From an uncultured Clostridia bacterium (lineage in GTDB: Bacteria > Bacillota > Clostridia > Christensenellales > Borkfalkiaceae), in contig CAMWIW010000002.1 of NCBI GenBank assembly GCA_947174415.1, positions 103,127 to 167,126 of the forward strand: a stretch of 64,000 nt of DNA, written 5' to 3'. Positions within the stretch are counted from its first letter, which is position 1. Every line of letters begins with the position of its first letter. The translations under genes were made by a program, and so were the position numbers. Under the pieces are notes generated by a model. That model searched no databases. It was not told the DNA's origin and saw only the letters and a list, made by a program, of their open reading frames with translations. This document shows positions 1 through 64,000 of the stretch, piece by piece.

Positions 1-437
1 AGCTCGATTGCGTGAACGACCGTACCTACGGGAATGTCCGCAAGGCAAAGCGCGTTGCCGCTCTTGATGTCTGCGCCTGCGCCCGAAACTACTTTGTCGC
101 CGACGTTCAGACCGACGGGTGCGAGAATGTATCTCTTTTCGCCGTCAGCGTAAGCAAGAAGTGCGATGTGCGCCGAACGGTTGGGGTCGTACTGAATGGA
201 CTTAACCGTTGCGGGGATACCGTCTTTATTGCGCTTGAAGTCGATAATTCTGTATTTGATTCTGTTGCCGCCGCCGATATGACGAACGGATATTTTACCT
301 TGATTGTTTCTGCCGCCCGATTTGCGCTTGTCGTGCAACAAACTTCTTTCGGGTTTATCGCCCGTGAGTTCGGTGTACGCGCTTACCGTCATAAAACGGC
401 GTGCAGGGGAGGTAGGTTTATACCTTTTAATAGCCAT
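1..437 (-). CDS. rplB: Ribosomal protein L2, partial (C-terminus beyond window)
   Basis: Large-subunit protein that supports the peptidyl-transferase centre and subunit joining. The reverse-strand reading begins [14 protein letters not shown] and continues with KPERSLL and GGRNNQGK, typical L2 N-terminal sequence. About 145 of the usual ~275 residues are visible; the rest runs off the left edge. The ATG at 437 follows an AGGAGG ribosome-binding site. It lies 12 nt downstream of rplW, in the standard S10-operon order. The ORF track shows only antisense shadows here because the gene is cut by the window edge. Confidence 0.97.
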
Positions 438-449
438 TTTTACGCCTCC

Positions 450-740
450 TTACGATAACGAGTTGAAGTACTCAATCGCCTTGGAGTCAGCGGTAAGCTG
501 GACGACTGCCTTCTTATAGTCGGGCGTGTAACCTTCGTTCCTGCCCATTCTCTTCTTCTTACCGTGGCAGTTTACGGTGTTCACGTACTCTACTTTTACG
601 TCGAACAGCTTTTCTACCGCGGACTTAATCTGCGTTTTGTTTGCGGACTTTTTAACGATAAACGTATACTTCTTGTCCGCTATTCCGTCGTAACCTTTTT
701 CGGTGAGGAGCGGTTTTAAAATTATATCTTCGGCAAACAT
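450..740 (-). CDS. rplW: Ribosomal protein L23
   Basis: 96 aa, the usual length for bacterial L23, which sits at the polypeptide exit tunnel and docks trigger factor and SRP. The sequence contains the family hallmarks LTEKG near the N-terminus, [22 protein letters not shown] and the [15 protein letters not shown] region. Its start overlaps the last base of rplD, so translation is probably coupled. It is the fourth gene of the S10 operon. Confidence 0.97.
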
Positions 741-1366
741 TATTCTCCGTAGACCTCCTCGATTTTCTTAACTGCCGCTTTCGTCATAACGACTTTTGCG
801 TTTGCAACCACTTCATAGGTTGAAATCTGCGCAACGGGCAAGGTTGAAAGCTTCTGAATGTTTCTTGCGGCAAGAATGACCTTTTCGTCGTTCGTATCCA
901 TTACGATAACCGCAGACTTGTCAAGCTTCAACGCCTCTTTGAATGCAACCATTTCTTTGGTCTTGCCGTCTTTTACCGCGAGCTTGTCAACAACGATAAA
1001 TTCGCCGTCGGCAACCTTCTTGGAAAGTGCGGAAAGTAACGCGCCGATTTTTGCCTTCTTGTTCATATCCTTGGAGAAATCACGGCTCTTAGGTGCAAAT
1101 ACGACGCCGCCCTTTATCCATTGGGGTGCGCGGATCGAACCCTGACGGGCGTTACCCGTGCCCTTCTGTCTCCAAGGCTTTCTGCCGCCGCCGCGTACTT
1201 CCGTACGGGTGAGGGTGGATTTCGTACCTTGTCTTTCGTTTGCAAGGCGGGTTACTACCGCCTGGTGAATGAGCGGTTCGTTGTATTCAACACCGAATAC
1301 CTTGTCGCTCAATTTCATAGTGCCGGCTTCGCTGCCGTCCATTTTATACACTTTTACGCTAGGCAT
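740..1366 (-). CDS. rplD: Ribosomal protein L4
   Basis: 208 aa. Large-subunit assembly protein lining the exit tunnel. The conserved extended loop is clear ([19 protein letters not shown], then [15 protein letters not shown]). In Escherichia coli L4 represses its own operon through the S10 leader; whether it does so here is not known, but the operon has a long leader with an attenuator-like hairpin. It is preceded by rplC with an 11-nt gap and followed directly by rplW. Confidence 0.97.
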
Positions 1367-1377
1367 TTCGTACCTCC

Positions 1378-2007
1378 TTACTTAACGGTGTCGTTAATGG
1401 TAACGACGCTGCCGTTAGGCCCAGGAACTGAGCCCTTTATGAGTAAACAGTTTCTTTCAACGTCCACTCTTACTATCTCGAGGTTTTGTACGGTTACGTT
1501 CTCAACGCCGTACTGACCTGCGAGGTGCTTGTTCTTGAATACTCTCGAAGGCGAGCTGTTCGCGCCCATTGAACCGGGTTCTCTGTGCACAGGTCCGACG
1601 CCGTGAGTTTCTTTAAGTCTGTGCTGATTCCAACGCTTGATAACGCCCGAATAGCCGTGTCCTTTGGAAACGCCGTGTACGTCTACTCTGTCTCCCGCCG
1701 TAAAGACGTCTGCCTTGATTTCGCCGCCGACCGTGTAGGAAGCGGTATCTGCAAGACGGAATTCTTTCAGCACTTTGCAAGGCTTAACGCCTGCTTTTTT
1801 GAACTGTCCGAGTTCGGGCTTGGTCAAAGCCTTTTCCTTCGCCTCGTCAAAACCGAGTTTCAAAGCGGCGTAGCCGTCCTTTTCAACAGTTTTGATTTGC
1901 ACTACGGGGCAGGGGCCCGCTTCGATTACGGTTACGGGGATAACCTTGCCCTCTGCCGTAAATATCTGGGTCATACCCGCTTTACGGCCGATGATTGCTT
2001 TATTCAT
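1378..2007 (-). CDS. rplC: Ribosomal protein L3
   Basis: 209 aa, full length. The start [16 protein letters not shown] is the canonical L3 N-terminus, and [15 protein letters not shown] followed by [24 protein letters not shown] matches the central loop that approaches the peptidyl-transferase centre. It is the second gene of the S10 operon. The 118-nt gap to rpsJ upstream is longer than elsewhere in this operon and shows no ORF or strong hairpin. Confidence 0.97.
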
Positions 2008-2125
2008 TGATAAAGTTCTCCTTATAAAAATTTATTTCTCAGATACCGCGGCTCGCCGTCCCGCCGTTTCCGTCGTCTGCAAACCGTAGAGTATCTATAT
2101 TGACTTATATAATAATATGGAAAGA

Positions 2126-2425
2126 TTACAGCTTAATCTTAATATCTACGCCTGCGGGAAGGTGAACGGTATCCAAAAGCTTCGCGTTGGGGGTATAGAT
2201 ATCGATAATGCGCTTATAAGTTCTCTGTTCGAACTGCTCGCGGCTGTCCTTGTACTTGTGGGGCGAACGAAGAATAGTTACTATTTCCTTCTCGGTGGGA
2301 AGGGGAATAGGTCCTGAAATCTTAGCTCCGCTCTTCTTCATAGTTTCAACTATGCGTGAAGCTGCCAAATCCACAAGCTCGTGGTCGTATGCCGAAAGTT
2401 TAATTCTGATTTTCTGTCCTGCCAT
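2126..2425 (-). CDS. rpsJ: Ribosomal protein S10 / NusE
   Basis: 99 aa small-subunit protein, also the NusE component of antitermination complexes. [19 protein letters not shown] and [29 protein letters not shown] are diagnostic. First gene of the operon; the ATG at 2425 follows an AAGGAG site. Transcription is expected from the consensus promoter at 2691-2719, giving a leader of about 260 nt. Confidence 0.98.
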
Positions 2426-2440
2426 TTTTAACTCCTTTTC

Positions 2441-2685
2441 CTAACAAAATTTACGTTTCGCGTGTCAACTTATCCGTGTGTATCGCGCCTTTCCCGTGAA
2501 AAAACACCGCATAGCGGCGTAAGCGAGTAAGCCACGGTTAGTCGCAAGGGTCTTGCCCTCACACTTGTCAGCGCAAATTATCTGTAACGGGGACTTGCCG
2601 TTTTTTGCAGTAACTTTACGCCTCTTCCCTATACACTTTTACGGTCTTTCCCGCCCCGAAAAAAGGGCAGAAATTTTGACACGCT
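2441..2685 (-). ncRNA. S10-operon mRNA leader, structured
   Basis: About 245 nt lie between the predicted transcription start and rpsJ, with no plausible ORF. In transcript order they contain a GGCGTAA segment, an AACGG...CCGTT hairpin, a GCAAG...CTTGC hairpin, a CCGTG...CACGG pair enclosing the terminator hairpin, and finally the ribosome-binding site. Autoregulated S10 leaders are established in Proteobacteria; a direct match to a described family was not recognised here. Confidence 0.5.
2499..2520 (-). terminator. Attenuator-like intrinsic terminator in the S10 leader
   Basis: On the minus strand ACGCCGC-TAT-GCGGTGT forms a 7-bp hairpin (one G-U pair) followed at once by six T residues. 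It lies inside the leader, about 75 nt before rpsJ, where an unregulated terminator would block the operon. An upstream leader segment GGCGTAA can pair with TTACGCC of the 5' arm, which would allow an antitermination fold. This is inferred from sequence only. Confidence 0.6.
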
Positions 2686-2690
2686 TAACT

Positions 2691-2719
2691 ATTATATAAA
2701 ACACAAAAACAAAAGTCAA
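2691..2719 (-). promoter_or_regulatory. Promoter of the S10 operon
   Basis: Minus strand TTGACT (2714-2719), 17-nt spacer, TATAAT (2691-2696). One mismatch from the sigma-A consensus, with ideal spacing. No ORF lies between it and rpsJ. Confidence 0.85.
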
Positions 2720-2956
2720 CGAAATTTCGCCGCTTTTTTAATTGTTTTTGCCCGTTTTCGGGCGTTTTTAACCCGTTTTTTGCGCAAAAAACTATATTTG
2801 CGCTCAAATCGGCAAATACACACTATATCTTGTCCGTTTTCGCCCTTTTCCGTCAAAATTTTATTATGCAAAAAACCGCGAAAACGGGGTATTAAATTTT
2901 CTTATACCTTTTTATAAATGTGAAATAGATTGATTTTTGTTAGTTTCTAACAGAAA
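2720..2956. other. AT-rich noncoding gap
   Basis: No credible ORF. A GCCCG-TTTT-CGGGC hairpin (2750-2763) is followed by T5 on the plus strand, where there is no upstream gene. On the minus strand a weak hairpin near 2874-2893 followed by T6 could terminate the small gene at 2957-3217. Nothing else stands out. Confidence 0.4.
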
Positions 2957-3217
2957 TCACTTTAAAATCGCCTCAGCCGCAAGGGATAAGCCAAGTTTAA
3001 ACCCCTCCTTGAAATTCTGCAAAAAAGTTTGTGAATGTTGAGAAAGCTGTAAATCGTTAATTTGGTCATATAGCTTTTTCTGCTCTTCGTTCAGGCTTGC
3101 ATAAAAATCTTTTTGGAGTTTATTTACCCTTTCCGAAATAATTTTGTACTCGTTAGAAATTGAAAATAATTCCTTATTCGCCGTTCCGTAATAAATGTTT
3201 TCAATAGCCGTTCTCAT
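2957..3217 (-). CDS. Small DUF6809-type protein (solo copy)
   Basis: 86 aa, no signal peptide or membrane segment, predicted helical. The layout MRTAIENIYYG ... EEQKKLYDQI ... FKEGFKLGLSLAAEAILK matches what I recall of the DUF6809 family: an N-terminal IENLYYG motif, a central acidic or amphipathic helix and a C-terminal F-x-x-GFKLG motif. Two paralogues occur in this window (22650-22913 and 55159-55419), each divergent from an XRE repressor; this copy has none. It has its own promoter (3253-3281) and a good TCAGGAGGAAATA ribosome site. The molecular function is unknown. Confidence 0.8.
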   Translation of the reverse strand: MRTAIENIYYGTANKELFSISNEYKIISERVNKLQKDFYASLNEEQKKLYDQINDLQLSQHSQTFLQNFKEGFKLGLSLAAEAILK

Positions 3218-3252
3218 TTATTTCCTCCTGATGCAACATTATTATAATATTT

Positions 3253-3281
3253 TTTATATTATTCGTGTTTACTCAGGTCAA
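3253..3281 (-). promoter_or_regulatory. Promoter of the solo DUF6809 gene
   Basis: Minus strand TTGACC (3276-3281), 17-nt spacer, TATAAA (3253-3258), about 35 nt before the ATG. Unlike the two paralogues, the spacer holds no palindrome, which fits the lack of an adjacent repressor. Confidence 0.7.
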
Positions 3282-3297
3282 GAAACCTTAATTTACT

Positions 3298-3363
3298 GTT
3301 TGACTTGCACTTAGCACAAATTGCAATAACGCAAACAAGATACTTGGTCAAGCGGAACGCTTG
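3298..3363 (-). repeat. 65-bp repeat unit, copy A
   Basis: Read on the minus strand it has the conserved head CAAGCGTTCCGCTTGACC...AAGTATCTTG, a 23-nt variable middle, then TGCAAGTCAAAC at the position where other copies have CTCAAATCAAAC. It is the most divergent copy. It sits between divergent promoters rather than at a gene 3' end. Confidence 0.6.
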
Positions 3364-3430
3364 CGGGGCTGTTTTTTGCGTGTTTTTAGTCAAGCGTTTT
3401 ATGCAAAACTTGCGTATTCAAAATTCGGTA
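3364..3430. other. Remainder of the intergenic gap before the EF-G-like gene
   Basis: Contains only AT-rich sequence with short echoes of the repeat (GTCAAGCG). No ORF, RNA gene or clear hairpin is visible. Confidence 0.4.
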
Positions 3431-3459
3431 TTGAAATTCCGTCAAACCTATATTATAAT
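3431..3459 (+). promoter_or_regulatory. Promoter of the EF-G-like gene
   Basis: TTGAAA (3431-3436), 17-nt spacer, TATAAT (3454-3459), about 60 nt before the ATG at 3519, which follows an AAGGGG ribosome site. Confidence 0.8.
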
Positions 3460-3518
3460 GGTTGTAATAACAGCGTTGTCCGCATTTTTGCGGCGAGCAA
3501 CGGATAAGGGGATAAAAA

Positions 3519-5567
3519 ATGAATATTACAGCTAAGGAAATTCGCAATGTTGCGGTTATCGGGCACAGCGGCGAGGGCAAGACTACCCTTTGCGAGGCTA
3601 TGCTTTTTAACGGCGGAGTGATTGACAGAATGGGCAAAGTCGAAGACGGCACTACGCTTTTAGACTTCGACGAGCTTGAAAAGGCAAAAAAGATTTCCGT
3701 TTACACTTCGGTTGCGTGCCTTTTATGGAAAGGCGTAAAAATCAACCTTTTGGATTTGCCGGGCTTTTACGACTTCGAGGGCGAACGCCACGAGGGGCTT
3801 GCCGCGTGCGGCGCGGCGGTTTTGGTAATCGGCGCGAACGGAGTTCTGCCCATTGGCGCGGAAAGCGTGGTTGAATACTGCCTGAAACTCGGCAAGCCGC
3901 TTATTATTTTTATAAACGGTATGGACAAAGCCAACGCCGACTATGCGGGCACGGTTGCCGCGCTCAAAGAAAAGTACGCTGGCAAGCTTGCTCCCATTCA
4001 GTTGCCTATTATGGCAGACGGCAAAATGACGGGCTACGTCAACGCTATTCAGGAGAGGGCTTATAAGTTCTCCACGCAAGGACCGCAGGAAATTCCTATT
4101 CCCGCCGAGCTTAAAGGCTATATGGACGATATGCAGGCAAGCCTTATGGAAACGGCGGCGGAAAACGACGAAATTCTCTTAGACAAATATTTTAACGACG
4201 GCAGGCTTACAAAGGAAGAAACCGTTCACGGCGTAAGGCGCGGCATCGCCACGGGCAGCGTAATCCCCGTAATGGCGGGCAGTGCGTTGCAGAACCGCGG
4301 CGTTATTAACCTTCTTGACGAAATCGTGCGCTATATGCCCACCGCCAACGAAAGAAGAAACTCGCTTGCGACCGACCTTTTAGCAGACGAAATCGTCAAT
4401 ATACAGTGCGAAGAGGACGGACCGTTTTTAGCGCAGGTATTCAAGACGGTATACGACGCCTACTCAGGCAAAATGAATTATATTAAAATTTTCCGCGGGC
4501 GGCTGAAAACGGGTATGACCGTATTCAATCCCAACACGAACACGGAAGAACGCATTGGGCAGATTTTTGTTTTAAAAGGGAAAAAAGCCGAGCTAGTGCC
4601 CGAGCTTACCGCGGGAGATATAGGCGCGGTTAACAAACTGACGAATACCGATACCAACCACACGCTTTGCGCGGTTGGGACTTCGTTGGTATTCGACCCT
4701 ATCCGCTTCCCCCACCCCGCCATTTCGCTTGCGGTTAAGCCCGCGACGAAGGGCGACGAGGACAAGACCTTTGCGGGTTTTAAAAAGATGCTCGAAGAGG
4801 ATTACACTTTTTCGGTTGAAAAGCGCGCGGACACGGGCGAACTTATTATCAGCGGACAAGGCGAAGTTCACCTCGAAATGCTCGCAAAGAAACTGAAATC
4901 GCGCTACGGGATTTCAGTCAACCTTACAGAACCGAAAATCCCATACCGCGAAACGATACGCGCGGTGTCTAACGCAGAGGGCAAGCACAAAAAGCAGTCG
5001 GGCGGACACGGACAGTACGGACACTGCAAGGTGCGCTTCGAGCCGTTTGACGGGGACTTCGAGTTCGGCGACGAGGTCGTCGGCGGCGCAGTGCCCAAGC
5101 AGTACGTACCCGCCGTTGAAAAGGGGTTGCGGGAATGTCTTTGCCGCGGAGTTTTGGCGGGTTATCCCGTTACGGGCGTCAGGGCTGTTTTATACGACGG
5201 GAGCTATCACGACGTGGACTCTTCCGAAATGGCGTTTAAAGCGGCTGCCGCGCTTGCCTTTAAAGAGGGAATTAAGAACGCTAAGCCCGTACTTTTAGAG
5301 CCCGTTATGAAGTTGAAGGTTCTGGTTGCGGGCGAATACCTCGGCGGGGTTATGGGCGACATATCCAAACGCAGGGGAAGAATTTCAGACAGCTCAACCG
5401 AAGGCAACCTTACAACGGTTATTGCCGAAGTGCCTCTGTCCGAAATTACGAAGTACGCAACCGACTTGCGCGGCTTGACGCGCGGGCAGGGTAAATTCAC
5501 AACCGAATTTTTGCGGTATGAAGAAGTACCCCCTCAACTTGCCGAAAAAATAATAAGCTCTACCTAA
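3519..5567 (+). CDS. EF-G-like translational GTPase (paralogue)
   Basis: 682 aa, the length of an EF-G paralogue. The P-loop GHSGEGKTT lies at about residues 15-23. Switch I is degenerate (EKAKKISVYTS in place of the ERxRGITI consensus), G3 is DLPGF rather than DTPGH, and G4 is NGMD rather than NKMD. Domains II to V follow, including HVDSSEMAFKAAAALAF-like and RGRISDSS segments. Such features mark the EF-G-like group found beside true EF-G in many Firmicutes; the canonical fusA should lie elsewhere. It is monocistronic with its own promoter and terminator. Whether it hydrolyses GTP normally or acts in recycling or stress is not visible. Confidence 0.9.
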   Translation: MNITAKEIRNVAVIGHSGEGKTTLCEAMLFNGGVIDRMGKVEDGTTLLDFDELEKAKKISVYTSVACLLWKGVKINLLDLPGFYDFEGERHEGLAACGAAVLVIGANGVLPIGAESVVEYCLKLGKPLIIFINGMDKANADYAGTVAALKEKYAGKLAPIQLPIMADGKMTGYVNAIQERAYKFSTQGPQEIPIPAELKGYMDDMQASLMETAAENDEILLDKYFNDGRLTKEETVHGVRRGIATGSVIPVMAGSALQNRGVINLLDEIVRYMPTANERRNSLATDLLADEIVNIQCEEDGPFLAQVFKTVYDAYSGKMNYIKIFRGRLKTGMTVFNPNTNTEERIGQIFVLKGKKAELVPELTAGDIGAVNKLTNTDTNHTLCAVGTSLVFDPIRFPHPAISLAVKPATKGDEDKTFAGFKKMLEEDYTFSVEKRADTGELIISGQGEVHLEMLAKKLKSRYGISVNLTEPKIPYRETIRAVSNAEGKHKKQSGGHGQYGHCKVRFEPFDGDFEFGDEVVGGAVPKQYVPAVEKGLRECLCRGVLAGYPVTGVRAVLYDGSYHDVDSSEMAFKAAAALAFKEGIKNAKPVLLEPVMKLKVLVAGEYLGGVMGDISKRRGRISDSSTEGNLTTVIAEVPLSEITKYATDLRGLTRGQGKFTTEFLRYEEVPPQLAEKIISST

Positions 5568-5571
5568 TTTC

Positions 5572-5612
5572 AAACGAAAGCCCCGCGGTATTCGCCGCGG
5601 GGCTTTCGTTTG
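5572..5612. terminator. Bidirectional intrinsic terminator
   Basis: CAAACGAAAGCCCCGCGG pairs perfectly over 18 bp with its complement around a 5-nt loop. It separates the convergent EF-G-like gene and the 5625-6764 gene and can serve both. Confidence 0.85.
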
Positions 5613-5624
5613 ATTTGCCGTTAT

Positions 5625-6764
5625 TTAGTTAAACGAAACCTCTCCGTATTTTATATATTTAATAAGCCTGACAAACGCTCCGACCACGAATACGCCGCCC
5701 ATTGCCATAAAAAAGGCGGAGGCGCAGTACAACACACTGAACGAAGTCAAAAACTCGTGCAAGCTTGCAAACGGCAACGGCACACCCGTTGTGTTACTTA
5801 TCAGTAGACACAGCACTACGGGGAACACCACGAACATACACCCGAAAAGCAGCGGAATGATAAACACCAATACTATCGGCACGAAACTAAACGCGGTACA
5901 CATTACAATCAGTCCTATACCGATAAAGATAACACCGCCCTCTGCGGGGATAGTGCTGTCAGGCGCATAGTGCAAACCGATAACCGCGCACCCCGCCAAC
6001 ACTGCAACTATTCCCATACACAGCCCGCCCATATGCGTGATATCAAGGTTTTTACGGAAATCGCTTCGCCTTTCCTTTGCACGGCTCTTTTTGTCTTCCG
6101 AACCGTACAGCGATTGTATGTGAAGTTTTGCTCCGAAAATTTCTTTAAGTTTTTTTAATTCGCGTATAGGAAGGCGCAAGCCCGTACAAGTAACGCACTC
6201 CAAAGTGTATGCAAGTATCGAGAACGTACATTCCTTGCCCGTCTCGTACGCGGTAATTTTTGAAACGCTTGAACGGCGCAACACCTTGACCTCCGCCCCG
6301 TCCGTTACGCGGATATAATTTTCGTAAACTTCAAATACGGGTTGAGGGTCGGGATAGTCTAACTTATCATAATAGTTTTCCATCATTTCCGCACTGTCTT
6401 CAACCCCCGCCCTTTCGTTATTCCGAACCAACTTGTGGCGGAGGACAAACCGCAAAAACTTGTCCCACAGTTTAAACATTGACAGAAAAACTATAAGAAT
6501 GCACACCGCCAAAACAATAAAATCTACTATATGGCTTAGAAGTGTCTTAGCACCGCCGCACAGCACGTCGTCGATTACGGTATACAAAAACCAGAACACG
6601 AGAAAAGCCGAAATTATATACAGATAAATTGCGACAGGCGAACGCCATGTTTTTTTGCGTTCGCCAGCTTTTTTGTTATTTGATTTTTTAACACTTTTAC
6701 CAAACCCGTAAAGTTTTACACCCAAATCCTCCGGCGGGTTTTCAAGCACAATACTATATGCCAT
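5625..6764 (-). CDS. Multi-pass membrane protein, unknown function
   Basis: 379 aa. A basic cytosolic N-terminus (KKSNNKKAGERKK) precedes two hydrophobic helices (about 43-65 and 78-97). A soluble region of some 130 residues with a FEVYENYIRVTDGAEVKVLRR strand pattern resembles the small beta domain seen in YcxB-like or PH-like membrane proteins. Four to five more hydrophobic helices end the protein. No catalytic motif was recognised. It starts 1 nt after the stop of the GTPase gene at 6766-7719, so the two are probably co-translated in the same operon. Confidence 0.75.
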   Translation of the reverse strand: MAYSIVLENPPEDLGVKLYGFGKSVKKSNNKKAGERKKTWRSPVAIYLYIISAFLVFWFLYTVIDDVLCGGAKTLLSHIVDFIVLAVCILIVFLSMFKLWDKFLRFVLRHKLVRNNERAGVEDSAEMMENYYDKLDYPDPQPVFEVYENYIRVTDGAEVKVLRRSSVSKITAYETGKECTFSILAYTLECVTCTGLRLPIRELKKLKEIFGAKLHIQSLYGSEDKKSRAKERRSDFRKNLDITHMGGLCMGIVAVLAGCAVIGLHYAPDSTIPAEGGVIFIGIGLIVMCTAFSFVPIVLVFIIPLLFGCMFVVFPVVLCLLISNTTGVPLPFASLHEFLTSFSVLYCASAFFMAMGGVFVVGAFVRLIKYIKYGEVSFN

Positions 6765-6765
6765 A

Positions 6766-7719
6766 TTAATAATAAGTTACTACCGCTTCTTCGGGCGGGT
6801 CGGAGCGCTCGGCTTTTTCCGCTATCAGCACAGGGCCTTCGCCGCGGTATACGGCGTTCTTTTCAAGCGCGATTTTAGCGGTTACGGTAAGCCAGTCGCG
6901 GGTTTCCACTCCCTTTATAAGGTTGCCGATTTTTACGGCGAAACCGTCGTAGGCAATGTCCGCCTCGCAACAAGTCATTATGTGCCTGCCGAGAACGATA
7001 TAGCCCTTGGGCACTTTCTTCGAAACCGCAGCCATACCCTTAAAACGCACGGTCTTGCCGATATACTCGTCGGTCTTTTCGGCAAGGTCGCGATAGAACC
7101 AGGCAAAATCTCTGTCCTCTATCTCGATTACGGGCGCGTTCACGTCGAACGGCATAGGGTCTTCTATATCGTCGTAAACAACTTCTCCGCCCAAATATTC
7201 GTAGACTATGTCGGGGCGGCGGGATATGCCGCGTATGACTTTGTGGAAATCCTCTTTTACGTACTCGCCTTTAAAACGGTTGAAAACCACCATTTGCGTC
7301 ATCTGCACTTTATCAAAAACGAGTTGACGCATATTCTGGTTGAAGTTTAAAAACGTGGTTGCGTCGAAGAAGGTCATTATCTGGTCGATAACCCAATTTT
7401 CGGGCATTGCCTCGAAGAACTGCGAAAGTAACCAAGTGCCGTTGTATTCGACGACTACGCGCTCGACTTTGTACTTTTTAGCAAGCGCGGAGAGGTTGTC
7501 CATAGTAAGCTCGTCCACGCTTTCGAGTGTAACTTTGGTTACGTAGCGTACTTTGAATAAGTCGGGGTTGTACTCCTCTTCGCCCTCTTCGCAGACCAAA
7601 AGCAGAGTTCTTTCGCCCGTGTTCATTCGCTCGTCTTCGAGCGTTTCCTGTATGAATTTAGTTTTTCCCGATTCCAAAAAACCGAGGAATAAGAAAACCG
7701 AAATTTCTTGCTGTTCCAT
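6766..7719 (-). CDS. CobW/G3E-type GTPase with YcgQ-like C-terminal domain
   Basis: 317 aa. The N-terminal part has the G3E P-loop GFLESGKTKF (residues 13-22) and CobW-like beta-alpha order, but lacks the CxCC metal motif of its neighbour. The last ~100 residues (GKTVRFKGMAAVSKKVPKGYIVLGRHIMTCC onward) resemble the C-terminal domain of the YcgQ/TIGR03943 putative permease subunits, which normally are separate membrane proteins beside CobW genes. The fusion suggests a role in metal handling or metalloprotein maturation. It lies 6 nt downstream of the second GTPase gene. The domain assignment is from memory of the families. Confidence 0.75.
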   Translation of the reverse strand: MEQQEISVFLFLGFLESGKTKFIQETLEDERMNTGERTLLLVCEEGEEEYNPDLFKVRYVTKVTLESVDELTMDNLSALAKKYKVERVVVEYNGTWLLSQFFEAMPENWVIDQIMTFFDATTFLNFNQNMRQLVFDKVQMTQMVVFNRFKGEYVKEDFHKVIRGISRRPDIVYEYLGGEVVYDDIEDPMPFDVNAPVIEIEDRDFAWFYRDLAEKTDEYIGKTVRFKGMAAVSKKVPKGYIVLGRHIMTCCEADIAYDGFAVKIGNLIKGVETRDWLTVTAKIALEKNAVYRGEGPVLIAEKAERSDPPEEAVVTYY

Positions 7720-7725
7720 AAAAAT

Positions 7726-8841
7726 TTAATTTACGCCGAATAAAGCGGCCAACTCTTTCTCATTAATTTTCGCGCCGATAACACAAAGTCTGCCCGTGTA
7801 TGCGGCTGCGCCCTCGCGCACGTCCGCTTCTTCGGGGATATAGTCAAAGTGCAACCACTTGCCGCAAGTGCAGGGAACTATGCCCTTTGCGCGAAGCACC
7901 GTGCCGAAACGCTTTTCGTCCGAAAGTGCTGAAAGGATAGCGCTAAGCTCTTTTTTGGAAAACTTTTTGCTCGTTTCAACTCCCCAGCTCGTGAAAACCT
8001 CGTCCGCGTGATGATGCCCGTGGTCGTGGTCATGACAGCAACCCTCGTGGTCGTGATGTTCGTGATGTTCGTGGCAGCACTCGCCGTGCCCGTGCTCTTC
8101 GTGGTGATGGGAGCAACCGCACTCTTCGCCGTGGTGATGTCCGTGTTCGTGCTCCTCGTCGTGGTCGTGGTGATGTCCGCAACAGCAACCTTCGTGGTGA
8201 TGCCCGTGATGTTCGTGTTCTTCAAGCTCGTGAAGCTCGTCTTCCAAAGTGTCCGAACGCTCGATAGCGGCAAGAATAGCCTTGCCGTCAAGCTCGTTCC
8301 AAGGCGTTGTAACGATAGCCGCGTGGGGGTTCTGCTCACGGACGAGCTCTTCCGCCTTTGCAAGCTTTTCGCCCGCAACGTCGGCGTGGCTGAATACTAT
8401 GCATGACGCAGATTTAATTTGGTCGTTGAAAAACTCACCGAAGTTCTTCATGTACATTTTGCACTTAGACGCGTCAACGACGGTCGCACGGGCGTTCACC
8501 TCGCAATCGTGAAGGTGCGCGCTCTCAACAGCGCGGATAACGTCCGAAAGCTTACCTACGCCCGACGGCTCGATTAATATTCTGTCGGGATGATATTCGG
8601 AGTAAACCTTTTCAAGCGCTTTTGCGAAGTCGCCGACGAGCGAACAGCAGATACAGCCCGAATTAAGCTCGTTTATCTGAATACCCGCTTCCTTTAAAAA
8701 GCCGCCGTCAACGCCGATTTCACCGAACTCGTTTTCGATAAGAACGAGCTTTTCTCCTGCGTAAGCCTCTTTAATTAGCTTTTTGATCAGCGTAGTTTTA
8801 CCCGCGCCCAAAAAACCCGAAAATATATCTATTTTTGTCAT
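7726..8841 (-). CDS. CobW/ZNG1-type G3E GTPase with large His/Cys metal-binding insert
   Basis: 371 aa. The P-loop GFLGAGKTTLIKKL, the CxCC motif in NSGCICCSLVGDF and the IEPSGVG segment define a COG0523 GTPase, a family that inserts or chaperones zinc, cobalt and other metals. Residues ~205-280 form a very rich His/Cys/Glu tract (repeated HHHDHDEEHEHGHHH-type blocks with CCCGHHH and CGCSHHH) expected to bind several metal ions. The C-terminal CobW_C domain follows. It is first in a three-gene minus-strand operon. No recognisable Zur box was found upstream; a repeat element fills that gap. Several large ORFs on other frames across the His tract are composition artefacts. Confidence 0.92.
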   Translation of the reverse strand: MTKIDIFSGFLGAGKTTLIKKLIKEAYAGEKLVLIENEFGEIGVDGGFLKEAGIQINELNSGCICCSLVGDFAKALEKVYSEYHPDRILIEPSGVGKLSDVIRAVESAHLHDCEVNARATVVDASKCKMYMKNFGEFFNDQIKSASCIVFSHADVAGEKLAKAEELVREQNPHAAIVTTPWNELDGKAILAAIERSDTLEDELHELEEHEHHGHHHEGCCCGHHHDHDEEHEHGHHHGEECGCSHHHEEHGHGECCHEHHEHHDHEGCCHDHDHGHHHADEVFTSWGVETSKKFSKKELSAILSALSDEKRFGTVLRAKGIVPCTCGKWLHFDYIPEEADVREGAAAYTGRLCVIGAKINEKELAALFGVN

Positions 8842-8860
8842 AACATACCTCTGCTATTTT

Positions 8861-8933
8861 AACCGACTTCAAATGCGGCGCAATGCAAGGCGGCACGGAG
8901 TGCAACGCCGCAGTGCGCCGTATATATTAGGTT
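8861..8933. repeat. GC-rich palindromic element, copy 1
   Basis: A 73-bp imperfect inverted repeat: GCGGCGCAATGC pairs with GCAGTGCGCCGT. Its core GCAAGGCGGCACGGA is identical to 39575-39589, and the flanks are similar (CAACGCCGCAGTGCGC against CAACGCTGTATTGCGC). Two copies make a dispersed element family. It lies just upstream of the His-rich GTPase gene. Confidence 0.6.
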
Positions 8934-8941
8934 CGTTCGTT

Positions 8942-9469
8942 TTAATACGTAAGTTTACGGAACGACCCGTCCTCTTTATGTATCATAATATTGGCGTCCT
9001 GATTATCCGCAAGTGTTTTGCAGAAATCGATTGCTTCCTTTTGGGTTTTGAAAAGCTTTATCGCCTTTGCGCCGCCCGCCGCTTTGACTTGCCACATGTT
9101 TTCGTCCTTACGCTTGGAAACGTGATACGTTTTAGTAGTGGGTTTAGCGGGCTCTGTCTTTGCCGACGCCGTAGTTTTAGTCGTCGTCTTGGTCGCAGGT
9201 TTGTCAGCCGTAGTTTTAGCCGTCGTTTTCTTCTCGGCGGGCTGTTCCTTTTCCGCGGGCTTTTCTTCTGCTACTTCTGCCTCCTCAACGGACGTGGCTT
9301 CCGCAACGGGTTCTTCGGTTTTTACAACCTTGCTTTCGGCAGCCGCAGTTTTAGTCTTTCTGATATGGACGGCACAACAAATAATTACTATTAAAGCTAT
9401 AACCGCAACGAGAACTACCGCACCTATTATCCAATAAAGAACGGGCAGTCCCAAAATCAAGTCATCCAT
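8942..9469 (-). CDS. Membrane-anchored DUF2188 protein
   Basis: 175 aa from the ATG at 9469, chosen because AGAGGTG lies at the right spacing; the track start is a GTG three codons upstream. One N-terminal transmembrane helix (VLYWIIGAVVLVAVIALIVIICC) is followed by a low-complexity Ala/Lys/Thr/Glu linker. The C-terminal ~60 residues, starting YHVSKRKDENMWQVK and ending with FKTQKEAIDFCK and IHKEDGSFR, match the DUF2188 fold seen in many small proteins of unknown role. Monocistronic, closed by no obvious strong terminator. Confidence 0.8.
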   Translation of the reverse strand: MDDLILGLPVLYWIIGAVVLVAVIALIVIICCAVHIRKTKTAAAESKVVKTEEPVAEATSVEEAEVAEEKPAEKEQPAEKKTTAKTTADKPATKTTTKTTASAKTEPAKPTTKTYHVSKRKDENMWQVKAAGGAKAIKLFKTQKEAIDFCKTLADNQDANIMIHKEDGSFRKLTY

Positions 9470-9544
9470 AGTTTTCACCTCTTAGTCTTTTTAATATTGT
9501 AAACTATATCGATTGCAAAATCAAGTAATTTGGGAAAAAGAAAA

Positions 9545-9572
9545 TGCGCCCGCCGTTCAGTCGGCGGGCGCA
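9545..9572 (-). terminator. Intrinsic terminator of the cyclophilin-like gene
   Basis: Minus strand TGCGCCCGCCG, 6-nt loop, CGGCGGGCGCA, then TTTTCTTTTT. It lies 13 nt after the stop codon at 9585. Confidence 0.85.
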
Positions 9573-9584
9573 ACTTAAACCGTA

Positions 9585-10529
9585 TTAATACTTCGTTACT
9601 TTTACGCTTTGGATTACGATGGGTTGCTTGGGCACGTTGAAATCCACAAGAATACCCCTGTCGTTATCAGGCTTGTTGGAATATACGTCGTTGTTGTCTA
9701 CGGGAACGTCGGAAACAATCGTATAAAAATCGCTTGCCGTATTCGAATGGTTGTTCTCGATATACTCTTTGACTGCCGCTACCAAATCGTCGAACGCTTC
9801 GGTATCTTTAAGCTGAGCAAAAACGGTATAGTTCATTTCCGAATACGCCGAGCTTACGCCTGTCTGCAAAGCAAAAACAGAAGTTGCACAGTTACTGTCG
9901 TAATCGGCAAGAATGATTTGGTCGTCCGTAGGGGTAACGTAGATTTTCTGCGTTGATTCCTTTGCATAATAGTACATTTTAAGGCAACCGTAATCAGCGG
10001 TAAGTGCGCCTTTTTCAATCTCTTGATTGATATTGTTGTAGAACTCGCCCATTACCGTGGGAAGAGCGTCCTCGCTTACGACGTACTCTTTACCGTCTTC
10101 GCCATACATGCGGTTAGAGTAAACGGAAGCCGAAAGCTTGCCGTCTGCGAAAAGCTGAGAATACGCGTCCTCCTTTGAAAAATCTTCAAAGTATTCGGAC
10201 ATAAGTCCCGTGTTGTCTATCTTCGAAACGTAAGCGGATTTATCGTAAGTATAGCCGCCCGTGAACCAATCGTTCGTCTGATAATTGTGAATAATCGTAT
10301 TGTCGTAGAAATTTGCGTCGGCAAGTTCGATAAAGTGCCTTACGGTATGGGGATACATATTCCTGTAAAGCTTATAGTCAACGGCGTAAGTTTCACCGTT
10401 GAATTCGTAAGTGATGCGCACTTCGGGGTGATCCGTTTCGGGATTACAGCCCGCAACCGCGCCAACCGAGCAGACGATAAGCGCAGACGCAAAACACAAT
10501 GCAATTTTTTTGAATATCTTAGACTTCAT
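9585..10529 (-). CDS. Cyclophilin-like lipoprotein, probably degenerate
   Basis: 314 aa. A lipoprotein signal (ALIVCSVGAVAGC, lipidated Cys ~28) exports it to the cell surface. The next part (YKLYRNMYPHTVRHFIELADANFYDNTIIHNYQ) follows the cyclophilin pattern of 'xxxPxTVxNFxxLxxxGFYDxTxFHRV', and MNYTVFAQLKDTEAFDDLV resembles the later 'xxVFGxVxxGxxVxD' motif. The catalytic Arg of FHRV is replaced (IHNYQ), and a long insertion separates the two parts, so peptidyl-prolyl isomerase activity is doubtful. It could be a surface folding factor or a repurposed scaffold. It has its own promoter and terminator. Confidence 0.7.
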   Translation of the reverse strand: MKSKIFKKIALCFASALIVCSVGAVAGCNPETDHPEVRITYEFNGETYAVDYKLYRNMYPHTVRHFIELADANFYDNTIIHNYQTNDWFTGGYTYDKSAYVSKIDNTGLMSEYFEDFSKEDAYSQLFADGKLSASVYSNRMYGEDGKEYVVSEDALPTVMGEFYNNINQEIEKGALTADYGCLKMYYYAKESTQKIYVTPTDDQIILADYDSNCATSVFALQTGVSSAYSEMNYTVFAQLKDTEAFDDLVAAVKEYIENNHSNTASDFYTIVSDVPVDNNDVYSNKPDNDRGILVDFNVPKQPIVIQSVKVTKY

Positions 10530-10557
10530 AGCATTATCCGTATAATTATACCTTTAC

Positions 10558-10586
10558 ATTTTACTTTGAAATTATAATATCGTCAA
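10558..10586 (-). promoter_or_regulatory. Promoter of the cyclophilin-like lipoprotein gene
   Basis: Minus strand TTGACG (10581-10586), 17-nt spacer, TAAAAT (10558-10563). A further TATAAT lies closer to the ATG (about 10550) but has no good -35 element. Confidence 0.65.
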
Positions 10587-10658
10587 GCGTTTTTATTACG
10601 TTTAGCGTAAAAGTTTTGTTTAAGAAAACGCTTGCGGTGCTACAAGCCGCAATTAAAA

Positions 10659-10690
10659 AGTTGCCCGCGGCGAATGCCGCGGGCAACTTG
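10659..10690 (-). terminator. Terminator of the rplJ-rplL operon
   Basis: AGTTGCCCGCGGC pairs with its complement around a 4-nt loop; on the minus strand it is followed by TTTTT. It lies 22 nt after the rplL stop. Confidence 0.9.
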
Positions 10691-10711
10691 ATTAATTTAA
10701 CTCGTTTAAGA

Positions 10712-11089
10712 TTACTCTAAAACTGCGGTTGCGCCTGCTGCTTTGAGGTCAGCAAGAATCTTTTCTGCGTCTTCCTTAGCAACGTTCTCTTTAAGAACGC
10801 CACCCTTTTCAACTGCGGTTTTAGCTTCAACAAGTCCAAGACCGGTGAAAGCGCGAACGACTTTGATAACGTCGATTTTCTTTGCGCCTGCGTCTTTAAG
10901 AACTACGTTGAATTCGGTCTTCTCTTCAGCTGCTGCTGCGGGAGCTGCGCCTGCTGCGGGAGCTGCTGCAACTGCTACGGGAGCTGCTGCGCTTACGCCG
11001 AACTTTTCTTCAAGAGCCTTTACAAGCTCGCTTGCTTCGATAAGAGTTAATTTTTCGATTTCGGTAATGATCTTATTGATATCTGCCAT
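10712..11089 (-). CDS. rplL: Ribosomal protein L7/L12
   Basis: 125 aa stalk protein that recruits translation factors. It shows the N-terminal dimerisation region, an Ala/Pro-rich hinge ([17 protein letters not shown]) and the conserved C-terminal domain [36 protein letters not shown]. The length is normal. It follows rplJ by 109 nt, in which no strong hairpin was seen, and ends in a strong terminator. Confidence 0.98.
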
Positions 11090-11198
11090 TTTATTTATTC
11101 TCCTGATAATTTTTTATAATTTTATATTTTGCGCTTTAAGGGATACGCCAACCCTTTCGATTTAATTTGATTATACGGTTTCAACGCTTATATGCGTT

Positions 11199-11723
11199 TT
11201 AGCCTTGCTTCTGTTGCGCTACCGCATTAAGCACACGCACGAGACCTGCAACGACGTTGTTGAGTACTCCCGCAACGTTGGTAACGGGTGCGTTGATAGA
11301 ACCGAGCATCTTTGCGATAAGTTCTTCGCGCGAAGGCAAAGCTGCAAGAGCCTTTACGCCTGCCTTGTCCACGTAAGCGTTATCAACGAACGCGCTTTTA
11401 ATAGTGATTTTATCTTCATAGTCCTTTGCTGCGGCAACCATAACCTTTGCGGCGTTGGTTTCGTCCGAACCGAAAGCTACTGCGGTAGGGCCGTTGAGGT
11501 CCGCGTCAAAATCCTTAAAGCCCAAATCGTTCAATGCTTTTCTTACAAGGGTGTTTTTGTAGACCTTGTATTCGCAGCCCGCCTGTCTGCACTTGTTACG
11601 AAGCGCCGAAACTTCAGCAACGGTAAGCTTGTTGTAATCAACGAGAACGACCGACTTAGCCGTTTTCAGCTTTTCCAGAATTTCTTCAACGACTACTTTT
11701 TTAGCCTCAAAATTAGCTGACAA
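11199..11723 (-). CDS. rplJ: Ribosomal protein L10, TTG start
   Basis: 174 aa; anchors the L7/L12 stalk to 23S rRNA. The track ORF begins 15 codons earlier (MPFRAQGIINIGGNN), but that stretch encodes the leader hairpin and ribosome site. The proper start is TTG at 11723, 7 nt after AGGAGG, giving (M)SANFEAKKVVVEEI, which matches L10 N-termini. KSVVLVDYNKLTVAEVSALR and the 'YKVYKNTLVRKAL' segment confirm the family. Weak TTG initiation may add to leader control. Confidence 0.95.
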   Translation of the reverse strand: MSANFEAKKVVVEEILEKLKTAKSVVLVDYNKLTVAEVSALRNKCRQAGCEYKVYKNTLVRKALNDLGFKDFDADLNGPTAVAFGSDETNAAKVMVAAAKDYEDKITIKSAFVDNAYVDKAGVKALAALPSREELIAKMLGSINAPVTNVAGVLNNVVAGLVRVLNAVAQQKQG

Positions 11724-11744
11724 ATTATTACCTCCTATATTAAT

Positions 11745-11866
11745 AATTCCTTGCGCCCGAAACGGCACAAGGAATTTTAAAATAAATGCTTATTTAAAAA
11801 TCGTCTTGTAACCTGAGCGGGAAATTAAGCTTACGCACCCGCCGTCTTGGGCAACAAATTATTTAC
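11745..11866 (-). ncRNA. L10 leader (rplJL autoregulatory RNA)
   Basis: The segment between the promoter and rplJ contains the pattern AAGACGGCGGGTG...TTTCCCGCTCAGGTTAC, characteristic of the L10(L12)4 binding leader widespread in bacteria. It ends in a strong hairpin (AATTCCTTG...CAAGGAATT, 11745-11776) directly before the ribosome site. The hairpin lacks a clean T tract, so it may act on translation rather than, or as well as, transcription. Confidence 0.8.
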
Positions 11867-11872
11867 TTTGAT

Positions 11873-11902
11873 ATTATAGCGTTACGCGTTGACGAATGTC
11901 AA
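11873..11902 (-). promoter_or_regulatory. Promoter of rplJ-rplL
   Basis: Minus strand TTGACA (11897-11902), 18-nt spacer, TATAAT (11873-11878), located just after the rplA stop codon. It allows L10/L12 to be made independently of L11/L1. Confidence 0.85.
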
Positions 11903-11919
11903 CTCATTTTACGCAAATT

Positions 11920-12609
11920 TTAGCCTTTATTGAAAGTTACTCTTACGCCGGGGCCCATCGTTGCAGATAAAGTTACGGACTTGATGTACTGTCCCTTTGC
12001 AGCGGCGGGTTTAGCCTTTACGATTGCTTCCATAAGTGCGTTGAAGTTTTCGGTGAGCTTTTCTACGCCGAAAGACTTCTTGCCGATAGGGCAGTGAATG
12101 ATTGCGGTTTTGTCAAGACGGTATTCAACTTTACCTGCCTTAACTTCCTTAACTGCCTTTGCAACGTCCATCGTAACCGTACCCGACTTGGGGTTGGGCA
12201 TTAAGCCCTTAGGTCCGAGGATACGACCGATACGGCCTACCATACCCATCATATCGGGGGTGGTAATCATAACGTCGAAGTCGAACCAGTTCTGCGACTG
12301 AATACGCTGAATGGTTTCTTCAGCGCCGACGTAGTCTGCACCGGCAGCCGTAGCCGCGTCAGCCTTGTCGCCCTTTGCAATAACGAGGACTTTCTTGGTT
12401 TTACCCGTGCCGTTGGGAAGAACGAGCACGCCGCGGACCTGTTGGTCTGCCTGACGGGGGTCAACGCCGAGGCGAACGTGAAGTTCGATGGTTTCGTCGA
12501 ACTTTGCCTTAGCGGTTTCGAGAACTATTTTTGCAGCTTCGTTTAAATCGTAAGATTTGGAACGGTCGTACGATTTGATGCTTTCAGCATACTTTTTAGC
12601 AAGTTTCAT
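11920..12609 (-). CDS. rplA: Ribosomal protein L1
   Basis: 229 aa, normal length; forms the L1 stalk for tRNA release. Diagnostic segments are [20 protein letters not shown], the [36 protein letters not shown] block and [13 protein letters not shown] at the C-terminus. It lies 14 nt downstream of rplK with a GGAGGGG ribosome site. Confidence 0.98.
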
Positions 12610-12623
12610 AATCGCGCCCCTCC

Positions 12624-13049
12624 TTACTCTTCAACCGTAACGCCCATAGAGCGCGCCGTGCCTTTAACCATAGACTTTGCCGCTTCCAAATCGGAGCAGT
12701 TCAAGTCGGGCATTTTAGTCTTTGCGATTTCTTCAACCTGAGCTTTCGTCAGCTTGCCAACCTTGTCGCGGTTGGGGCGGGCGCTTGCAGTTTCAATTCC
12801 CAACGCCTTCTTGATAAGAACGGGCGTAGGGGGAGTTTTGAGCTCGAAAGTGAAGCTTCTGTCCTGATAAATCGTAACAACGCAAGGAATGATAAGTCCC
12901 GCTTGCGAAGCGGTCTTTGCGTTGAATTCTTTGGTAAAGCCGGGTATGTTGATACCGTGAGGGCCGAGCGTAGAACCTACGGGGGGCGCGGGGGTTGCTT
13001 TACCGGCGGGAAGTTGCAATTTAACTACCGCAGTAATCTTTTTTGCCAT
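12624..13049 (-). CDS. rplK: Ribosomal protein L11
   Basis: 141 aa, normal length; part of the GTPase-associated centre. [33 protein letters not shown] is the canonical N-terminal domain and [14 protein letters not shown] leads to the rRNA-binding C-terminal domain. It is separated from nusG by 268 nt of tandem repeats, unusually long for this operon. Confidence 0.98.
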
Positions 13050-13112
13050 TTTTTATATCCTCCGTGTGGTTAAAACGAATATGCCATAGAAAGATTTAAC
13101 ATACTCTCCCAC

Positions 13113-13307
13113 TAAACGTTCCGTTTAATCAAGTGTCTTAATTGCTAAACACTTGACAAACCGACGTTGTTGTCAAATAAACGTTCCGTTTAATCAAGTA
13201 TCTTAATTGCCTAACACTTGACAAACCGACGTTGTTGTCAAATAAACGTTCCGTTTAATCAAGTGTCTTAATTGCCTAACACTTGACAAACTGAAATTGT
13301 TGTCAAT
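13113..13307 (-). repeat. Three tandem 65-bp repeats between nusG and rplK (copies B1-B3)
   Basis: Units start at 13113, 13178 and 13243. Read on the plus strand each has the head TAAACGTTCCGTTTAA...CTTAATT (31 nt), a 23-nt middle and a TTGTTGTCAAA-type tail. Within a unit the head TCAAGTGT pairs with ACACTTGA in the middle (8 bp perfect in B1 and B3). B1 and B2 are nearly identical; B3 differs near its end. The array lies inside the nusG-rplK transcript, in the opposite orientation to transcription. Other units occur at 3298, 18698, 20785 and 23202. Confidence 0.9.
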
Positions 13308-13317
13308 CTTAAATATT

Positions 13318-13860
13318 TTACTCTTCTATTTTCTGGACTTGAATAAATTCCACTTCGACGTCGGTGTTTCTGCCGAACATCTGTATGTTGACTTTGGCTT
13401 TCTGAGAAGCTGGGTTGAGTTCGGTTATAACGCCTTCGAAACCTTCCAAAGGACCGGACACGACTTTCACCTTGTCGCCTACGCCGAAGTCTGCATCTAT
13501 CAGTACTTCTTCAAGACGCATCTTGCGGATTTCCGCTTCCTTCATAGGGATAGGTCTGCCCTGAGGTCCGACGAAACCCGTTACGCCCCTCGTGTTGGTT
13601 ACCCAATACCAAAGCTGGTTAGAGTATATCATTTTAATAAAGACGTAGCAAGGAAGAAGCTTCCTCTCCACTATTTTACGCTTGCCGTTCTTCTCTTCGA
13701 TAGTCTGCTCCATAGGAATTTTGACGTCGAAAATCATACTCTGCAAGTTGTTGTTTTCTATTAAACGCTCCAAGCTGTCCTTCACCATCGATTCGTAACC
13801 CGAATAAGTGTGAAGAATGTACCAGCAAGGGTTTTCCGTATCTGCTACCATCGTTCCCAT
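13318..13860 (-). CDS. nusG: Transcription termination/antitermination protein NusG
   Basis: 180 aa. The NGN domain (WYILHTYSGYESMVKDSLER ... LLPCYVFIKM ... WYWVTNTRGVTGFVG) is followed by a KOW domain (VGDKVKVVSGPLEGFEGVITELN). It binds RNA polymerase and Rho or the ribosome. The ATG at 13860 has GGAG 8 nt upstream and lies 3 nt after secE. Standard secE-nusG coupling. Confidence 0.98.
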   Translation of the reverse strand: MGTMVADTENPCWYILHTYSGYESMVKDSLERLIENNNLQSMIFDVKIPMEQTIEEKNGKRKIVERKLLPCYVFIKMIYSNQLWYWVTNTRGVTGFVGPQGRPIPMKEAEIRKMRLEEVLIDADFGVGDKVKVVSGPLEGFEGVITELNPASQKAKVNIQMFGRNTDVEVEFIQVQKIEE

Positions 13861-13863
13861 AAG

Positions 13864-14097
13864 TTACGCTCCGATATTCGTAATTACTTCAAGAAGGGCT
13901 TGCAAGCCGTAGTTTATGCCCGTAACGACGACGAGAAAAACCACGACAACTACGAGAACGACGCAAGTGCCTTTAACGACTTTGGGGAAAGTCGGCCAAG
14001 TAACCCTTTTCAGCTCCGAAAAGGTTTCTTTAAGCCTCCTGCCCATTCTTACGAATATATTAGGTTTTTTAGCGTTTTTATCAACTTGGTTTGCCAT
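13864..14097 (-). CDS. secE: Preprotein translocase subunit SecE
   Basis: 77 aa from the ATG at 14097; the track start is a GTG five codons upstream that overlaps the GGGAG ribosome site. A basic amphipathic segment (RMGRRLKETFSELKRVTWPTFPKVVKG) carries the SecE signature 'E..kV.WP', followed by one transmembrane helix. It clamps SecY in the plasma membrane. It lies between rpmG and nusG, as usual. Confidence 0.96.
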   Translation of the reverse strand: MANQVDKNAKKPNIFVRMGRRLKETFSELKRVTWPTFPKVVKGTCVVLVVVVVFLVVVTGINYGLQALLEVITNIGA

Positions 14098-14315
14098 AAA
14101 AAACTCCCTCACAAAAACTTTATTCTATTCTGCGAATAAAGTTTTGCGTGATTTTTAGCGGCTCTGCCGCTCTTTGCGCAATCTATAAGGGCACACGATA
14201 ATATAATTGCGCAAATTCACACCGCTGAGGTGGCGTAGCCACAAATTGGGTGCGCTGGCGCAAAAGCGCGGTTTTGCTTGCGCCGTATATTCTTTGTGAG
14301 ATTGGAAATCCCTTT
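14098..14315. other. Noncoding gap rpmG-secE with nested inverted repeats
   Basis: No ORF and no tRNA (tRNA-Trp often lies here in relatives). A 12-bp perfect stem AAAACTTTATTC...GAATAAAGTTTT (14114-14145) is followed on the minus strand by T residues and sits directly before the secE ribosome site, so it could be an attenuator. A 10-bp inverted repeat TTTGCGCAAT...ATTGCGCAAA spans 14173-14215, with further short stems GTGGC-GTA-GCCAC and GGCGCAAAAGC nearby. Confidence 0.5.
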
Positions 14316-14483
14316 TTACTTGCTCTCTTTATGCTCCGTGTGCTTTTTGCAGAAAGGGCAATACTTTGACATAGTGAGTCTGTCGGGGTCGTTACGCTTA
14401 TTTTTATAACTGTCGTAGTTGCGGTGTTTGCACTCCGTACACTCAAAAGTTATCTTTGTTCTCACATCTGCTTTTTTAGCCAT
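14316..14483 (-). CDS. rpmG: Ribosomal protein L33 (missed by the ORF track)
   Basis: 55 aa, too short for the track. The reverse strand reads [22 protein letters not shown] and ends [15 protein letters not shown]. It keeps both CxxC zinc pairs (CTEC and CPFC), so it is the zinc-binding form. It is first in the rpmG-secE-nusG order, with a promoter at 14536-14564. Confidence 0.95.
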
Positions 14484-14535
14484 TTGGAAAAACTCCGTAC
14501 AAAAAAATTACACCCCCAAATTGAGTGCTAATTGA

Positions 14536-14564
14536 GTTTAACATTATTTCGGGGGGCTTGTCAA
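14536..14564 (-). promoter_or_regulatory. Promoter upstream of rpmG-secE-nusG
   Basis: Minus strand TTGACA (14559-14564), 17-nt spacer containing GCCCCCC, TTAAAC (14536-14541). The resulting leader includes TTAGCACTC, one half of a CIRCE element, but the second half is missing. Confidence 0.65.
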
Positions 14565-14606
14565 CCCTTTTTTATTAAATTCACAAATTATTTTTGTATT
14601 ATGAAT

Positions 14607-14642
14607 ACCGCCCGCCGCGCGCAAAAGCACGCGGCGGGCGGT
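14607..14642 (-). terminator. Terminator-like hairpin after the DUF898 gene
   Basis: ACCGCCCGCCGCG pairs with CGCGGCGGGCGGT around a 10-nt loop, 15 nt after the stop of the gene at 14657-16093. The T tract on the minus strand is poor, but the stem is 13 bp and very GC-rich. Confidence 0.65.
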
Positions 14643-14656
14643 AAGATTAAAAGACG

Positions 14657-16093
14657 TCAATCTTTGTTTTCTTTTATTTTGGTATGCGAGCAGGTCCACT
14701 TCTCCTCATTGACTGCACGCCAGAAAGAGTAAACACCCAGCGTTACCACCGTAAGCAACCACCACAAAACACATTTGCCGAAGAACTGTACGGCTTTCCC
14801 GTCAAATTTAAGTTCAAGTCCGTCAATCTTTTTATGCTTGCAGAACCACCGCTCTTTATAGCAGTGCGCCCAATACCTTCCGAAAGAAAGCGTTATACCT
14901 GTAACGAAGTTGCAAAGCCAGTTTACACCCAAAAGCTGATACCAATGCCCGTCGAATTTGGATAAGTTTTCGCTTTCTTCGGTAATAACCGTATCTGCAA
15001 AGTGCGTGTGCTTAGTCTGCCATTTTGCCAGCGCAACTTTCATACATACGATATAGTAAATGCCCAGCGTTATCAGGGACAGAAACAGCCATAAAAGATA
15101 TTTGCCGAAAAGCAGAATTCCCTTTCCGTCAAATACAAGCTGTCTGCCGTTTACGTAGGTATGACTGCACTTCCAACGCAGCTTCCAGCAAATCATTGCA
15201 GGATAAGCCAAGCCAAGCGTTATAAGGCACACGAATCCCGTTAAAAGGTTTATACCGGCGTTTGCAAAAGCTCCGCCCGTAAAGGCTGAACCGCCGTTTT
15301 CCGCCTTTTCACGCTCTATCTTTTCAATCCTTTTCTGCTCCTTTGCGCGCTTACGTGCAAGGTACTTTTCGTCGGTTGAAAGGGCAAGCTTTCTATCCTT
15401 TATTGACCCGATAAGCCCGACAAGGCCACCGCCTACCAATATGGCGTTCATTGCAATGCCAAAGTTGTTTGCGTGATACGATTTGCCGCCCTTGAAGGTT
15501 ACTGTAAATTGCAAAATCGCAATCACTTCGGCAAAACCACCCGCGGCAATCATTAAATAATACACCAAGGTATCACCGCCGTATTCTTCCGCCCATTCAA
15601 GATATCTTTCATAGCCTTCAACCTGAGTAAAACTAATCTTTACCTGTTCGCCTGTTTTGCGGCTTTCAAACGTCCATGTCTTATCTTCCATATTTTCGGA
15701 CACGAAATCGTAGTATTCATATTCGCAAATTATTTTTATGTTAGGGTATTCCTTGTCAACGTCCCATTCCTCATACCATACTTCTTCCCTTTCCTCAACA
15801 AGCACTTGTGCATAAAGCTTGCCCTCATAAACGCATTCAGTATCTTCATCCCAAAAACCGTTCCCCCATGTTTGGGTTTCGTAGATTCCGTCGTTATCCC
15901 AATCGATATTGTCTACTCCAAGCCCGCTACCGACGGCGGCATTAACAAAGGACGCAGTATCAGCAGCGGATACAAGCATCATCACGACGGCCATAATTAT
16001 AATGATTACGGCGGTAATCAGATACATTATAGCTTGCGCAAACCCTAACTTAAAGCCCGTAGTTCTCTTCTTTTTTTCTTTCGTCTTGCTCAT
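14657..16093 (-). CDS. DUF898 (YjgN-like) membrane protein
   Basis: 478 aa. A basic N-terminus and one transmembrane helix (~15-42) precede an acidic extracytoplasmic region (~45-165). The C-terminal half carries two copies of the DUF898 pattern: RQLVFDGKGILLFGKYLLWLFL with SLITLGIY, and LELKFDGKAVQFFGKCVLWWLL with TVVTLGVY. The biochemical role of the family is unknown. It is divergent from an XRE repressor, and a palindrome lies inside its promoter, so it is very likely repressed by that neighbour. Confidence 0.8.
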   Translation of the reverse strand: MSKTKEKKKRTTGFKLGFAQAIMYLITAVIIIIMAVVMMLVSAADTASFVNAAVGSGLGVDNIDWDNDGIYETQTWGNGFWDEDTECVYEGKLYAQVLVEEREEVWYEEWDVDKEYPNIKIICEYEYYDFVSENMEDKTWTFESRKTGEQVKISFTQVEGYERYLEWAEEYGGDTLVYYLMIAAGGFAEVIAILQFTVTFKGGKSYHANNFGIAMNAILVGGGLVGLIGSIKDRKLALSTDEKYLARKRAKEQKRIEKIEREKAENGGSAFTGGAFANAGINLLTGFVCLITLGLAYPAMICWKLRWKCSHTYVNGRQLVFDGKGILLFGKYLLWLFLSLITLGIYYIVCMKVALAKWQTKHTHFADTVITEESENLSKFDGHWYQLLGVNWLCNFVTGITLSFGRYWAHCYKERWFCKHKKIDGLELKFDGKAVQFFGKCVLWWLLTVVTLGVYSFWRAVNEEKWTCSHTKIKENKD

Positions 16094-16113
16094 AAAATCT
16101 CTCCCTATGGCTC

Positions 16114-16143
16114 ATTATAATTTAGGCATTGCCTAATTGTCAA
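16114..16143 (-). promoter_or_regulatory. DUF898 promoter with operator in the spacer
   Basis: Minus strand TTGACA (16138-16143), 18-nt spacer, TATAAT (16114-16119). The perfect palindrome TTAGGCATTGCCTAA (16122-16136) fills the spacer, so a bound repressor would exclude RNA polymerase. Confidence 0.85.
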
Positions 16144-16150
16144 ACAAAAT

Positions 16151-16165
16151 TTAGGCAATACCTAA
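16151..16165. promoter_or_regulatory. Second operator of the DUF898/XRE switch
   Basis: TTAGGCAATACCTAA, the same palindrome as at 16122-16136 with one mismatched pair. It is centred 29 bp away and ends 4 nt before the XRE start codon, a position suited to autorepression. Confidence 0.75.
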
Positions 16166-16169
16166 TAAA

Positions 16170-16400
16170 ATGAACGTAATGAAAGAAAACTTGGATGCGG
16201 TAATAAGCGAGAACATCAGGCGTGAAATAGAAGCTTCAGGCAAAAGTAAAAGCGAAATCGCGCGGGCAATAGGCGTAGCCAAACCGACGATTTCGCAGTA
16301 CTGTTCGGGCAGAGCGCAGCCTACGCTTGCAACGCTTTCTAAGCTGTGCAACTATCTTGACTGTTCTGCCGACGAAATTTTGCAGATAAAACTTAAATAA
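16170..16400 (+). CDS. XRE-family transcriptional repressor
   Basis: 76 aa, essentially a single helix-turn-helix domain: KSKSEIARAIGVAKPTISQYCSGRAQPTLATLSKLCNYLDCSADEIL. It probably binds the two TTAGGCA palindromes between itself and the DUF898 gene. No Shine-Dalgarno sequence is visible before either candidate ATG (16170 or 16179). It is closed by an intrinsic terminator at 16405-16431. The inducing signal is unknown. Confidence 0.88.
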   Translation: MNVMKENLDAVISENIRREIEASGKSKSEIARAIGVAKPTISQYCSGRAQPTLATLSKLCNYLDCSADEILQIKLK

Positions 16401-16404
16401 ACAG

Positions 16405-16431
16405 CCGCCGTGCATATCACTTGCACGGCGG
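16405..16431 (+). terminator. Terminator of the XRE gene
   Basis: CCGCCGTGC, 9-nt loop, GCACGGCGG, then TTTGATTTT, five nt after the stop codon. Confidence 0.8.
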
Positions 16432-16512
16432 TTTGATTTTAAACCTTTTCGCAGGTTACGGTGAAGCAGTAAGGTTGTTTGCGCATAATTATTCATTTTA
16501 AATTAATAAAAA

Positions 16513-16535
16513 CCCCCGAACAGTGCCGTTCGGGG
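16513..16535 (-). terminator. Terminator of the SecB-like gene
   Basis: Minus strand CCCCGAAC, 6-nt loop, GTTCGGGG, then GTTTTTATT. Confidence 0.85.
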
Positions 16536-16549
16536 TCGAAAAAGTTAAT

Positions 16550-16984
16550 TTAGTTCAGGTTGCTGCCCGTGGTGAAGGCGTATTGGTCTCTGTCCTCGGG
16601 GAAGATAGGGCCTGAAATGAAGGGCAGGTTCAAGGGCGCTATGAACGCGCTTGCCGTAAGGTTGGTTACGGACGCGCGAAGATAGGGATAGATGAGTTTG
16701 GTCGCCTCGATAACGAACTTCCTCTCTTCTGCTTCGCCGTGAATATCCTCTACCTCGAAAATACCTACGAGGGTTACGAGAATGTCGAAAGGCTTAGGCT
16801 CTTGCTCGGTGCTCTCGATTTTTACGGAAAGGGAAACGAAATTGAGCTTATCGTTGCCGTTGACCTTTCTTACCTGACGGGAAAACTGAGGCTTGATATC
16901 CAGCTTATCTTCGGGATTGAGTTTTACTCTGTTAAGCTTGAAAGTAAGCTCTTCGCCCGTTATTCCCTTGAAATCCATTTTCAT
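16550..16984 (-). CDS. SecB-like export chaperone
   Basis: 144 aa. The C-terminal half has the SecB pattern: KLIYPYLRASVTNLTASAFIAPLNLPFISGPIF, corresponding to 'YPYaRexIsdlvxrggFPPLxLxPvNF'. SecB holds preproteins unfolded for SecA in Proteobacteria. Firmicutes usually lack it, though SecB-like proteins occur there singly or with toxin-antitoxin modules; no toxin partner is adjacent. The clients are unknown. The gene is monocistronic, with the ATG at 16984 behind an AAGGAG site. Confidence 0.8.
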   Translation of the reverse strand: MKMDFKGITGEELTFKLNRVKLNPEDKLDIKPQFSRQVRKVNGNDKLNFVSLSVKIESTEQEPKPFDILVTLVGIFEVEDIHGEAEERKFVIEATKLIYPYLRASVTNLTASAFIAPLNLPFISGPIFPEDRDQYAFTTGSNLN

Positions 16985-17104
16985 AATATAACTCCTTTTA
17001 ACGACTTTGCGCTGTTATCGCAGTCGGTTATGTTTAATTATAAACCAAGTATAACCCGTTTAAGCAAAATTGTCAACTTTCCTTGCGTTTGCGGGCATTT
17101 TTTA

Positions 17105-17133
17105 TTGATAAAATCTTTCATAAAATGTATAAT
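17105..17133 (+). promoter_or_regulatory. Promoter of the RNase G gene
   Basis: TTGATA (17105-17110), 17-nt spacer, TATAAT (17128-17133), 28 nt before the start codon. Confidence 0.8.
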
Positions 17134-17161
17134 ATTAGCGTTTGGGCAAGGAGAAAAGCTG

Positions 17162-18658
17162 ATGTCTGCTAAAAAGACCATTTATTTTGACGGCTATTGC
17201 GGTTACACCGTTGCCGTAATTGCGGAGAACGGTAAAGTTACCGAATTTAATTTCGAAAAGCAGAAAAAAAGCTGCGCCGTCGGAAACATTTATAAAGGCA
17301 GAGTCGAAAGCGTGCTGAACGGTATGCAGGCGGCTTTTATAAACTGCGGGTTAGAGCGCAACTGTTTTCTTTCAGCCGACGACTTCCTGCCCGACAGCGA
17401 GAAGTACGAGGGCACTGTTGCTTCGGAATATTCCTTCCCCGACCTCAAAGAAGGCGACGAAATTTTAGTGCAGATAGCAAAGCTTCCCGTAGGGAAAAAA
17501 GGCGCTAAGGTTACTACGCATCTTTCGTTCGTAGGCAATTATTTAATTTACTTGCCCGACTCCCCTTTTATAGGCGTTTCGCGCAAGATTGACGACGAGG
17601 AGCTTCGGCACAACCTTGCCTACACGGCAAAGCACATAAAGAACGAAAACGAAGGGCTGGTCGTGCGCACCGCCGCTCCCTACGCAAGACACGGCAGTAT
17701 TAAGCAGGAATACCGTTATCTTAAAAAGTTACACGAAGATTTGATTGCGAAAGCTGCGACTGCGCAAGTCGGGGAGCTTCTTCACACCGACGACTTTTTG
17801 ACGGTGAGGGTGTTGAGGGACGTGCTTTCGCGCGACGTGGATAAAATCGTAGTCGGCAACGCGCAACTCAAAGAAACGGTAGAACGGCTTATCGGGCTTT
17901 ACCCCGAAGAGACGCGCCGACCCGTAGTGTTTAACGATACGGGCAGAGATTTGTTGGACGAAACGGGAATTTCAAAACAGATACTTGCCATAGCCTCACC
18001 CCGTGTAGACCTTGAAAACGGCGGATATATAATTATTGAAAAGACGGAAGCTCTGACCGTTATAGACGTAAACACGGGCAAATTTACGGGGGACTATAAC
18101 CTCGAACAGACCGTATACCATACCAACCTTTTAGCCGCGCGGGAAATTGCAAGACAAGTGCGGCTGAGAAACGTCGGCGGAATCGTCGTGGTGGACTTTA
18201 TCGATATGAACAGCGTTTCGCACAACCGCGCGCTCGTGGAAGAGTTCGAGCGGCTGTTAAAGACGGATAAAGCGAAGTGCATCGTTTCGCCCATGTCGCA
18301 GTTCGGGCTTGTGGAATTTACCCGTAAACGCTTGGGAGCAAACCCTTTAAACTTTATGATAAAGCCTTGCAAGTACTGCCGCGAGGCGGGCTATACAATG
18401 ACCGAAGAATACGTTCTTTTCGGGCTGAGGGCAAAGCTGTTAAACGCCTTTGCAGACGGCGCGAAAGCGGTGAGAATAGATATGAACGCCGACGTTCTAA
18501 ACAAGCTTACGAATTGGCAAGAGTTTTTAACCGATTTGAAAGAGCGCGCGCCAGGCGTAAAAATTTACGCCGTACCCCACAGAACCTATCACGAAGAGCA
18601 GTTAAATATCCGCCTTAACGAATTCGATATCCCCTCGGACGCGGTAAAAATTATGTAA
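17162..18658 (+). CDS. rng: Ribonuclease E/G family endonuclease
   Basis: 498 aa. The track extends this ORF upstream to 16739 across the secB gene and the promoter; the true start is ATG 17162, after CAAGGAG. An S1-like domain (VGNIYKGRVESVLNGMQAAFINCGLERNCFL) is followed by the catalytic DNase I-like domain (TVIDVNTGKF, GGIVVVDFIDM) with the catalytic Asp residues, and then the zinc-link CKYC (KPCKYCREAG). It lacks the long RNase E C-terminal scaffold. It is adjacent to rplU-rpmA, as in many Clostridia, and likely processes rRNA and mRNA. Confidence 0.95.
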   Translation: MSAKKTIYFDGYCGYTVAVIAENGKVTEFNFEKQKKSCAVGNIYKGRVESVLNGMQAAFINCGLERNCFLSADDFLPDSEKYEGTVASEYSFPDLKEGDEILVQIAKLPVGKKGAKVTTHLSFVGNYLIYLPDSPFIGVSRKIDDEELRHNLAYTAKHIKNENEGLVVRTAAPYARHGSIKQEYRYLKKLHEDLIAKAATAQVGELLHTDDFLTVRVLRDVLSRDVDKIVVGNAQLKETVERLIGLYPEETRRPVVFNDTGRDLLDETGISKQILAIASPRVDLENGGYIIIEKTEALTVIDVNTGKFTGDYNLEQTVYHTNLLAAREIARQVRLRNVGGIVVVDFIDMNSVSHNRALVEEFERLLKTDKAKCIVSPMSQFGLVEFTRKRLGANPLNFMIKPCKYCREAGYTMTEEYVLFGLRAKLLNAFADGAKAVRIDMNADVLNKLTNWQEFLTDLKERAPGVKIYAVPHRTYHEEQLNIRLNEFDIPSDAVKIM

Positions 18659-18663
18659 TGCAA

Positions 18664-18691
18664 GCCGCCCGCACAGAAACGTGCGGGCGGC
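18664..18691 (+). terminator. Terminator of rng
   Basis: GCCGCCCGCAC, 6-nt loop, GTGCGGGCGGC, then GTTTAAGTTT. It may also act on the convergent gene at 18832-19272, because the repeat unit in between leads straight into it. Confidence 0.8.
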
Positions 18692-18697
18692 GTTTAA

Positions 18698-18828
18698 GTT
18701 TGATTTGAGATAAGTCCGTTACCAAACTCAGTAATTAAGATACTTGGTTAAGCGGAACGCTTATTGATTGGAGCGAAAGCCGTTTTACCGCTTCCGCAAT
18801 TAAGATACTTGGTTAAGCGGAACGCTTA
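18698..18828 (-). repeat. Two 65-bp repeat units (copies C1, C2)
   Basis: Heads at 18733-18763 and 18798-18828 are identical over 31 nt and exactly 65 bp apart. Read on the minus strand each starts TAAGCGTTCCGCTTAACC and ends with a CTCAAATCAAAC-like tail (exact at 18698-18709). The 23-nt middles differ completely. In C1 the head ACCAA can pair with TTGGT in the middle. The array starts 3 nt after the stop of the gene at 18832. Confidence 0.9.
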
Positions 18829-18831
18829 CGC

Positions 18832-19272
18832 TTAAAGGAATGCTTTAAGTTTCTTTTCGAAGCCCTCTTCGAGGTTGATAAGCTCGGTTAAAAGATTTTT
18901 AACTTCCGCATCCATAACCCTTTCACCGTCGGTAAGAGAGGTTCTGAGTGAGGTTATGCCGTTAACCGTGCCCTTTATCATCATTTGCGCGATATTCTGA
19001 GCCGAGTTATCGTTTGCCGTACCCATTTTAATGGCACTCCACATCATAGCCTTTTTCATAGGGTTGGGCTCTTTCACGTCAACGTCGAACTTATGCGCAA
19101 GCTCTGCCGCCTTAGAGCAAATTTTTTCGTACTCTTCGTGCTCACGAAGAATTTCTTCCTTGATTGCCACGTCCTCCACTTCGGGCAGAATGTCCGATAT
19201 AGACGTAAGCGCAAGCTGTGCGTTGCGGTAAATCTCAGCGATAATTTCGCTTTCTTTTTTCAATTCTTCCAT
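18832..19272 (-). CDS. Conserved helical protein, possibly ferritin-like
   Basis: 146 aa, almost entirely helical and soluble, with heptad-like segments (SEIIAEIYRNAQLALTSISDILPEV, KEEILREHEEYEKICSKAAELAHKF). The length and the E-x-x-x/EHEEYE spacing suggest a four-helix bundle of the ferritin-like DUF2383 type, but a di-iron site is not convincingly complete. I do not recognise a definite family. It stands alone between the repeat array and the L21 promoter, with a GGAG ribosome site. Confidence 0.7.
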   Translation of the reverse strand: MEELKKESEIIAEIYRNAQLALTSISDILPEVEDVAIKEEILREHEEYEKICSKAAELAHKFDVDVKEPNPMKKAMMWSAIKMGTANDNSAQNIAQMMIKGTVNGITSLRTSLTDGERVMDAEVKNLLTELINLEEGFEKKLKAFL

Positions 19273-19338
19273 AAGATATATCTCCTTAGTAAAAAGTGTG
19301 CGCGCCTTACAAAAATTTATTCACGGCGCTAAAAAGGC

Positions 19339-19475
19339 TTGACAATTATTTTATACTTGTGATAAATTTAATACCGAGCCGCTTGGAACGGGCTTTTTAA
19401 GTGCGCCATTTTGCGCCGCCCCGAATACCGGCGAGACGTGCGTTCGGCTTTGCGAACCGAATTGCAACAGGAGGT
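19339..19475 (+). promoter_or_regulatory. Promoter and putative leader of rplU-rpmA
   Basis: TTGACA at 19339-19344 with a weaker -10 (ATAAAT or TAAATT, 19362-19368) gives a leader of roughly 110 nt. It is GC-rich with several stems (GTGCGCC...GGCGC type, GTTCGGCTTTGCGAACC), in the position of the L21 leader known in Firmicutes. Assignment to that family is by position, not by a confirmed match. Confidence 0.5.
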
Positions 19476-19481
19476 AAAATT

Positions 19482-19958
19482 ATGTACGCAATATTTGATA
19501 ACGGCGGCAAGCAATACAAAGCTTGCATTGGCGACCTTGTTAAACTTGAAAAACTTGCTGGCAAGGTTGGCGACAGCGTCGAGTTCCCCGTCGTTCTCGT
19601 TTCCGACGAGAAGGGCGTTCAGGTTGCTAACGACGTTGCGGGATTGAAGGTTAAGGCTGAAATCGTTTCCGAAGGTAAGGACAAGAAGATTATAGTCTTC
19701 AAGTACAAGCCCAAGAAGAACGAAAGGAAAAAGCAAGGACACAGACAGCCCTACACTGTGGTAAAGGTTACGGCTATCGGCGCGGCTACCGAAGAAAAGC
19801 CCGCAGCTAAAAAGCCTGCCGCAAAGAAGCCCGCAGCCGAGAAGACCGCTGCACCCAAGGCTACCGCAGAGAAAAAGGCAACACCCGCGGCAGAGGCTAA
19901 AAAGCCCGCTGCAAAGACTACGACGGCTAAAAAGCCCGCTGCTAAAAAGGCTGAATAA
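19482..19958 (+). CDS. rplU: Ribosomal protein L21 with long basic tail
   Basis: 158 aa from the ATG at 19482 (AGGAGG 7 nt upstream); the track start at 19401 is within the leader. The first ~103 residues are normal L21 (MYAIFDNGGKQYKACIGDLV ... KNERKKQGHRQPYTVVKV). The remaining ~55 residues are a low-complexity Ala/Lys/Pro tail (AAKKPAAKKPAAEKTAAPKA...) like a histone H1 tail, absent from most L21. It is followed after 18 nt by rpmA, with no ysxB/prp gene between. Confidence 0.96.
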   Translation: MYAIFDNGGKQYKACIGDLVKLEKLAGKVGDSVEFPVVLVSDEKGVQVANDVAGLKVKAEIVSEGKDKKIIVFKYKPKKNERKKQGHRQPYTVVKVTAIGAATEEKPAAKKPAAKKPAAEKTAAPKATAEKKATPAAEAKKPAAKTTTAKKPAAKKAE

Positions 19959-19976
19959 TTTAAGGAGGATAACGGA

Positions 19977-20255
19977 ATGTTTTTTATAAGTTTATTCGCT
20001 CATAAGAAAGGAACGGGTTCTTCCCACAACGGCAGAGACAGCAACCCCAAAATGCTCGGCGTTAAGCGTGCGGACGGTCAGTTCGTGCTTGCAGGCAACA
20101 TTTTGGTAAGACAGCGCGGCACGAAGTTCAAGCCCGGCAACAACGTCGGCATCGGCAAGGACGATACGCTTTTTGCGCTTATCGACGGCACGGTTAAATT
20201 CGAAAGAGTAGGCAGAGACGGCAAACAGGTTTCTATCTACCCCGTTGCAAAATAA
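19977..20255 (+). CDS. rpmA: Ribosomal protein L27 with short cleavable-type N-terminus
   Basis: 92 aa. The mature sequence [22 protein letters not shown] is canonical; its N-terminus reaches the peptidyl-transferase centre. It begins MFFISLFA, similar to the xLxFFA|xKKG site that the Prp protease removes in Firmicutes, though here it is shorter. The usual prp gene between rplU and rpmA is absent, so any protease must be encoded elsewhere. Good AGGAGG ribosome site; terminator at 20265-20291. Confidence 0.96.
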
Positions 20256-20264
20256 TTGAAAATA

Positions 20265-20291
20265 AATGAGGGCTTTATGCCCTCATTATTT
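20265..20291 (+). terminator. Terminator of rplU-rpmA
   Basis: AATGAGGGC, TTTAT loop, GCCCTCATT, followed by ATTTTT. Confidence 0.85.
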
Positions 20292-20308
20292 TTATCAAGA
20301 GGTTATTT

Positions 20309-20800
20309 ATGTTACAGGTATCCCCCATTAACGACAAAACTCAAAATGAATTCGAAAAGCTCTTTGCGGAATATTACTCAGAACTCGATTGCGGCGAGGA
20401 CGTCCCCCACCTTTTAAAAGAATATATTATACCTGACCTTTTGGCAGGGCTTATAAAGATAGATATTTTAAAGGACGGCAAAGTTTTTGCGGGGTTCGTC
20501 ATTTATCAGAAGGACGATATAGACAACGAGTGGAACTTTAAAGAAGGTTGGGGCGATATACGCGAAATTTTCGTTATACCCTCCCTCCGCCGTCAAGGCT
20601 TGGGCAAGTTTTTACTGTACACCGCCGAAATGAAGCTGAAAGAAGCGGGTGCGGAAAAAAGTTACTGTCTGCCCGTAGACGGCACGGAAGGCTTCTTCTC
20701 CGCCTGCGGCTATAACCGCGGCAACGAATACAGCGAAGAGCTCGATACCTTCGTCTATGAAAAGAAAGATTTAAATAACTGCTGTAAACGTTCCGTTTAA
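20309..20800 (+). CDS. GNAT-family N-acetyltransferase
   Basis: 163 aa. The acetyl-CoA loop is clear: IREIFVIPSLRRQGLGKFLLYTAEMKLKEAGA (motif A, RRQGLGK), with an upstream strand ILKDGKVFAGFVIYQ. The substrate is not evident. Its last four codons and the stop lie inside a repeat unit (AAACGTTCCGTTTAA), so the repeat has either replaced or supplied the C-terminus. Ribosome site AGAGG. Confidence 0.88.
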   Translation: MLQVSPINDKTQNEFEKLFAEYYSELDCGEDVPHLLKEYIIPDLLAGLIKIDILKDGKVFAGFVIYQKDDIDNEWNFKEGWGDIREIFVIPSLRRQGLGKFLLYTAEMKLKEAGAEKSYCLPVDGTEGFFSACGYNRGNEYSEELDTFVYEKKDLNNCCKRSV

Positions 20801-20851
20801 TCTAGGTATCTTAATTGCATTTGCAATACACCTACACACCTCAAATCAAAC
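20785..20851 (+). repeat. 65-bp repeat unit, copy D
   Basis: Starts inside the end of the GNAT gene. It has the head TAAACGTTCCGTTTAATC...CTTAATT, a 23-nt middle and an exact CTCAAATCAAAC tail, then a GC-rich terminator 3 nt later. About 67 bp are nearly identical to copy E at 23202-23268. The head segment AGGTAT pairs with ATACACCT of the middle with one bulge. Confidence 0.9.
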
Positions 20852-20853
20852 AT

Positions 20854-20880
20854 AGTCCCGCGGCATAAAGCCGCGGGACT
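20854..20880. terminator. Bidirectional terminator between GNAT and AEC genes
   Basis: AGTCCCGCGGC, ATAAA loop, GCCGCGGGACT, then TTGATTT. AAATCAA of the repeat tail can extend the stem by pairing with TTGATTT. Confidence 0.8.
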
Positions 20881-20884
20881 TGAT

Positions 20885-21913
20885 TTATACGCTTAAACCG
20901 CATATTGCCATTACCGCCATAAGTACAAGCGGTATCGTTACAAGGCTTATCACGGTGTTTGTTACGAATGCGGCGGTTGCCGTATCCTTTTCCCCGCCGA
21001 AGCTTTCAGCCATAGCAACGACCGACGCCGCGGGAGACATAGCCATTGCGATTACGGGCGCTAAATAAACGTACTCTTCGAAGCCGCTTTCCGCCCCTTG
21101 CCCCAAAAGCCCCCAAAACGGCAGGGTGATTAAAAGAGTTAAAAAGGGCGCTACTATCAGCCTTAACCCGCCCGCAAGGTACACTCCCTTTTTGCAGAAT
21201 AACTGTTTTGCTGGGGTTTCGGCAATTCTTATGCCCACGATAACCATAGACAGGGGCGCGGTCATATACGCAAGATACTGCGGAAAAATTCTAAGCTCCG
21301 CCACTTCGTCGAACATAAAAAAATTTATTTGCGGCACGAAAAACAGCAAAAGCGCAAAAACGTTTGCGATTATCGCGGGGTTACAAACAAGTTTTTTTAT
21401 TTTTATATCCTTGAAGTTGCCCGTAATCAAAACGACGCCGACAGTCCAACACATTACGGTGAAAACCACGTTGAACACCATCATATACATACTTGCAAGC
21501 GGGTTGCCGCCCGTGAACATTTCTATGAACGGTATACCCAAAAATCCGCAGTTGGAGAATATCGCGACGAATGAATACACGTTTGCAGTGCTTTTGTCCT
21601 TTGCTTTTATGAAAATCAGTTTGCAAAGTCCAAGCATTAGCCCTATTGCAAGCACCGATATTGCAAGAGTAATACCGAAGTTTTTTAAAAGGGTGAGCTT
21701 TTCGATACTTTGTATATACTCCCAATCCTCTTCCGAAAATATGCAGAACGCTTTTATTGCAAGCGCGGGCTGACAAACGTACAGCAACAGGTTGGACAGG
21801 GTAAGCGTTCCTCCCTCCCCTATCTTTTTGAGTTTTTTAAGCGCAAACCCGGGCACGGCGAATAACGCCAGCACCGCCATAATTAATAGCGCCTTGACCA
21901 AAATATTTATCAC
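20885..21913 (-). CDS. AEC-family transporter (auxin efflux carrier type)
   Basis: 342 aa with about ten hydrophobic helices in two five-helix halves. The N-terminal MINILVKALLIMAVLALFAVPGFALKKL and the C-terminal PVIAMAMSPAASVVAMAESFGGEKDTATAAFV segments are typical of AEC (malate permease-like) carriers for organic anions. The substrate is unknown. It is divergent from the AraC-type regulator at 21994, which may control it. Confidence 0.88.
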   Translation of the reverse strand: MINILVKALLIMAVLALFAVPGFALKKLKKIGEGGTLTLSNLLLYVCQPALAIKAFCIFSEEDWEYIQSIEKLTLLKNFGITLAISVLAIGLMLGLCKLIFIKAKDKSTANVYSFVAIFSNCGFLGIPFIEMFTGGNPLASMYMMVFNVVFTVMCWTVGVVLITGNFKDIKIKKLVCNPAIIANVFALLLFFVPQINFFMFDEVAELRIFPQYLAYMTAPLSMVIVGIRIAETPAKQLFCKKGVYLAGGLRLIVAPFLTLLITLPFWGLLGQGAESGFEEYVYLAPVIAMAMSPAASVVAMAESFGGEKDTATAAFVTNTVISLVTIPLVLMAVMAICGLSV

Positions 21914-21958
21914 GCAATAATTATAGCACCGTTTTTATAATTTGTAATTAATTTGATA

Positions 21959-21987
21959 TGGACAAAACGGATAAATTGTGATACAAT
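21959..21987 (+). promoter_or_regulatory. Promoter of the AraC-type gene
   Basis: TGGACA (21959-21964), 17-nt spacer, TACAAT (21982-21987). The -10 element ends 6 nt before the ATG and no ribosome site is present, so the mRNA may be leaderless. Confidence 0.6.
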
Positions 21988-21993
21988 ACGGCT

Positions 21994-22653
21994 ATGAACA
22001 AGATTGTTTTTGCGGGAAAAAACGTCCGCGGCGAAAGGCTTCAAAAGTATTTGGAAATAACAGTTAAGGACGGCGAAGTCAGCGTCGTGCCGCCCTATTG
22101 CGACTGCGAGGGCAAGAGTTCGGACGAAGATTTGCGCATTTTTATCGAACAGCCCGTACTGCCGCTTAAAGAGGCGGTAATTTTTAACGACTGCGAGGAA
22201 ATACGGCAAGCGGCGTTTCAAGCCGAAAAGTTTTTCGGGCACGAACGGGGCAACGCCGTTATGCAGGCGTTGGGGAACTTGTTGGTTAGCTATATCTGTT
22301 TTTATGCGGAAAGAACGAGCCGCTCGCCAGTGGTAGAGCTTATAGCCGAGGATATTGCGAAGAACCTTTCAAACACTGCGTACGCTTTGGACGATTTTAT
22401 TAAAAGGCTGCCGCTAAACTACGACTACGTCAGGAAGCTTTTCCAAAAGGAAACGGGAGCAACCCCGCGGGCGTATCTTGAAAATGCAAGAATGGAGCTT
22501 GCGGCAAGCATACTTTCAAGCGGGGTATCGAACAAGTACAGCAATTATTCGGTTTCACAAGTTGCCGAGGCGTGCGGATATGCCGAACCGCTGTATTTTT
22601 CCCGCGTGTTCAAAAAGCACTTCGGCGTTGCCCCGTCCGAATATCAGGGTTAA
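21994..22653 (+). CDS. AraC-family transcriptional regulator
   Basis: 219 aa. The C-terminal ~100 residues form the double helix-turn-helix domain (YALDDFIKRLPLNYDYVRKLFQKETGATPRAYLENARMELA ... SVSQVAEACGYAEPLYFSRVFKKHFGVAPSEYQ). The short N-terminal part lacks a clear cupin ligand domain. Likely targets are the divergent AEC transporter or itself; a role in the nearby pectin cluster is possible but unsupported. The stop overlaps the convergent DUF6809 gene by 4 nt. Confidence 0.88.
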   Translation: MNKIVFAGKNVRGERLQKYLEITVKDGEVSVVPPYCDCEGKSSDEDLRIFIEQPVLPLKEAVIFNDCEEIRQAAFQAEKFFGHERGNAVMQALGNLLVSYICFYAERTSRSPVVELIAEDIAKNLSNTAYALDDFIKRLPLNYDYVRKLFQKETGATPRAYLENARMELAASILSSGVSNKYSNYSVSQVAEACGYAEPLYFSRVFKKHFGVAPSEYQG

Positions 22654-22913
22654 CCGTTCAAAAGCGATTCCGACGTTAACGCTAAGCCGAGCTTGAACCC
22701 CTCTTTGAAAAACTGCTGTATACGCTCCTCCGCCAACTCGATTTCACCCGTTTCATACTCATCATATTTTTGTTTCTGCTCAACTGAAAGGCTGTTATAA
22801 AATTCTTCGAAATTTTTATTTACCTCTTTTTGCAGCGTTAGATATTTTTCGGACAAGGGTGTTAAGTTGAAGCTCTCTTTCCAACAATATAAATTTTCAA
22901 TCGGTGTTTTCAT
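22650..22913 (-). CDS. Small DUF6809-type protein, XRE-paired copy 1
   Basis: 87 aa from the ATG at 22913 (AGGAGG upstream). The track extends this ORF to 23153 through the promoter and operator, which is not credible. Motifs: MKTPIENLYCW, VEQKQKYDEYE, FFKEGFKLGLALTSESLLNG, matching the paralogues at 2957 and 55159 in layout. It is divergent from an XRE repressor, with the operator in its promoter spacer. The function is unknown; tight repression suggests a product needed only under a signal. Confidence 0.85.
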   Translation of the reverse strand: MKTPIENLYCWKESFNLTPLSEKYLTLQKEVNKNFEEFYNSLSVEQKQKYDEYETGEIELAEERIQQFFKEGFKLGLALTSESLLNG

Positions 22914-22934
22914 ATGTAACCTCCTTATGATATA

Positions 22935-22963
22935 ATTATATTCCCACACTCGTGGGAAGTCAA
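22935..22963 (-). promoter_or_regulatory. Repressible promoter of DUF6809 copy 1
   Basis: Minus strand TTGACT (22958-22963), 17-nt spacer, TATAAT (22935-22940). The palindrome TTCCCAC-ACTC-GTGGGAA (22941-22958) fills the spacer. Confidence 0.9.
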
Positions 22964-22971
22964 GTGTTTTT

Positions 22972-22984
22972 CCCACATTTGTGG
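22972..22984. promoter_or_regulatory. Second operator of DUF6809/XRE switch 1
   Basis: CCCAC-ATTT-GTGG, the same half-site and 4-nt centre as the spacer operator, 12 nt before the XRE start codon. Suited to autorepression. Confidence 0.75.
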
Positions 22985-22996
22985 TTTTATAATTAT

Positions 22997-23200
22997 ATGG
23001 AAAAATTTTTTGAAAGATTAAAAGAATTGCGTCAAGAAAAGGGTTTATCACAAACACAGCTTGCAAAAGAAACGGGAATAAGTAAAAGCGCGATAGGGTT
23101 TTGGGAAACAGGCGACAGAATACCGAATGCACAAGCGGTGGTTGTGCTTGCAAAGTATTTCGGCGTAAGCGCTGACTACCTCTTAGGTTTGGAAGATTAA
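22997..23200 (+). CDS. XRE-family repressor, switch 1
   Basis: 67 aa from the ATG at 22997; the track start at 22952 lies in the operator. The domain FFERLKELRQEKGLSQTQLAKETGISKSAIGFWETGDRIPNAQAVVVLAKYFGVSADYLLGLED is a complete SinR/Xre-type helix-turn-helix with the terminal ADYLLGL motif. It is homologous to 54857-55066. No Shine-Dalgarno sequence precedes the ATG. A 65-bp repeat unit begins 1 nt after its stop codon. Confidence 0.9.
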   Translation: MEKFFERLKELRQEKGLSQTQLAKETGISKSAIGFWETGDRIPNAQAVVVLAKYFGVSADYLLGLED

Positions 23201-23201
23201 A

Positions 23202-23268
23202 TAAACGTTCCGTTTAATTTAGGTATCTTGATTGCATTTGCGATACACCTACACACCTCAAATCAAAC
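23202..23268 (+). repeat. 65-bp repeat unit, copy E
   Basis: Near-identical to copy D, with head TAAACGTTCCGTTTAATT, the same 23-nt middle (one change) and an exact CTCAAATCAAAC tail, followed by a terminator hairpin. It starts immediately after the XRE stop codon. Confidence 0.9.
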
Positions 23269-23271
23269 ATA

Positions 23272-23296
23272 GCCCCGCGGCTATAAGCCGCGGGGC
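23272..23296. terminator. Terminator between XRE switch 1 and the GH105 gene
   Basis: GCCCCGCGGC, TATAA loop, GCCGCGGGGC, then GTTTATTTTTATTTT. It serves the XRE gene and probably also the convergent pectin operon. Confidence 0.85.
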
Positions 23297-23319
23297 GTTT
23301 ATTTTTATTTTAGTAAATC

Positions 23320-24459
23320 TTATCTTCTGATTTGGCGAATTTCTGTATACGCCATTACGAACGGCCCTGTACCCTTTGCGTCGTTTTCTACGATAGGTTC
23401 TGATATATAATATTCGTAAGTGCCGTCGCGGGTGGGGTTGTTTTCAGGTCCAAGCCCTGCCATAAGGCAGATACCGCCGAGGTTAAGCTGTCCGTCCGTT
23501 TCGGTGAGGTATTCTCTGCAAATGCCGTTAAATACCTTTTCGCCGACTGCCGCAAAGCGTCTGTCAACGAAGCCGAGGCGCGCTCCCTTCATCATTGCGT
23601 AGGCAATCATTGCGCTGCCCGAGGTTTCAACGTAGTTGCCCTCTCTGCCCATTTGGTCTACGACTTGCCAGAACATATGCTTTTCAGGGTCGATATACTG
23701 CTCTAACCCCTCTATCGTCTTTCTGAAAATGGTGATAAGCTCTGTCTTTAAGTTGGGACGGGATAAGTCGAAATAGCTTATTGCGTCAACAAGACCTACG
23801 GTGTACCAACCCACCGAGCGCAACCAAAAGCTTTTTGAAAGTCCCGTTTCGGGATTGCTCCAAAAGGCTTGTTTCGATACGTCCCAACCGTGATAGTACA
23901 GCTTCTTTTCGTCGTCGTACATATTCTGCCAAACGTTTCTGAACTGCTTAACTATATCACCGTAATTTCTGCCGCGGTTAAATTCCGTTTCATAGCGCGT
24001 ATAGAATACCTGCGCCATATACAGCCCGTCGAGCCAGACTTGGTTGGGGTAAATCTTCTTATGCCAGAAATTACCCAATTCGGTGCGGGGCTGACTTTGC
24101 AACTGACTGTATAAAAGGTTAATTGCCCTCTTGTATTTAAGCTTGCCCGTTTCCTTATACAAATCGAAAAGTATTCTGCCCTCGTTTATGTTGTCAACGT
24201 TGTATGTAGCAAGGTCGTAGCCGCGGATTGTTCCGTCCTCGAAAACGTAAAAGTCCACGAATTTATCAATAAAATCAAGGTACTTTTTCTTGCCCGTCAG
24301 CTTGTAAATGGTATAAAGCGAGGTCATCATACAGCCGTCGATATAGTTCCATGCGGGGGCTTTACCCTTTCTGATATTCTCTATATTCCAAACGGGAGCG
24401 TCGGGCGTGGTGTCGTCCAAAAGACGGTCTATATATCTGTCAATTACCGAATAATCCAT
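23320..24459 (-). CDS. GH105 unsaturated rhamnogalacturonyl hydrolase
   Basis: 379 aa, normal for the YteR/RhiN family, which removes the unsaturated uronic acid left by pectin lyases. The signature FWHKKIYPNQVWLDGLYMAQVF and a later GWYTVGLVDAISYF match the (alpha/alpha)6 barrel catalytic region, with the catalytic Asp in VWLDG. There is no signal peptide, so it acts in the cytosol on imported oligosaccharides. It is the last gene of the pectin importer operon, 9 nt after GH28. Confidence 0.92.
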   Translation of the reverse strand: MDYSVIDRYIDRLLDDTTPDAPVWNIENIRKGKAPAWNYIDGCMMTSLYTIYKLTGKKKYLDFIDKFVDFYVFEDGTIRGYDLATYNVDNINEGRILFDLYKETGKLKYKRAINLLYSQLQSQPRTELGNFWHKKIYPNQVWLDGLYMAQVFYTRYETEFNRGRNYGDIVKQFRNVWQNMYDDEKKLYYHGWDVSKQAFWSNPETGLSKSFWLRSVGWYTVGLVDAISYFDLSRPNLKTELITIFRKTIEGLEQYIDPEKHMFWQVVDQMGREGNYVETSGSAMIAYAMMKGARLGFVDRRFAAVGEKVFNGICREYLTETDGQLNLGGICLMAGLGPENNPTRDGTYEYYISEPIVENDAKGTGPFVMAYTEIRQIRR

Positions 24460-24468
24460 AATTTCCTC

Positions 24469-25998
24469 CTATTCTTCAACTACGTTGCCGCAATTTTTCT
24501 TTATAATTTTTTCGCCCTGAACGCCGTCGAAGGTTACGTTTTTAAGTACGAGATTTTCCACGTTGTCAACGTAAAGCCCCTCTTTGCAGTACTCACGCAC
24601 GTTTTCGAGCATTGCGGGAACGAACGGCTTTGCATCGGCTTTGAAAGCAAAGCTTACGTTTTCTATGCGGATTTCCTTAATGGGCTGTTCCACAAGTCCG
24701 TCGAAGTAACCCGCCATACATTCGCAGTCGGTGCACTCTATGTCTTTAAATACGAACTTGCCGAGATAGGGCGTGCCGTCGTCAACAGGCAGCTTCTTGC
24801 GCGACCAGACGAACTCGGTATGCCCGTCGGGGTCGCAGAAATAATACATATTTATGACGAGCGGGGTAATTACGTTATCCATTTTAATGTTTTCAAACGT
24901 TACGCCGTCGATAATTCCGTCCTTGCCGCGCCCGCGTCTTGTTTTAATTCTAAGTCCTCTGTCGGTGTGTCTGAATACGCACTGACTGACCGAAAGATTT
25001 CTGACTCCGCCGCTCATTTCGCTGCCGAGGACGATTGCGCCGTGTCCGTTTTCAAACAAGTCGTTGCGGAGGGTGTGGTTGCTTGCGGGAGTTTTATAGG
25101 TCTTGCCCATATACAGCTTGCCCGCTTTTATGGCGCAACAGTCGTCGCCAACGCTGAACTTACAACCTATTATATCGACCTTGTCGCAGCTTTCGGGGTC
25201 AAGCCCGTCAGTGTTCGGTCCTGTGTAGGGATTCTGAATTTTTAAATCGTAAAATTTAAGGTTTTGTGAAAAGAAGGGGTGCAAATTCCAGCTTGCGCTG
25301 TTTTTGCAGGTTACGCCGTGAAAGACGACGTTTTTGCATTTGTTTAAAAAGACGAGGCGGGGACGGGCAACCTTTCTGCCCTTGGGCGTTGCCCACCAAG
25401 TGGATTTATCGGCATTGCCGTTTATCGTGCCCTCGCCGATTACCTTTATATTCTTTTGCCTGTACGCAGAAACGAAGGATTGATGGCAGTCGAAAGGCTC
25501 ACCCTCCCAACTTGCGAGAACTTCTTCCTTGCCGTTCACCGTCGTGCGGGCGGGAATATAGGGATAGTTTTCTTCGCAAACGTCGCCCAAAAGGGTTGCT
25601 CCTTTTTTAAGTTCTAAGGTTATATCGCTCTTCAATACTATGGGACGGACGAGGTACTCGCCTTCGGTAAGCACTACTCTGCCGCCCTTGGGGCAACTGT
25701 CTATTGCCATTTGGACGAAGTAGGTATCGTCCGTAATGCCGTCGCCTTTTGCGCCGAGCGATTTCGCGTCTATTAACGCACTGTCTTCTAAAGTCGTGAA
25801 AGCGAGCGTCTTTTTGCCTACTTTTACCGTGTACTCGGTATGAGGGGTGAGATTGAAAAGTGAAAACACGTTTGTATCACTTTTGAGCGCTTTTTCACCG
25901 TTCAGATAAACGAAGTAAGGTTCGGGCGAGTAATAGGGTTTTTTGTTGGTTAACTCAAAGCAAGCCGACGTGCTTGATACGAATAACTTTTTAAACAT
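24469..25998 (-). CDS. GH28 polygalacturonase, cytosolic
   Basis: 509 aa. An N-terminal fibronectin-III-like domain (~1-90) precedes a right-handed beta-helix. GH28 catalytic motifs are complete: NTDGLDPESC, GDDCCAIKAGK, GHGAIVLGSEMSGG and RIKTRRGRG. The architecture resembles exo-acting enzymes that release galacturonic acid from oligomers. No signal peptide. It overlaps the upstream membrane-protein gene by 8 nt. Confidence 0.93.
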   Translation of the reverse strand: MFKKLFVSSTSACFELTNKKPYYSPEPYFVYLNGEKALKSDTNVFSLFNLTPHTEYTVKVGKKTLAFTTLEDSALIDAKSLGAKGDGITDDTYFVQMAIDSCPKGGRVVLTEGEYLVRPIVLKSDITLELKKGATLLGDVCEENYPYIPARTTVNGKEEVLASWEGEPFDCHQSFVSAYRQKNIKVIGEGTINGNADKSTWWATPKGRKVARPRLVFLNKCKNVVFHGVTCKNSASWNLHPFFSQNLKFYDLKIQNPYTGPNTDGLDPESCDKVDIIGCKFSVGDDCCAIKAGKLYMGKTYKTPASNHTLRNDLFENGHGAIVLGSEMSGGVRNLSVSQCVFRHTDRGLRIKTRRGRGKDGIIDGVTFENIKMDNVITPLVINMYYFCDPDGHTEFVWSRKKLPVDDGTPYLGKFVFKDIECTDCECMAGYFDGLVEQPIKEIRIENVSFAFKADAKPFVPAMLENVREYCKEGLYVDNVENLVLKNVTFDGVQGEKIIKKNCGNVVEE

Positions 25999-26710
25999 TT
26001 GCTGCTTTCTCCTTCTTCGATTTTTTTACTAAATAAACGATTAAGTCCTTTATGCCTATGAAAATCATATCCGCAACCACGCAGAACGTGCCGAACAAAA
26101 GCGGTTCTACGCCTAAGGCTATTACGTTTTCTGTGCCTTTAATACAGTTTATTAACTCGTTCAGACCGAGATAAAAACCGAAATACATTACAAGAGCCAC
26201 TACTATATAGTAAAGAATGTTGGTAAAAAACGTCCAATACGCCTTGAACGGGAAAGGAAACATTATATAAGAATTGTACTCACCGTCGTCGTGTTCCATA
26301 TATCTGAATATGGGATTGACAAAAAGCTCCACAACAAGTCCCAAAACGAAGCCCGTTAAAACTATTGCGTCAAGAGGGTCGCCGTTCATAAATTGCTGTA
26401 TGCCGAACATTACGAAGTAACATACCAGCCCTGCAAACCACCACTTTATAAAAAGCGCTTTTATCCATACGGGAATTTTGCCCAGAAAGTCGGTTTTGTA
26501 AGGGTCGAACTCTTTCTTCTTACCGCTGCGGGTGTAGTTATTGGGGTCGTCCACGCCCGTGCAGTCGGAAATAAACATCGTAAGGTCGTTTGCAGCCGTT
26601 GCAGGCGTTTCGTCCTTTAATGCGGCGACGAGCTCGTCAACCTTATCGACTTTGAGGTCGTAATAGTTTTCGATAGTAGTTTCTTTTATAAATTTTTTCT
26701 TTTTAGCCAT
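25991..26710 (-). CDS. Membrane protein of the pectin importer operon (unknown, 1)
   Basis: 239 aa. A soluble N-terminal ~85 residues (ENYYDLKVDKVDELVAALKDETPATAANDLTMFIS) precede four to five hydrophobic helices and a basic tail (KKSKKEKAANV). I do not recognise a family. It overlaps GH28 and lies in the same transcript, which makes it a candidate accessory of uptake rather than an unrelated gene. Confidence 0.8.
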   Translation of the reverse strand: MAKKKKFIKETTIENYYDLKVDKVDELVAALKDETPATAANDLTMFISDCTGVDDPNNYTRSGKKKEFDPYKTDFLGKIPVWIKALFIKWWFAGLVCYFVMFGIQQFMNGDPLDAIVLTGFVLGLVVELFVNPIFRYMEHDDGEYNSYIMFPFPFKAYWTFFTNILYYIVVALVMYFGFYLGLNELINCIKGTENVIALGVEPLLFGTFCVVADMIFIGIKDLIVYLVKKSKKEKAANV

Positions 26711-26824
26711 AGGTTACCGTCGGCTGAGGAAACTCCCCGTTGCGCCGTTAATTATTTTAATAACCGACAAAATAGTTTTGCCGGTTATAAGTTATCAATA
26801 AGTATTTTTGTCCTGCCGATTATA

Positions 26825-27493
26825 TCAGTCTTCCTGAATATCGATTGCGCCGCTCATATTCTCGGTAGCAGACTCAAGCTCAACCTTGGTATTGATTTTG
26901 TTGATGAGTTTGCTGTATACGGGAAGTAACGCGAACACAACGGCAGATAAGCCGAGAAGAACGATATGTCCTATAATGTAAGGCAACGCCGTATCCACAG
27001 CAATGTATAATAAAGACGTGTTTGACGACAAATTTTGAAGACAGTTTGTCATCTGGATATAGCTGACTATATCGCACGCTAACATAGCCCCTATCATTAC
27101 GAATACTAAAACAATAAAGAAAATATTGGGTTTTTTGCGCTTGGGGAATGCGTTTAAGAAACTTACCAAAACGAGAAGCGATAAAAGCGTTACTACGAAG
27201 ATACAAATACCGGTTGCCTTAACATATTGGTTTGATTCACCCTTAAAAACTGCGTCAGACAGTTTGAAAAGTATCAGCATAAAGTAAATCGTAGAAACCG
27301 CAAGCAATAATAGAGCAATATTCTGAGGTTTACGCTTTAAGCCAACCGTTCTTTTTCTGAACCATTCTTTTACGCCGCTTTTGAACTTTTGCCCCTTGGA
27401 AGGTTCTTGCGGTGCGGGAGAAACGGGTTCAACTGTCTCAATAGCTTGATTTTCGGGTACTTCATTGACCAATACGGTTTCGTTTTCAGCCAT
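26825..27493 (-). CDS. Membrane protein of the pectin importer operon (unknown, 2)
   Basis: 222 aa. An acidic, Pro-rich N-terminus (~50 residues) and a basic stretch (WFRKRTVGLKRKP) precede four hydrophobic helices and an acidic tail. The topology resembles the proteins at 28579 and 29184. No family recognised. It lies 13 nt after the ATPase gene. Confidence 0.75.
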   Translation of the reverse strand: MAENETVLVNEVPENQAIETVEPVSPAPQEPSKGQKFKSGVKEWFRKRTVGLKRKPQNIALLLLAVSTIYFMLILFKLSDAVFKGESNQYVKATGICIFVVTLLSLLVLVSFLNAFPKRKKPNIFFIVLVFVMIGAMLACDIVSYIQMTNCLQNLSSNTSLLYIAVDTALPYIIGHIVLLGLSAVVFALLPVYSKLINKINTKVELESATENMSGAIDIQED

Positions 27494-27506
27494 AGTTTTT
27501 CCCTCC

Positions 27507-28586
27507 TTACCTTATCGCCTTACCGGGCATATCGCCTTCGGGTTTTTCAAAGAAATGCGTCATCGCAGGGTCGAAACCGATATTAATTTCATCCCCCTCA
27601 ACGTAGTTGCACCATTCGGCAAATTTGCAGACGACGATTTTAGTGCCTCCTATTTTACCGTGAACTAGGGTATTCATCCCCAAATTCTCATTATTGGTTA
27701 TAGCAAGCTTAACAGGTCCTTCGCGCACGATATTTTCGGGACGTACGCCCAAAACGACTTCCTTACCCTCATAATCCTTTAAAATCTCTTTCTGTTTTTC
27801 GTTTAAAGGATAATTGAAAAGTTCGCACTTGAAGTCGCCCTTTTCCACTTTGCCCTCGAACATATTCATAGGAGGAAGTCCTATAAACGTTGCAACGAAA
27901 GTGTTTGCTGGTCTCTCGTATAATTCGATAGGCTTACCTATCTGCTGAACGTGCCCCATCGACATACAAACTATTCTGTCAGCCAAAGTCAAAGCCTCGG
28001 TCTGGTCATGGGTTACGTACATCATAGTAGCGTTCAGTTTTTTATGAAGGAGAAGAATTTCTCTACGCATAGAGCCGCGAAGCTTTGCGTCGAGGTTAGA
28101 TAAGGGCTCGTCAAAGAGGAATACTTTGGGGTTACGCACGATTGCACGTCCCATAGCAACACGCTGACGCTGACCGCCCGAAAGCTGTTTGGGCTTTTTG
28201 TTGAGCTGAGATTTCAAATCAAGAATTTCAGCCGCAGCCATAACCTTTCTGTGAATAACTTCTTTATTCTCCTTGCGGAGTGTGAGCGAGAACGCCATGT
28301 TCTCGTATATAGTCATGTGTCCATACAGAGCATAGTTCTGGAAAACCATCGCTATATCTCTGTCCTTGGGAGGAAGACGGGTACAGTCCTTGCCGTCGAT
28401 AATGAGTTTACCGTTAGTAATGTCTTCGAGCCCCGCAACCATTCTCAGCGTCGTGGACTTGCCGCAACCCGAAGGCCCTACAAGTACGATAAATTCGCCG
28501 TCGGCTACGTCAAGGTTGAAGTCGTAAACCGCTTGCACGCCGCCGTCATAAATTTTGTCGATGTGTTGCAAATTTACGTCAGGCAT
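27507..28586 (-). CDS. MsmX/UgpC-type ABC transporter ATPase
   Basis: 359 aa. Walker A GPSGCGKST, Q-loop NYALYGHMT, signature LSGGQRQRVAMGRAI, Walker B VFLFDEPLSNLD and the C-terminal MOP/TOBE-like regulatory domain (GVRPENI) define a sugar-importer ATPase. It energises the LplB/LplC-type permeases encoded further upstream. It overlaps its upstream neighbour by 8 nt. A close relative lies at 42600-43715. Confidence 0.94.
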   Translation of the reverse strand: MPDVNLQHIDKIYDGGVQAVYDFNLDVADGEFIVLVGPSGCGKSTTLRMVAGLEDITNGKLIIDGKDCTRLPPKDRDIAMVFQNYALYGHMTIYENMAFSLTLRKENKEVIHRKVMAAAEILDLKSQLNKKPKQLSGGQRQRVAMGRAIVRNPKVFLFDEPLSNLDAKLRGSMRREILLLHKKLNATMMYVTHDQTEALTLADRIVCMSMGHVQQIGKPIELYERPANTFVATFIGLPPMNMFEGKVEKGDFKCELFNYPLNEKQKEILKDYEGKEVVLGVRPENIVREGPVKLAITNNENLGMNTLVHGKIGGTKIVVCKFAEWCNYVEGDEINIGFDPAMTHFFEKPEGDMPGKAIR

Positions 28587-29187
28587 TTACTTCACCCCCT
28601 GCGTTTTCTTCCTTTTTGAGTTCACCTTCTAAATCGATTTCGCCGTTTTCAACTTTCTTTTCAAAATCTTCAACAGCCTTAGCACGGATAAAACCGATGA
28701 CCGCAGACGCAATTATGCAAGCACCTGACGCCGCCAAAGCAATCGTCATCAAAAGGAACGAGCCTATATCGATTTTTTCCGCCATGATACCGCTTAAAGG
28801 TAGCCAGAATATTCTTGCGATTTGCAGTGCACCTAGCACGAGCTGGAAGGGGAACAACTTCCTCTTATAGTTTTTGACCTGTTCTGAGAAAAGGAACACA
28901 AAAAGAAGGAAGAATAAATTGTAGATAACGTCAAAAGCTATTGCCCAAGTGTAATAGAACTTTTCGTTATTTACCTGCGAATACAGTGAAAGAAAATATA
29001 TACAGCCGAGCGCAAGCCCTAAAAGAGCAAGGTTTGCCGCAAATTTATTTTTCTTGTACCTGCTTATATCGTTCTGAATAACGGGATTTTTAGGAGCTTT
29101 AACCTTCTCAGTTTTAGCCGGTTTAATCTCGTTAGTGTTTTCGATCTCAATTTTTTCAATCTCTACGGGGTCGATATTGTTCGTCAT
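28579..29187 (-). CDS. Membrane protein of the pectin importer operon (unknown, 3)
   Basis: 202 aa. The N-terminal ~50 residues are charged (EIEKIEIENTNEIKPAKTEKVKAPK), then four hydrophobic helices and an acidic C-terminus (EDFEKKVENGEIDLEGELKKEE). No family recognised. Overlaps of 4 nt upstream and 8 nt downstream show strict operon membership. Confidence 0.75.
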   Translation of the reverse strand: MTNNIDPVEIEKIEIENTNEIKPAKTEKVKAPKNPVIQNDISRYKKNKFAANLALLGLALGCIYFLSLYSQVNNEKFYYTWAIAFDVIYNLFFLLFVFLFSEQVKNYKRKLFPFQLVLGALQIARIFWLPLSGIMAEKIDIGSFLLMTIALAASGACIIASAVIGFIRAKAVEDFEKKVENGEIDLEGELKKEENAGGEVNA

Positions 29188-29813
29188 ACCACACCTCCCG
29201 CTAAATTTTCGTTTGCAAGAAGTTTCTTTTCCCCTTGCATAAGTTTAATCTTCCATACAAGATTCAAAATTAAAGCAACCGACGCCAAAATTACGAGTAT
29301 ATAGACAACAAAACCTATATCGAACGCAGCCGTGCTCTCACTGTACTGTTTCACTATATTAGCACCAGGACGGCTTGCAATTCTGTTATCCCAGTAAGCT
29401 TCCCACTCTACGAAATCTACGTTTAAGAATTTGCTTCTCCAAATTCCGTTAAGAACCAAACTTACGACAGACATCACGATATTTCCGCCGGCACATAAGC
29501 CTATTGCCACGTAATTGGAAACGTAATAGTTTCTGCGTTTATTGCAAGAAGTAATATATAAAAGTACTGCAAGCAAAATCATCGCAATACCGAAATACAT
29601 CAACAAATTATTGAAGCTTTGTATTTCAACGTAAAGTGTTGCATCGTATTTACCATCAGACGCATCGAAAAAAGATTCAAAACTGTTATCAAGCGTCTGC
29701 CCCAGCTTTACCATTGATCCGGTACAATAGCAGAAAGCGTACAGCGTTGCTATTGCGCCTAAAATAATCATTGCAAGGCACAGATATTTTTGAAATCTCA
29801 TTTGAGTCTTCAT
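29184..29813 (-). CDS. Membrane protein of the pectin importer operon (unknown, 4)
   Basis: 209 aa from the ATG at 29813, preceded by GGGGG. The track start at 29873 would encode LGARARARAPK from the terminator hairpin and is rejected. Four hydrophobic helices; a loop of ~50 residues (WRSKFLNVDFVEWEAYWDNRIASRPGANIVKQYSE) lies between the third and fourth. No family recognised. Confidence 0.75.
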   Translation of the reverse strand: MKTQMRFQKYLCLAMIILGAIATLYAFCYCTGSMVKLGQTLDNSFESFFDASDGKYDATLYVEIQSFNNLLMYFGIAMILLAVLLYITSCNKRRNYYVSNYVAIGLCAGGNIVMSVVSLVLNGIWRSKFLNVDFVEWEAYWDNRIASRPGANIVKQYSESTAAFDIGFVVYILVILASVALILNLVWKIKLMQGEKKLLANENLAGGVV

Positions 29814-29833
29814 AGAAACCCCCAAAAATTGTT

Positions 29834-29863
29834 TAGGCGCCCGCGCCCTTGCGCGGGCGCCTA
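29834..29863 (-). terminator. Hairpin after the binding-protein gene
   Basis: TAGGCGCCCGCGC, CCTT loop, GCGCGGGCGCCTA, 30 nt after the SBP stop; on the minus strand AAACAATTTTTG follows. Likely a partial terminator or mRNA stabiliser that keeps binding-protein expression above that of downstream genes. Confidence 0.7.
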
Positions 29864-29892
29864 AATCGTACAAATTTACAGTACTTTAAAAA

Positions 29893-32532
29893 TTATTCTG
29901 CGTCCGCTGCGGGCTTAAGATAATTCCAATAAGACTTAGCGGTTTCCCATGCGTCCGCATATACTGCTTCTCGCGTTGCGGATAGCGACTTGATGGACGG
30001 AGCGTCATTATCAACCGACTTGTTACGCAAATCAGAAATTGAGCTATAAACTAACGTAACACCGTCGGAATTGAACGTTGAAGAGGTGCCGTAACAAATT
30101 ATCCAAGGCATAATACCCATTGCGCTCTTAGAAGTACCGAAGAACTTCTTATAGTTAGTATAAGCTGCTTGATTGAGAATTTGCTGCTGGTCTTCGTCCG
30201 AAACGGGCAAACCTGAAGGAACGCAGGTGTACCACAAATTACCGGACTCCATATCAAGCGACATACCCTTTATAACGCCAAGGTCAAGTAGAACGCCCAC
30301 TTTATCAGAACCAACCTTACCTGCTTTAGAAGTAAGCTGGCTCTCAAACGACTGATCTTTTACGCCTACGGGAAGAGTTGAGCCGATAAGATAACGCGCA
30401 TAGTTCGTAAAGCTGAGACCTGCGCCGTTAACGCTACTTGTATCGGTTACTTTCCAACCGTTAACTTCTTTCTTCATAAAGGATTGTAAAACTTTGGTTG
30501 TTACGGTAGGGGTTATTCTGCCCTTATATTCAGTACCCGAGTATTTAACGCCCTTGTAAGTGAAGTATTTTTCGGCATCTGCCGCAGCGGGTTCATTATA
30601 CCAGAAGCCGCCGTCCCCGTTTGCGTTGGTTGCCATAGGGCCGTAGGTGGATACGATTTGTCCGTCTTCAGAGTACAAATAGTCGATAAACTGTAAAGCT
30701 GCCTTCAATTTTTCAGGATTGTTTGCAAGCGCTCCGTTAAGCGCAAGACCGCTCGTTTTAACGGTACGCCAGCTTTCAGTAAATCTCATAACGTCAGTAT
30801 GGTTACCGTCGCCGTCAACGTCCCATTTAGATACAGGTGTAGCTATCGCTGCGAATTTAAACGTACCCACTGTATCAAGATAAGCGGGAGCGCCTGAAAT
30901 CATATCACCCTGCATATAGAAATTGTATTCAGTCTGCGTCTGCGAATAATCATATTCCATAAAGCACTCGACAGGCTTTTTGCTCTTCGTATTAGCAGAT
31001 TGAGCTATACTGCTCTTTGCATTAAAGTCAAAAGAAGCCGTACAGTCAAGAATTAAACCTTCCTGGAAGAGTTGGTTCATCCTTACTGATACCTCGTAGA
31101 ACTCATCGTCGTTTCTTGCATCATGCAAGTCGCCGTTGCTGTCGATATACATATATTCGTTAGCGGAAGCAGTACCGCGAACGCCGTAAAGCTGTCCGCC
31201 AAGACGAAGGAGGTCAGGAGTACGGTTATTGTTGCCTTCACGCGCGGTAATACCGCCGATATCATTGCCATCTTTAACGCCGAGAGCCGACTTGTTGGTC
31301 AAAATGCAACGAAGCATCGCCACTAAGTCGTCTGCATCCCAACAAGCGTCGTAACCATTGAAAAGGTTAGCACGCTCATTAGCAGCGTAATATTTCTGAC
31401 CATCTACCTGATAGCACGCGTCTATATAAACGCGGAAAAGGGTTAAAAGCTGAGCGCCCGTTGCAGCAGGGTTAACCGTAAGAGCGGCGTTCTGAATTGC
31501 AACGATATTGCCGCTATCACCGGTGTAAGCCGTACCGGCAATTGCTCTGTATGCGGTATCAAGCGGAGTATTGTCAGTCTTGATCTGAGTAAGAACGTTA
31601 CCGTAGTTCTTTACTATGGTGATTTTGCCTGTACCGGTCTTGTTAGCGCTTTCAACTTCCATAGTGCCGGTGCCCGCCATAAAAGGTTCAACTTTTACAC
31701 CGTTGTATCTAAGGTTAGTCGTACCGCTCTCATACTGCTGGCAGCTTACGTTGAAAGCCGTGCTACCGGTTGTTTCCGTATCGCTGTTGAGAAGCTTTTC
31801 GGTCCAGTCCTGACGGATAAGGCAATATCTTTCTATATCATCCATACCGTCAAAATAAGGAGCAACATAAAGCGTCTTACCTTCGCCCGCTTTATCTCCA
31901 GTAGTCTTCATTCCGTCTTGCAAAAGCGAAAGATATACAACGGGGTTCTGGTTAAGGAACGCCGCATAATGAGGCATATAATCAAGATAATCGGCAAGGT
32001 TCAAGAAGCTCGTACTGCCGGCCTGATCGACTACCTTGCTCAAATCGCTTGTAAAAATATCAACGTTCGAATATCTGTTTTCGGTTTGCGAGCTTAAAAT
32101 CTTAGAAAGGTTTTCGCTCGTTTTAGTACCGTCCCAAACGTCGTTAAATCCGATATGCAATTCGTTGCTCATGGTTTGCCAAGCGGGTTTAAGCTGACCG
32201 TCGGTATACGTATTATTGTCAGGTAAAGTGATTTCATCACCCAACTCTCTGAAAGACGTTGAGTTGATCAATTTCTCGTGCCCTACGGCAAGATTCAAAG
32301 TTACGTTAGAACGCTCGTAACTGGAATAGTTGATATCTCCTGTAGTATCGTTTACAACGTCATATCCGTCAGGCAATTCAAGCAGGTTTCTGCTTGTGGG
32401 GTCGCCAGGGATTTTATCGCCTTTGCCGCCGTTGCCATCATTAGGACCGCACGCAGCAAACGATAACATCATTGTTCCTGCCATAACGGTTGACACGACC
32501 GCCATAGCGATTTTTTTGTTCTTGTTCATCAT
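29893..32532 (-). CDS. Large extracellular solute-binding lipoprotein
   Basis: 879 aa, well above the usual ~500 for LplA-type sugar-binding proteins. The signal peptide ends in a lipobox (MLSFAACGPNDG, Cys ~27), so the protein is anchored outside the membrane. The C-terminal part has the extracellular-solute-binding pattern (ALQFIDYLYSEDGQIVSTYG). The extra length may form a bigger cleft for long oligosaccharides. It lies between the permease genes and the rest of the operon. The substrate, pectic oligosaccharides, is inferred from context. Confidence 0.9.
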   Translation of the reverse strand: MMNKNKKIAMAVVSTVMAGTMMLSFAACGPNDGNGGKGDKIPGDPTSRNLLELPDGYDVVNDTTGDINYSSYERSNVTLNLAVGHEKLINSTSFRELGDEITLPDNNTYTDGQLKPAWQTMSNELHIGFNDVWDGTKTSENLSKILSSQTENRYSNVDIFTSDLSKVVDQAGSTSFLNLADYLDYMPHYAAFLNQNPVVYLSLLQDGMKTTGDKAGEGKTLYVAPYFDGMDDIERYCLIRQDWTEKLLNSDTETTGSTAFNVSCQQYESGTTNLRYNGVKVEPFMAGTGTMEVESANKTGTGKITIVKNYGNVLTQIKTDNTPLDTAYRAIAGTAYTGDSGNIVAIQNAALTVNPAATGAQLLTLFRVYIDACYQVDGQKYYAANERANLFNGYDACWDADDLVAMLRCILTNKSALGVKDGNDIGGITAREGNNNRTPDLLRLGGQLYGVRGTASANEYMYIDSNGDLHDARNDDEFYEVSVRMNQLFQEGLILDCTASFDFNAKSSIAQSANTKSKKPVECFMEYDYSQTQTEYNFYMQGDMISGAPAYLDTVGTFKFAAIATPVSKWDVDGDGNHTDVMRFTESWRTVKTSGLALNGALANNPEKLKAALQFIDYLYSEDGQIVSTYGPMATNANGDGGFWYNEPAAADAEKYFTYKGVKYSGTEYKGRITPTVTTKVLQSFMKKEVNGWKVTDTSSVNGAGLSFTNYARYLIGSTLPVGVKDQSFESQLTSKAGKVGSDKVGVLLDLGVIKGMSLDMESGNLWYTCVPSGLPVSDEDQQQILNQAAYTNYKKFFGTSKSAMGIMPWIICYGTSSTFNSDGVTLVYSSISDLRNKSVDNDAPSIKSLSATREAVYADAWETAKSYWNYLKPAADAE

Positions 32533-32616
32533 TATTTCTCCTTATATATTTTGTTTTTACGGTTTAACCGATATAACCTTAATATTAATATTTTTTACGC
32601 TTTTAATTTTTCCAAA

Positions 32617-33552
32617 TTATTCTTTTACGCCGCCCATATTTACGCCCTTAGCAAAGTACTTTTGTATGAAGGGATAAATTGCAAGAATGGGAATGATAGC
32701 GCATACAACCATTGAATATACTACCGAAGTTGCCGAATAGCTATAAAGACTGTCCCAAGTAGCAAGTTTATCTGCATCCAAACCATCACTTCCGGCTATA
32801 TCCGTATATTCTTTAAGGAAATCCCTTATATATACTTGAATAGGCCAGCTGAAACGTTGGTCGCTCATAACTTTTGCTGCCCAGAAGTAGCCGTTCCAAC
32901 GGGAAATTCCGAAGAAAAGCGCGACTGTTGCAATAGTTGCTTTACTCATAGGAATATAAACTTTGGTAAGTATCTGCATTTCGGTTGCGCCGTCTATTCT
33001 TGCCGCTTCCTCTATCTCAGATGGAACGCCCTCAAACGAGTTTCTGAGTAAGATAATGTTCGTTGCGTTCATACCCATTGCAAGGACGACCGTCCATTTA
33101 AGGTCGTTAATGCCAATACCTTGGAAAACACCGACGGTGTTCATATAGTTTGTATATTGGGGAATGATGCCTGCGGAGAACCACATTGTAAATACAAGGA
33201 AGAAGTTCCAACCGTGTCTGCCTAAAAGCCTTTTCTTGGAAAGCGCATACGCGCCGAGAATTGAATATCCCAATGCCCAAACCGTACCGAAGAAAGTTAC
33301 GAAGAGAGTGTTTGCATAGTTGATCCAAAATTTGTTATCCGTAAGAACCCGCATAAAAGCATCGCCCTGAACGTCAACGGGCCATAGGATGACAGAACCT
33401 TGCTTTATCGCTTCGCCCGAGCTAAAAGCCGAAGCGAGCGCGTAAATTAAGGGATATAAACACATGAGTGCGAATACCGTAAGAATGAAATAAGCAACTA
33501 TTTTGAATATAAGTTCGGAAGTTTCTGTTTTTCTTCTATTTGCTTTTGCCAT
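32617..33552 (-). CDS. Sugar ABC transporter permease, LplC/YtcP type
   Basis: 311 aa, six transmembrane helices. The EAA loop is clear: FEGVPSEIEEAARIDGATEMQILTKVYIPMSKATIATVALF. It pairs with the permease at 33565-34650 as a heterodimer of the CUT1 class. The C-terminus QKYFAKGVNMGGVKE is typical of this subfamily. Confidence 0.94.
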   Translation of the reverse strand: MAKANRRKTETSELIFKIVAYFILTVFALMCLYPLIYALASAFSSGEAIKQGSVILWPVDVQGDAFMRVLTDNKFWINYANTLFVTFFGTVWALGYSILGAYALSKKRLLGRHGWNFFLVFTMWFSAGIIPQYTNYMNTVGVFQGIGINDLKWTVVLAMGMNATNIILLRNSFEGVPSEIEEAARIDGATEMQILTKVYIPMSKATIATVALFFGISRWNGYFWAAKVMSDQRFSWPIQVYIRDFLKEYTDIAGSDGLDADKLATWDSLYSYSATSVVYSMVVCAIIPILAIYPFIQKYFAKGVNMGGVKE

Positions 33553-33564
33553 TTCACTCCCCCC

Positions 33565-34650
33565 TTAATACAACGAAACGTCTGACGCCGTTCTTGCGAT
33601 TTTGTTTGCGCCGATAACCAAAATCATACCAATTAAGTTATTCAGCATTTCCGCAGCCGTACCTAAAGCTTTGAACTCTTTATCGTCAGCCTCGGACCAT
33701 TCGTTTGCCAACGTAGAAACGGTATGCGCAACTTCGTAGTTGCTCATTGCGCCTTCGCCTCTGCCTTCGCCTAAGAGGAGGTATATCTTTTCGTAACCTA
33801 CGGAAAGTAGCGAACCTATCTTCATAATGAGCATAATTACGACGGTGGAAAGAATGCTGGGGATAACGACGTAACGCATCTGGGCCATCTTGCCTGCACC
33901 GTCTATCTGCGCCGCCTCGTATGACGTAGGCGAAACCGCGATGACCGCCGCAAAGAATACGATTGAGTCATAGCCGGCGTGCTCCCACAAATCCGTAATT
34001 ATGTATATTGCTCTGTAATATTGCGTAGTCTGAACCAAGCCGTTGTTCAAAGCTGCGGAATCTGCACCAAACCAAGAGAATACCGTTGAAACAATACCTA
34101 TGGACTGAGTTCCCATCGACGTGCCGCGGAAAAGTACGAGTACGAGCGACGTTACGATAACGGTCGAGAGGAATTTGGGAAGGTAAACGCAGACCTGCAT
34201 TATACTTCTTACAACGTTTGACTTTACTTCGTTAAAGAAAAGCGCCAAAATTATGGGCATAGGGAAGCCGAATAACAGTCCGTAGAACGCTGTGGTAAAC
34301 GTGTTTCTGAACGCCATCCAGAAATCGGGACTTATAATTTTATCCGTGAAAAGCGTTGAGAAATATTTAAGACCCGTCCAATAATACGTCGAAACGTGCA
34401 TCGTATCGCCCGTAGTAGGGTTTTTAAAACAGCCCATAAGCTCATACATAGGCAGATACTTCCAAAGGAGATAAACTATCAGCATAGGTACGAGCATTAT
34501 GTATAGACGCCAGTCCTTTAAGACCGTCCATCCCGTGTTCTTCCATCTGTTCCGCTCAGTTTCGTCCCTTACCTTCTGTTCGTCCGACATGTAATAAGTG
34601 CCGGTCTCTTCATTGTAGATAAGGAAGTCATCACATTTGAGTTTGAACAT
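33565..34650 (-). CDS. Sugar ABC transporter permease, LplB type
   Basis: 361 aa. An N-terminal cytosolic extension (~50 residues) precedes six helices. EAA loop: AVSPTSYEAAQIDGAGKMAQMRYVVIPSILSTVVIMLIM; KCFKNPTTGD and LLLGEGRGEGAMSNYEVAHT are LplB-like segments. It lies 12 nt upstream of its partner permease. Confidence 0.94.
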   Translation of the reverse strand: MFKLKCDDFLIYNEETGTYYMSDEQKVRDETERNRWKNTGWTVLKDWRLYIMLVPMLIVYLLWKYLPMYELMGCFKNPTTGDTMHVSTYYWTGLKYFSTLFTDKIISPDFWMAFRNTFTTAFYGLLFGFPMPIILALFFNEVKSNVVRSIMQVCVYLPKFLSTVIVTSLVLVLFRGTSMGTQSIGIVSTVFSWFGADSAALNNGLVQTTQYYRAIYIITDLWEHAGYDSIVFFAAVIAVSPTSYEAAQIDGAGKMAQMRYVVIPSILSTVVIMLIMKIGSLLSVGYEKIYLLLGEGRGEGAMSNYEVAHTVSTLANEWSEADDKEFKALGTAAEMLNNLIGMILVIGANKIARTASDVSLY

Positions 34651-34742
34651 TGAAATTTTTCCTCCATATCACTTAAAATTAAGTAAATATACAAAAAGCT
34701 AATGCTTTAATTGCCGAAATTTTTGCGCCGTTTATAAGTCTT

Positions 34743-35474
34743 TTAACGGCTCTCGGGCGGATATTCGTCCCGCATATCTATCCCGTCGCCCTCTTCTTTC
34801 TCGATTACGGGCAAATCGTGAAGCCTTCTCAGTTCGTCCTCGTCAAGCTCGGTGTAGCCTGCCCAAGCTTCTTCTTTAGGAGTTTTTGCTTCTTCGCGTT
34901 CGCGCGCAACGCGTTTTAAGTAGGTTTTTTGGTCTTCGAGCAGACCTTCAAGCCTGCTTAATATCAAAAGCGCGATTATCGCAAAAACTATATTAAGGCT
35001 TTCCGTAAAGAAAGTGTTGCCAAGATACGGAATAAATTCGTTGCCGAAGCACGCTGCGACCGCAGAACGCCCGAATATCACCAAAACGAACGCGATTATG
35101 GGATAAATTATTACAAGATACCACTTGGAAAAGAGCTTTTCCTTGGGAATGACCTTAAAAATAAACCACGAAAGCAGTATAAACGCGTTGCCGACGGCGT
35201 AAACTACGTAAGTTTCGATTTGCGCGCCCATAAACGCACTGTATAAAATTCCGTGCAACACGGGAAAAATCGCTGCAAGCCAGTTCCAACGAACCAAAAC
35301 TATCAGCGATACGGTGAACATCAGCGAAACCGCAAACAGCATATCGGGAAATAATTTCTGTATTGCGTAGACGTTCAACGCCTCTAACGCCGTCATAATC
35401 ACTATAAACAGTAATATATCGACAAGCTTATACTGATTATATGAAACGACGCCGTTAATGTTTAATTTTTTCAT
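34743..35474 (-). CDS. Membrane protein, first gene of the pectin importer operon
   Basis: 243 aa. Six or so hydrophobic helices (~20-175) are followed by a charged cytosolic tail of ~65 residues (LKRVAREREEAKTPKEEAW ... DMRDEYPPESR). No family recognised; it is not a clear permease. It is the first gene behind the operon promoter (35539-35567) and lies 92 nt before the permeases, so it might be a regulator or stabiliser of the importer. Confidence 0.75.
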   Translation of the reverse strand: MKKLNINGVVSYNQYKLVDILLFIVIMTALEALNVYAIQKLFPDMLFAVSLMFTVSLIVLVRWNWLAAIFPVLHGILYSAFMGAQIETYVVYAVGNAFILLSWFIFKVIPKEKLFSKWYLVIIYPIIAFVLVIFGRSAVAACFGNEFIPYLGNTFFTESLNIVFAIIALLILSRLEGLLEDQKTYLKRVAREREEAKTPKEEAWAGYTELDEDELRRLHDLPVIEKEEGDGIDMRDEYPPESR

Positions 35475-35538
35475 AAAAATTTAGTTAGAAACAATATGAA
35501 AGGGTAAAAAATTGTAGATTTTCACATTTAGCTAACTA

Positions 35539-35567
35539 ATTATAACATGCGGGTTTTTAAATTGCAA
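35539..35567 (-). promoter_or_regulatory. Promoter of the pectin importer operon
   Basis: Minus strand TTGCAA (35562-35567), 17-nt spacer, TATAAT (35539-35544). A TTAGTTAGCTAA motif lies at the predicted start of transcription. Confidence 0.75.
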
Positions 35568-35578
35568 TACTTTTTTTA

Positions 35579-35606
35579 TTGTTTCACGAAAAATTTGTGA
35601 TATAAT
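35579..35606 (+). promoter_or_regulatory. Pectinesterase promoter with palindromic operator
   Basis: TTGTTT (35579-35584), 16-nt spacer, TATAAT (35601-35606). The near-palindrome TCACGAA-AAA-TTTGTGA (35584-35600) occupies the spacer. AAAATTTGTGA recurs upstream of kduI (44675-44685, minus strand), so a shared regulator is possible. Confidence 0.65.
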
Positions 35607-35657
35607 ATATAATGAAAAAAGAAAATTACCCCACCGCACGTTCAAGGAGATTTATTT

Positions 35658-36596
35658 ATGAAAACGCTGAGATTGACGCCGAAAGACGATTTACAATATA
35701 TATTGAATAGAATTTGCGAGCCTACCACGATATATTTGGCTGCGGGTGAGTATAATCAGAAAATCGAGATAACCGCAAACGACCTGACGGTTATAGGCGA
35801 AGACCGTGAAACAACGGTTATTACCTACGACGATTACGCAAGAAAAATGCACTCCGACGGGAACGAATACAACACCTTCCGCACCTACACCGTTTGCGTA
35901 ACGGGCGAGAGAGTGCGGCTTGAAAATCTGACCGTGAAAAATTCCAACACAGACCCGAAAACCGTAGGGCAATGCGTTGCCCTGTCTGTAAACGCAAAGA
36001 ATTTCTATGCTAAAAATATAGATTTAAAATCCACCCAAGATACCCTCTTCCTTTACCCCTTTCCCGACGATTTGGTCGTGCGTTACCGAGGGTTCATTCC
36101 TCAAAATCAGCTTTATACCGAGGGACGCGCAACGCACATCTTCGAAGATTGCCGCATTTACGGTACGGTTGACTTTATTTTCGGCTGTGCGGAGGCTTAT
36201 TTTAAGAACTGTAAGATAATTTCCATTGACGACGGGCGAGATACGGGTTTTATCGCCGCACCCGCACACCCGCTTGCAGAAGACAGCGGGTTTACGTTTT
36301 TGGATTGCGATATTCTTTCGGAAGGCGCTAAGCAAGCAACGATTTTCCTTGCTCGCCCTTGGCGGGACTTCGGTAAATGTGTTTTTATAAACTGCCGCGT
36401 CGGCGAGCATATCAGACGCGAGCTTTTCGACAAGTGGAACGACACCGAACGCGACAAGACCGCAAGGTTTGGGTACTATAACCTTGATTGCTCCTTTACT
36501 CCCGCCCCCGTCGAATGGAGCAAAGAACTTAGCGTTGCCTATGCAAAAAAAATTATAGCGCGCTTTGAAGAGAAAATTAAAGATTATATTAAATAA
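35658..36596 (+). CDS. CE8 pectinesterase, cytosolic
   Basis: 312 aa. All CE8 hallmarks are present: STQDTLFLYP, GTVDFIFGCAEAYF (catalytic Asp) and FLARPWRDFGKCVFINC (RPW). There is no signal peptide; the protein begins MKTLRLTPKDDLQYIL, which suggests demethylation of imported oligogalacturonides inside the cell. Divergent from the importer operon. Ribosome site AAGGAG. Confidence 0.94.
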   Translation: MKTLRLTPKDDLQYILNRICEPTTIYLAAGEYNQKIEITANDLTVIGEDRETTVITYDDYARKMHSDGNEYNTFRTYTVCVTGERVRLENLTVKNSNTDPKTVGQCVALSVNAKNFYAKNIDLKSTQDTLFLYPFPDDLVVRYRGFIPQNQLYTEGRATHIFEDCRIYGTVDFIFGCAEAYFKNCKIISIDDGRDTGFIAAPAHPLAEDSGFTFLDCDILSEGAKQATIFLARPWRDFGKCVFINCRVGEHIRRELFDKWNDTERDKTARFGYYNLDCSFTPAPVEWSKELSVAYAKKIIARFEEKIKDYIK

Positions 36597-36618
36597 TTTT
36601 GTAGAATGATGTAACGAA

Positions 36619-36650
36619 AAAGCCTGCGGGAAGAATTACCCGCAGGCTTT
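36619..36650. terminator. Bidirectional terminator
   Basis: AAAGCCTGCGGG, 8-nt loop, CCCGCAGGCTTT, then TTAAATTTAT. Separates the convergent pectinesterase and zinc-ribbon genes. Confidence 0.85.
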
Positions 36651-36662
36651 TTAAATTTATAT

Positions 36663-38009
36663 TTATTCCTGAACATTTATCGCACAACTCGTTTTAAAGG
36701 AAAGTTTGTTTATTACTACAATGCACGCAAGCATCACCGCGTTAAGTATTAGCACAGCAATGGGTATAGCATAACTGACGGTGTAATCGATATGTTCGTT
36801 CATCCCTGTTAATTTAACCGTTAAGGCAACAGCTATTGCCAGACACGCAGCTGACAAAACGAAACAGCTTACCGAAGTACCAACTGAACTTTTACCGCAT
36901 CCTTCTGACACCCTGACGGCCATATTATAAACTATTTTTGCGGTTAGAGCAATTAAAACAGTTTGCAGAACGTAGCCTATCGTGCCACAACATATAAATG
37001 TAAGTAAATTCTCGTCGCTGTCCCTGAAAACCAAAGAAGTAATAAAGCTAGTGAAGCTGCACGAAGAAGATACTTTATAGGTAATCGTCTGTCCATATAA
37101 AGATAGGTCGTAAGATATCTTGCTGACCGGCTTTGCTATTAACACCGTAAGTACTATCGCAATTAAGCCGATAGCAAGCGCACCCGTAAAATCAAAAAAG
37201 GCTTTTTTATCTTTTAATTCCGATATTCTTTGAACGAATTTCGAAACGAAGTATGCACCCGTGCTTATACCGCCGAGAATAATCCCCGCAAGATTTGCAT
37301 CACCATAATATAACTGCATACTGTCATCGTTTCCTACATACCCGACGTTATGGAATGCATAAAATGCCGCAGAAAAAACTGCGAATGAAAGAAAGGTAGC
37401 TATTGCGGGTTTTGCAAAATTTGCACCGTCTTCTTTATTAATAAACTGCTTTACGCATTTAAGGACTGTAATAATGGCAAATACAGCCATACTTAAAAGT
37501 GCAATAGCGGCAACGGTAGTACCTAACGCCGCGTAGGTATAATATGCGGCGATATCCAAGTCGCTGTACTGAATCCACGAACCTTCACTGTTTAATTCAC
37601 TGAGCGATTCATACATTTTTCCAAAATAGTCGTAAATTGTTATAATAGAGCTTTCAAGAACTACTCCCTCTGAACCGTTGACTTTCAGACCGATAAAAAA
37701 CGTAAAAATAATACCAATCAGCGCAGCAAATGCAGCAAAAGCACAGCTCGCGTATTCAAAGTATTTTTTATAGTTCGTTTTATTAGTGCAATTAACCGCG
37801 GAAGCTTCGGCTACGGCTGTTTCTTCAATCACCTTATCGCCATTAGCAGAGTCATCATCCACGCGCATCCCGCACTCGCCGCAAAAAAGTCCGTCTTCGG
37901 GAATTTCGCTTCCGCACTTGGGACATATCTTTTTCCCTAAGCGTTTACCGCAATAGTTGCAGAACTTGACGCCGTCGGCGATTTCTTTCCCGCAATGTCT
38001 ACAAATCAT
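36663..38009 (-). CDS. Zinc-ribbon membrane protein, unknown function
   Basis: 448 aa. Two N-terminal zinc ribbons (CRHCGKEIADGVKFCNYCG and CPKCGSEIPEDGLFCGECG) are joined by a short linker to about nine or ten hydrophobic helices. This layout is common among Clostridia but no function is assigned. It follows the uxaC terminator and has an AAGGAG ribosome site, so it is probably independent of the uronate genes. Confidence 0.8.
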   Translation of the reverse strand: MICRHCGKEIADGVKFCNYCGKRLGKKICPKCGSEIPEDGLFCGECGMRVDDDSANGDKVIEETAVAEASAVNCTNKTNYKKYFEYASCAFAAFAALIGIIFTFFIGLKVNGSEGVVLESSIITIYDYFGKMYESLSELNSEGSWIQYSDLDIAAYYTYAALGTTVAAIALLSMAVFAIITVLKCVKQFINKEDGANFAKPAIATFLSFAVFSAAFYAFHNVGYVGNDDSMQLYYGDANLAGIILGGISTGAYFVSKFVQRISELKDKKAFFDFTGALAIGLIAIVLTVLIAKPVSKISYDLSLYGQTITYKVSSSCSFTSFITSLVFRDSDENLLTFICCGTIGYVLQTVLIALTAKIVYNMAVRVSEGCGKSSVGTSVSCFVLSAACLAIAVALTVKLTGMNEHIDYTVSYAIPIAVLILNAVMLACIVVINKLSFKTSCAINVQE

Positions 38010-38026
38010 AATACTCCTTTGTTGAT

Positions 38027-38052
38027 TTGCGCGCGGCTTTCGCCGCGCGCAA
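38027..38052 (-). terminator. Hairpin after uxaC
   Basis: TTGCGCGCGGC, TTTC loop, GCCGCGCGCAA, 11 nt after the uxaC stop. Weak T tract on the minus strand. Confidence 0.65.
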
Positions 38053-38062
38053 CGATTTATTT

Positions 38063-39478
38063 TTAATTAAAGCCGAAGAACTCCGCGGCGTTATTATAGC
38101 AAACGTCTTCGACTATCTGTCCGAGACGGGGAAGCTCTTCCGCGGGGTATTGCCCGCTTTCAACCAATCTTCCGAGCATTTGGCAAAGAAGCCGTCTGTA
38201 ATACTCGTGGCGGGGATATGCAAGGAACGAACGGCTGTCCGTGAGCATACCTACGGACTGCGCAACCAAGCCTACCTGCATAAGCGTTTCGAGGTTCTGG
38301 CGCATTCCGTCCTGCTGATCCAAGAACCACCAAGCCGTGCCGACCTGTACTCTGCCCTTTACGCCTTCCTTCTGGAAGCAGCCCGCAAGCACGGTAAGTG
38401 CGTAATTGTCGCGGGGGTTGAGGCAGTACAGAATAGTTTTAGGCATATTGCCGTCCTTATCGATTTCGCCCAAAAGCGCTGAAAGTTTTTCCATATACAC
38501 CGCGTCCTCGATTGCGTCGAAGCCCGTGTCAGGTCCGATTTTTTCAAGCATGGACTTGGAGTTGTTTCTGAGCGCGCCGATATGATACTGTTGCGCCCAG
38601 CCGTATTTTGCGTATTCTTTTGCAAGGAACACGAGAACGTAGCCCTTGTATTTATCCTGCTCTTCAACGGAGATAGCCGCGCCCTTCATGCCCTTTAAGA
38701 AAATTTTGTTTGCTTCCGCGTAAGTTGCGGGGGCATAGCAAACCACGTCCAACGCATGGTCGGAAAGCTTAGAGCCCATTTCGTCGAAGAACTTTATTCT
38801 TGCCGCAAGCGCATCGCACAGGTCCTGCAAGCACTTAATGGGTTTACCCACTACGCCTGCAAGCTGATTTACCCAACTTGCAAACCAAGAGAGTTCTACG
38901 TTAATCGCTTTGTCGGGACGGAACGCAGGGCGCACCTTTACTTTTAAGGTCGGGTCTGCATTCATTTTCTTGTGCCACTCCAAACTGTCAACGGGGTCGT
39001 CAGTCGTGCACACCGTCTTTACGTTGAATTTGTACATCATTTCGCGCGCGGTCAACTTTTCCAAAACCTTGTTGGCTTTGTCCCAAATGACTTGTGCGTT
39101 TTCTTTATTGATAATTTCGTCTATGCCGAAATATCTTCTCATTTCAAGGTGCGACCAATGATATAAGGGGTTGCCCACAAAATAAGGCATACTCTCAACG
39201 AACTGCATATATTTTTTGTAGTCGTCGTCAGGTCCTGAAATGCTGTCCTCGGCGTATCCCCTTGCGCGGAGGGCGCGCCATTTGTAGTGGTCGCCGTATC
39301 TGTCGCCCGCGCCCAGCCATACTTCGGCTAAGTTTCTGAATTTCTTGTCCTCGAAAATTTCCTTAGGCTGCAAGTGGCAGTGATAATCTATAATGGGCAT
39401 CTTCTCGGCGTGCTCGTGATAGAGCGTTTTAGCCGTTTCGGTATCGAGAAGGAAGTCCTTATCCATAAAAGCTTTCAT
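38063..39478 (-). CDS. uxaC: Glucuronate/galacturonate isomerase
   Basis: 471 aa, normal length. Converts D-galacturonate to D-tagaturonate (and glucuronate to fructuronate). The start KAFMDKDFLLDTETAKTLYHEHAEKMPIIDYHCHLQPKEI has the metal-binding HCH motif of the amidohydrolase-like fold; GTAWWFLDQQDGMRQNLE and SVGMLTDSRSFLAYPRHEYYRR are family signatures. A 118-bp element separates it from uxaA. Confidence 0.97.
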   Translation of the reverse strand: MKAFMDKDFLLDTETAKTLYHEHAEKMPIIDYHCHLQPKEIFEDKKFRNLAEVWLGAGDRYGDHYKWRALRARGYAEDSISGPDDDYKKYMQFVESMPYFVGNPLYHWSHLEMRRYFGIDEIINKENAQVIWDKANKVLEKLTAREMMYKFNVKTVCTTDDPVDSLEWHKKMNADPTLKVKVRPAFRPDKAINVELSWFASWVNQLAGVVGKPIKCLQDLCDALAARIKFFDEMGSKLSDHALDVVCYAPATYAEANKIFLKGMKGAAISVEEQDKYKGYVLVFLAKEYAKYGWAQQYHIGALRNNSKSMLEKIGPDTGFDAIEDAVYMEKLSALLGEIDKDGNMPKTILYCLNPRDNYALTVLAGCFQKEGVKGRVQVGTAWWFLDQQDGMRQNLETLMQVGLVAQSVGMLTDSRSFLAYPRHEYYRRLLCQMLGRLVESGQYPAEELPRLGQIVEDVCYNNAAEFFGFN

Positions 39479-39505
39479 TTTATATACTCCTTTATTGAAT
39501 AATCC

Positions 39506-39623
39506 CTTGACTTAGAAACAAGCAAGACAAGGCGCGTGAGTACTGACCGCAGTGAGTTTACTTTGCGTAAATGAGCAAGGCGGCACGGAACTCAACGCTG
39601 TATTGCGCAGTTTATAAGTCAAG
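39506..39623. repeat. 118-bp element with terminal inverted repeats (MITE-like)
   Basis: Bounded by CTTGACTTAGAAAC and GTTTATAAGTCAAG, a 14-bp inverted repeat with one mismatch. The interior contains GCAAGGCGGCACGGA, shared with 8885-8899. No ORF. It lies between uxaC and uxaA, where a non-autonomous mobile element or a palindromic repeat could add a regulatory break. Confidence 0.65.
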
Positions 39624-39630
39624 TATTGTT

Positions 39631-41103
39631 TTAAAGTGTTACGCCCGTTTTGAAGATTGCTATCTCTTTGGTTTCGTTAATTTCATTTTTGGCAAGCTTG
39701 CCGTTTGCCGTGTCTACGACTAAGTCGATTAATTTTTCAAGCTGAGTTTCAAAATCGCTTTCCAAGACTGCGCCCGCATTGAAATCAATCCAGTTCGACT
39801 TGTTCTTTGCAAGGTCGGAATTAGTCGCGATTTTAAGTGTGGGCACGAACCCGCCGAAGGGCGTTCCTCTGCCCGTCGTGAAAAGTACGAGATGGCAGCC
39901 GGCCGCCGCGATATTGGTTACCGCGCACATATCGTTGCCCGGTCCGTTCAACAGGTTAAGCCCTTTTTCGGTTACGAAGCCGTCGTCGAAAACTACGTCT
40001 TCCACAGGACCTGCGCCCGACTTTTGCGTGCAGCCCAAAGACTTGTCTTCGAGCGTAGTTATACCGCCCGCCTTGTTGCCGGGGGAAGGGTTCTCGTAGA
40101 CGGTCTGTCCGTTGCGACGGAAATAGTCCTTGAAATCGTTGATTAATTTTACGACTTTATTAAAGGTTTTCTCGTCCTTTGCGCGGTTCATTAAGAGCTG
40201 TTCCGCGCCGAACATTTCGGGTACTTCGGATAAAACCGTCGTGCCGCCCGCCGCGACTATATAATCGGAGAAAAGTCCGACGAGGGGGTTTGCGGTTATG
40301 CCCGAAAGCCCGTCGCTGCCGCCGCATTTAAGCCCGACTTTGAGGCAAGATATATCCCGCTCCTCGCGCTTGTCCTTTTTGACGGTTTCGGAAATTTCCT
40401 TTAAAAGCTTTACGCCGCTTTCAATTTCGTCCTCAACTTCCTGACAAACCAAAAATTTAATACGGCTTTCGTCAACTTTGCCCAAGCCCTCTTTGAAGGC
40501 GGACATCTGGTTGTTTTCACAGCCCAAGCCGAGTACGAGCACGCCGCCCGCGTTGGGGTGCTTGACGATTTTCTGTAAAATGAGCTTCGTCCTTTCGTGG
40601 TCGTCGCCGAGCTGCGAGCAACCGTAAGGGTGCGTGTAGGTAAACACCCCGTCGCAGCCCTTTACGCCGTACTTTGACTTGAATTTTTCAACGATAAGTT
40701 TGGCTTGTCCGTTGACGCAGCCGACGGTGGGAATAACCCAAATTTCGTTCCTTATGCCGACGTCGCCGTTCGCGCGGGGGTAAACCTTTACCTTGCGCCC
40801 CTTTACGGGTTTTACGTCAGTGGGAACTTTGTTATAAGAATATTCCAAATTTTCCGAAAGGTTGGTGTGCACGTTGTGCGTATGCACGTGCGCGCCCTTT
40901 GAAATATCCGCCGTTGCGCAGGCAATGGGGTTGCCGTACTTTATGATATTTTCACCTTTTTTAATATCGCGCAAGGTGAACTTGTGCCCTTTAGTGATGT
41001 CCTCAACGAGGGTTATCCCCTCGTGGACTTCACCCTTTTTAAGGTCGCAAAGGGCAACGGCAACGTTGTCGAGCGGATTGATTATTATGGTTTTCTTTGA
41101 CAT
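39631..41103 (-). CDS. uxaA: Altronate dehydratase
   Basis: 490 aa. Dehydrates D-altronate to 2-keto-3-deoxygluconate (KDG). An N-terminal SAF domain (NPLDNVAVALCDLKKGE ... HVHTHNV) is joined to the catalytic domain (YTHPYGCSQLGDDHERT, LKCGGSDGLSGITANPLVG, LFTTGRGTPFGGFVPT). Full length as a single chain. It lies 14 nt after uxaB. Confidence 0.97.
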   Translation of the reverse strand: MSKKTIIINPLDNVAVALCDLKKGEVHEGITLVEDITKGHKFTLRDIKKGENIIKYGNPIACATADISKGAHVHTHNVHTNLSENLEYSYNKVPTDVKPVKGRKVKVYPRANGDVGIRNEIWVIPTVGCVNGQAKLIVEKFKSKYGVKGCDGVFTYTHPYGCSQLGDDHERTKLILQKIVKHPNAGGVLVLGLGCENNQMSAFKEGLGKVDESRIKFLVCQEVEDEIESGVKLLKEISETVKKDKREERDISCLKVGLKCGGSDGLSGITANPLVGLFSDYIVAAGGTTVLSEVPEMFGAEQLLMNRAKDEKTFNKVVKLINDFKDYFRRNGQTVYENPSPGNKAGGITTLEDKSLGCTQKSGAGPVEDVVFDDGFVTEKGLNLLNGPGNDMCAVTNIAAAGCHLVLFTTGRGTPFGGFVPTLKIATNSDLAKNKSNWIDFNAGAVLESDFETQLEKLIDLVVDTANGKLAKNEINETKEIAIFKTGVTL

Positions 41104-41117
41104 TTGAACCTCTTGAA

Positions 41118-42584
41118 TTATTTACATTCACCGGTGCAGCCCGCAACGAAGCACTCGACCGCTGCGCGCATACCCTTTTCTTCCATTGCTTTCAGATAGG
41201 TTGCAACAGTGGAAGTGATTTCGGGGTGAATCGTATTCATATCCATACCCCATGCGTCGGTCCAACCCAACGCGTTCTTTGCGAGTGCGAGGTAGTCGCC
41301 GCCGAAATCAGTCCAAAGCTCTTTCCACTTTGCAAGGTAAGCGGGGTCGTCGTTGAGTTTTATATCCTCTTCTCCCCTCTTGCCCTTGTGGAAGAGAACG
41401 AGTGCAGAATACGCAAAGAGAAGATGCTTGGGAAGCGCGCCTTTAATTCTCACGTAATCCAAAAGCGTGGGCAGAAGCCTCGTTTTGAATTTGGTCGTGG
41501 AGTTAAGCGCAATCGACATCAGCTCGTGGCGTATGAACGGGTTCTGATATCTTTCGATAACGCTGTTTGCAAACGCCGTCATCTGGTCGGCGGGAAGGTT
41601 AATCGTAGGGTTGACTTCCTCGAATACGAAGTCGCGCACGAATTTGCCGATAACGGGGTCGTTAACAGCTTCGCCTACGGTATCTATGCCGCAGAGGTAT
41701 GCGACGGGCACGAGCGCGGTGTGCGAGCCGTTGAGAATTTTGACTTTTCTCTGCTTGTAAGGCTTAATATCGTCTGCAAAAATTACGTTAAGCCCCGTGC
41801 TGTCCGCGGGGAATACTTTCTGGATATGGGGTTCTTTCTTCAACACCCAAAGATGGAAAATTTCGCCCTTTACGACGTTGTTGTCGATATAGCCCGTCTC
41901 TTTTTGGATATCCTCGATTTCGTTTCTGGGATAGCCGGGAACTATGCGGTCAACGAGGGTCGAAGTGAAATGGTTTGCGGTCTGCAACCATTCGATAAAC
42001 TTTTTATCCATTTTGTTGATTTTCGCAAGCTCTACGAGACAGCGGTACAGTTCGTCGCCGTTGTTGTCGATAAGTTCGCAGGGAATAATGCAAAGTCCCT
42101 TGTCCTTTGCGCCCTTGAATTTGTCGTAACGTCTCTTTAAAAGCGCGAGAAGCTTGCCGGGGTAAGACTTGGGGCAAACCAAAAAATCGGTGTCCGTAGG
42201 GTCAACGGCAATACCCGCTTCGGTGGTGTTGGAAATTATAACTTCCAAGTCCTCGCTTTCGCCGTACGCCAAAAACTTTTCGTAGTCGGTGAACGGGTTA
42301 AGGCAGTCGCCAACGACGTTTATAACCTGACTGTTCTTTACTTTTTTGCCGCCGTCGATACCTTCCAGACGGAGAGTGTAAAGTCCGTCCTGCTCGGAAA
42401 GCTCCTTAACTCTGCCGAACGGCATAGGCTGAACGAGAACGACGTCCGCTTCGATAGCGTGCTTGTCGTTCAAGTCCTGTATTATCCATTCGACGAAAGC
42501 TCTTAAAAAGTTGCCCTCGCCGAACTGCATTATTTTTATCTTTCTTTCGGGTTTAGCGAATAATTTTTTGCTGATAAGTTCCAT
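41118..42584 (-). CDS. uxaB: Tagaturonate reductase (altronate oxidoreductase)
   Basis: 488 aa, polyol/mannitol dehydrogenase family. Reduces tagaturonate to altronate with NADH. It contains the N-terminal Rossmann segment IKIMQFGEGNFLRAFVEWI, VDRIVPGYPR and the catalytic KxxxxNxxH element KVKILNGSHTALVPVAYLCG. Gene order with uxaA and uxaC completes the galacturonate isomerase pathway. Confidence 0.95.
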   Translation of the reverse strand: MELISKKLFAKPERKIKIMQFGEGNFLRAFVEWIIQDLNDKHAIEADVVLVQPMPFGRVKELSEQDGLYTLRLEGIDGGKKVKNSQVINVVGDCLNPFTDYEKFLAYGESEDLEVIISNTTEAGIAVDPTDTDFLVCPKSYPGKLLALLKRRYDKFKGAKDKGLCIIPCELIDNNGDELYRCLVELAKINKMDKKFIEWLQTANHFTSTLVDRIVPGYPRNEIEDIQKETGYIDNNVVKGEIFHLWVLKKEPHIQKVFPADSTGLNVIFADDIKPYKQRKVKILNGSHTALVPVAYLCGIDTVGEAVNDPVIGKFVRDFVFEEVNPTINLPADQMTAFANSVIERYQNPFIRHELMSIALNSTTKFKTRLLPTLLDYVRIKGALPKHLLFAYSALVLFHKGKRGEEDIKLNDDPAYLAKWKELWTDFGGDYLALAKNALGWTDAWGMDMNTIHPEITSTVATYLKAMEEKGMRAAVECFVAGCTGECK

Positions 42585-42599
42585 AGTGCGTATCCTCGA

Positions 42600-43715
42600 T
42601 TAATGTCTTTTTAAGTCGCTCTCAACTGCCAATTCGGTTTCGCAGTCAAAGACGTACGCTGCCGAATAGGGAACGAAGAATTTGAAGCGCGAGCCCATTT
42701 CAGGCGTGTGGTGAGGGTTGACTTTAAGTATTACGTTGACGTTGCCGACGTTTGCATAAACGTTGGTCATATCACCGAGAAGCTCGGTTAAATCTACTAC
42801 CGACTCGAGCTCGTAGCCGCCCTCGGCTTTGCTGCCCTTTGCGGGAGCGGAAAGCTTGATTGCTTCGGGTCTGAACGCGAACGCAACCTGTTTGCCTTCG
42901 AGCGCCTTTACGTCCTTAACGACGGGGGTCAGGTCAAGCTCTAACTCGCCCGCTTTAATCTTGCCGCCCGAAACGGTGCTTTTGATAAAGTTCATGGGAG
43001 GTTCGCCTATGAACCCTGCAACGAATATGTTGCGGGGATAGAAATACAGCTCGTACGGAGTGCCTATCTGCTGAACGTAGCCGCCCGATTTCATTACGAC
43101 TATTCTGTCCGACATAGTCATAGCTTCGGTCTGGTCGTGGGTTACGTAGATAGTCGTTGCTCCGACCGAACGGTGAATTTGCTTAATCTCCGAACGCATC
43201 GTAACGCGCTGCTTTGCGTCGAGGTTGGACAAAGGTTCGTCCATAAGGAAGATTTTAACCTTTCTTATGAGCGCGCGGCCTACCGCTACACGCTGACACT
43301 GACCGCCCGAAAGGTTACGGGGAAATCTTTCAAGATAATCCGTAAGCCCGAGAATTTTCGCAGTCTGCTTAACTTTCTCGTCGATAACGTCCGCGTCGAT
43401 GCCTTCGAGCGTAAGCCCGAAGCCCAAGTTTTCATACACGGTAAGGTGAGGATAAAGCGCGTAGGACTGGAATACCATCGCGATACCTCTGTCCCTTGAC
43501 GACATTTGGTTTGCAAGAACTCCGTCGATATAGAACTCGCCCGAAGTAATTTCTTCGAGCCCCGCTATCATACGGAGGGTCGTAGACTTGCCGCAGCCCG
43601 AATCGCCGACAAGGCAAATGAATTCCCCGTCTTTAATTTCCATATTGAAATCGTGCACGGCGTGGTATCCGTTAGGATATACTTTGTTTACGTCTTTAAA
43701 TAAAAGATGTGCCAT
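42600..43715 (-). CDS. Second MsmX/UgpC-type ABC ATPase, orphan
   Basis: 371 aa. Walker A GDSGCGKST, signature LSGGQCQRVAVGRAL, Walker B IFLMDEPLSNLD and a C-terminal TOBE-like domain (AFRPEAI). No permease or binding-protein gene lies nearby, so it probably serves several importers, as MsmK and MsmX do, possibly including the one at 29-35 kb. It lies between uxaB and kduI in the same orientation. Confidence 0.93.
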   Translation of the reverse strand: MAHLLFKDVNKVYPNGYHAVHDFNMEIKDGEFICLVGDSGCGKSTTLRMIAGLEEITSGEFYIDGVLANQMSSRDRGIAMVFQSYALYPHLTVYENLGFGLTLEGIDADVIDEKVKQTAKILGLTDYLERFPRNLSGGQCQRVAVGRALIRKVKIFLMDEPLSNLDAKQRVTMRSEIKQIHRSVGATTIYVTHDQTEAMTMSDRIVVMKSGGYVQQIGTPYELYFYPRNIFVAGFIGEPPMNFIKSTVSGGKIKAGELELDLTPVVKDVKALEGKQVAFAFRPEAIKLSAPAKGSKAEGGYELESVVDLTELLGDMTNVYANVGNVNVILKVNPHHTPEMGSRFKFFVPYSAAYVFDCETELAVESDLKRH

Positions 43716-43769
43716 TTTGTTTTTCCCCTTTGATATAATTAATATAGGTTAATAAGATTTATACGCATT

Positions 43770-44639
43770 TTATTTTAAGTCGGGCGTTGCGATATTGTCC
43801 ATATCGTCATAAGCCTGATTTTCGCCGCACATACCCCAAATGAAGGTGTAATTGTGCGTACCGACGCCGCTGTGGATAGACCAGCTGGGCGAAATAACTG
43901 CCTGCTCGTTATGCATTATTATATGGCGGGTTTCGTCGGGCTTGCCCATAAGGTGGATAACAGCTTGGTCGGAAGGCACTTCGAAGTACATATATACTTC
44001 CATTCTCCTCTCGTGGGTGTGGCTGGGAAGGGTATTCCAAGCACTGCCCTCCGCAAGCTCCGTCATACCCATTGCAAGCTGACAGCTTTCGCAGACGTCG
44101 CCGATAATGAACTGGTTAATGGTGCGCTTGTTAATTCCTTCAAGCGTGCCGAGGTGGCGCTGAACGCAGTACTTTACGCCCTCGGGAGCGGGAACGCCCT
44201 CAACGGGCTTCACGATTTTTACCGTGGGATAAGTTTTGTGCGCGGGGCTTGAATTGATATAGAACTTAGCGGGCTGCTTTTCGTTTTTGGAAGAGAACTC
44301 GACCTGTTTAGTGCCCATTCCTATATAGATGCCCTCTTTAAAGCCGATATCGTACTTTTTGCCGTCGAGCGTAATAACGCCTGCGCCGCCGATATTGATA
44401 ACGCCCATTTCGCGGCGCTCTAAGAAGTAGTTTGTAGCAAGCTCCTTGAAAGTGCCGAGGGACAAGGTCTTTTTTACGGGCATTGCGCCGCCCGCGATTA
44501 TTCTGTCCTGATGGGAATAGGTCAGAAGAATATCGTCCGCCTCAAAAAGCTTTTCTATTAAATATTTTTCCCTGAGTTCCTTTGTGTCGTACTTCTTGGA
44601 ATCGTCGGGGTGGTTTGCGTAGCGAATATCGAATTTCAT
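43770..44639 (-). CDS. kduI: 5-dehydro-4-deoxy-D-glucuronate isomerase
   Basis: 289 aa. Converts DKI to DKII in degradation of unsaturated galacturonate from lyase and GH105 action. Features: FDIRYANHPDDSKKYDT at the start, RRMEVYMYFE and the cupin metal residues (HTHERRMEVY, HSGVGTHNYTFIWGMCGENQ). A GGAGTGA ribosome site precedes the ATG; an AAAATTTGTGA motif shared with the pectinesterase promoter lies upstream. Confidence 0.96.
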   Translation of the reverse strand: MKFDIRYANHPDDSKKYDTKELREKYLIEKLFEADDILLTYSHQDRIIAGGAMPVKKTLSLGTFKELATNYFLERREMGVINIGGAGVITLDGKKYDIGFKEGIYIGMGTKQVEFSSKNEKQPAKFYINSSPAHKTYPTVKIVKPVEGVPAPEGVKYCVQRHLGTLEGINKRTINQFIIGDVCESCQLAMGMTELAEGSAWNTLPSHTHERRMEVYMYFEVPSDQAVIHLMGKPDETRHIIMHNEQAVISPSWSIHSGVGTHNYTFIWGMCGENQAYDDMDNIATPDLK

Positions 44640-44699
44640 AATACTTCACTCCATTTTTTATTTATAGATTAAGTTCACAAATTTTCTTTGCTATTATGT

Positions 44700-45536
44700 T
44701 TAAATGCTGTTCCACTTATCGCGGATAAACTCCGAGCAAGGCACAATGTCGTCCCCTGTCGTGCCTTCCAGAACGAGGTAGGCGTTTTTATCGTACGCCT
44801 TAATTCGGGACAGTATTTTGTCAAAGTCGAACATTCCCTTGCCGGGGGCAACCTGTTTCAGTTTTCCGTCTTCGAATACGCAATCCTTAATATGGAAAAC
44901 TACAATATCGGCAAAGGTCTTTAAGCCCTCGTCGAGAATTTCGAGATAGTTGCCGTAGTTGGACGCGTCGAGATAGTTGTAAATATCGAAGATAACTTTT
45001 ACGTTGTCCGCGTTAATTTCGTCTATCGCGCGCTTTAAGGTTGCGACGTTCCAGCAAACGTGCCCTGCCGCTCCTTCCATTCCGACGAACGCGCCGACTT
45101 CCTTTGCATATGCGGCAAGCTCTTTGAAAGTCGTAATAACCGTCTGCAATGCTTCTTCGGTGCGGTTTAAGGGATTATACGTCCACTTGTCGTCGTTAAA
45201 CGAGCCCGTTTCCGAACCGACGATATTACAGCCGAGTTTTTTGCAGTACTTTAAATAATCTTTAAATACCGCTTTGCAATTAGCGACTTTTTCCTTATCG
45301 GAATGAACGGGATTAAAGTATGCTCCGATAAGCGGAACGTCTATTCCCGCGGCTTTAAGCGCGCTGCCTATCGCCGCGGAATTGGTTTCGTTCAAAGCGT
45401 CAGGGGCGTACTTTATTTCGTCCATAAATTTATAAGCAACGAGCTGTACCGCCGAAATACCGCAGTCCTTTGCTTTTGCGATTGCGTTTTCAAGCCCCTT
45501 GACGCCGAGGTCGTGCGTTCTGAACGCTATTTTCAT
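44700..45536 (-). CDS. TIM-barrel sugar isomerase/epimerase
   Basis: 278 aa, AP-endonuclease-2-like fold (IolE/IolI type). Metal ligands are suggested by VGSETG, VGMEGAAGHVCWN, VIFDIYNY and VLEGTTG. Its start overlaps the kdgK stop by one base (TAATG), which ties it to uronate metabolism; the exact substrate is unknown. A role as a keto-uronate isomerase or epimerase would fit. Confidence 0.85.
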   Translation of the reverse strand: MKIAFRTHDLGVKGLENAIAKAKDCGISAVQLVAYKFMDEIKYAPDALNETNSAAIGSALKAAGIDVPLIGAYFNPVHSDKEKVANCKAVFKDYLKYCKKLGCNIVGSETGSFNDDKWTYNPLNRTEEALQTVITTFKELAAYAKEVGAFVGMEGAAGHVCWNVATLKRAIDEINADNVKVIFDIYNYLDASNYGNYLEILDEGLKTFADIVVFHIKDCVFEDGKLKQVAPGKGMFDFDKILSRIKAYDKNAYLVLEGTTGDDIVPCSEFIRDKWNSI

Positions 45537-46567
45537 TATCTCTGAACGCGACCCGAGCCGTCGCCGCCTGCCAACGCTTCAACTTCTTTACGGGATACGA
45601 GGTTAAAGTCGCCGGGGATTGTATGCTTCAACGCGGAAGCCGCAACGCCGAATTCAAGCGCGGACTTGAAGTCCTTGCCGTCAAGGAAACCGGTAATTAC
45701 GCCGCCCGCAAAGCTGTCGCCGCCGCCTACGCGGTCAACGATGGGGGAAATTCTGTAAGTTTTGGAATGATAGAATTCTTTCTTCTCAGCGCTGTAAATG
45801 CAAGCCGACCAACCGTTGTCCGAAGCGGAATGGCTTACGCGGAGGGAAGAAATAGCGTACTTGAAGCCTAAATCTTTGCACATTCTTTGGAAGATGTCCT
45901 GATAGCCTGCAAGCTCCAAATCGCCCTTGGTTACGTCGGTTGCGCCGGGCTTGTAGCCAAGCACGAGCGCCGCGTCCTCTTCGTTGCCGATGCAGACGTC
46001 AACATACTTCATAAGTTTGGTCATAACCTTTTGAGCCTTTTCGCTGGACCAAAGCTTTTTGCGGAAGTTCAAGTCGCAGGAAACGGTAACTCCGTGCTTT
46101 TTAGTAGCCTTTAAAGCCTCTTCGGTGAGCACTGCCGCGCTGTCAGAAACTGCGGGGGTAATACCCGTGAAGTGAAACCAATCCGCGCCTTCGAAGATTG
46201 CGTCGAAGTCAAAATCTTTCGCGGTGGCGGTAGTGATTGAAGAATGAGCTCTGTCGTAAACGACTTTGGAGGGACGCATAGCCGCGCCCGTTTCAAGATA
46301 ATAGATACCGAGGCGCTCGCCGCACTTTGCGATGTGGCAGGTCTGAACGCCGTACTTTCTCAAAGATGCGATTGCACATTCACCGAGTTCGTTATCGGGA
46401 ACTGCCGTTACGAATTCGGCGTTATGTCCGTAGTTTGCGCAAGATACGGCTACGTTAGCTTCGCCGCCGCCGTAGTTGATGTCAAACTCGTCAGCCTGAA
46501 TAAACTTTTCGTTGTTGGGGGTGGAAAGACGAAGCATTATTTCGCCCATGGTTACTATTTTTTTCAT
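45536..46567 (-). CDS. kdgK: 2-keto-3-deoxygluconate kinase
   Basis: 343 aa, PfkB-family sugar kinase. GGGEANVAVSCANYG is the substrate-binding element and DRVGGGDSFAGGVITGFLDG is the PfkB signature 2 with the catalytic Asp. It phosphorylates KDG to KDPG. It lies between the aldolase and isomerase genes, consistent with the pathway. Confidence 0.93.
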   Translation of the reverse strand: MKKIVTMGEIMLRLSTPNNEKFIQADEFDINYGGGEANVAVSCANYGHNAEFVTAVPDNELGECAIASLRKYGVQTCHIAKCGERLGIYYLETGAAMRPSKVVYDRAHSSITTATAKDFDFDAIFEGADWFHFTGITPAVSDSAAVLTEEALKATKKHGVTVSCDLNFRKKLWSSEKAQKVMTKLMKYVDVCIGNEEDAALVLGYKPGATDVTKGDLELAGYQDIFQRMCKDLGFKYAISSLRVSHSASDNGWSACIYSAEKKEFYHSKTYRISPIVDRVGGGDSFAGGVITGFLDGKDFKSALEFGVAASALKHTIPGDFNLVSRKEVEALAGGDGSGRVQR

Positions 46568-46625
46568 AAGATTTTTCTCCTTAATTTTTCTTAGATTATT
46601 TTTTTCTTGACATTGAAGTCAAACA

Positions 46626-47609
46626 TTATTTTTTTAATACGAGATGTACGGCAAACCCGCCGAATTCGTGCTTTAAGTACGCCACGTTCATAACGCCTTC
46701 CGCGTTGTACTTTATCGAGGTTTCGTCAACGTCGTATCCGCGCAGTTTAAGCTGATACAGCGCGCGCTTTACCGAATTAGTTGCAATCGCAATGTGTCCG
46801 TGAGTGCCCTTGAACGGCTTTTTCATCATCTCCATATAGGTCGAAGCGAAGACCGAGCTGTTGCCCACCTTCTTCGTAAAGCCGAACGCATTGTCGAACT
46901 CGTCCGCAACCGCTTCCGCCTCTTCGGGGTTCTGACAGTTCAACCCGACGTGAACCATAGTAAAGCCGAGCATTTTATCTATTGCTTCGCGGCAGAGTTT
47001 GGTTATGCCCGCCCAATCGCCCGCGTTGACGAGGGCGGCGGGAACTATCCAACTTCCTCCGCAGCAAACTACTTTCTTAAATGCAAGGTAAGTGTTGAGG
47101 TTATCCGCCGTAACGCCGCCCGTAGGCATAAAGCGCATAGTTGAATAAGGCGCGGAAATTGCCTTTATGTAGGGCAGCCCGCCCGCCTGTTCTGCGGGGA
47201 AGAACTTCGCGAAGTCAAGCCCGAGCTCCAACGCCTGCTCTATCTCGCTTGCCGAAGAAAGCCCCGGCGCGAAAGGTACGCCCTTATCGAGGCAGTGCTT
47301 GACGACTTTGGGGTTAAGCCCCGGCGCAACGAGAAATTTTGCGCCCGCCTTGATTGCCGCATCGGCTTGCTCGCAGGTCAACACCGTACCCGCGCCGACA
47401 AGCATATCGGGGTATGCTTTTGTCATTCTGCGGATAACTTCGTCCGCACCCTTTGCACGGAAAGTAACCTCTGCGCAGTTGATGCCGCCGTCGCGAAGTG
47501 CCTTTGCAAGGTTTTCCGCGTCGTTGACGTTATCAAGCTTTATTACGGGCACGATGCCGACGTTTTCAAGCTCGTCAACGAGCGCGTTGATTTTGTCTTT
47601 AACGGTCAT
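46626..47609 (-). CDS. KDPG aldolase fused to a VOC domain
   Basis: 327 aa from the ATG at 47609 (AAGGGGG upstream); the track start adds eight residues that overlap the ribosome site. Residues ~1-210 are a class I KDPG/KHG aldolase (Eda/KdgA): GIVPVIKLDNVNDAENLAKAL, EVTFRAKGADE, LVGAGTVLT and the Schiff-base lysine region FAKFFPAEQ. Residues ~215-327 (FTMVHVGLNCQNPEEAEAVADEF ... GHIAIATNSVKRALYQL) resemble a glyoxalase/VOC domain. It cleaves KDPG to pyruvate and glyceraldehyde 3-phosphate; the role of the extra domain is unknown. First gene of the uronate cluster. Confidence 0.92.
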   Translation of the reverse strand: MTVKDKINALVDELENVGIVPVIKLDNVNDAENLAKALRDGGINCAEVTFRAKGADEVIRRMTKAYPDMLVGAGTVLTCEQADAAIKAGAKFLVAPGLNPKVVKHCLDKGVPFAPGLSSASEIEQALELGLDFAKFFPAEQAGGLPYIKAISAPYSTMRFMPTGGVTADNLNTYLAFKKVVCCGGSWIVPAALVNAGDWAGITKLCREAIDKMLGFTMVHVGLNCQNPEEAEAVADEFDNAFGFTKKVGNSSVFASTYMEMMKKPFKGTHGHIAIATNSVKRALYQLKLRGYDVDETSIKYNAEGVMNVAYLKHEFGGFAVHLVLKK

Positions 47610-47631
47610 TTGAAATCCCCCTTGACATTTC

Positions 47632-47653
47632 ATTATTATTCATAATAATTATA
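47632..47653 (-). promoter_or_regulatory. Candidate operator and -10 of the kdgA operon
   Basis: Minus strand TATAAT (47648-47653) has no good -35 hexamer. The perfect palindrome ATTATTAT-TC-ATAATAAT (47632-47649) lies at the predicted start of transcription, a typical repressor position. The binding protein is unknown. Confidence 0.55.
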
Positions 47654-47732
47654 GCACCGCCGTTTTTTAATTCTATACACAAAACGGATTAGTTTATACA
47701 TTTTTCGTAACTCAATATTGTCGAAAAACAGC

Positions 47733-47763
47733 AGCCGCCCGCGGGTTAATCCCGCGGGCGGCT
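47733..47763 (-). terminator. Terminator of the pectate lyase gene
   Basis: AGCCGCCCGCGGG, TTAAT loop, CCCGCGGGCGGCT, 7 nt after the stop; GCTGTTTTTCG follows on the minus strand. Confidence 0.85.
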
Positions 47764-47770
47764 TTATTAA

Positions 47771-50011
47771 TTAAGTTGTTTTGGGTACAAGTTTTATAAG
47801 GTAAACCGAGTTTTCGCCGTTGCCTTTTACAACGGTGTGGTCGCCCGCAGACAATTCGAGAGATATGACGTAATACCCGCCCTCAGCCACGGGAGTTTTT
47901 TCGTTGCCGTCTACGGAAACCGTTTTAGCGTTTAGAACGTAGATATACAAAATCATAATTTCAGTCGTGGTAAACTCGATTTTTCCGCCGCTGTCAAGTT
48001 TCAGCGCGGTGTTTTTGGGTACGGTTACCCCCGCCACGACTATTTCGGAATGAGATTTAGTCCCGCCCGTAACGGTAAAGCCGCTGCCCGAGGCTGTGGG
48101 AATAAAGCTTACTTCCCCCGCGACGGGTCCTGTTTCCGTGCCGCCCGTTGAACCGCCTTCTTCCGTCGAACCGCCCGTTGAACCGCTGTCGGGAGTGCCT
48201 ACTTCTATGCCGCCGACTTTGACTAAATCGGACGTGTAGTTGGTAAGCGCGGCTTTAAGTTCGGGTATAACCGCGTAATTGGCGTCCTCGGTTTCGTCGT
48301 CGAATTCCCATTTGAAGTCGCCGCCGCCTATTCTGCCCGCGTACTTTTCAATCTTTTCCTTTGCTTCTTCGGCGGTGTCTACTTCGTATTCGTAGAAATC
48401 CGAAGCCGTATCGAAGTTGCTGTAAGCCGTTCCGCCCTGCTTCGCCTTATACTCCGCGGGAACTTCTTCCTCACGCGATGAAGCAAGATAACAGTCAAGG
48501 TTGGTCTTATCGGCAGTGTCGTTCTGCGTGATTAATTTCAGGTTAGATGCAGTGCAATCGAAAACGTTGCCGAACGCTTTTATCATACCTCCGTCCTCGC
48601 CCGAGAAAGTACCCGCTCCCAAAGCGTCAGTACCCTGATTGGAGGATAGCATAGGGTGCATTGACGCCGTAGAACGGAAATAGTTGTTTTCAACGAAAGC
48701 ACTCGCCCCGTAAGTTACGCCCACACCGTACTTTGCATTGCCGTCGAAATAGTTGTTGTAAACGTGAACGGTGCAAGTTCTTATTCTCGGGTGGCGGCTG
48801 TCGGAATGGTCGTACCAATTGTGGTGGTAAGTAATATAATTCGAAGTAACTTCATTCTTCATACCCTGCAAGTTGCACTTGCCGCTATCCCAGAAATGGT
48901 TGTACGAATGTGTTACGTACGTAGAAAGTTTAGTGTCAAGCGCTCCGTCGCCCTTTGCTTGGTCGGCGTCTCCGCCCGCGCCACCGTAAAACATATCGCA
49001 GTTATGTACCCAAATATGATCGTTTGAGTTTTCAATACCGACGTTATCAGAACCGTCGCCTACGGTGTTCATAAAACCTAAATTACGGATTTCTACGTTA
49101 GAGCTTCTCACAATGCGCAAGCCCCAGCCGTTTGCCGTCGCGTCGTTGCCTATGCCTTCTACCGTAACGCCGGCGGTGGTTTCCTTTATAAGGAAGTTGC
49201 CTACGTCCGACATAGCAGTAGCCGTATCCAGCACACCGATATTGCCGATAAATCGCACGGAAAGGGGCTTCGTTTCCTTTTTATATGCCGTTAAAATTGC
49301 CTGTAAGCCCACACATTCTGTGCCTGAAACAGTCATTTTAACCGAATGTTTATTTTCGTCCGTAATGTATAAAACGTTTGCGTTTTCCCTTAAAGTGCCG
49401 TCCTCGTTGTATGCGCCCGACGAAGTGCCGTTAACGAATGCATAGCCCGAACGGTCGTGCGCAAGAACGGTTATTTGAGTTGCGGTTGCCGCCTTGCTCT
49501 CGTCCTCTGCAAGCTCCGCGCCGCCCGTGGGCACGACTTTGAGCGTATACACGCCCGCTTTAAGCCCTACCGCGTCGGCACGGAAACAGTCTTTATATTC
49601 ACGCACCAACGGAGCGTCAAGCTGAGTATAATCTCCGCTTTCGCCCTTTACGTAGACGTTGTAGCCCATTGCGCCCGCGACTTTATCCCAAACGACGTAC
49701 GCCGCTTCCAAATCGCCTGCGGCTTCGGTTATCTTAACCGAGCCTTCGGGAACAGTCGGAATAACGGGTTCGGAAGGTTTCTCCGCGCTATTATCGCCCG
49801 AGCCGTTGTTATTATCCGAGCCGTTGTTGTCGTTTGAACCGTTACCGTTGTTCGAGCCGCCGTTTACGCCGTCCTCGGGTAATTGCGAAGAGCCGCCGCC
49901 GCTTCCCGTGCCAGATTCTCCGCTTCCGCCGTCAGTGCCGCACGCGGCAAAGACGAACAAGCCTAAGCTTGCAACCGCAGTCGCAATAATTTTTTTGATT
50001 TTGTCGTTCAT
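47771..50011 (-). CDS. PL1 pectate lyase, surface lipoprotein
   Basis: 746 aa from the ATG at 50011 (GGGGG upstream). A signal peptide ends in a lipobox (LGLFVFAACGTDGG), followed by a long Gly/Asn/Ser/Asp linker, a fibronectin-III-like domain (~100-200), a PL1 beta-helix (IENSNDHIWVHNCDMFYGG ... HHNWYDHSDSRHPRIRTCTVHVYNNYF, with the catalytic Arg in HPRIR) and a C-terminal ~120-residue beta domain after a second Gly/Ser/Thr linker. It cuts polygalacturonate outside the cell by beta-elimination and is the only obvious secreted depolymerase of the locus. Confidence 0.94.
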   Translation of the reverse strand: MNDKIKKIIATAVASLGLFVFAACGTDGGSGESGTGSGGGSSQLPEDGVNGGSNNGNGSNDNNGSDNNNGSGDNSAEKPSEPVIPTVPEGSVKITEAAGDLEAAYVVWDKVAGAMGYNVYVKGESGDYTQLDAPLVREYKDCFRADAVGLKAGVYTLKVVPTGGAELAEDESKAATATQITVLAHDRSGYAFVNGTSSGAYNEDGTLRENANVLYITDENKHSVKMTVSGTECVGLQAILTAYKKETKPLSVRFIGNIGVLDTATAMSDVGNFLIKETTAGVTVEGIGNDATANGWGLRIVRSSNVEIRNLGFMNTVGDGSDNVGIENSNDHIWVHNCDMFYGGAGGDADQAKGDGALDTKLSTYVTHSYNHFWDSGKCNLQGMKNEVTSNYITYHHNWYDHSDSRHPRIRTCTVHVYNNYFDGNAKYGVGVTYGASAFVENNYFRSTASMHPMLSSNQGTDALGAGTFSGEDGGMIKAFGNVFDCTASNLKLITQNDTADKTNLDCYLASSREEEVPAEYKAKQGGTAYSNFDTASDFYEYEVDTAEEAKEKIEKYAGRIGGGDFKWEFDDETEDANYAVIPELKAALTNYTSDLVKVGGIEVGTPDSGSTGGSTEEGGSTGGTETGPVAGEVSFIPTASGSGFTVTGGTKSHSEIVVAGVTVPKNTALKLDSGGKIEFTTTEIMILYIYVLNAKTVSVDGNEKTPVAEGGYYVISLELSAGDHTVVKGNGENSVYLIKLVPKTT

Positions 50012-50101
50012 ATTTTCCCCCAAAGCCGCCTTGGGACGGCTGTTTTCGTTAGTTTATTATATGCCCGCCTAAAACGCCGATAATCTACGGTTATCTGCGT
50101 T

Positions 50102-50854
50102 TTAACGCCCGAGCCAGCCGCCGTCAACTGCAAGGGTAAACCCGTTAACGTAGTCGGAGGCTGACGAAGCAAGGAACACCGCCGCGCCCTGTAAGTCCTC
50201 GGGCGTGCCCCACCTGCCTGCGGGGATACGCGCTAAAATATCCGCGCTCCTTTCGCCGTCCTGACGGAGTGCTTCGGTATTGTTAGTCGCCATATAGCCG
50301 GGCGCTATGCCGTTTACGCATATGCCGTACTTAGCCCACTCGTTGGCAAGGGTCATAGTAACGCCCTTAATTGCCGACTTCGACGCCGTGTAAGAGGGAA
50401 CTCTCACCCCGCCCTGATAGGAAAGCATCGACGCAATATTAATTATTTTACCGCCATCGCCCTGCTCTATAAACTGCTTTGCAACGGCTTGCGTCAAGAA
50501 GAAAACGGTCTTTAAATTGACGTTTAAAACGCTGTCCCAATTCTCCTCGGAAAACTCTATACTGTCCTGCCGTTTGATAACGCCCGCGTTGTTGACAAGT
50601 ATATCTATCCTGCCGAATTTTTCGACCGTCTTCCCGATTATCGTCGGAATGACGGCAGTATCGCTCAAATCCGCAATTACGTTGTAAAAGTTCTTGCCGC
50701 AGATTTCAGCCGTTTCGTCGCTGGGTCGGCGGGATACGCCCACCACCTTTGCTCCCGCTTCCGCGTAGGCTTTGCAAATTCCCTGCCCAAGCCCCGTGTT
50801 GCTGCCCGTAACTATTGCAACCTTGTCCTTTAAGCTGAACTTATCTAAAATCAT
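50102..50854 (-). CDS. kduD: 2-deoxy-D-gluconate 3-dehydrogenase (DKII reductase)
   Basis: 250 aa from the ATG at 50854 (GCGGGG upstream); the track start at 50896 adds 14 unlikely residues. Short-chain dehydrogenase with TGSNTGLGQGICKAYAEAGA (cofactor binding), NNAGVIKRQ and the catalytic YTASK. It reduces DKII to KDG after KduI. The sequence MILDKFSLKDKVAIVTGSNTGLG matches KduD. Position beside the pectate lyase supports this. Confidence 0.93.
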   Translation of the reverse strand: MILDKFSLKDKVAIVTGSNTGLGQGICKAYAEAGAKVVGVSRRPSDETAEICGKNFYNVIADLSDTAVIPTIIGKTVEKFGRIDILVNNAGVIKRQDSIEFSEENWDSVLNVNLKTVFFLTQAVAKQFIEQGDGGKIINIASMLSYQGGVRVPSYTASKSAIKGVTMTLANEWAKYGICVNGIAPGYMATNNTEALRQDGERSADILARIPAGRWGTPEDLQGAAVFLASSASDYVNGFTLAVDGGWLGR

Positions 50855-50899
50855 ATTTCCCCGCCTTATTAAATTCGAATTAATCCTATCATACACTAA

Positions 50900-50926
50900 A
50901 ACCGCGGGTTTTGCAATACCCGCGGT
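50900..50926 (-). terminator. Hairpin between the deacetylase and kduD genes
   Basis: AACCGCGGG...CCCGCGGTT with a ten-nt loop. It lies after the deacetylase stop (50932) on the minus strand, followed by TTTAGTG. Confidence 0.7.
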
Positions 50927-50931
50927 TAAAT

Positions 50932-51786
50932 TTATTTTTCAAACACTGTTTCTCCGCCTGCGGGCACTTCGTAAATTTTTCCCCTCAGTTCTACGAATAC
51001 AGGCGTGTGCGACGGGTTAAACACCCTTTCTCCGTCCAAGGAATATACCAAACTTCCGTAAGCCTGACAGTAGTTATAGATTTCGCCGTTCGTCGCAAAC
51101 CATATATCTTTTTTATGTTTTGCAAGCTCGGCGCAGGCGTTTTCAATCAAATTCCAATTATTATCGTCGTCAAATTCGTAGCTATGCCCCCATATATATA
51201 GCAAATACGGCTCTCTGTGCTTAAATTCGTCGGTTGGCGAAGTCGATAAAAATTTCGTCAAAAGTTCGTAAAATTTCGGGTCTGCGTGGTGGCAGGTGGG
51301 CTTTAACCTCAACCAATCCGCGGGGACTTCGAAAGAATACGACGGCTCGGTAGTGCGGGCGTAAGCTACGCCCAAATTAGCCATTGCCCCCACAATATCA
51401 TCGTTATAACCGTTATAAGCGTAAGCCATTCCGCGCACTATTCGCCCAAACCTGTTTTCGAGATAAAGCCTGTTTTGGACGATTTCGTTTATTGCCTCGG
51501 GCAGAGGCACTTTATTCAAAAATATATGCCGTGCGCCGTGCAAAGCCACCTCGTGCACGCCGCTCTTAAATGCGTTGAAGGTTTCCTCCTCGTCCATTCT
51601 GCCGTGCCAATTTTCACAGTCGAACAAATCGCTGTTGAGGTTGAAAGTACCTTTAACGCCGTATTTATCGAAAATTTTCAAGAGCTTCAAATCGGCTTTT
51701 ACGCCGTCGTCGTAACTGAAAGTTACAGCCTTCGCCTTACCGCAGGGAAAGCGCATAAATTTTTCTTCAAACATCTGTCGTTTCAT
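50932..51786 (-). CDS. Polysaccharide deacetylase (NodB-like), cytosolic
   Basis: 284 aa from the ATG at 51786, chosen because GAGGAG lies 8 nt upstream; it overlaps the end of the MATE gene by 20 nt. The longer track start would overlap that gene further. NodB features: AVTFSYDDGVKADLKLL (catalytic DD), EVALHGARHIF (metal His) and YLLYIWGHSYEF. No signal peptide. Given the setting, removal of acetyl groups from pectic oligosaccharides is plausible but not shown. Confidence 0.85.
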   Translation of the reverse strand: MKRQMFEEKFMRFPCGKAKAVTFSYDDGVKADLKLLKIFDKYGVKGTFNLNSDLFDCENWHGRMDEEETFNAFKSGVHEVALHGARHIFLNKVPLPEAINEIVQNRLYLENRFGRIVRGMAYAYNGYNDDIVGAMANLGVAYARTTEPSYSFEVPADWLRLKPTCHHADPKFYELLTKFLSTSPTDEFKHREPYLLYIWGHSYEFDDDNNWNLIENACAELAKHKKDIWFATNGEIYNYCQAYGSLVYSLDGERVFNPSHTPVFVELRGKIYEVPAGGETVFEK

Positions 51787-53239
51787 TTTCTGTCTCCTCG
51801 ATTTCTGTAACGGTTTCAGGGCACGGCTCGCGCAAAAGCCCCGAAGACTTTTTCCACCTGCCCGACAAAAGCCTTGAAATAAACAGCACGGAACGGGCAA
51901 CCCAATCGGCGCACATCGCAATCCAGAAGCCCATTGCGCCCATTCTGAACGGAAGAATATCCGTAGTCAAGATAAAGCACACGCCCACGCGCATAAGTAT
52001 CATTGAGCCTATCGCCGCGAACATTACGTACTTTACGTCCGAAGTCGCCTTTAAAATAGCGGGCGTCGTGAACGAAAGCGGATAAGTAACAAATTGGAAC
52101 GCAAGACACATATACAGACAGTTTAACGCGATTTGGCGGGTTGAGTCTGGATAGTCGTACAAGAGAACCAACCACTGCGCAGTACCCATTATGAGTGCGA
52201 CGGTAACGGCGTTGGCTAAGTAAGAAATGATAAACATTTTCTTCATATAGTACTTAGTCTGTTTAACGTCGCCCGTGCCGACCGCCTGACCTACTACGGT
52301 GAGCGCCGAAGTACCCACGCCGCCCCCCACGACCGAAGCGATATTGTTTATATTCGACGCCACGGAGTTTGCGTTTGCCTGAACGTTAGTGCCGTTTTGG
52401 GTGTAGAACTCTATATTGATAAATACCGAAGTCATCAGCTTGCCGAGTTGGAAAAGGCAAGCCTCGATCCCGCTTGGAATTGCAAGGTGCAAAATCTTTT
52501 TAATCATAGCCTTGTCGAAGCGGAATTTTTCGAAAATTTTAACGTGCACGGCGTAGTTCTTTTTGCAAAGTAAGCAAAGCATAAAAATTGCGGGCACGCT
52601 GCGGCAAATCAGGGTAGCAAGCCCCGCGCCTATTACTCTCAAATTCAGGGCGTAAATGAACAGCGCATTAAAGCCGACGTTTAAAGCGCAGGACAGAACC
52701 GCGCTAGACATAGTGAAAAACGACTTTCTCTGCGCCCTCAGAAGTGCGGCGCTCGCGTTGAATATGCCGATAAACGGAAACGATGCGGCAGTTAAATAGA
52801 AGTACTGCTGCATATAGTCGAAAGTGTTCTCGGGCGCGCCGCCGTAGAAAAGCTTCAAAAGCGGCCAATTAAGCGCAAGGCATAGCCCCGCAAGCCCGAC
52901 CGAAACGAGCCCGACGAGAACGAGCACCTGCTTCGCGCTTTTGTTCGCGTCGTCAAGGTTCTTAGCGCCGAGATACTGTGAAGTTATAATAGCGCCGCCC
53001 GTAGCGAACGCCGAAAAAAGCTGAATAATCAGGTTATTAATCTGGTCGACATTGGATATGGCGGTGCTGGCGTTTTTAACAATTTCTCCCGCATCGTTCA
53101 CGTCGGCAATGCTCGAAACCATCATTGAATCGAACAGTCCCAAGGACGTGGAAAAAATCTGCTCGATTACGATAGGCGCAATAAGCAAAAGAAGGGCTTT
53201 GCCCGTAAAAAGCGAATATCTTTGTTTCGATTTCGTCAT
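51767..53239 (-). CDS. MATE-family efflux transporter
   Basis: 490 aa, twelve hydrophobic helices in two halves. LFTGKALLLLIAPIVIEQIFSTSLGLFDSMMVSSI and SAFATGGAIITSQYLGAKN are typical MATE segments; the second half repeats them (VVGGGVGTSALTVVGQAVGTGD). It probably expels drugs or metabolites using Na+ or H+. It is transcribed ahead of, and overlaps, the deacetylase gene. Confidence 0.93.
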   Translation of the reverse strand: MTKSKQRYSLFTGKALLLLIAPIVIEQIFSTSLGLFDSMMVSSIADVNDAGEIVKNASTAISNVDQINNLIIQLFSAFATGGAIITSQYLGAKNLDDANKSAKQVLVLVGLVSVGLAGLCLALNWPLLKLFYGGAPENTFDYMQQYFYLTAASFPFIGIFNASAALLRAQRKSFFTMSSAVLSCALNVGFNALFIYALNLRVIGAGLATLICRSVPAIFMLCLLCKKNYAVHVKIFEKFRFDKAMIKKILHLAIPSGIEACLFQLGKLMTSVFINIEFYTQNGTNVQANANSVASNINNIASVVGGGVGTSALTVVGQAVGTGDVKQTKYYMKKMFIISYLANAVTVALIMGTAQWLVLLYDYPDSTRQIALNCLYMCLAFQFVTYPLSFTTPAILKATSDVKYVMFAAIGSMILMRVGVCFILTTDILPFRMGAMGFWIAMCADWVARSVLFISRLLSGRWKKSSGLLREPCPETVTEIEETENETTDV

Positions 53240-53306
53240 ACCGCGCGCCCTCCTTTATAAATTCACTACATTGTAATACTTTAATACGTAATTGTAAAGT
53301 GTTTGA

Positions 53307-53340
53307 AGCGCGCCCGCGTTTTCAAAAACGCGGGCGCGCT
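53307..53340. terminator. Terminator between the GH43 and MATE genes
   Basis: AGCGCGCCCGCGTTTT, CA loop, AAAACGCGGGCGCGCT: a 16-bp perfect stem just after the GH43 stop. Confidence 0.8.
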
Positions 53341-53346
53341 ATTATT

Positions 53347-54843
53347 TTAATCTTTTACTCTGTTATCGGTGCAGGTTACGCGGAAAAATTTAAAAGTTGC
53401 GCTGCCTTTACCGCCTGCGCCGCGCGCGTAGATACCTATTTTCGCGCCCGTCCATACTCCGCCCTCGGCGTAGAATTTATGCGTGAACGCGTTGCCGCCG
53501 AACGAGAATTTATACGCCAACAAGTTAGGGCTTTCGAATTTAGCCGACAGCTTGAAGGTTACGTTGCCCTCGTCGTAGGGCTGACTTTTTGCAAGCGTTT
53601 CGTCCTCTTCCCCGCCTATTTCGCCTTTGCGGATTTCAAGGAAATTCTGCCCGTCCCTTCGCACTACGCAAACGTAGGCGTAGTTCTTTCCGAACACGGT
53701 AAAGCCCGCCTCGTCCCCGTCGTTTACAAGGTTCAGCTTGCACTTGCAGTTGACGGCGAAATTCTTGTAATAAACTTTTTGCATAAACAGCTGCGGCAGG
53801 TCCGAAAGCGCAGTTTTATCAAAAGCGCAACAGTTGAGTTTAAGCCCGCGCTTGAATGAGTACCACTCTTCCTTTCTGTTCGCGGGGGTCTGCCAAACGA
53901 GGGACAGCCTGTCGCCGTCGAATTCGTCCGAGGGGTTTATTTTCGCGCCGCTTACGAAGTCAACGGGATATTCCCCGCCCGAAACGGGCGTACCCGCAAG
54001 CCCGTCGTCCGAGTTGCCGCAGACGAACCAACCGTCCTCGAACGAGGCGGGCTGTAAGTGCACCACGCGCCCGTACGCGCCCATATCCTGAAAATGCATA
54101 AACGCCCACCTTTCGCCCGCGTCGTCCAAGTCGATAAGCGCGCCTTGGTGAGGTCCGTTGACTGCGGTGTCGCCCTGCATTAAAATTACCTTCGTTTCGT
54201 AGTTGCCGTAGATATTTTCGCTGCGCAAGGCAACCTGCCAACCCGTTTTGACGCCGCCCGCAGGAGCAAGAATGTAGAAGTATTTGCCGCGGCGGTAAAT
54301 CTTAGGTCCTTCTATTTTGGGCGCAAGGTCGCGCCCGTCGTAGATAATTTTGTAGTCGCTTGTAACCTCTTTCAAATCCTCGTCCGCCTCGAAAACGGCA
54401 AGACGGGAGTTAAAACCTATACGGCTTTTTACGAACGCAAACACGACGTAGCACTTGCCGTCCGCCCAAATCGGGCAGGGGTCTTCGTAGCCCGCGCCCG
54501 TAAGAAGGGGACGGAGAAGAGACCATTTGCCGTAGGGGTCTGTCGTTTCGGCAACAAAAATGCCCTCGTCGGGGAAGGGAATAAGACAGTAAAATTTGCC
54601 GTTATGATACCTGAGCGACGCCGCCCACGCGCCCTGTCCGTGGCATACTTTATCGAACTTGGAAAAGGGCAATTCGTCTAAAACGTAGTTGATAATTTCC
54701 CACTCCACTAAGTTTTTGGAGTGAAGAACGGGCACTGCGGGAACGTGGTTGAAGCTTGACGCAACCATATAAAAATCGTCCCCCACCCTTATCACGTCGG
54801 GGTCTGAATAGTCTGAAAACAAAACGGGATTTTCATATTTCAT
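53347..54843 (-). CDS. GH43 glycoside hydrolase (beta-xylosidase/arabinosidase)
   Basis: 498 aa. Five-bladed propeller with the GH43 catalytic triad: SDYSDPDVIRVGDDFYMVASSF (Asp base), YEDPCPIWADGKCY (Asp) and APKIEGPKIYRRGKYFYIL (Glu acid). The C-terminal ~200 residues form a concanavalin-like domain (LSLVWQTPANRKEEWYSFKRG ...). No signal peptide, so it trims imported arabino- or xylo-oligosaccharides, probably pectin side chains. It lies 13 nt after an XRE repressor gene and may be co-transcribed with it. Confidence 0.92.
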   Translation of the reverse strand: MKYENPVLFSDYSDPDVIRVGDDFYMVASSFNHVPAVPVLHSKNLVEWEIINYVLDELPFSKFDKVCHGQGAWAASLRYHNGKFYCLIPFPDEGIFVAETTDPYGKWSLLRPLLTGAGYEDPCPIWADGKCYVVFAFVKSRIGFNSRLAVFEADEDLKEVTSDYKIIYDGRDLAPKIEGPKIYRRGKYFYILAPAGGVKTGWQVALRSENIYGNYETKVILMQGDTAVNGPHQGALIDLDDAGERWAFMHFQDMGAYGRVVHLQPASFEDGWFVCGNSDDGLAGTPVSGGEYPVDFVSGAKINPSDEFDGDRLSLVWQTPANRKEEWYSFKRGLKLNCCAFDKTALSDLPQLFMQKVYYKNFAVNCKCKLNLVNDGDEAGFTVFGKNYAYVCVVRRDGQNFLEIRKGEIGGEEDETLAKSQPYDEGNVTFKLSAKFESPNLLAYKFSFGGNAFTHKFYAEGGVWTGAKIGIYARGAGGKGSATFKFFRVTCTDNRVKD

Positions 54844-54856
54844 ACGTATTTCTCCA

Positions 54857-55066
54857 TTAATCGGTTAAGCCTAATAAATAGTCAGCGGAAACATTAAAAT
54901 ACTTTGCAATTTTAACAAGCGTATCCATATCAGGCTCACGCTGTCCCGTTTCCCAAAAACTTATCGTTTGATTACTGAAACCTAAATTTTCACTAAGTTC
55001 ACGCTGTGATATTTTTTGTTCTATTCTTAACTCTTTGATTTTTTTACCCAAGCAATTATTTTTCAT
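54857..55066 (-). CDS. XRE-family repressor, switch 2
   Basis: 69 aa: GKKIKELRIEQKISQRELSENLGFSNQTISFWETGQREPDMDTLVKIAKYFNVSADYLLGLTD. It is a homologue of the switch-1 repressor, sharing SFWETG-like and KYFNVSADYLLGL segments. The ATG at 55066 lies 6 nt after a TAAAAT -10-like element and lacks a ribosome site, so its mRNA may be leaderless. It is divergent from a DUF6809 gene and directly upstream of GH43. Confidence 0.9.
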   Translation of the reverse strand: MKNNCLGKKIKELRIEQKISQRELSENLGFSNQTISFWETGQREPDMDTLVKIAKYFNVSADYLLGLTD

Positions 55067-55089
55067 AATTAAATTTTAAAACATTTTTC

Positions 55090-55104
55090 CCACATTTTGT
55101 TGAC
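55090..55104. promoter_or_regulatory. Second operator of DUF6809/XRE switch 2 (imperfect)
   Basis: CCCAC-ATTTT-GTTGA, with the 5-nt centre of the spacer operator but a damaged right half. It overlaps the -35 of the DUF6809 promoter and faces the XRE gene. Confidence 0.5.
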
Positions 55105-55128
55105 TTCCTACATTTTGTAGGATATAAT
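55100..55128 (+). promoter_or_regulatory. Repressible promoter of DUF6809 copy 2
   Basis: TTGACT (55100-55105), 17-nt spacer TCCTACA-TTT-TGTAGGA (a perfect palindrome), TATAAT (55123-55128). The design is the same as at 22935-22963. Confidence 0.9.
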
Positions 55129-55158
55129 ATTTTTATATTTTTTACGCAAGGAGAAATT

Positions 55159-55419
55159 ATGATATCTGCGATTGAAGAAATTTATAACGGCGATGCGGGC
55201 GACACAAACGTTAAGACAACCGACGAATACCGTAGACTTATGAGAGAAATGAACGGCAAAAACGAAGAGATAATGAAAAAAATGTCGGCAAAACAAAGGA
55301 ATTTGTTTGACGAAATTTTGACGTTGAGCAATTTGTTGGAAGCGGAAGCCGGTTTTGCCAACTTCAAGTACGGGTTCGAGCTGGGGTTATCTATCGGTAT
55401 GGAAATTGCATTAAAATAA
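55159..55419 (+). CDS. Small DUF6809-type protein, XRE-paired copy 2
   Basis: 86 aa. MISAIEEIYNGDAG at the start, AKQRNLFDEILTL in the middle and ANFKYGFELGLSIGMEIALK at the end align with the other two copies. Soluble and helical. CAAGGAG ribosome site. It is closed by a terminator at 55423-55450. The function is unknown. Confidence 0.85.
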   Translation: MISAIEEIYNGDAGDTNVKTTDEYRRLMREMNGKNEEIMKKMSAKQRNLFDEILTLSNLLEAEAGFANFKYGFELGLSIGMEIALK

Positions 55420-55422
55420 AAC

Positions 55423-55450
55423 GTCGCGGAGGGTGCAGCCCCTCCGCGGC
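55423..55450. terminator. Bidirectional terminator
   Basis: GTCGCGGAGGG, 6-nt loop, CCCTCCGCGGC, then ATTTTTATTTT on the plus strand. Ends both the DUF6809 gene and the convergent ECF operon. Confidence 0.85.
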
Positions 55451-55454
55451 ATTT

Positions 55455-56873
55455 TTATTTTCTGTTAAAAAAGTATTCGTGTACTTCTTCTTTTCCGCCC
55501 TTGGCTTGCACTTTGCCGTCCGCGATAAATACCGCTCTGTCGCAAAGCGCTTCGGCGCAGCGCATATCGTGCGTTACCGTTATCATTGTATTGCCGCTTT
55601 TATCGTGCAGCTCGTCGAGAATTTTAACAAGCTCGCAAAGACCTTTATAATCCTGCCCGACCGTAGGCTCGTCCAACAAAAGCACTTCGGGGTTGCCCGC
55701 CGCGACGGCGGCAATCGAAACCCGCCTTTTCTGACCCTCGGACAACGACTGCGGGTGGCGCTTGCGGATATTTTCCAAACCGAAAAGCCTGATTATTTCT
55801 TCCGCGTATTCTTTCGAAACCGCGTTGAATGATATTTCTTTTTCTACCGTGGGCATAAACAACTGATAGTTGGGGTTCTGATACACAACCCCCACGCTTT
55901 TAAACCATTTCTTGCTTCGCCTTTTTTTGCCGAACTTGGGGTTTAATTTCTGAACTGTTTCCCCGCCGTTGGGTTTATTGAGCCTTGCGATAATGCGTAA
56001 AAGGGTCGTTTTGCCGCAACCGTTTTCGCCCAAAAGCAACAGCCTTTCACCGCGCTTTACAGACAGGGTTACGCCCTTTAAAATTTCACGCTTGCCCGCT
56101 TTATACTTTACGCCCGAAAGCGAGAAGATTTCTTCCCCCTCTTCGTGCTCGTCCGAATTATCCTCAATTGTAACCGATTGCGAAAGAAGGTAATTCCACT
56201 TATCCTCGACCTTGGTAATTTCGCCCGCGCTTATACTCCACACGCTGTCCACGAACGGAAGAACCATATCCAAGCGGTGCTCCACGACGAGAACGGCGTA
56301 GCCTGCTGCGGCAAGAGAGCGGAGTGCGTTCATTAAATGAGTTGCCCCCTCGGCGTCCAAGTTGGCGAGAGGCTCGTCCAAAATTAATATTTTCTGACCC
56401 GTGGCAAGCGTCGAGGCGGTTATGAGACGCTGCTTCTGACCGCCCGATAAAGTGCGCGTGTTCCAACCCCTTTCAAGTTTCATAAGCGCGCAGACGCGCT
56501 CTATCTGTCCGTCGGTCGTTTGGGGGGAATAGGCGAAATTTTCGCACCCGAAGGCTATTTCGTCCTCGACGGTTTTATAAATAATCTGACTGTCGGCGTT
56601 CTGCAAAACCACGCCCACTTTGCGGCAGACCTTAGAAAGCTTTTGACCCTTTATATCCTCGCCGTCGATTTTAACCTCGCCCGTAATTTCACCCGAAATC
56701 ACATTCGGAATAATGCCCGAAACTATCGATAAAAGCGTGCTTTTGCCCTCGCCCGAGTGCCCCGACAAAAGCGCGACCTCGCCGTAGTCAACCGAAAAAT
56801 TTACGCCGTTTAAAACTTTTTCTTCACTTTTGCCGTAAGAAAAGCTTACCGAAATTAACTCTATTGCTTTCAT
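55455..56873 (-). CDS. ECF transporter ATPase, two fused ABC domains
   Basis: 472 aa, a tandem EcfA1-EcfA2. Domain 1: Walker A SGHSGEGKST, signature LSGGQKQRLI, Walker B ILILDEPLANLD. Domain 2: Walker A LGENGCGKTT, signature LSEGQKRRVS, Walker B VLLLDEPTVGQD. It couples ATP hydrolysis to the EcfT/S module upstream. Its ATG overlaps the EcfT stop (ATGA). Last gene of the operon. Confidence 0.93.
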   Translation of the reverse strand: MKAIELISVSFSYGKSEEKVLNGVNFSVDYGEVALLSGHSGEGKSTLLSIVSGIIPNVISGEITGEVKIDGEDIKGQKLSKVCRKVGVVLQNADSQIIYKTVEDEIAFGCENFAYSPQTTDGQIERVCALMKLERGWNTRTLSGGQKQRLITASTLATGQKILILDEPLANLDAEGATHLMNALRSLAAAGYAVLVVEHRLDMVLPFVDSVWSISAGEITKVEDKWNYLLSQSVTIEDNSDEHEEGEEIFSLSGVKYKAGKREILKGVTLSVKRGERLLLLGENGCGKTTLLRIIARLNKPNGGETVQKLNPKFGKKRRSKKWFKSVGVVYQNPNYQLFMPTVEKEISFNAVSKEYAEEIIRLFGLENIRKRHPQSLSEGQKRRVSIAAVAAGNPEVLLLDEPTVGQDYKGLCELVKILDELHDKSGNTMITVTHDMRCAEALCDRAVFIADGKVQAKGGKEEVHEYFFNRK

Positions 56874-57547
56874 AACACCACCGCCAACACTACGCCCGTT
56901 ATAAGCCCCGCGAGATACAGTAAATCGAAAATATTTACTACCTCTTTTTTGTAGACGGTGTAACGCCTTTTGCCGAGCGTGAAACCGCGCGTTTCGATTG
57001 AGAGCGCAAGCGTGTCGGAAATATCGACCAATCTTGTAACAAGCGGAATTAAAAAAGCGCGGTAAAAAATTTTGGGGTTTAATACGCTGCCCGCGCCGCG
57101 GGTCTTCATTGCCTCGCGAACACGGCGGATTTCACCCTTTAAAACGGGAACGAACGACGTCGTAATAAGCATACCGAGGGTTATCCCGCGCGGCGTACGG
57201 AGTTGGGAAAGGTTTCGCGTCATTGCGACTGCGCCGATGCTCATACCGGGGATAATTGCTATAAACACCGCGCCGAAACGGTTAGCCATTGCGAGGGCGG
57301 CGTTGAAGTCCCGACCCGCGGCGAAGTAGGCAATAAGCGTGAAAATTCCGCCGAAGATTATATAGACGGGAAGAACCTTTAAACACTGCTTCCAACAGCC
57401 GAACAGGAACAGCCACAGATACGCCGCAAGTAAGAAGTACGAGCATACGACCGTTTTTGCCGTTACAAGCCCGAAAACGAGAATTAACAGCGCGGACGCA
57501 ACCGCAATGAGCGGATATAATTTACTTTTGTATTTTATAAAACTCAT
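56870..57547 (-). CDS. ECF transporter transmembrane component EcfT
   Basis: 225 aa from the ATG at 57547, overlapping the upstream stop as ATGA; the track start is inside the previous gene. Four to six helices, and the coupling motifs of EcfT/CbiQ: a AMKTRGAGS-type 'ARG' helix (RRVREAMKTRGAGSVLNP) and ALSIETRGFTLGKRR. Confidence 0.9.
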   Translation of the reverse strand: MSFIKYKSKLYPLIAVASALLILVFGLVTAKTVVCSYFLLAAYLWLFLFGCWKQCLKVLPVYIIFGGIFTLIAYFAAGRDFNAALAMANRFGAVFIAIIPGMSIGAVAMTRNLSQLRTPRGITLGMLITTSFVPVLKGEIRRVREAMKTRGAGSVLNPKIFYRAFLIPLVTRLVDISDTLALSIETRGFTLGKRRYTVYKKEVVNIFDLLYLAGLITGVVLAVVL

Positions 57548-58221
57548 TTCAACTTTCCTGCTTTTTTGAGTTCGCGCGCAATTACCATTCCTATTACCGA
57601 GCCGACGAAGCACAGCGCAACGACGGCTACGGAAATTCCGACCATAAGCCCGATATCATTACCGCCGATAAACATAGATACGGCGGCTTTTTCGGTGTTG
57701 TCAACGGTGTAGAAAACGTTGTAATAGAGATAAAGTAAAGGCAGAGTTAAAGGCATATACAGCGTGCCCGCAAGCACGCAAGCCCAATCGTTTTTATAGC
57801 CGCGGAAGATTATCAGGGTAAGTCCTTCCGCAACCACCGCGCAAGCAATCAGCATCACCATGGGCGGGAACATAAAAACGAGGAAAACCGAAATGAATAC
57901 CGACTGAAAAAACAGCGCGAAAGGTTTTCTGACCTTCATCATTCCGATAACGGGGAAAAGCGAAAACTGTAAACCCAGACCAAGCTCGATTATGCCGAAA
58001 AGCGGGACGTTGACGAGTAACGGCATTATCGCGCCCGTAACCAAGGTGCACGCCGTAATTATCGCAAGAAAGACGATATCCTTTATTTTGAATTTTCTGA
58101 AAAGGCGTTTTTCGGCGGCAATCTCTTTTTCCTTGAAAAGGGCTTCCGCCGCTTCGTTCTCGGCGCGGTTCTCTTCCGCGCACGCGACTATGCCCGCAAT
58201 TATTTGTTCGGTGTTTTCCAT
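57544..58221 (-). CDS. ECF transporter S component (MptE/Trep_Strep type)
   Basis: 225 aa. A cytosolic N-terminal ~45 residues (AEENRAENEAAEALFKEKEIAAEKRLFRKFKIKD) precede five or six helices (DIVFLAIITACTLVTGAIMPLLVNVPLFGIIE ...). Family assignment is by similarity to the Trep_Strep group, whose substrate is not firmly known. It sits between the ABC half-transporters and EcfT; overlap as TGATG with the gene upstream. Confidence 0.75.
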   Translation of the reverse strand: MENTEQIIAGIVACAEENRAENEAAEALFKEKEIAAEKRLFRKFKIKDIVFLAIITACTLVTGAIMPLLVNVPLFGIIELGLGLQFSLFPVIGMMKVRKPFALFFQSVFISVFLVFMFPPMVMLIACAVVAEGLTLIIFRGYKNDWACVLAGTLYMPLTLPLLYLYYNVFYTVDNTEKAAVSMFIGGNDIGLMVGISVAVVALCFVGSVIGMVIARELKKAGKLK

Positions 58222-59909
58222 CAGGATTTAACCTCGCTCATCTTGCCGTTTTCCACGCGGTAAATTCTGTCCGCAATTGCCATCGTGCTTTCGCGGTGGG
58301 ATACGAGGATAATGCTCTTTTTGTTTTTCTGCTGATTTAAAGCTTTTAAAATTATACCCTCGTTTATGCTGTCTACGTTGCTCGTGGGTTCGTCCAGAAG
58401 AATAAGCTCGCTGCCCTTCAAAAAGGCACGGGCAAGACCTATTCTTTGCTTTTCGCCCGCGGAGAGGTTGTCGCCCAACGCGCCCACCTGCGTCTTGTAG
58501 CCTTCCGGCAGTTTCAAAACGAAGTCGTGCACGGAAGCGAGCCGGCAAGCCTCTTCGAGCTCTTCCTGCGTGGCGTCTGGCTTTGCTATGCGCAAATTCG
58601 CTTCGATAGTTTCGTCGAAAAGATAGGTGCTTTGCGAAACCATAGTTACGCTTTCGAGAAGGCTCGAAGTGTTGATTTTATCAACGTCAACGCCGTTATA
58701 GTTTATCTCACCCTCGCCCTTTTGCCAAAACCTTAACAAGAGCTTTAAGAAGGTGGATTTACCGCAGCCGCTTTCGCCGACAACGCCGATAATTTCGCCC
58801 TTTTCGGCGTGCATTTTAATATCTTTCAGAACTTCGGTCTGGCCGTCGTAGGAAAAACTTAAACCGTTGACTTCGAGATTTTCGTACTCTACGTTTTCTC
58901 CGTCCGTAACTTCGGTTACCGCGGGCTTTTCGGCAAGTAAATTCAAAACCCTGTCTCCGCTTGCGAAAGTCTGAGTAAGGTTGCCGGGGAGGGCGGAAAT
59001 TGCTATTACAGGTCCGAACGAGCCGAACACGGCAACCACTCCGATTATCATTTTGCCCACGGAAAGCAAGTCGTAGCTGACGAGAACTATCCCGACTGCA
59101 AGCGTGATTATTATAGACAGCGATACCGCAAGCTCGGTCGCAGCACCCGCACGGGCTATACCGTGCTTCATTCTCTTGGTTTCTTTTAAGAGTATTTCGC
59201 TGCGGCGGTTTACTTCTCTTTCCCTGTCTTCGCCCGCGTTGTTTAAAACTATATCCTTAATTCCCTTTATGCTGTCAAGGAAGTACGCGTTGAAGCTTGA
59301 AAACTCCGCGCGGTATTTAACTCCGCTTTCTTTCAGCCTTGCCGAAGATATGAGCGGAACTATTATTCCTATCGCAAAGTACGCAACGAGCGCGACTGCG
59401 GCAAGATACCAACTCGAAACGAACCCGACGAATAAAAGCACGGCAACCGAAACGAGCACTGCTATACATATGGGCGAAACGGTGTGCGCGTAGAAAACTT
59501 CGAGCGTTTCTATATCCGAAGTTATCATTGCGATTATGCTGCCCTTTTGTTTGCTTTCGAGCTTGGCGGGGCACAGCTTGCGCAGTGCCGCAAAAATTTT
59601 ATCGCGCAGAACTGCAAGTAATCTGAATGCTATGAAGTGGTTTGAGTACTGCTCGAAATATCTGAGTATTCCCCTGAGCACGCCGCAGCCCACGGCAATG
59701 CCGATTATCCAATAATAGGACAGCTCGACTGCTTCGCCCAAGGCTTTGGCTACGCCGACCGCACCCGACACAGTTACGCCCATTGCGCAGATAAAGCCGA
59801 GCGAGCCGTTTATTACCGCAAGTACCATAATATACGAGAGGCTGCCTAAAAGAAGGATTAGGCTTGCCATTATTTTTGCACCGCTTCTGCGAAGTTTCTG
59901 CTTACTCAT
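58221..59909 (-). CDS. ABC half-transporter (CydC/IrtB-like), subunit 2
   Basis: 562 aa. Six-helix ABC-exporter domain (~1-310) and an ATPase domain: Walker A VVGESGCGKST, signature NLSAGEKQRIGLARA, Walker B LILLDEPTSNVD. It presumably dimerises with the product of 59906-61624. In such operons the pair may move a metallophore, haem or another small molecule; direction and substrate cannot be read from sequence. It overlaps both neighbours. Confidence 0.9.
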   Translation of the reverse strand: MSKQKLRRSGAKIMASLILLLGSLSYIMVLAVINGSLGFICAMGVTVSGAVGVAKALGEAVELSYYWIIGIAVGCGVLRGILRYFEQYSNHFIAFRLLAVLRDKIFAALRKLCPAKLESKQKGSIIAMITSDIETLEVFYAHTVSPICIAVLVSVAVLLFVGFVSSWYLAAVALVAYFAIGIIVPLISSARLKESGVKYRAEFSSFNAYFLDSIKGIKDIVLNNAGEDREREVNRRSEILLKETKRMKHGIARAGAATELAVSLSIIITLAVGIVLVSYDLLSVGKMIIGVVAVFGSFGPVIAISALPGNLTQTFASGDRVLNLLAEKPAVTEVTDGENVEYENLEVNGLSFSYDGQTEVLKDIKMHAEKGEIIGVVGESGCGKSTFLKLLLRFWQKGEGEINYNGVDVDKINTSSLLESVTMVSQSTYLFDETIEANLRIAKPDATQEELEEACRLASVHDFVLKLPEGYKTQVGALGDNLSAGEKQRIGLARAFLKGSELILLDEPTSNVDSINEGIILKALNQQKNKKSIILVSHRESTMAIADRIYRVENGKMSEVKS

Positions 59910-61624
59910 AACGCGTAGCCCTCCTCTAAGTTCTTCTGTGCGGTAAACAGTTTTTCGTAGCCCGCTTTGGCGGTCATAAGCGCGGAGTGCGCGCCGCTCT
60001 CTTTGATTTCGCCGTTTTCCATATAATATATATTGTCCGCGGGGACGACGTTAGCAAGGCGGTGAGAAATTACTATTACGCTCTTTTCTTTGGAAAGCTC
60101 TTTCATATTGTGCATGATTATGCCCTCGCTCTCCACGTCGATATTGCTCGTCGCCTCGTCAAAGACGTAAATATCCTTGTCCGCAACGAGATTGACTGCA
60201 AGCGCGAGCCTTTGTTTCTGTCCGCCCGAAATATTGTTGGCGTCCTCGGTTATGACTTTTTCAAGCCCGCCGTTTTCTCTTATGAAGTCCGCAAGGTTGA
60301 CTTTTTGGAGTGCGGAATAAATTTCTTCGTCCGAAACGTCTCTTTTTGCAAGGTAAAAATTTTCACGCACGGTGGCGTTGAAAATATAGGTATTGTAGCT
60401 TACTTGCGCCAAGTGCGAATAATAACTTTCACGTGAAACGTTTTCAAGCGGGACGCCGCCGACGGTTACGCTGCCGCACTTTGGACGGAACGCGCCGACT
60501 AGCATATTTACGACGGTAGATTTGCCGCAGCCGCTTTCGCCGACGATTGCCGTCATACCCTTTTCGGGGAAAGTCATATTAACTTCCTTCAAGACGTCGC
60601 GAGTGCCGTCGTAGGAAAAAGTTACGCCGTTGAGTTCGATTTTTTTACTTCCTACGCATTGCGTTCCCCAAACGGGGTCGGGAGTATTTAAAAGGGCGAT
60701 TATCTTTTTGCCCGCGCTCGCGCCGTTCATTGCGACATGGAACGCCGAACCGAACGAACGGAGCGGAAGGAAAAACTCCACCGCAACGAGGGTTAAAAAC
60801 AGCGCGTAAACGGGATTAAGACCCCAGAACGCCGTACCGCAAACCGCAAGAGCTATACCCGCCCCCGCACCGCCGTATGCAACCAAATCCATTATGGTGG
60901 TGCTTGCAAGCTGCATTACGAGAACCTTCATTGTAATTTTGCGGAACTCTTCGGCGCTTTCGTTCATTCTTTTGTGCTGAGCTAAGTCCGTTTTGAAAAT
61001 TTTAAGTTCTTTAAGTCCCTGCACGCTGTCTAAAAACTTATCGCCCATAGAGGTGTACTTACCCCAATATTTTGCGAAAATTTTCTTTGCGTACTTGGAA
61101 ACCGCGATAATTGAAACGGGAATTAAGGGCACGCACGCCAACAGAACTAAGGCTGTGCGCCAATCTATCCAAACGCAGATAATAAAAAGAATTACGGGAG
61201 CAAGCATTGCAAAGAAGAATTGCGGAAGATAGCTTGAATAGTACAGGTCGAGTTGTTCAACTCCTTCCATCGAAACCTGCGTAAGTCCCGCCATACTCAT
61301 TCCGTCCGTTGAACGCACGCCGAGCTTTACTATTTTGTTATAAGTTCTTTCGCGCAGGTCCTTTTTGACTTTTCTGCCCAAAATATCTTTAACGTCGCCC
61401 GTGAGCCGCGTCATAGCGTAGCGAATTACGATGCCCACGACTGCGCAGATAGCGGGATAAATATAGTTCAACGGCTCGGCGTTTTCGATAACGAGGGACA
61501 CCGCCCAACAGATGCTTGCCGTAATGCCTACGTTTGCCAACAGTCCGAAAACCTGCAACAGTGCGGCAACGAAAATATACTTCTTGTTTTTACCTATTAA
61601 TCTGAATAATTCTTTATCTATCAT
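59906..61624 (-). CDS. ABC half-transporter (CydD/IrtA-like), subunit 1
   Basis: 572 aa. Six-helix membrane domain (~15-300) and an ATPase domain: Walker A IVGESGCGKSTVVNML, signature NISGGQKQRLALAVNL, Walker B YVFDEATSNID and H-loop VISHRLA. It overlaps the partner gene by 4 nt and the upstream YgbA_NO gene by 11 nt, so all are co-translated. Confidence 0.9.
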   Translation of the reverse strand: MIDKELFRLIGKNKKYIFVAALLQVFGLLANVGITASICWAVSLVIENAEPLNYIYPAICAVVGIVIRYAMTRLTGDVKDILGRKVKKDLRERTYNKIVKLGVRSTDGMSMAGLTQVSMEGVEQLDLYYSSYLPQFFFAMLAPVILFIICVWIDWRTALVLLACVPLIPVSIIAVSKYAKKIFAKYWGKYTSMGDKFLDSVQGLKELKIFKTDLAQHKRMNESAEEFRKITMKVLVMQLASTTIMDLVAYGGAGAGIALAVCGTAFWGLNPVYALFLTLVAVEFFLPLRSFGSAFHVAMNGASAGKKIIALLNTPDPVWGTQCVGSKKIELNGVTFSYDGTRDVLKEVNMTFPEKGMTAIVGESGCGKSTVVNMLVGAFRPKCGSVTVGGVPLENVSRESYYSHLAQVSYNTYIFNATVRENFYLAKRDVSDEEIYSALQKVNLADFIRENGGLEKVITEDANNISGGQKQRLALAVNLVADKDIYVFDEATSNIDVESEGIIMHNMKELSKEKSVIVISHRLANVVPADNIYYMENGEIKESGAHSALMTAKAGYEKLFTAQKNLEEGYAL

Positions 61625-61955
61625 TTTTCAGCCTTTTATACTTAACCATTTGCGCGACGTGCGAAATTGCAAACACGGGGTGCGTGAATAACATTCTCGG
61701 ACCTGAATATTTCATTACCGCCTTTATTTCTTCACGCATTTCGGGTTTATAACAGTGGATTTTGCAAAACGAGCAGAACTTTTTGTTCACCTTAAAGGGG
61801 CACTTTTCAAGACGGAAAAGCGCGTAAGCCGTAAGCTCTTCGCACTTGTCGCAAAGCCCTTTCTTTATCCTGTGTCTGCCGCAGCAATATTTTTTTATCA
61901 TTACGGGGATTAGCTTTTTTTCCTTTTCCCACGCCTTTAAAGATTTGTCTTTCAT
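61614..61955 (-). CDS. YgbA_NO family protein (nitrous-oxide-stimulated promoter type)
   Basis: 113 aa. Six or more conserved cysteines (YCCGRH, LCDKCEELTAYALFRLEKCPF, KKFCSFCKIHCY) and VMKYSGPRMLFTHP are the signature of the YgbA_NO family, linked in Escherichia coli to nitric-oxide stress and possibly a metal or FeS cofactor. The start ATG 61955 has no ribosome site and follows a palindrome. First gene of the ABC/ECF operon. Confidence 0.88.
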   Translation of the reverse strand: MKDKSLKAWEKEKKLIPVMIKKYCCGRHRIKKGLCDKCEELTAYALFRLEKCPFKVNKKFCSFCKIHCYKPEMREEIKAVMKYSGPRMLFTHPVFAISHVAQMVKYKRLKNDR

Positions 61956-61960
61956 AAAAA

Positions 61961-61990
61961 ATAAACGGCGGAAACTTAACCACCGTTTAT
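61961..61990 (-). promoter_or_regulatory. Palindrome at the start of the ABC/ECF operon
   Basis: Plus strand ATAAACGG (61961-61968) and CCGTTTAT (61983-61990) form an inverted repeat, extended by CGG/CCA-type pairs to about 12 bp with one mismatch. It covers the predicted transcription start and ends 6 nt before the first ATG. It could be an operator or a 5' hairpin. Confidence 0.65.
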
Positions 61991-61991
61991 T

Positions 61992-62020
61992 ATTATAATA
62001 TCTACGTTATTTTTTGTCAA
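61992..62020 (-). promoter_or_regulatory. Promoter of the ABC/ECF operon
   Basis: Minus strand TTGACA (62015-62020), 17-nt spacer, TATAAT (61992-61997): a perfect consensus, which usually implies control by a repressor. Confidence 0.85.
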
Positions 62021-62083
62021 ACGGCTTTAACCTTGCCCAAACCGTTTTTTTAAGTAAATTAGCCGTTGCCGTGATCGCAACAA

Positions 62084-62620
62084 TCAAATCGATTTGCCCA
62101 TTTCGTAGGCTTGTTTAAAAGCGGGTTTGTTTTTGATTTCACCCTTCTCGTATACGCCCGTGCCGTAAATTACGCCGCGCTCAACCGCGCCTTCGACGCA
62201 ATCGGCGTAGCCCCTGAAACAGGCAAGCGTGGTTTCCATTGCTTCTTTCGTGCCGTCTGCGGCAGTCATTATGTAATAGAATTCCTTGTTCTTGACTTCG
62301 AGCCACCGCGCGACGGTACGGTCAATGACGGCTTTAAGCTGCGCGTCTATCGAATAAAAATAGACGGGGCTTGCAAAGACGATAACGTCGGCGTCTATCA
62401 TTTTCTGAAGGATTTCCGCCATACCGTCGTTAATTACGCACTTACCGCCGCTTTTGCGGCAATAATAGCAAGCCTTGCAATAGCCGATATTTTTATCGGC
62501 AACGTTTATTTTTTCTACCTCGTGTCCGCTCTCCGCCGCGCCGCGCATAAATTCGTCGCAAAGCGTATCCGAATTACCGCCATTTCGCGGGCTTCCAGAC
62601 AATATCAAAACTCTTTTCAT
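62084..62620 (-). CDS. NADPH-dependent FMN reductase-like flavoprotein
   Basis: 178 aa. ILSGSPRNGGNSDTLCDEFMRGA is the FMN-phosphate loop of the iron-sulfur flavoprotein/NAD(P)H oxidoreductase group, followed by CKACYYCRKSGGKCVINDGM, a cysteine cluster of that group, and FASPVYFYSIDAQLKAVIDR. It may reduce quinones, metals or nitro compounds. It lies 13 nt after the flavodoxin lipoprotein gene. Confidence 0.88.
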   Translation of the reverse strand: MKRVLILSGSPRNGGNSDTLCDEFMRGAAESGHEVEKINVADKNIGYCKACYYCRKSGGKCVINDGMAEILQKMIDADVIVFASPVYFYSIDAQLKAVIDRTVARWLEVKNKEFYYIMTAADGTKEAMETTLACFRGYADCVEGAVERGVIYGTGVYEKGEIKNKPAFKQAYEMGKSI

Positions 62621-62633
62621 AACTTTTCACCTC

Positions 62634-63221
62634 TTAATTCACGGTAAAACCGTTTGCTTCTAAGTATGCGTCAATCGTCGCGGTGCTCGTTGCACGCGCA
62701 AACAGTCCGTCATGAACGGTTGCCGTTCCCGCACAGCCGCGAACGAAGTCCATAGAAGTTTCGAACTGTTCCGTGTTCATTGACGCCGACTGCGAAAACG
62801 GATAAATATCTTTACCTGTCAAATCGTTGCTTTCCAAAAACGTTCCGATTATCATAGGCGCTGTCCACCACCATATGGGATAGCCGATAAAAATAACGTC
62901 GAACTGCGAAACGTCTATCGGATTTTTGATTTCGGGGCGGGCGTCAGAGTCGCGTTCTTCCAGCGCCACCTCGGTACAGCGCGTATAGTCCGTAGGGTAT
63001 GGCGTTGCGGGCTCGATTTCATAGAGCACGCCGTCCGTTTTATCGGCTAAATATTCAGCTAACCGTTCGGTATTCGACGACCAAGTGAAATACGCAATCA
63101 AAACGTGTGCGTCCTCGGGAATTTCGGGCATTCCCGCGCCTTCGGGCTCATTGTTGCACGCGGTTAGCGTTAACCCGAAAAGGCAAACAACCGACAATAA
63201 AAACACCAAAGCTTTTTTCAT
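62634..63221 (-). CDS. Flavodoxin-like lipoprotein
   Basis: 195 aa from the ATG at 63221; the track start is a TTG four codons earlier. A lipoprotein signal (MKKALVFLLSVVCLFGLTLTAC) anchors a flavodoxin-fold domain: HVLIAYFTWSSNTERLAEYLADKTDG (FMN loop) and VIFIGYPIWWWTAPMIIGTFLES. A surface-exposed flavodoxin suggests extracytoplasmic electron transfer. The AKR gene ends 5 nt upstream, so they form an operon. Confidence 0.88.
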   Translation of the reverse strand: MKKALVFLLSVVCLFGLTLTACNNEPEGAGMPEIPEDAHVLIAYFTWSSNTERLAEYLADKTDGVLYEIEPATPYPTDYTRCTEVALEERDSDARPEIKNPIDVSQFDVIFIGYPIWWWTAPMIIGTFLESNDLTGKDIYPFSQSASMNTEQFETSMDFVRGCAGTATVHDGLFARATSTATIDAYLEANGFTVN

Positions 63222-63226
63222 AGTGT

Positions 63227-64000
63227 TCACCAATTTTTCTTTTCCTTGCTGTGGTCGTTATTCTTCTTCCGCTCTTGTACCATTTTCACAAACCATTCAA
63301 CCATGTTAGGGTCAGTGTGCGAGAAGAAAAGACTTTGCTTTTTATCGAGGCTTGCCATAACTTTCATATCTTCGTCTGAAAGCTTAAAATCGAACACGTT
63401 GAAATTCTGTTCCATTCTTTCGATATGCACCGATTTGGGAATAACTACGATACCGCGCTGCAACTCCCAACGGAGTATTACCTGCGCAACTGACTTGTTG
63501 TATTTGGCGGCGATTTTCGCTATCGTTTCGTTGGTAAACAGTCCTCCGCGCCCTTCTCCGAACGGGGCCCACGCCTCTATTTGAACGCCGTATTTTTCCA
63601 TCCATTTCTGGGCTTCTGTCTGCTGATTGAAAGGGTGAGTTTCAACTTGGTTCACCATAGGGCGGATACGCGCGAAGCTGCACAGGTCAATCATTCTGTC
63701 GGGGTAAAAATTAGATATGCCTATCGCGCGGATTTTGCCTTCCGCATACATATCCTCCAAGGCACGCCACGCACCGTAGTAATCGCCGAACGGCTGATGC
63801 AAAAGAACTAAGTCGATATAGTCGCACTTTAACTTCTGCATACTTTCGTATACGGACTTTTTCGTTTCCTCATAGCCGTAATGCTCTATCCATACCTTCG
63901 TTGTTATAAACAATTCCTCACGGGGGATACCCGACTTTGCAATTGCATTACCGACTTCTTCTTCGTTGAAATAGCTCTGCGCCGTGTCGATATGACGGTA
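63227..64000 (-). CDS. Aldo/keto reductase, partial (N-terminus beyond window)
   Basis: 257 codons are visible. The reading frame continues upstream of the track start (63913, a TTG inside the gene): YRHIDTAQSYFNEEEVGNAI precedes REELFITTKVW, so the gene runs off the right edge. AKR hallmarks are the catalytic Asp and Tyr in DTAQSY, the Lys in TKVW, the His in LVLLHQPFGDYYG, and VIPKSVHIERMEQN for NADP binding. First in an operon with the two flavoproteins, probably a redox or detoxification unit. Confidence 0.93.
   Translation of the reverse strand, partial: YRHIDTAQSYFNEEEVGNAIAKSGIPREELFITTKVWIEHYGYEETKKSVYESMQKLKCDYIDLVLLHQPFGDYYGAWRALEDMYAEGKIRAIGISNFYPDRMIDLCSFARIRPMVNQVETHPFNQQTEAQKWMEKYGVQIEAWAPFGEGRGGLFTNETIAKIAAKYNKSVAQVILRWELQRGIVVIPKSVHIERMEQNFNVFDFKLSDEDMKVMASLDKKQSLFFSHTDPNMVEWFVKMVQERKKNNDHSKEKKNW

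Follow-up and report, generated by a model that had tools for sequence, protein, structure and literature searches.

Three tandem repeats between nusG and rplK

The window, by which we mean the whole stretch of 64,000 nucleotides of clostridial DNA analysed here, holds three tandem copies of a 65-bp repeat in the gap between nusG and rplK (13113–13307, 91–95% identical). Both this array and a total of eight copies in the window had been predicted from the sequence, and all of them were recovered (Table 1). The copy at 23202 is 92% identical to that at 20785 over 93 bp, terminator stem included.

Directly upstream of rplK, a conserved leader of the form GTGGGAGARTRYRTTAAATCTTT...ATGGYRTATTCGTTTTAACCAC-N-GGAGG is present in every species compared, including 14 relatives (L161–L174). 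It is probably a ribosomal-protein leader of the L1/L11 operon; searching Rfam with it gave only a sub-threshold match to caiA (20.6 bits against a gathering score of 55.5). The expected ribosomal-protein leader L10_leader is found by Rfam elsewhere in the window. In the same relatives the nusG-rplK gap measures about 80 to 1100 bp and holds many different repeats, one of which (L172) carries another head type, GCAACGTGACGTTGC.

Table 1. Repeat copies and neighbouring features in the window. Bit scores refer to the covariance model R1 described in the text.
Feature	Position	Strand	Remarks
Repeat unit	3298–3363	-	C-type head CAAGCG-TTC-CGCTTG; R1 62.9 bits, E 2.7e-13
L10_leader (Rfam)	11733–11869	-	
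Leader upstream of rplK	~13050–13110	-	
Tandem unit 1	13113–13177	+	nusG-rplK gap, antisense to both genes
Hairpin of tandem unit 1	13113–13127	+	
Box of tandem unit 1	13133–13145	+	
TCAA of tandem unit 1	13173–13176	+	
Tandem unit 2	13178–13242	+	95% identical to unit 1; R1 57.4 bits
Tandem unit 3	13243–13307	+	91% identical to unit 1; R1 56.2 bits (genome search)
Intrinsic terminator	18664–18691	-	After the tandem pair 18698/18764; 10-bp GC-rich stem, then T-run
Repeat unit, downstream in tandem pair	18698–18763	-	7 nt before terminator; R1 75.9 bits
Repeat unit, upstream in tandem pair	18764–18828	-	R1 60.1 bits
Gene	18832–19272	-	Ends TTTAAGCG directly before unit 18764–18828
ORF	20309–20800		Upstream of unit 20785–20851; stops at the frame-2 TAA of that unit
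Repeat unit	20785–20851	+	R1 72.1 bits
Intrinsic terminator	20854–20880	+	After unit 20785
Repeat unit	23202–23268	+	R1 63.8 bits
Intrinsic terminator	23272–23296	+	After unit 23202

Anatomy of the repeat unit

Each unit of about 65 bases consists of a hairpin head, a linker, a box, a variable stretch and a tail. The head, a 6-bp stem with a 3-nt loop, starts at base 1 of the unit and is followed after a linker of 5–6 nt by the box GTATCTTAATTRC. In nearly all units the box lies 40 or 41 nt from the TCAA of the tail, which mostly continues with AC, even though the stretch between them is weakly conserved; the near-constant spacing of head and tail around differing middles is as originally described. 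The head stem exists in more than 15 alleles, among them TAAACG-TTC-CGTTTA, TAAGCG-TTC-CGCTTA, CAAGCG-TTC-CGCTTG, GCAACG-TGA-CGTTGC, AAAGCC-TTA-GGCTTT, TAAACC-TGA-GGTTTA, GCGGCG-TGT-CGCCGC and ACAGGC-TAT-GCCTGT; the units with other heads were found in relatives by searching for the internal box instead of the head. T-type heads, as read from the sequence, bring a TAA in each of the three forward frames (bases 1, 14 and 27). Terminal inverted repeats are absent from the alignment of 60 units, where the consensus start TAARCGTTCCG has no complementarity to the end CAAATCAAAC.

Partial heads such as TAAGCG or TAAACGTTCCG are often seen just before a full unit. At five loci (L010, L037, L078, L145, L150) partial heads (TAAGCG, TAAGCGTTCCG) are repeated directly ahead of the full unit, often with no second unit left downstream. 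In two further genomes (G089 and G225; loci L230–L235 and L228) head modules made up of hairpin, linker and GTATCTT are stacked before full units with different hairpins, resulting in tandem periods of 96–109 bp. This stacking suggests exchange or serial insertion of heads.

Covariation is confined to the head stem

The original prediction had described two kinds of pairing, a small palindrome within the head (AAACG-TTC-CGTTT) and compensatory pairs between head and middle. The palindrome was confirmed and shows strong covariation: across the alignment of 60 units, 98.6% of head-stem cells are paired and 50 double changes occur, and the covariation score of the stem, 0.405, compares with 0.137 after shuffling and 0.02–0.09 when the partner is slid. 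RNAalifold, applied to the same units, returned the head stem and nothing else. We also compared 104 non-redundant units with chimeras in which segments were swapped between units. Swapping destroyed the head pairing (z 13.7), while pairing between linker and middle stayed at chance level (z -0.2) and no excess was found for box and middle (z 0.3), middle and tail (0.9) or linker and tail (-0.9). Column covariation outside the head stem was likewise not detected.

Copies B, C1 and D/E can individually form the pairings proposed for them, but these are not family-wide, and head and middle do not covary. Since the head pairing stands out at this z score and the other regions remain at chance level, the small palindrome is the selected structure and the head/middle pairs are coincidences of single copies. 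A selected hairpin therefore does exist, though not in the head/middle pairing that carried the original argument. Two more hairpins visible in single copies, ATTGC/GCAAT and TTGAY/RTCAA in the tail, were rejected as showing no excess over chimeras.

Copy number and distribution

With a covariance model (R1) built from the 60 units, we found 43 matches at E≤1 in the 1.585-Mb genome; at E≤1e-4 the number is about 35. A search of this genome for the exact head TAARCGTTCCGYTTNA gave 28 occurrences, and its reversed pattern gave none. Further copies, on which the prediction of a family depended, are thus present both in this genome and in relatives: of the 81 species sampled from the genus, 32 gave R1 matches, numbering from 1 to more than 60 per species, with several species at the scoring cap. 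Among 150 other genomes from the order, matches were limited to two species, an additional member of this genus and a distant one with two weak hits. In an exact-pattern scan of GTDB nearly all matches came from metagenome-assembled genomes (MAGs) of uncultured Clostridia, of which one bears the label Christensenella; MAG bins in general may be impure.

A perfect unit at a stop codon was also found in a MAG named Treponema brennaborense (L157, 4063–4130). Its flanks gave no tblastx match to the other collected loci; the unit reflects either transfer or mis-binning.

In agreement with the earlier statement that no named family is like this one, the units have no match in Rfam 15 at gathering score and the literal repeat sequence appears in no paper of the literature searched. 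Viral contigs, plasmids and phages contained no copies, and carriage by any of these was dismissed on that ground. A CRISPR array was also rejected, as units occur singly or a few at a time at about 40 loci and the middles are common to units within an array.

Position relative to stop codons and terminators

We determined the position of the units in relation to neighboring genes using crude gene calls made by a simple script over all loci. The unit follows a gene of the same direction in 71 of 97 gaps and is antisense to the preceding gene in 26. Counts per head type are biased, the loci having been gathered mainly with the T/C-head pattern, and head type is also confounded with the species and with how compact its genome is. 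Of the 61 gaps with T-headed units, 48 hold the unit in the sense direction of the upstream gene (48:13). T-headed units supply the stop codon of that gene with their own first TAA in 28 gaps and directly follow it in 10, so that 38 of 61 are placed exactly at the stop; the frame-2 TAA is used in 5 gaps, and in 4 the head of an antisense unit abuts an ATG. The use of the three frames (28:5:0) departs from thirds with p 1.5e-9. Units with C-type and other heads have no orientation bias (17:13 and 9:9), and stop precision was observed in only 5 of 48. At some loci (L152, L099) a C-headed unit occupies the loop of a hairpin that resembles a terminator. Adjacent copies are arranged head-to-tail in all 49 of 49 pairs and never inverted.

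Many units lie between the stop codon and the terminator. The terminator stem starts at a median of 12 nt from the stop codon without a unit and at 68 nt with one, the tail ending a median of 7 nt before the stem; of the 57 genes that have a unit at the stop, 31 yielded a terminator. A terminator that lies very close to the stop codon is repressed in E. coli, and efficiency is maximal beyond about 30 bp (PMC4824070), and in these terms an effect of the unit on termination is plausible. Short distances from stop to stem are, however, a mark of runaway transcription, for example in B. subtilis (PMC7858274). Genes of the window and of other loci, with their median of 12 nt, show such a distance, which elsewhere is read as transcription uncoupled from translation. 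Because of these short distances the effect of the unit on termination in the window genome may be nil.

Empty sites and orthologous copies

For several units an empty site was found in a relative. In L124 (for L141), L101 (for L123), L180 (for L022), L028 (for L113) and the window (for L188) the orthologous gene lacks the unit and stops at the same codon, so that the C-terminus is unchanged and insertion appears to respect the protein end. Flank tallies and pairs of filled and empty sites fixed neither a target duplication nor the exact ends of the element. In the nearest species only a short gap, without the array, separates nusG from rplK; with its varying length and many different repeats among relatives, this gap is an insertion hot spot.

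At several genes a unit is present in two or more species, which could reflect hot spots or common descent. The middles of such same-gene copies are about as different as those of random pairs, except for two very close pairs, and divergence at this level fits re-insertion and saturated drift alike.

Miniature mobile DNA as the probable explanation

We consider it probable that the repeat is a genus-specific, non-autonomous miniature mobile DNA of about 65 bp, capped by a hairpin, lacking terminal inverted repeats and kept at gene ends. Its genomic behaviour suggests mobile DNA no less than RNA, because copy number is patchy (from 0 to over 60 per species within one genus, almost nil outside), arrays run head-to-tail, empty sites exist, units occur in both orientations and some sit in terminator loops. 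The rigid spacing around freely varying middles, the covarying head stem and the T-heads at stop codons support mobility as well. Against it weigh the undefined target duplication and ends and the lack of a mover among the Y1, Y2, reverse transcriptase and IS110 families. Y1/RAYT was rejected since none is encoded in the genome itself and 1 of the 16 element-rich species has one, compared with 22 of the other 65; Y2/IS91, reverse transcriptase and IS110 are absent from the genome and have no association with copy number. The window genome has few near-identical dispersed copies and thus no clear sign of recent movement.

We infer that a mobile element of this type would be handled by a putative enzyme recognising the extruded or single-stranded hairpin together with the box GTATCTTAATTRC and inserting the element. 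One end would be the hairpin, conserved in shape and not in sequence, and the other TCAA(AC). In compact genomes, copies would survive mainly in the space of about 12 nt between stop codon and terminator, where T-headed copies, with TAA at base 1 and in each forward frame, could re-create the stop codon at insertion; local recombination would then give rise to head-to-tail arrays. The precision at stop codons may be due to targeting, as the T-head matches TAA, or to selection, since no more than about 12 nt of neutral sequence separates stop from terminator. If mobile, the repeat would be a non-coding element that lacks both inverted repeats and a Y1, Y2, reverse transcriptase or IS110 partner, keeps the shape of its hairpin but not the sequence and leaves the protein unchanged when landing on a stop codon. 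This would imply a novel kind of mover, and with dozens of copies, empty sites and many species the repeat would be a tractable case in which to find it.

The strongest competitor, which we nevertheless regard as unlikely, is a cis-acting RNA module of the 3'-UTR, spread by duplication and kept by selection at gene ends, in which the hairpin by the stop codon would shield the end of the mRNA, or the unit would keep the terminator at a distance from the last ribosome for efficient termination. The sense bias of T-heads also fits selection for a transcript function, and the exact placement at stops, the lengthened distance to the terminator, the E. coli data and the covarying head stem all speak for such a module. 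Evidence against it comes from C-headed and other units, which lack an orientation bias and are rarely at stops, from the absence of the repeat from most genes and from most species of the genus and from the remainder of the unit, which has no conserved fold; spacing may not matter here in view of the runaway-type distances. If cis-acting, the repeat would be a portable 3'-end module shifting terminators off stop codons and would offer a test for ideas on the coupling of translation and termination.

We find it rather improbable that the repeat is a mobile DNA homing to stop codons, with one interchangeable terminal hairpin and a putative hairpin-specific integrase, where the first stem bases (TAA versus CAA or GCA) would choose the target. 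Improbable, too, is a passive repeat, that is an ancient intergenic sequence whose copies arose solely through local tandem duplication, gene conversion and descent. Arrays of near-identical units (nusG-rplK, L142, L113), the likeness of the 20785 and 23202 copies beyond the unit and the genes with a unit in more than one species agree with it, but local duplication hardly explains dozens of scattered loci, patchy species, clean empty sites and exact insertion at stop codons, nor do the randomly different middles of most same-gene copies fit. A head-middle hairpin of RNA or DNA kept by compensatory change, which a few single copies could form, is very improbable given the chance-level pairing across the family.

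Comparison with known repeat families

REP elements, GTAG/CGTC-tagged palindromes, resemble our repeat in being short extragenic hairpin repeats that usually follow genes, in gaps between unidirectional or convergent neighbours, and fall into species-specific sequence classes (PMC3733652, PMC3116915). The preference for positions downstream of coding regions was borne out by the gap counts above. In contrast to REPs, the hairpin here begins exactly at an end of a 65-bp unit that has a box and a tail, and the 60-unit alignment contains no unpaired GTAG/CGTC tag at the foot of a 20–40 bp palindrome. Neighbouring units do not form inverted dimers of the BIME/REPIN type, and a RAYT (Y1) gene is missing from the genome itself and from 15 of 16 element-rich species.

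Mycobacterial interspersed repetitive units (MIRUs) are small, gene-oriented non-coding repeats which occur in tandem copies and whose ends overlap flanking stop and start codons. The ends of our repeat lie at stop and start codons in the same manner, as the T-heads illustrate. Placement differs: the units described here precede terminators, whereas MIRUs are located mainly inside operons. MIRUs are not known to have an exchangeable terminal hairpin, and their sequence is probably unrelated.

MITE-like repeats (Correia/NEMIS, RUP, ERIC, CIR) are also non-autonomous, shorter than 200 bp and intergenic, and RUP has stops in all frames too (PMC2229807). The repeat differs from them in having neither terminal inverted repeats nor an established target duplication. 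Miniature elements derived from IS200/IS605 lack inverted-repeat ends and use a single-strand hairpin as recognition signal, and the terminal TCAA of the repeat recalls the right cleavage site of IS608. Our repeat has, however, one hairpin only, at the very end, and the Y1 transposase is absent as stated for RAYT. We class the repeat as a new variant among small non-autonomous interspersed repeats, one that would work most like REPs and MIRUs.
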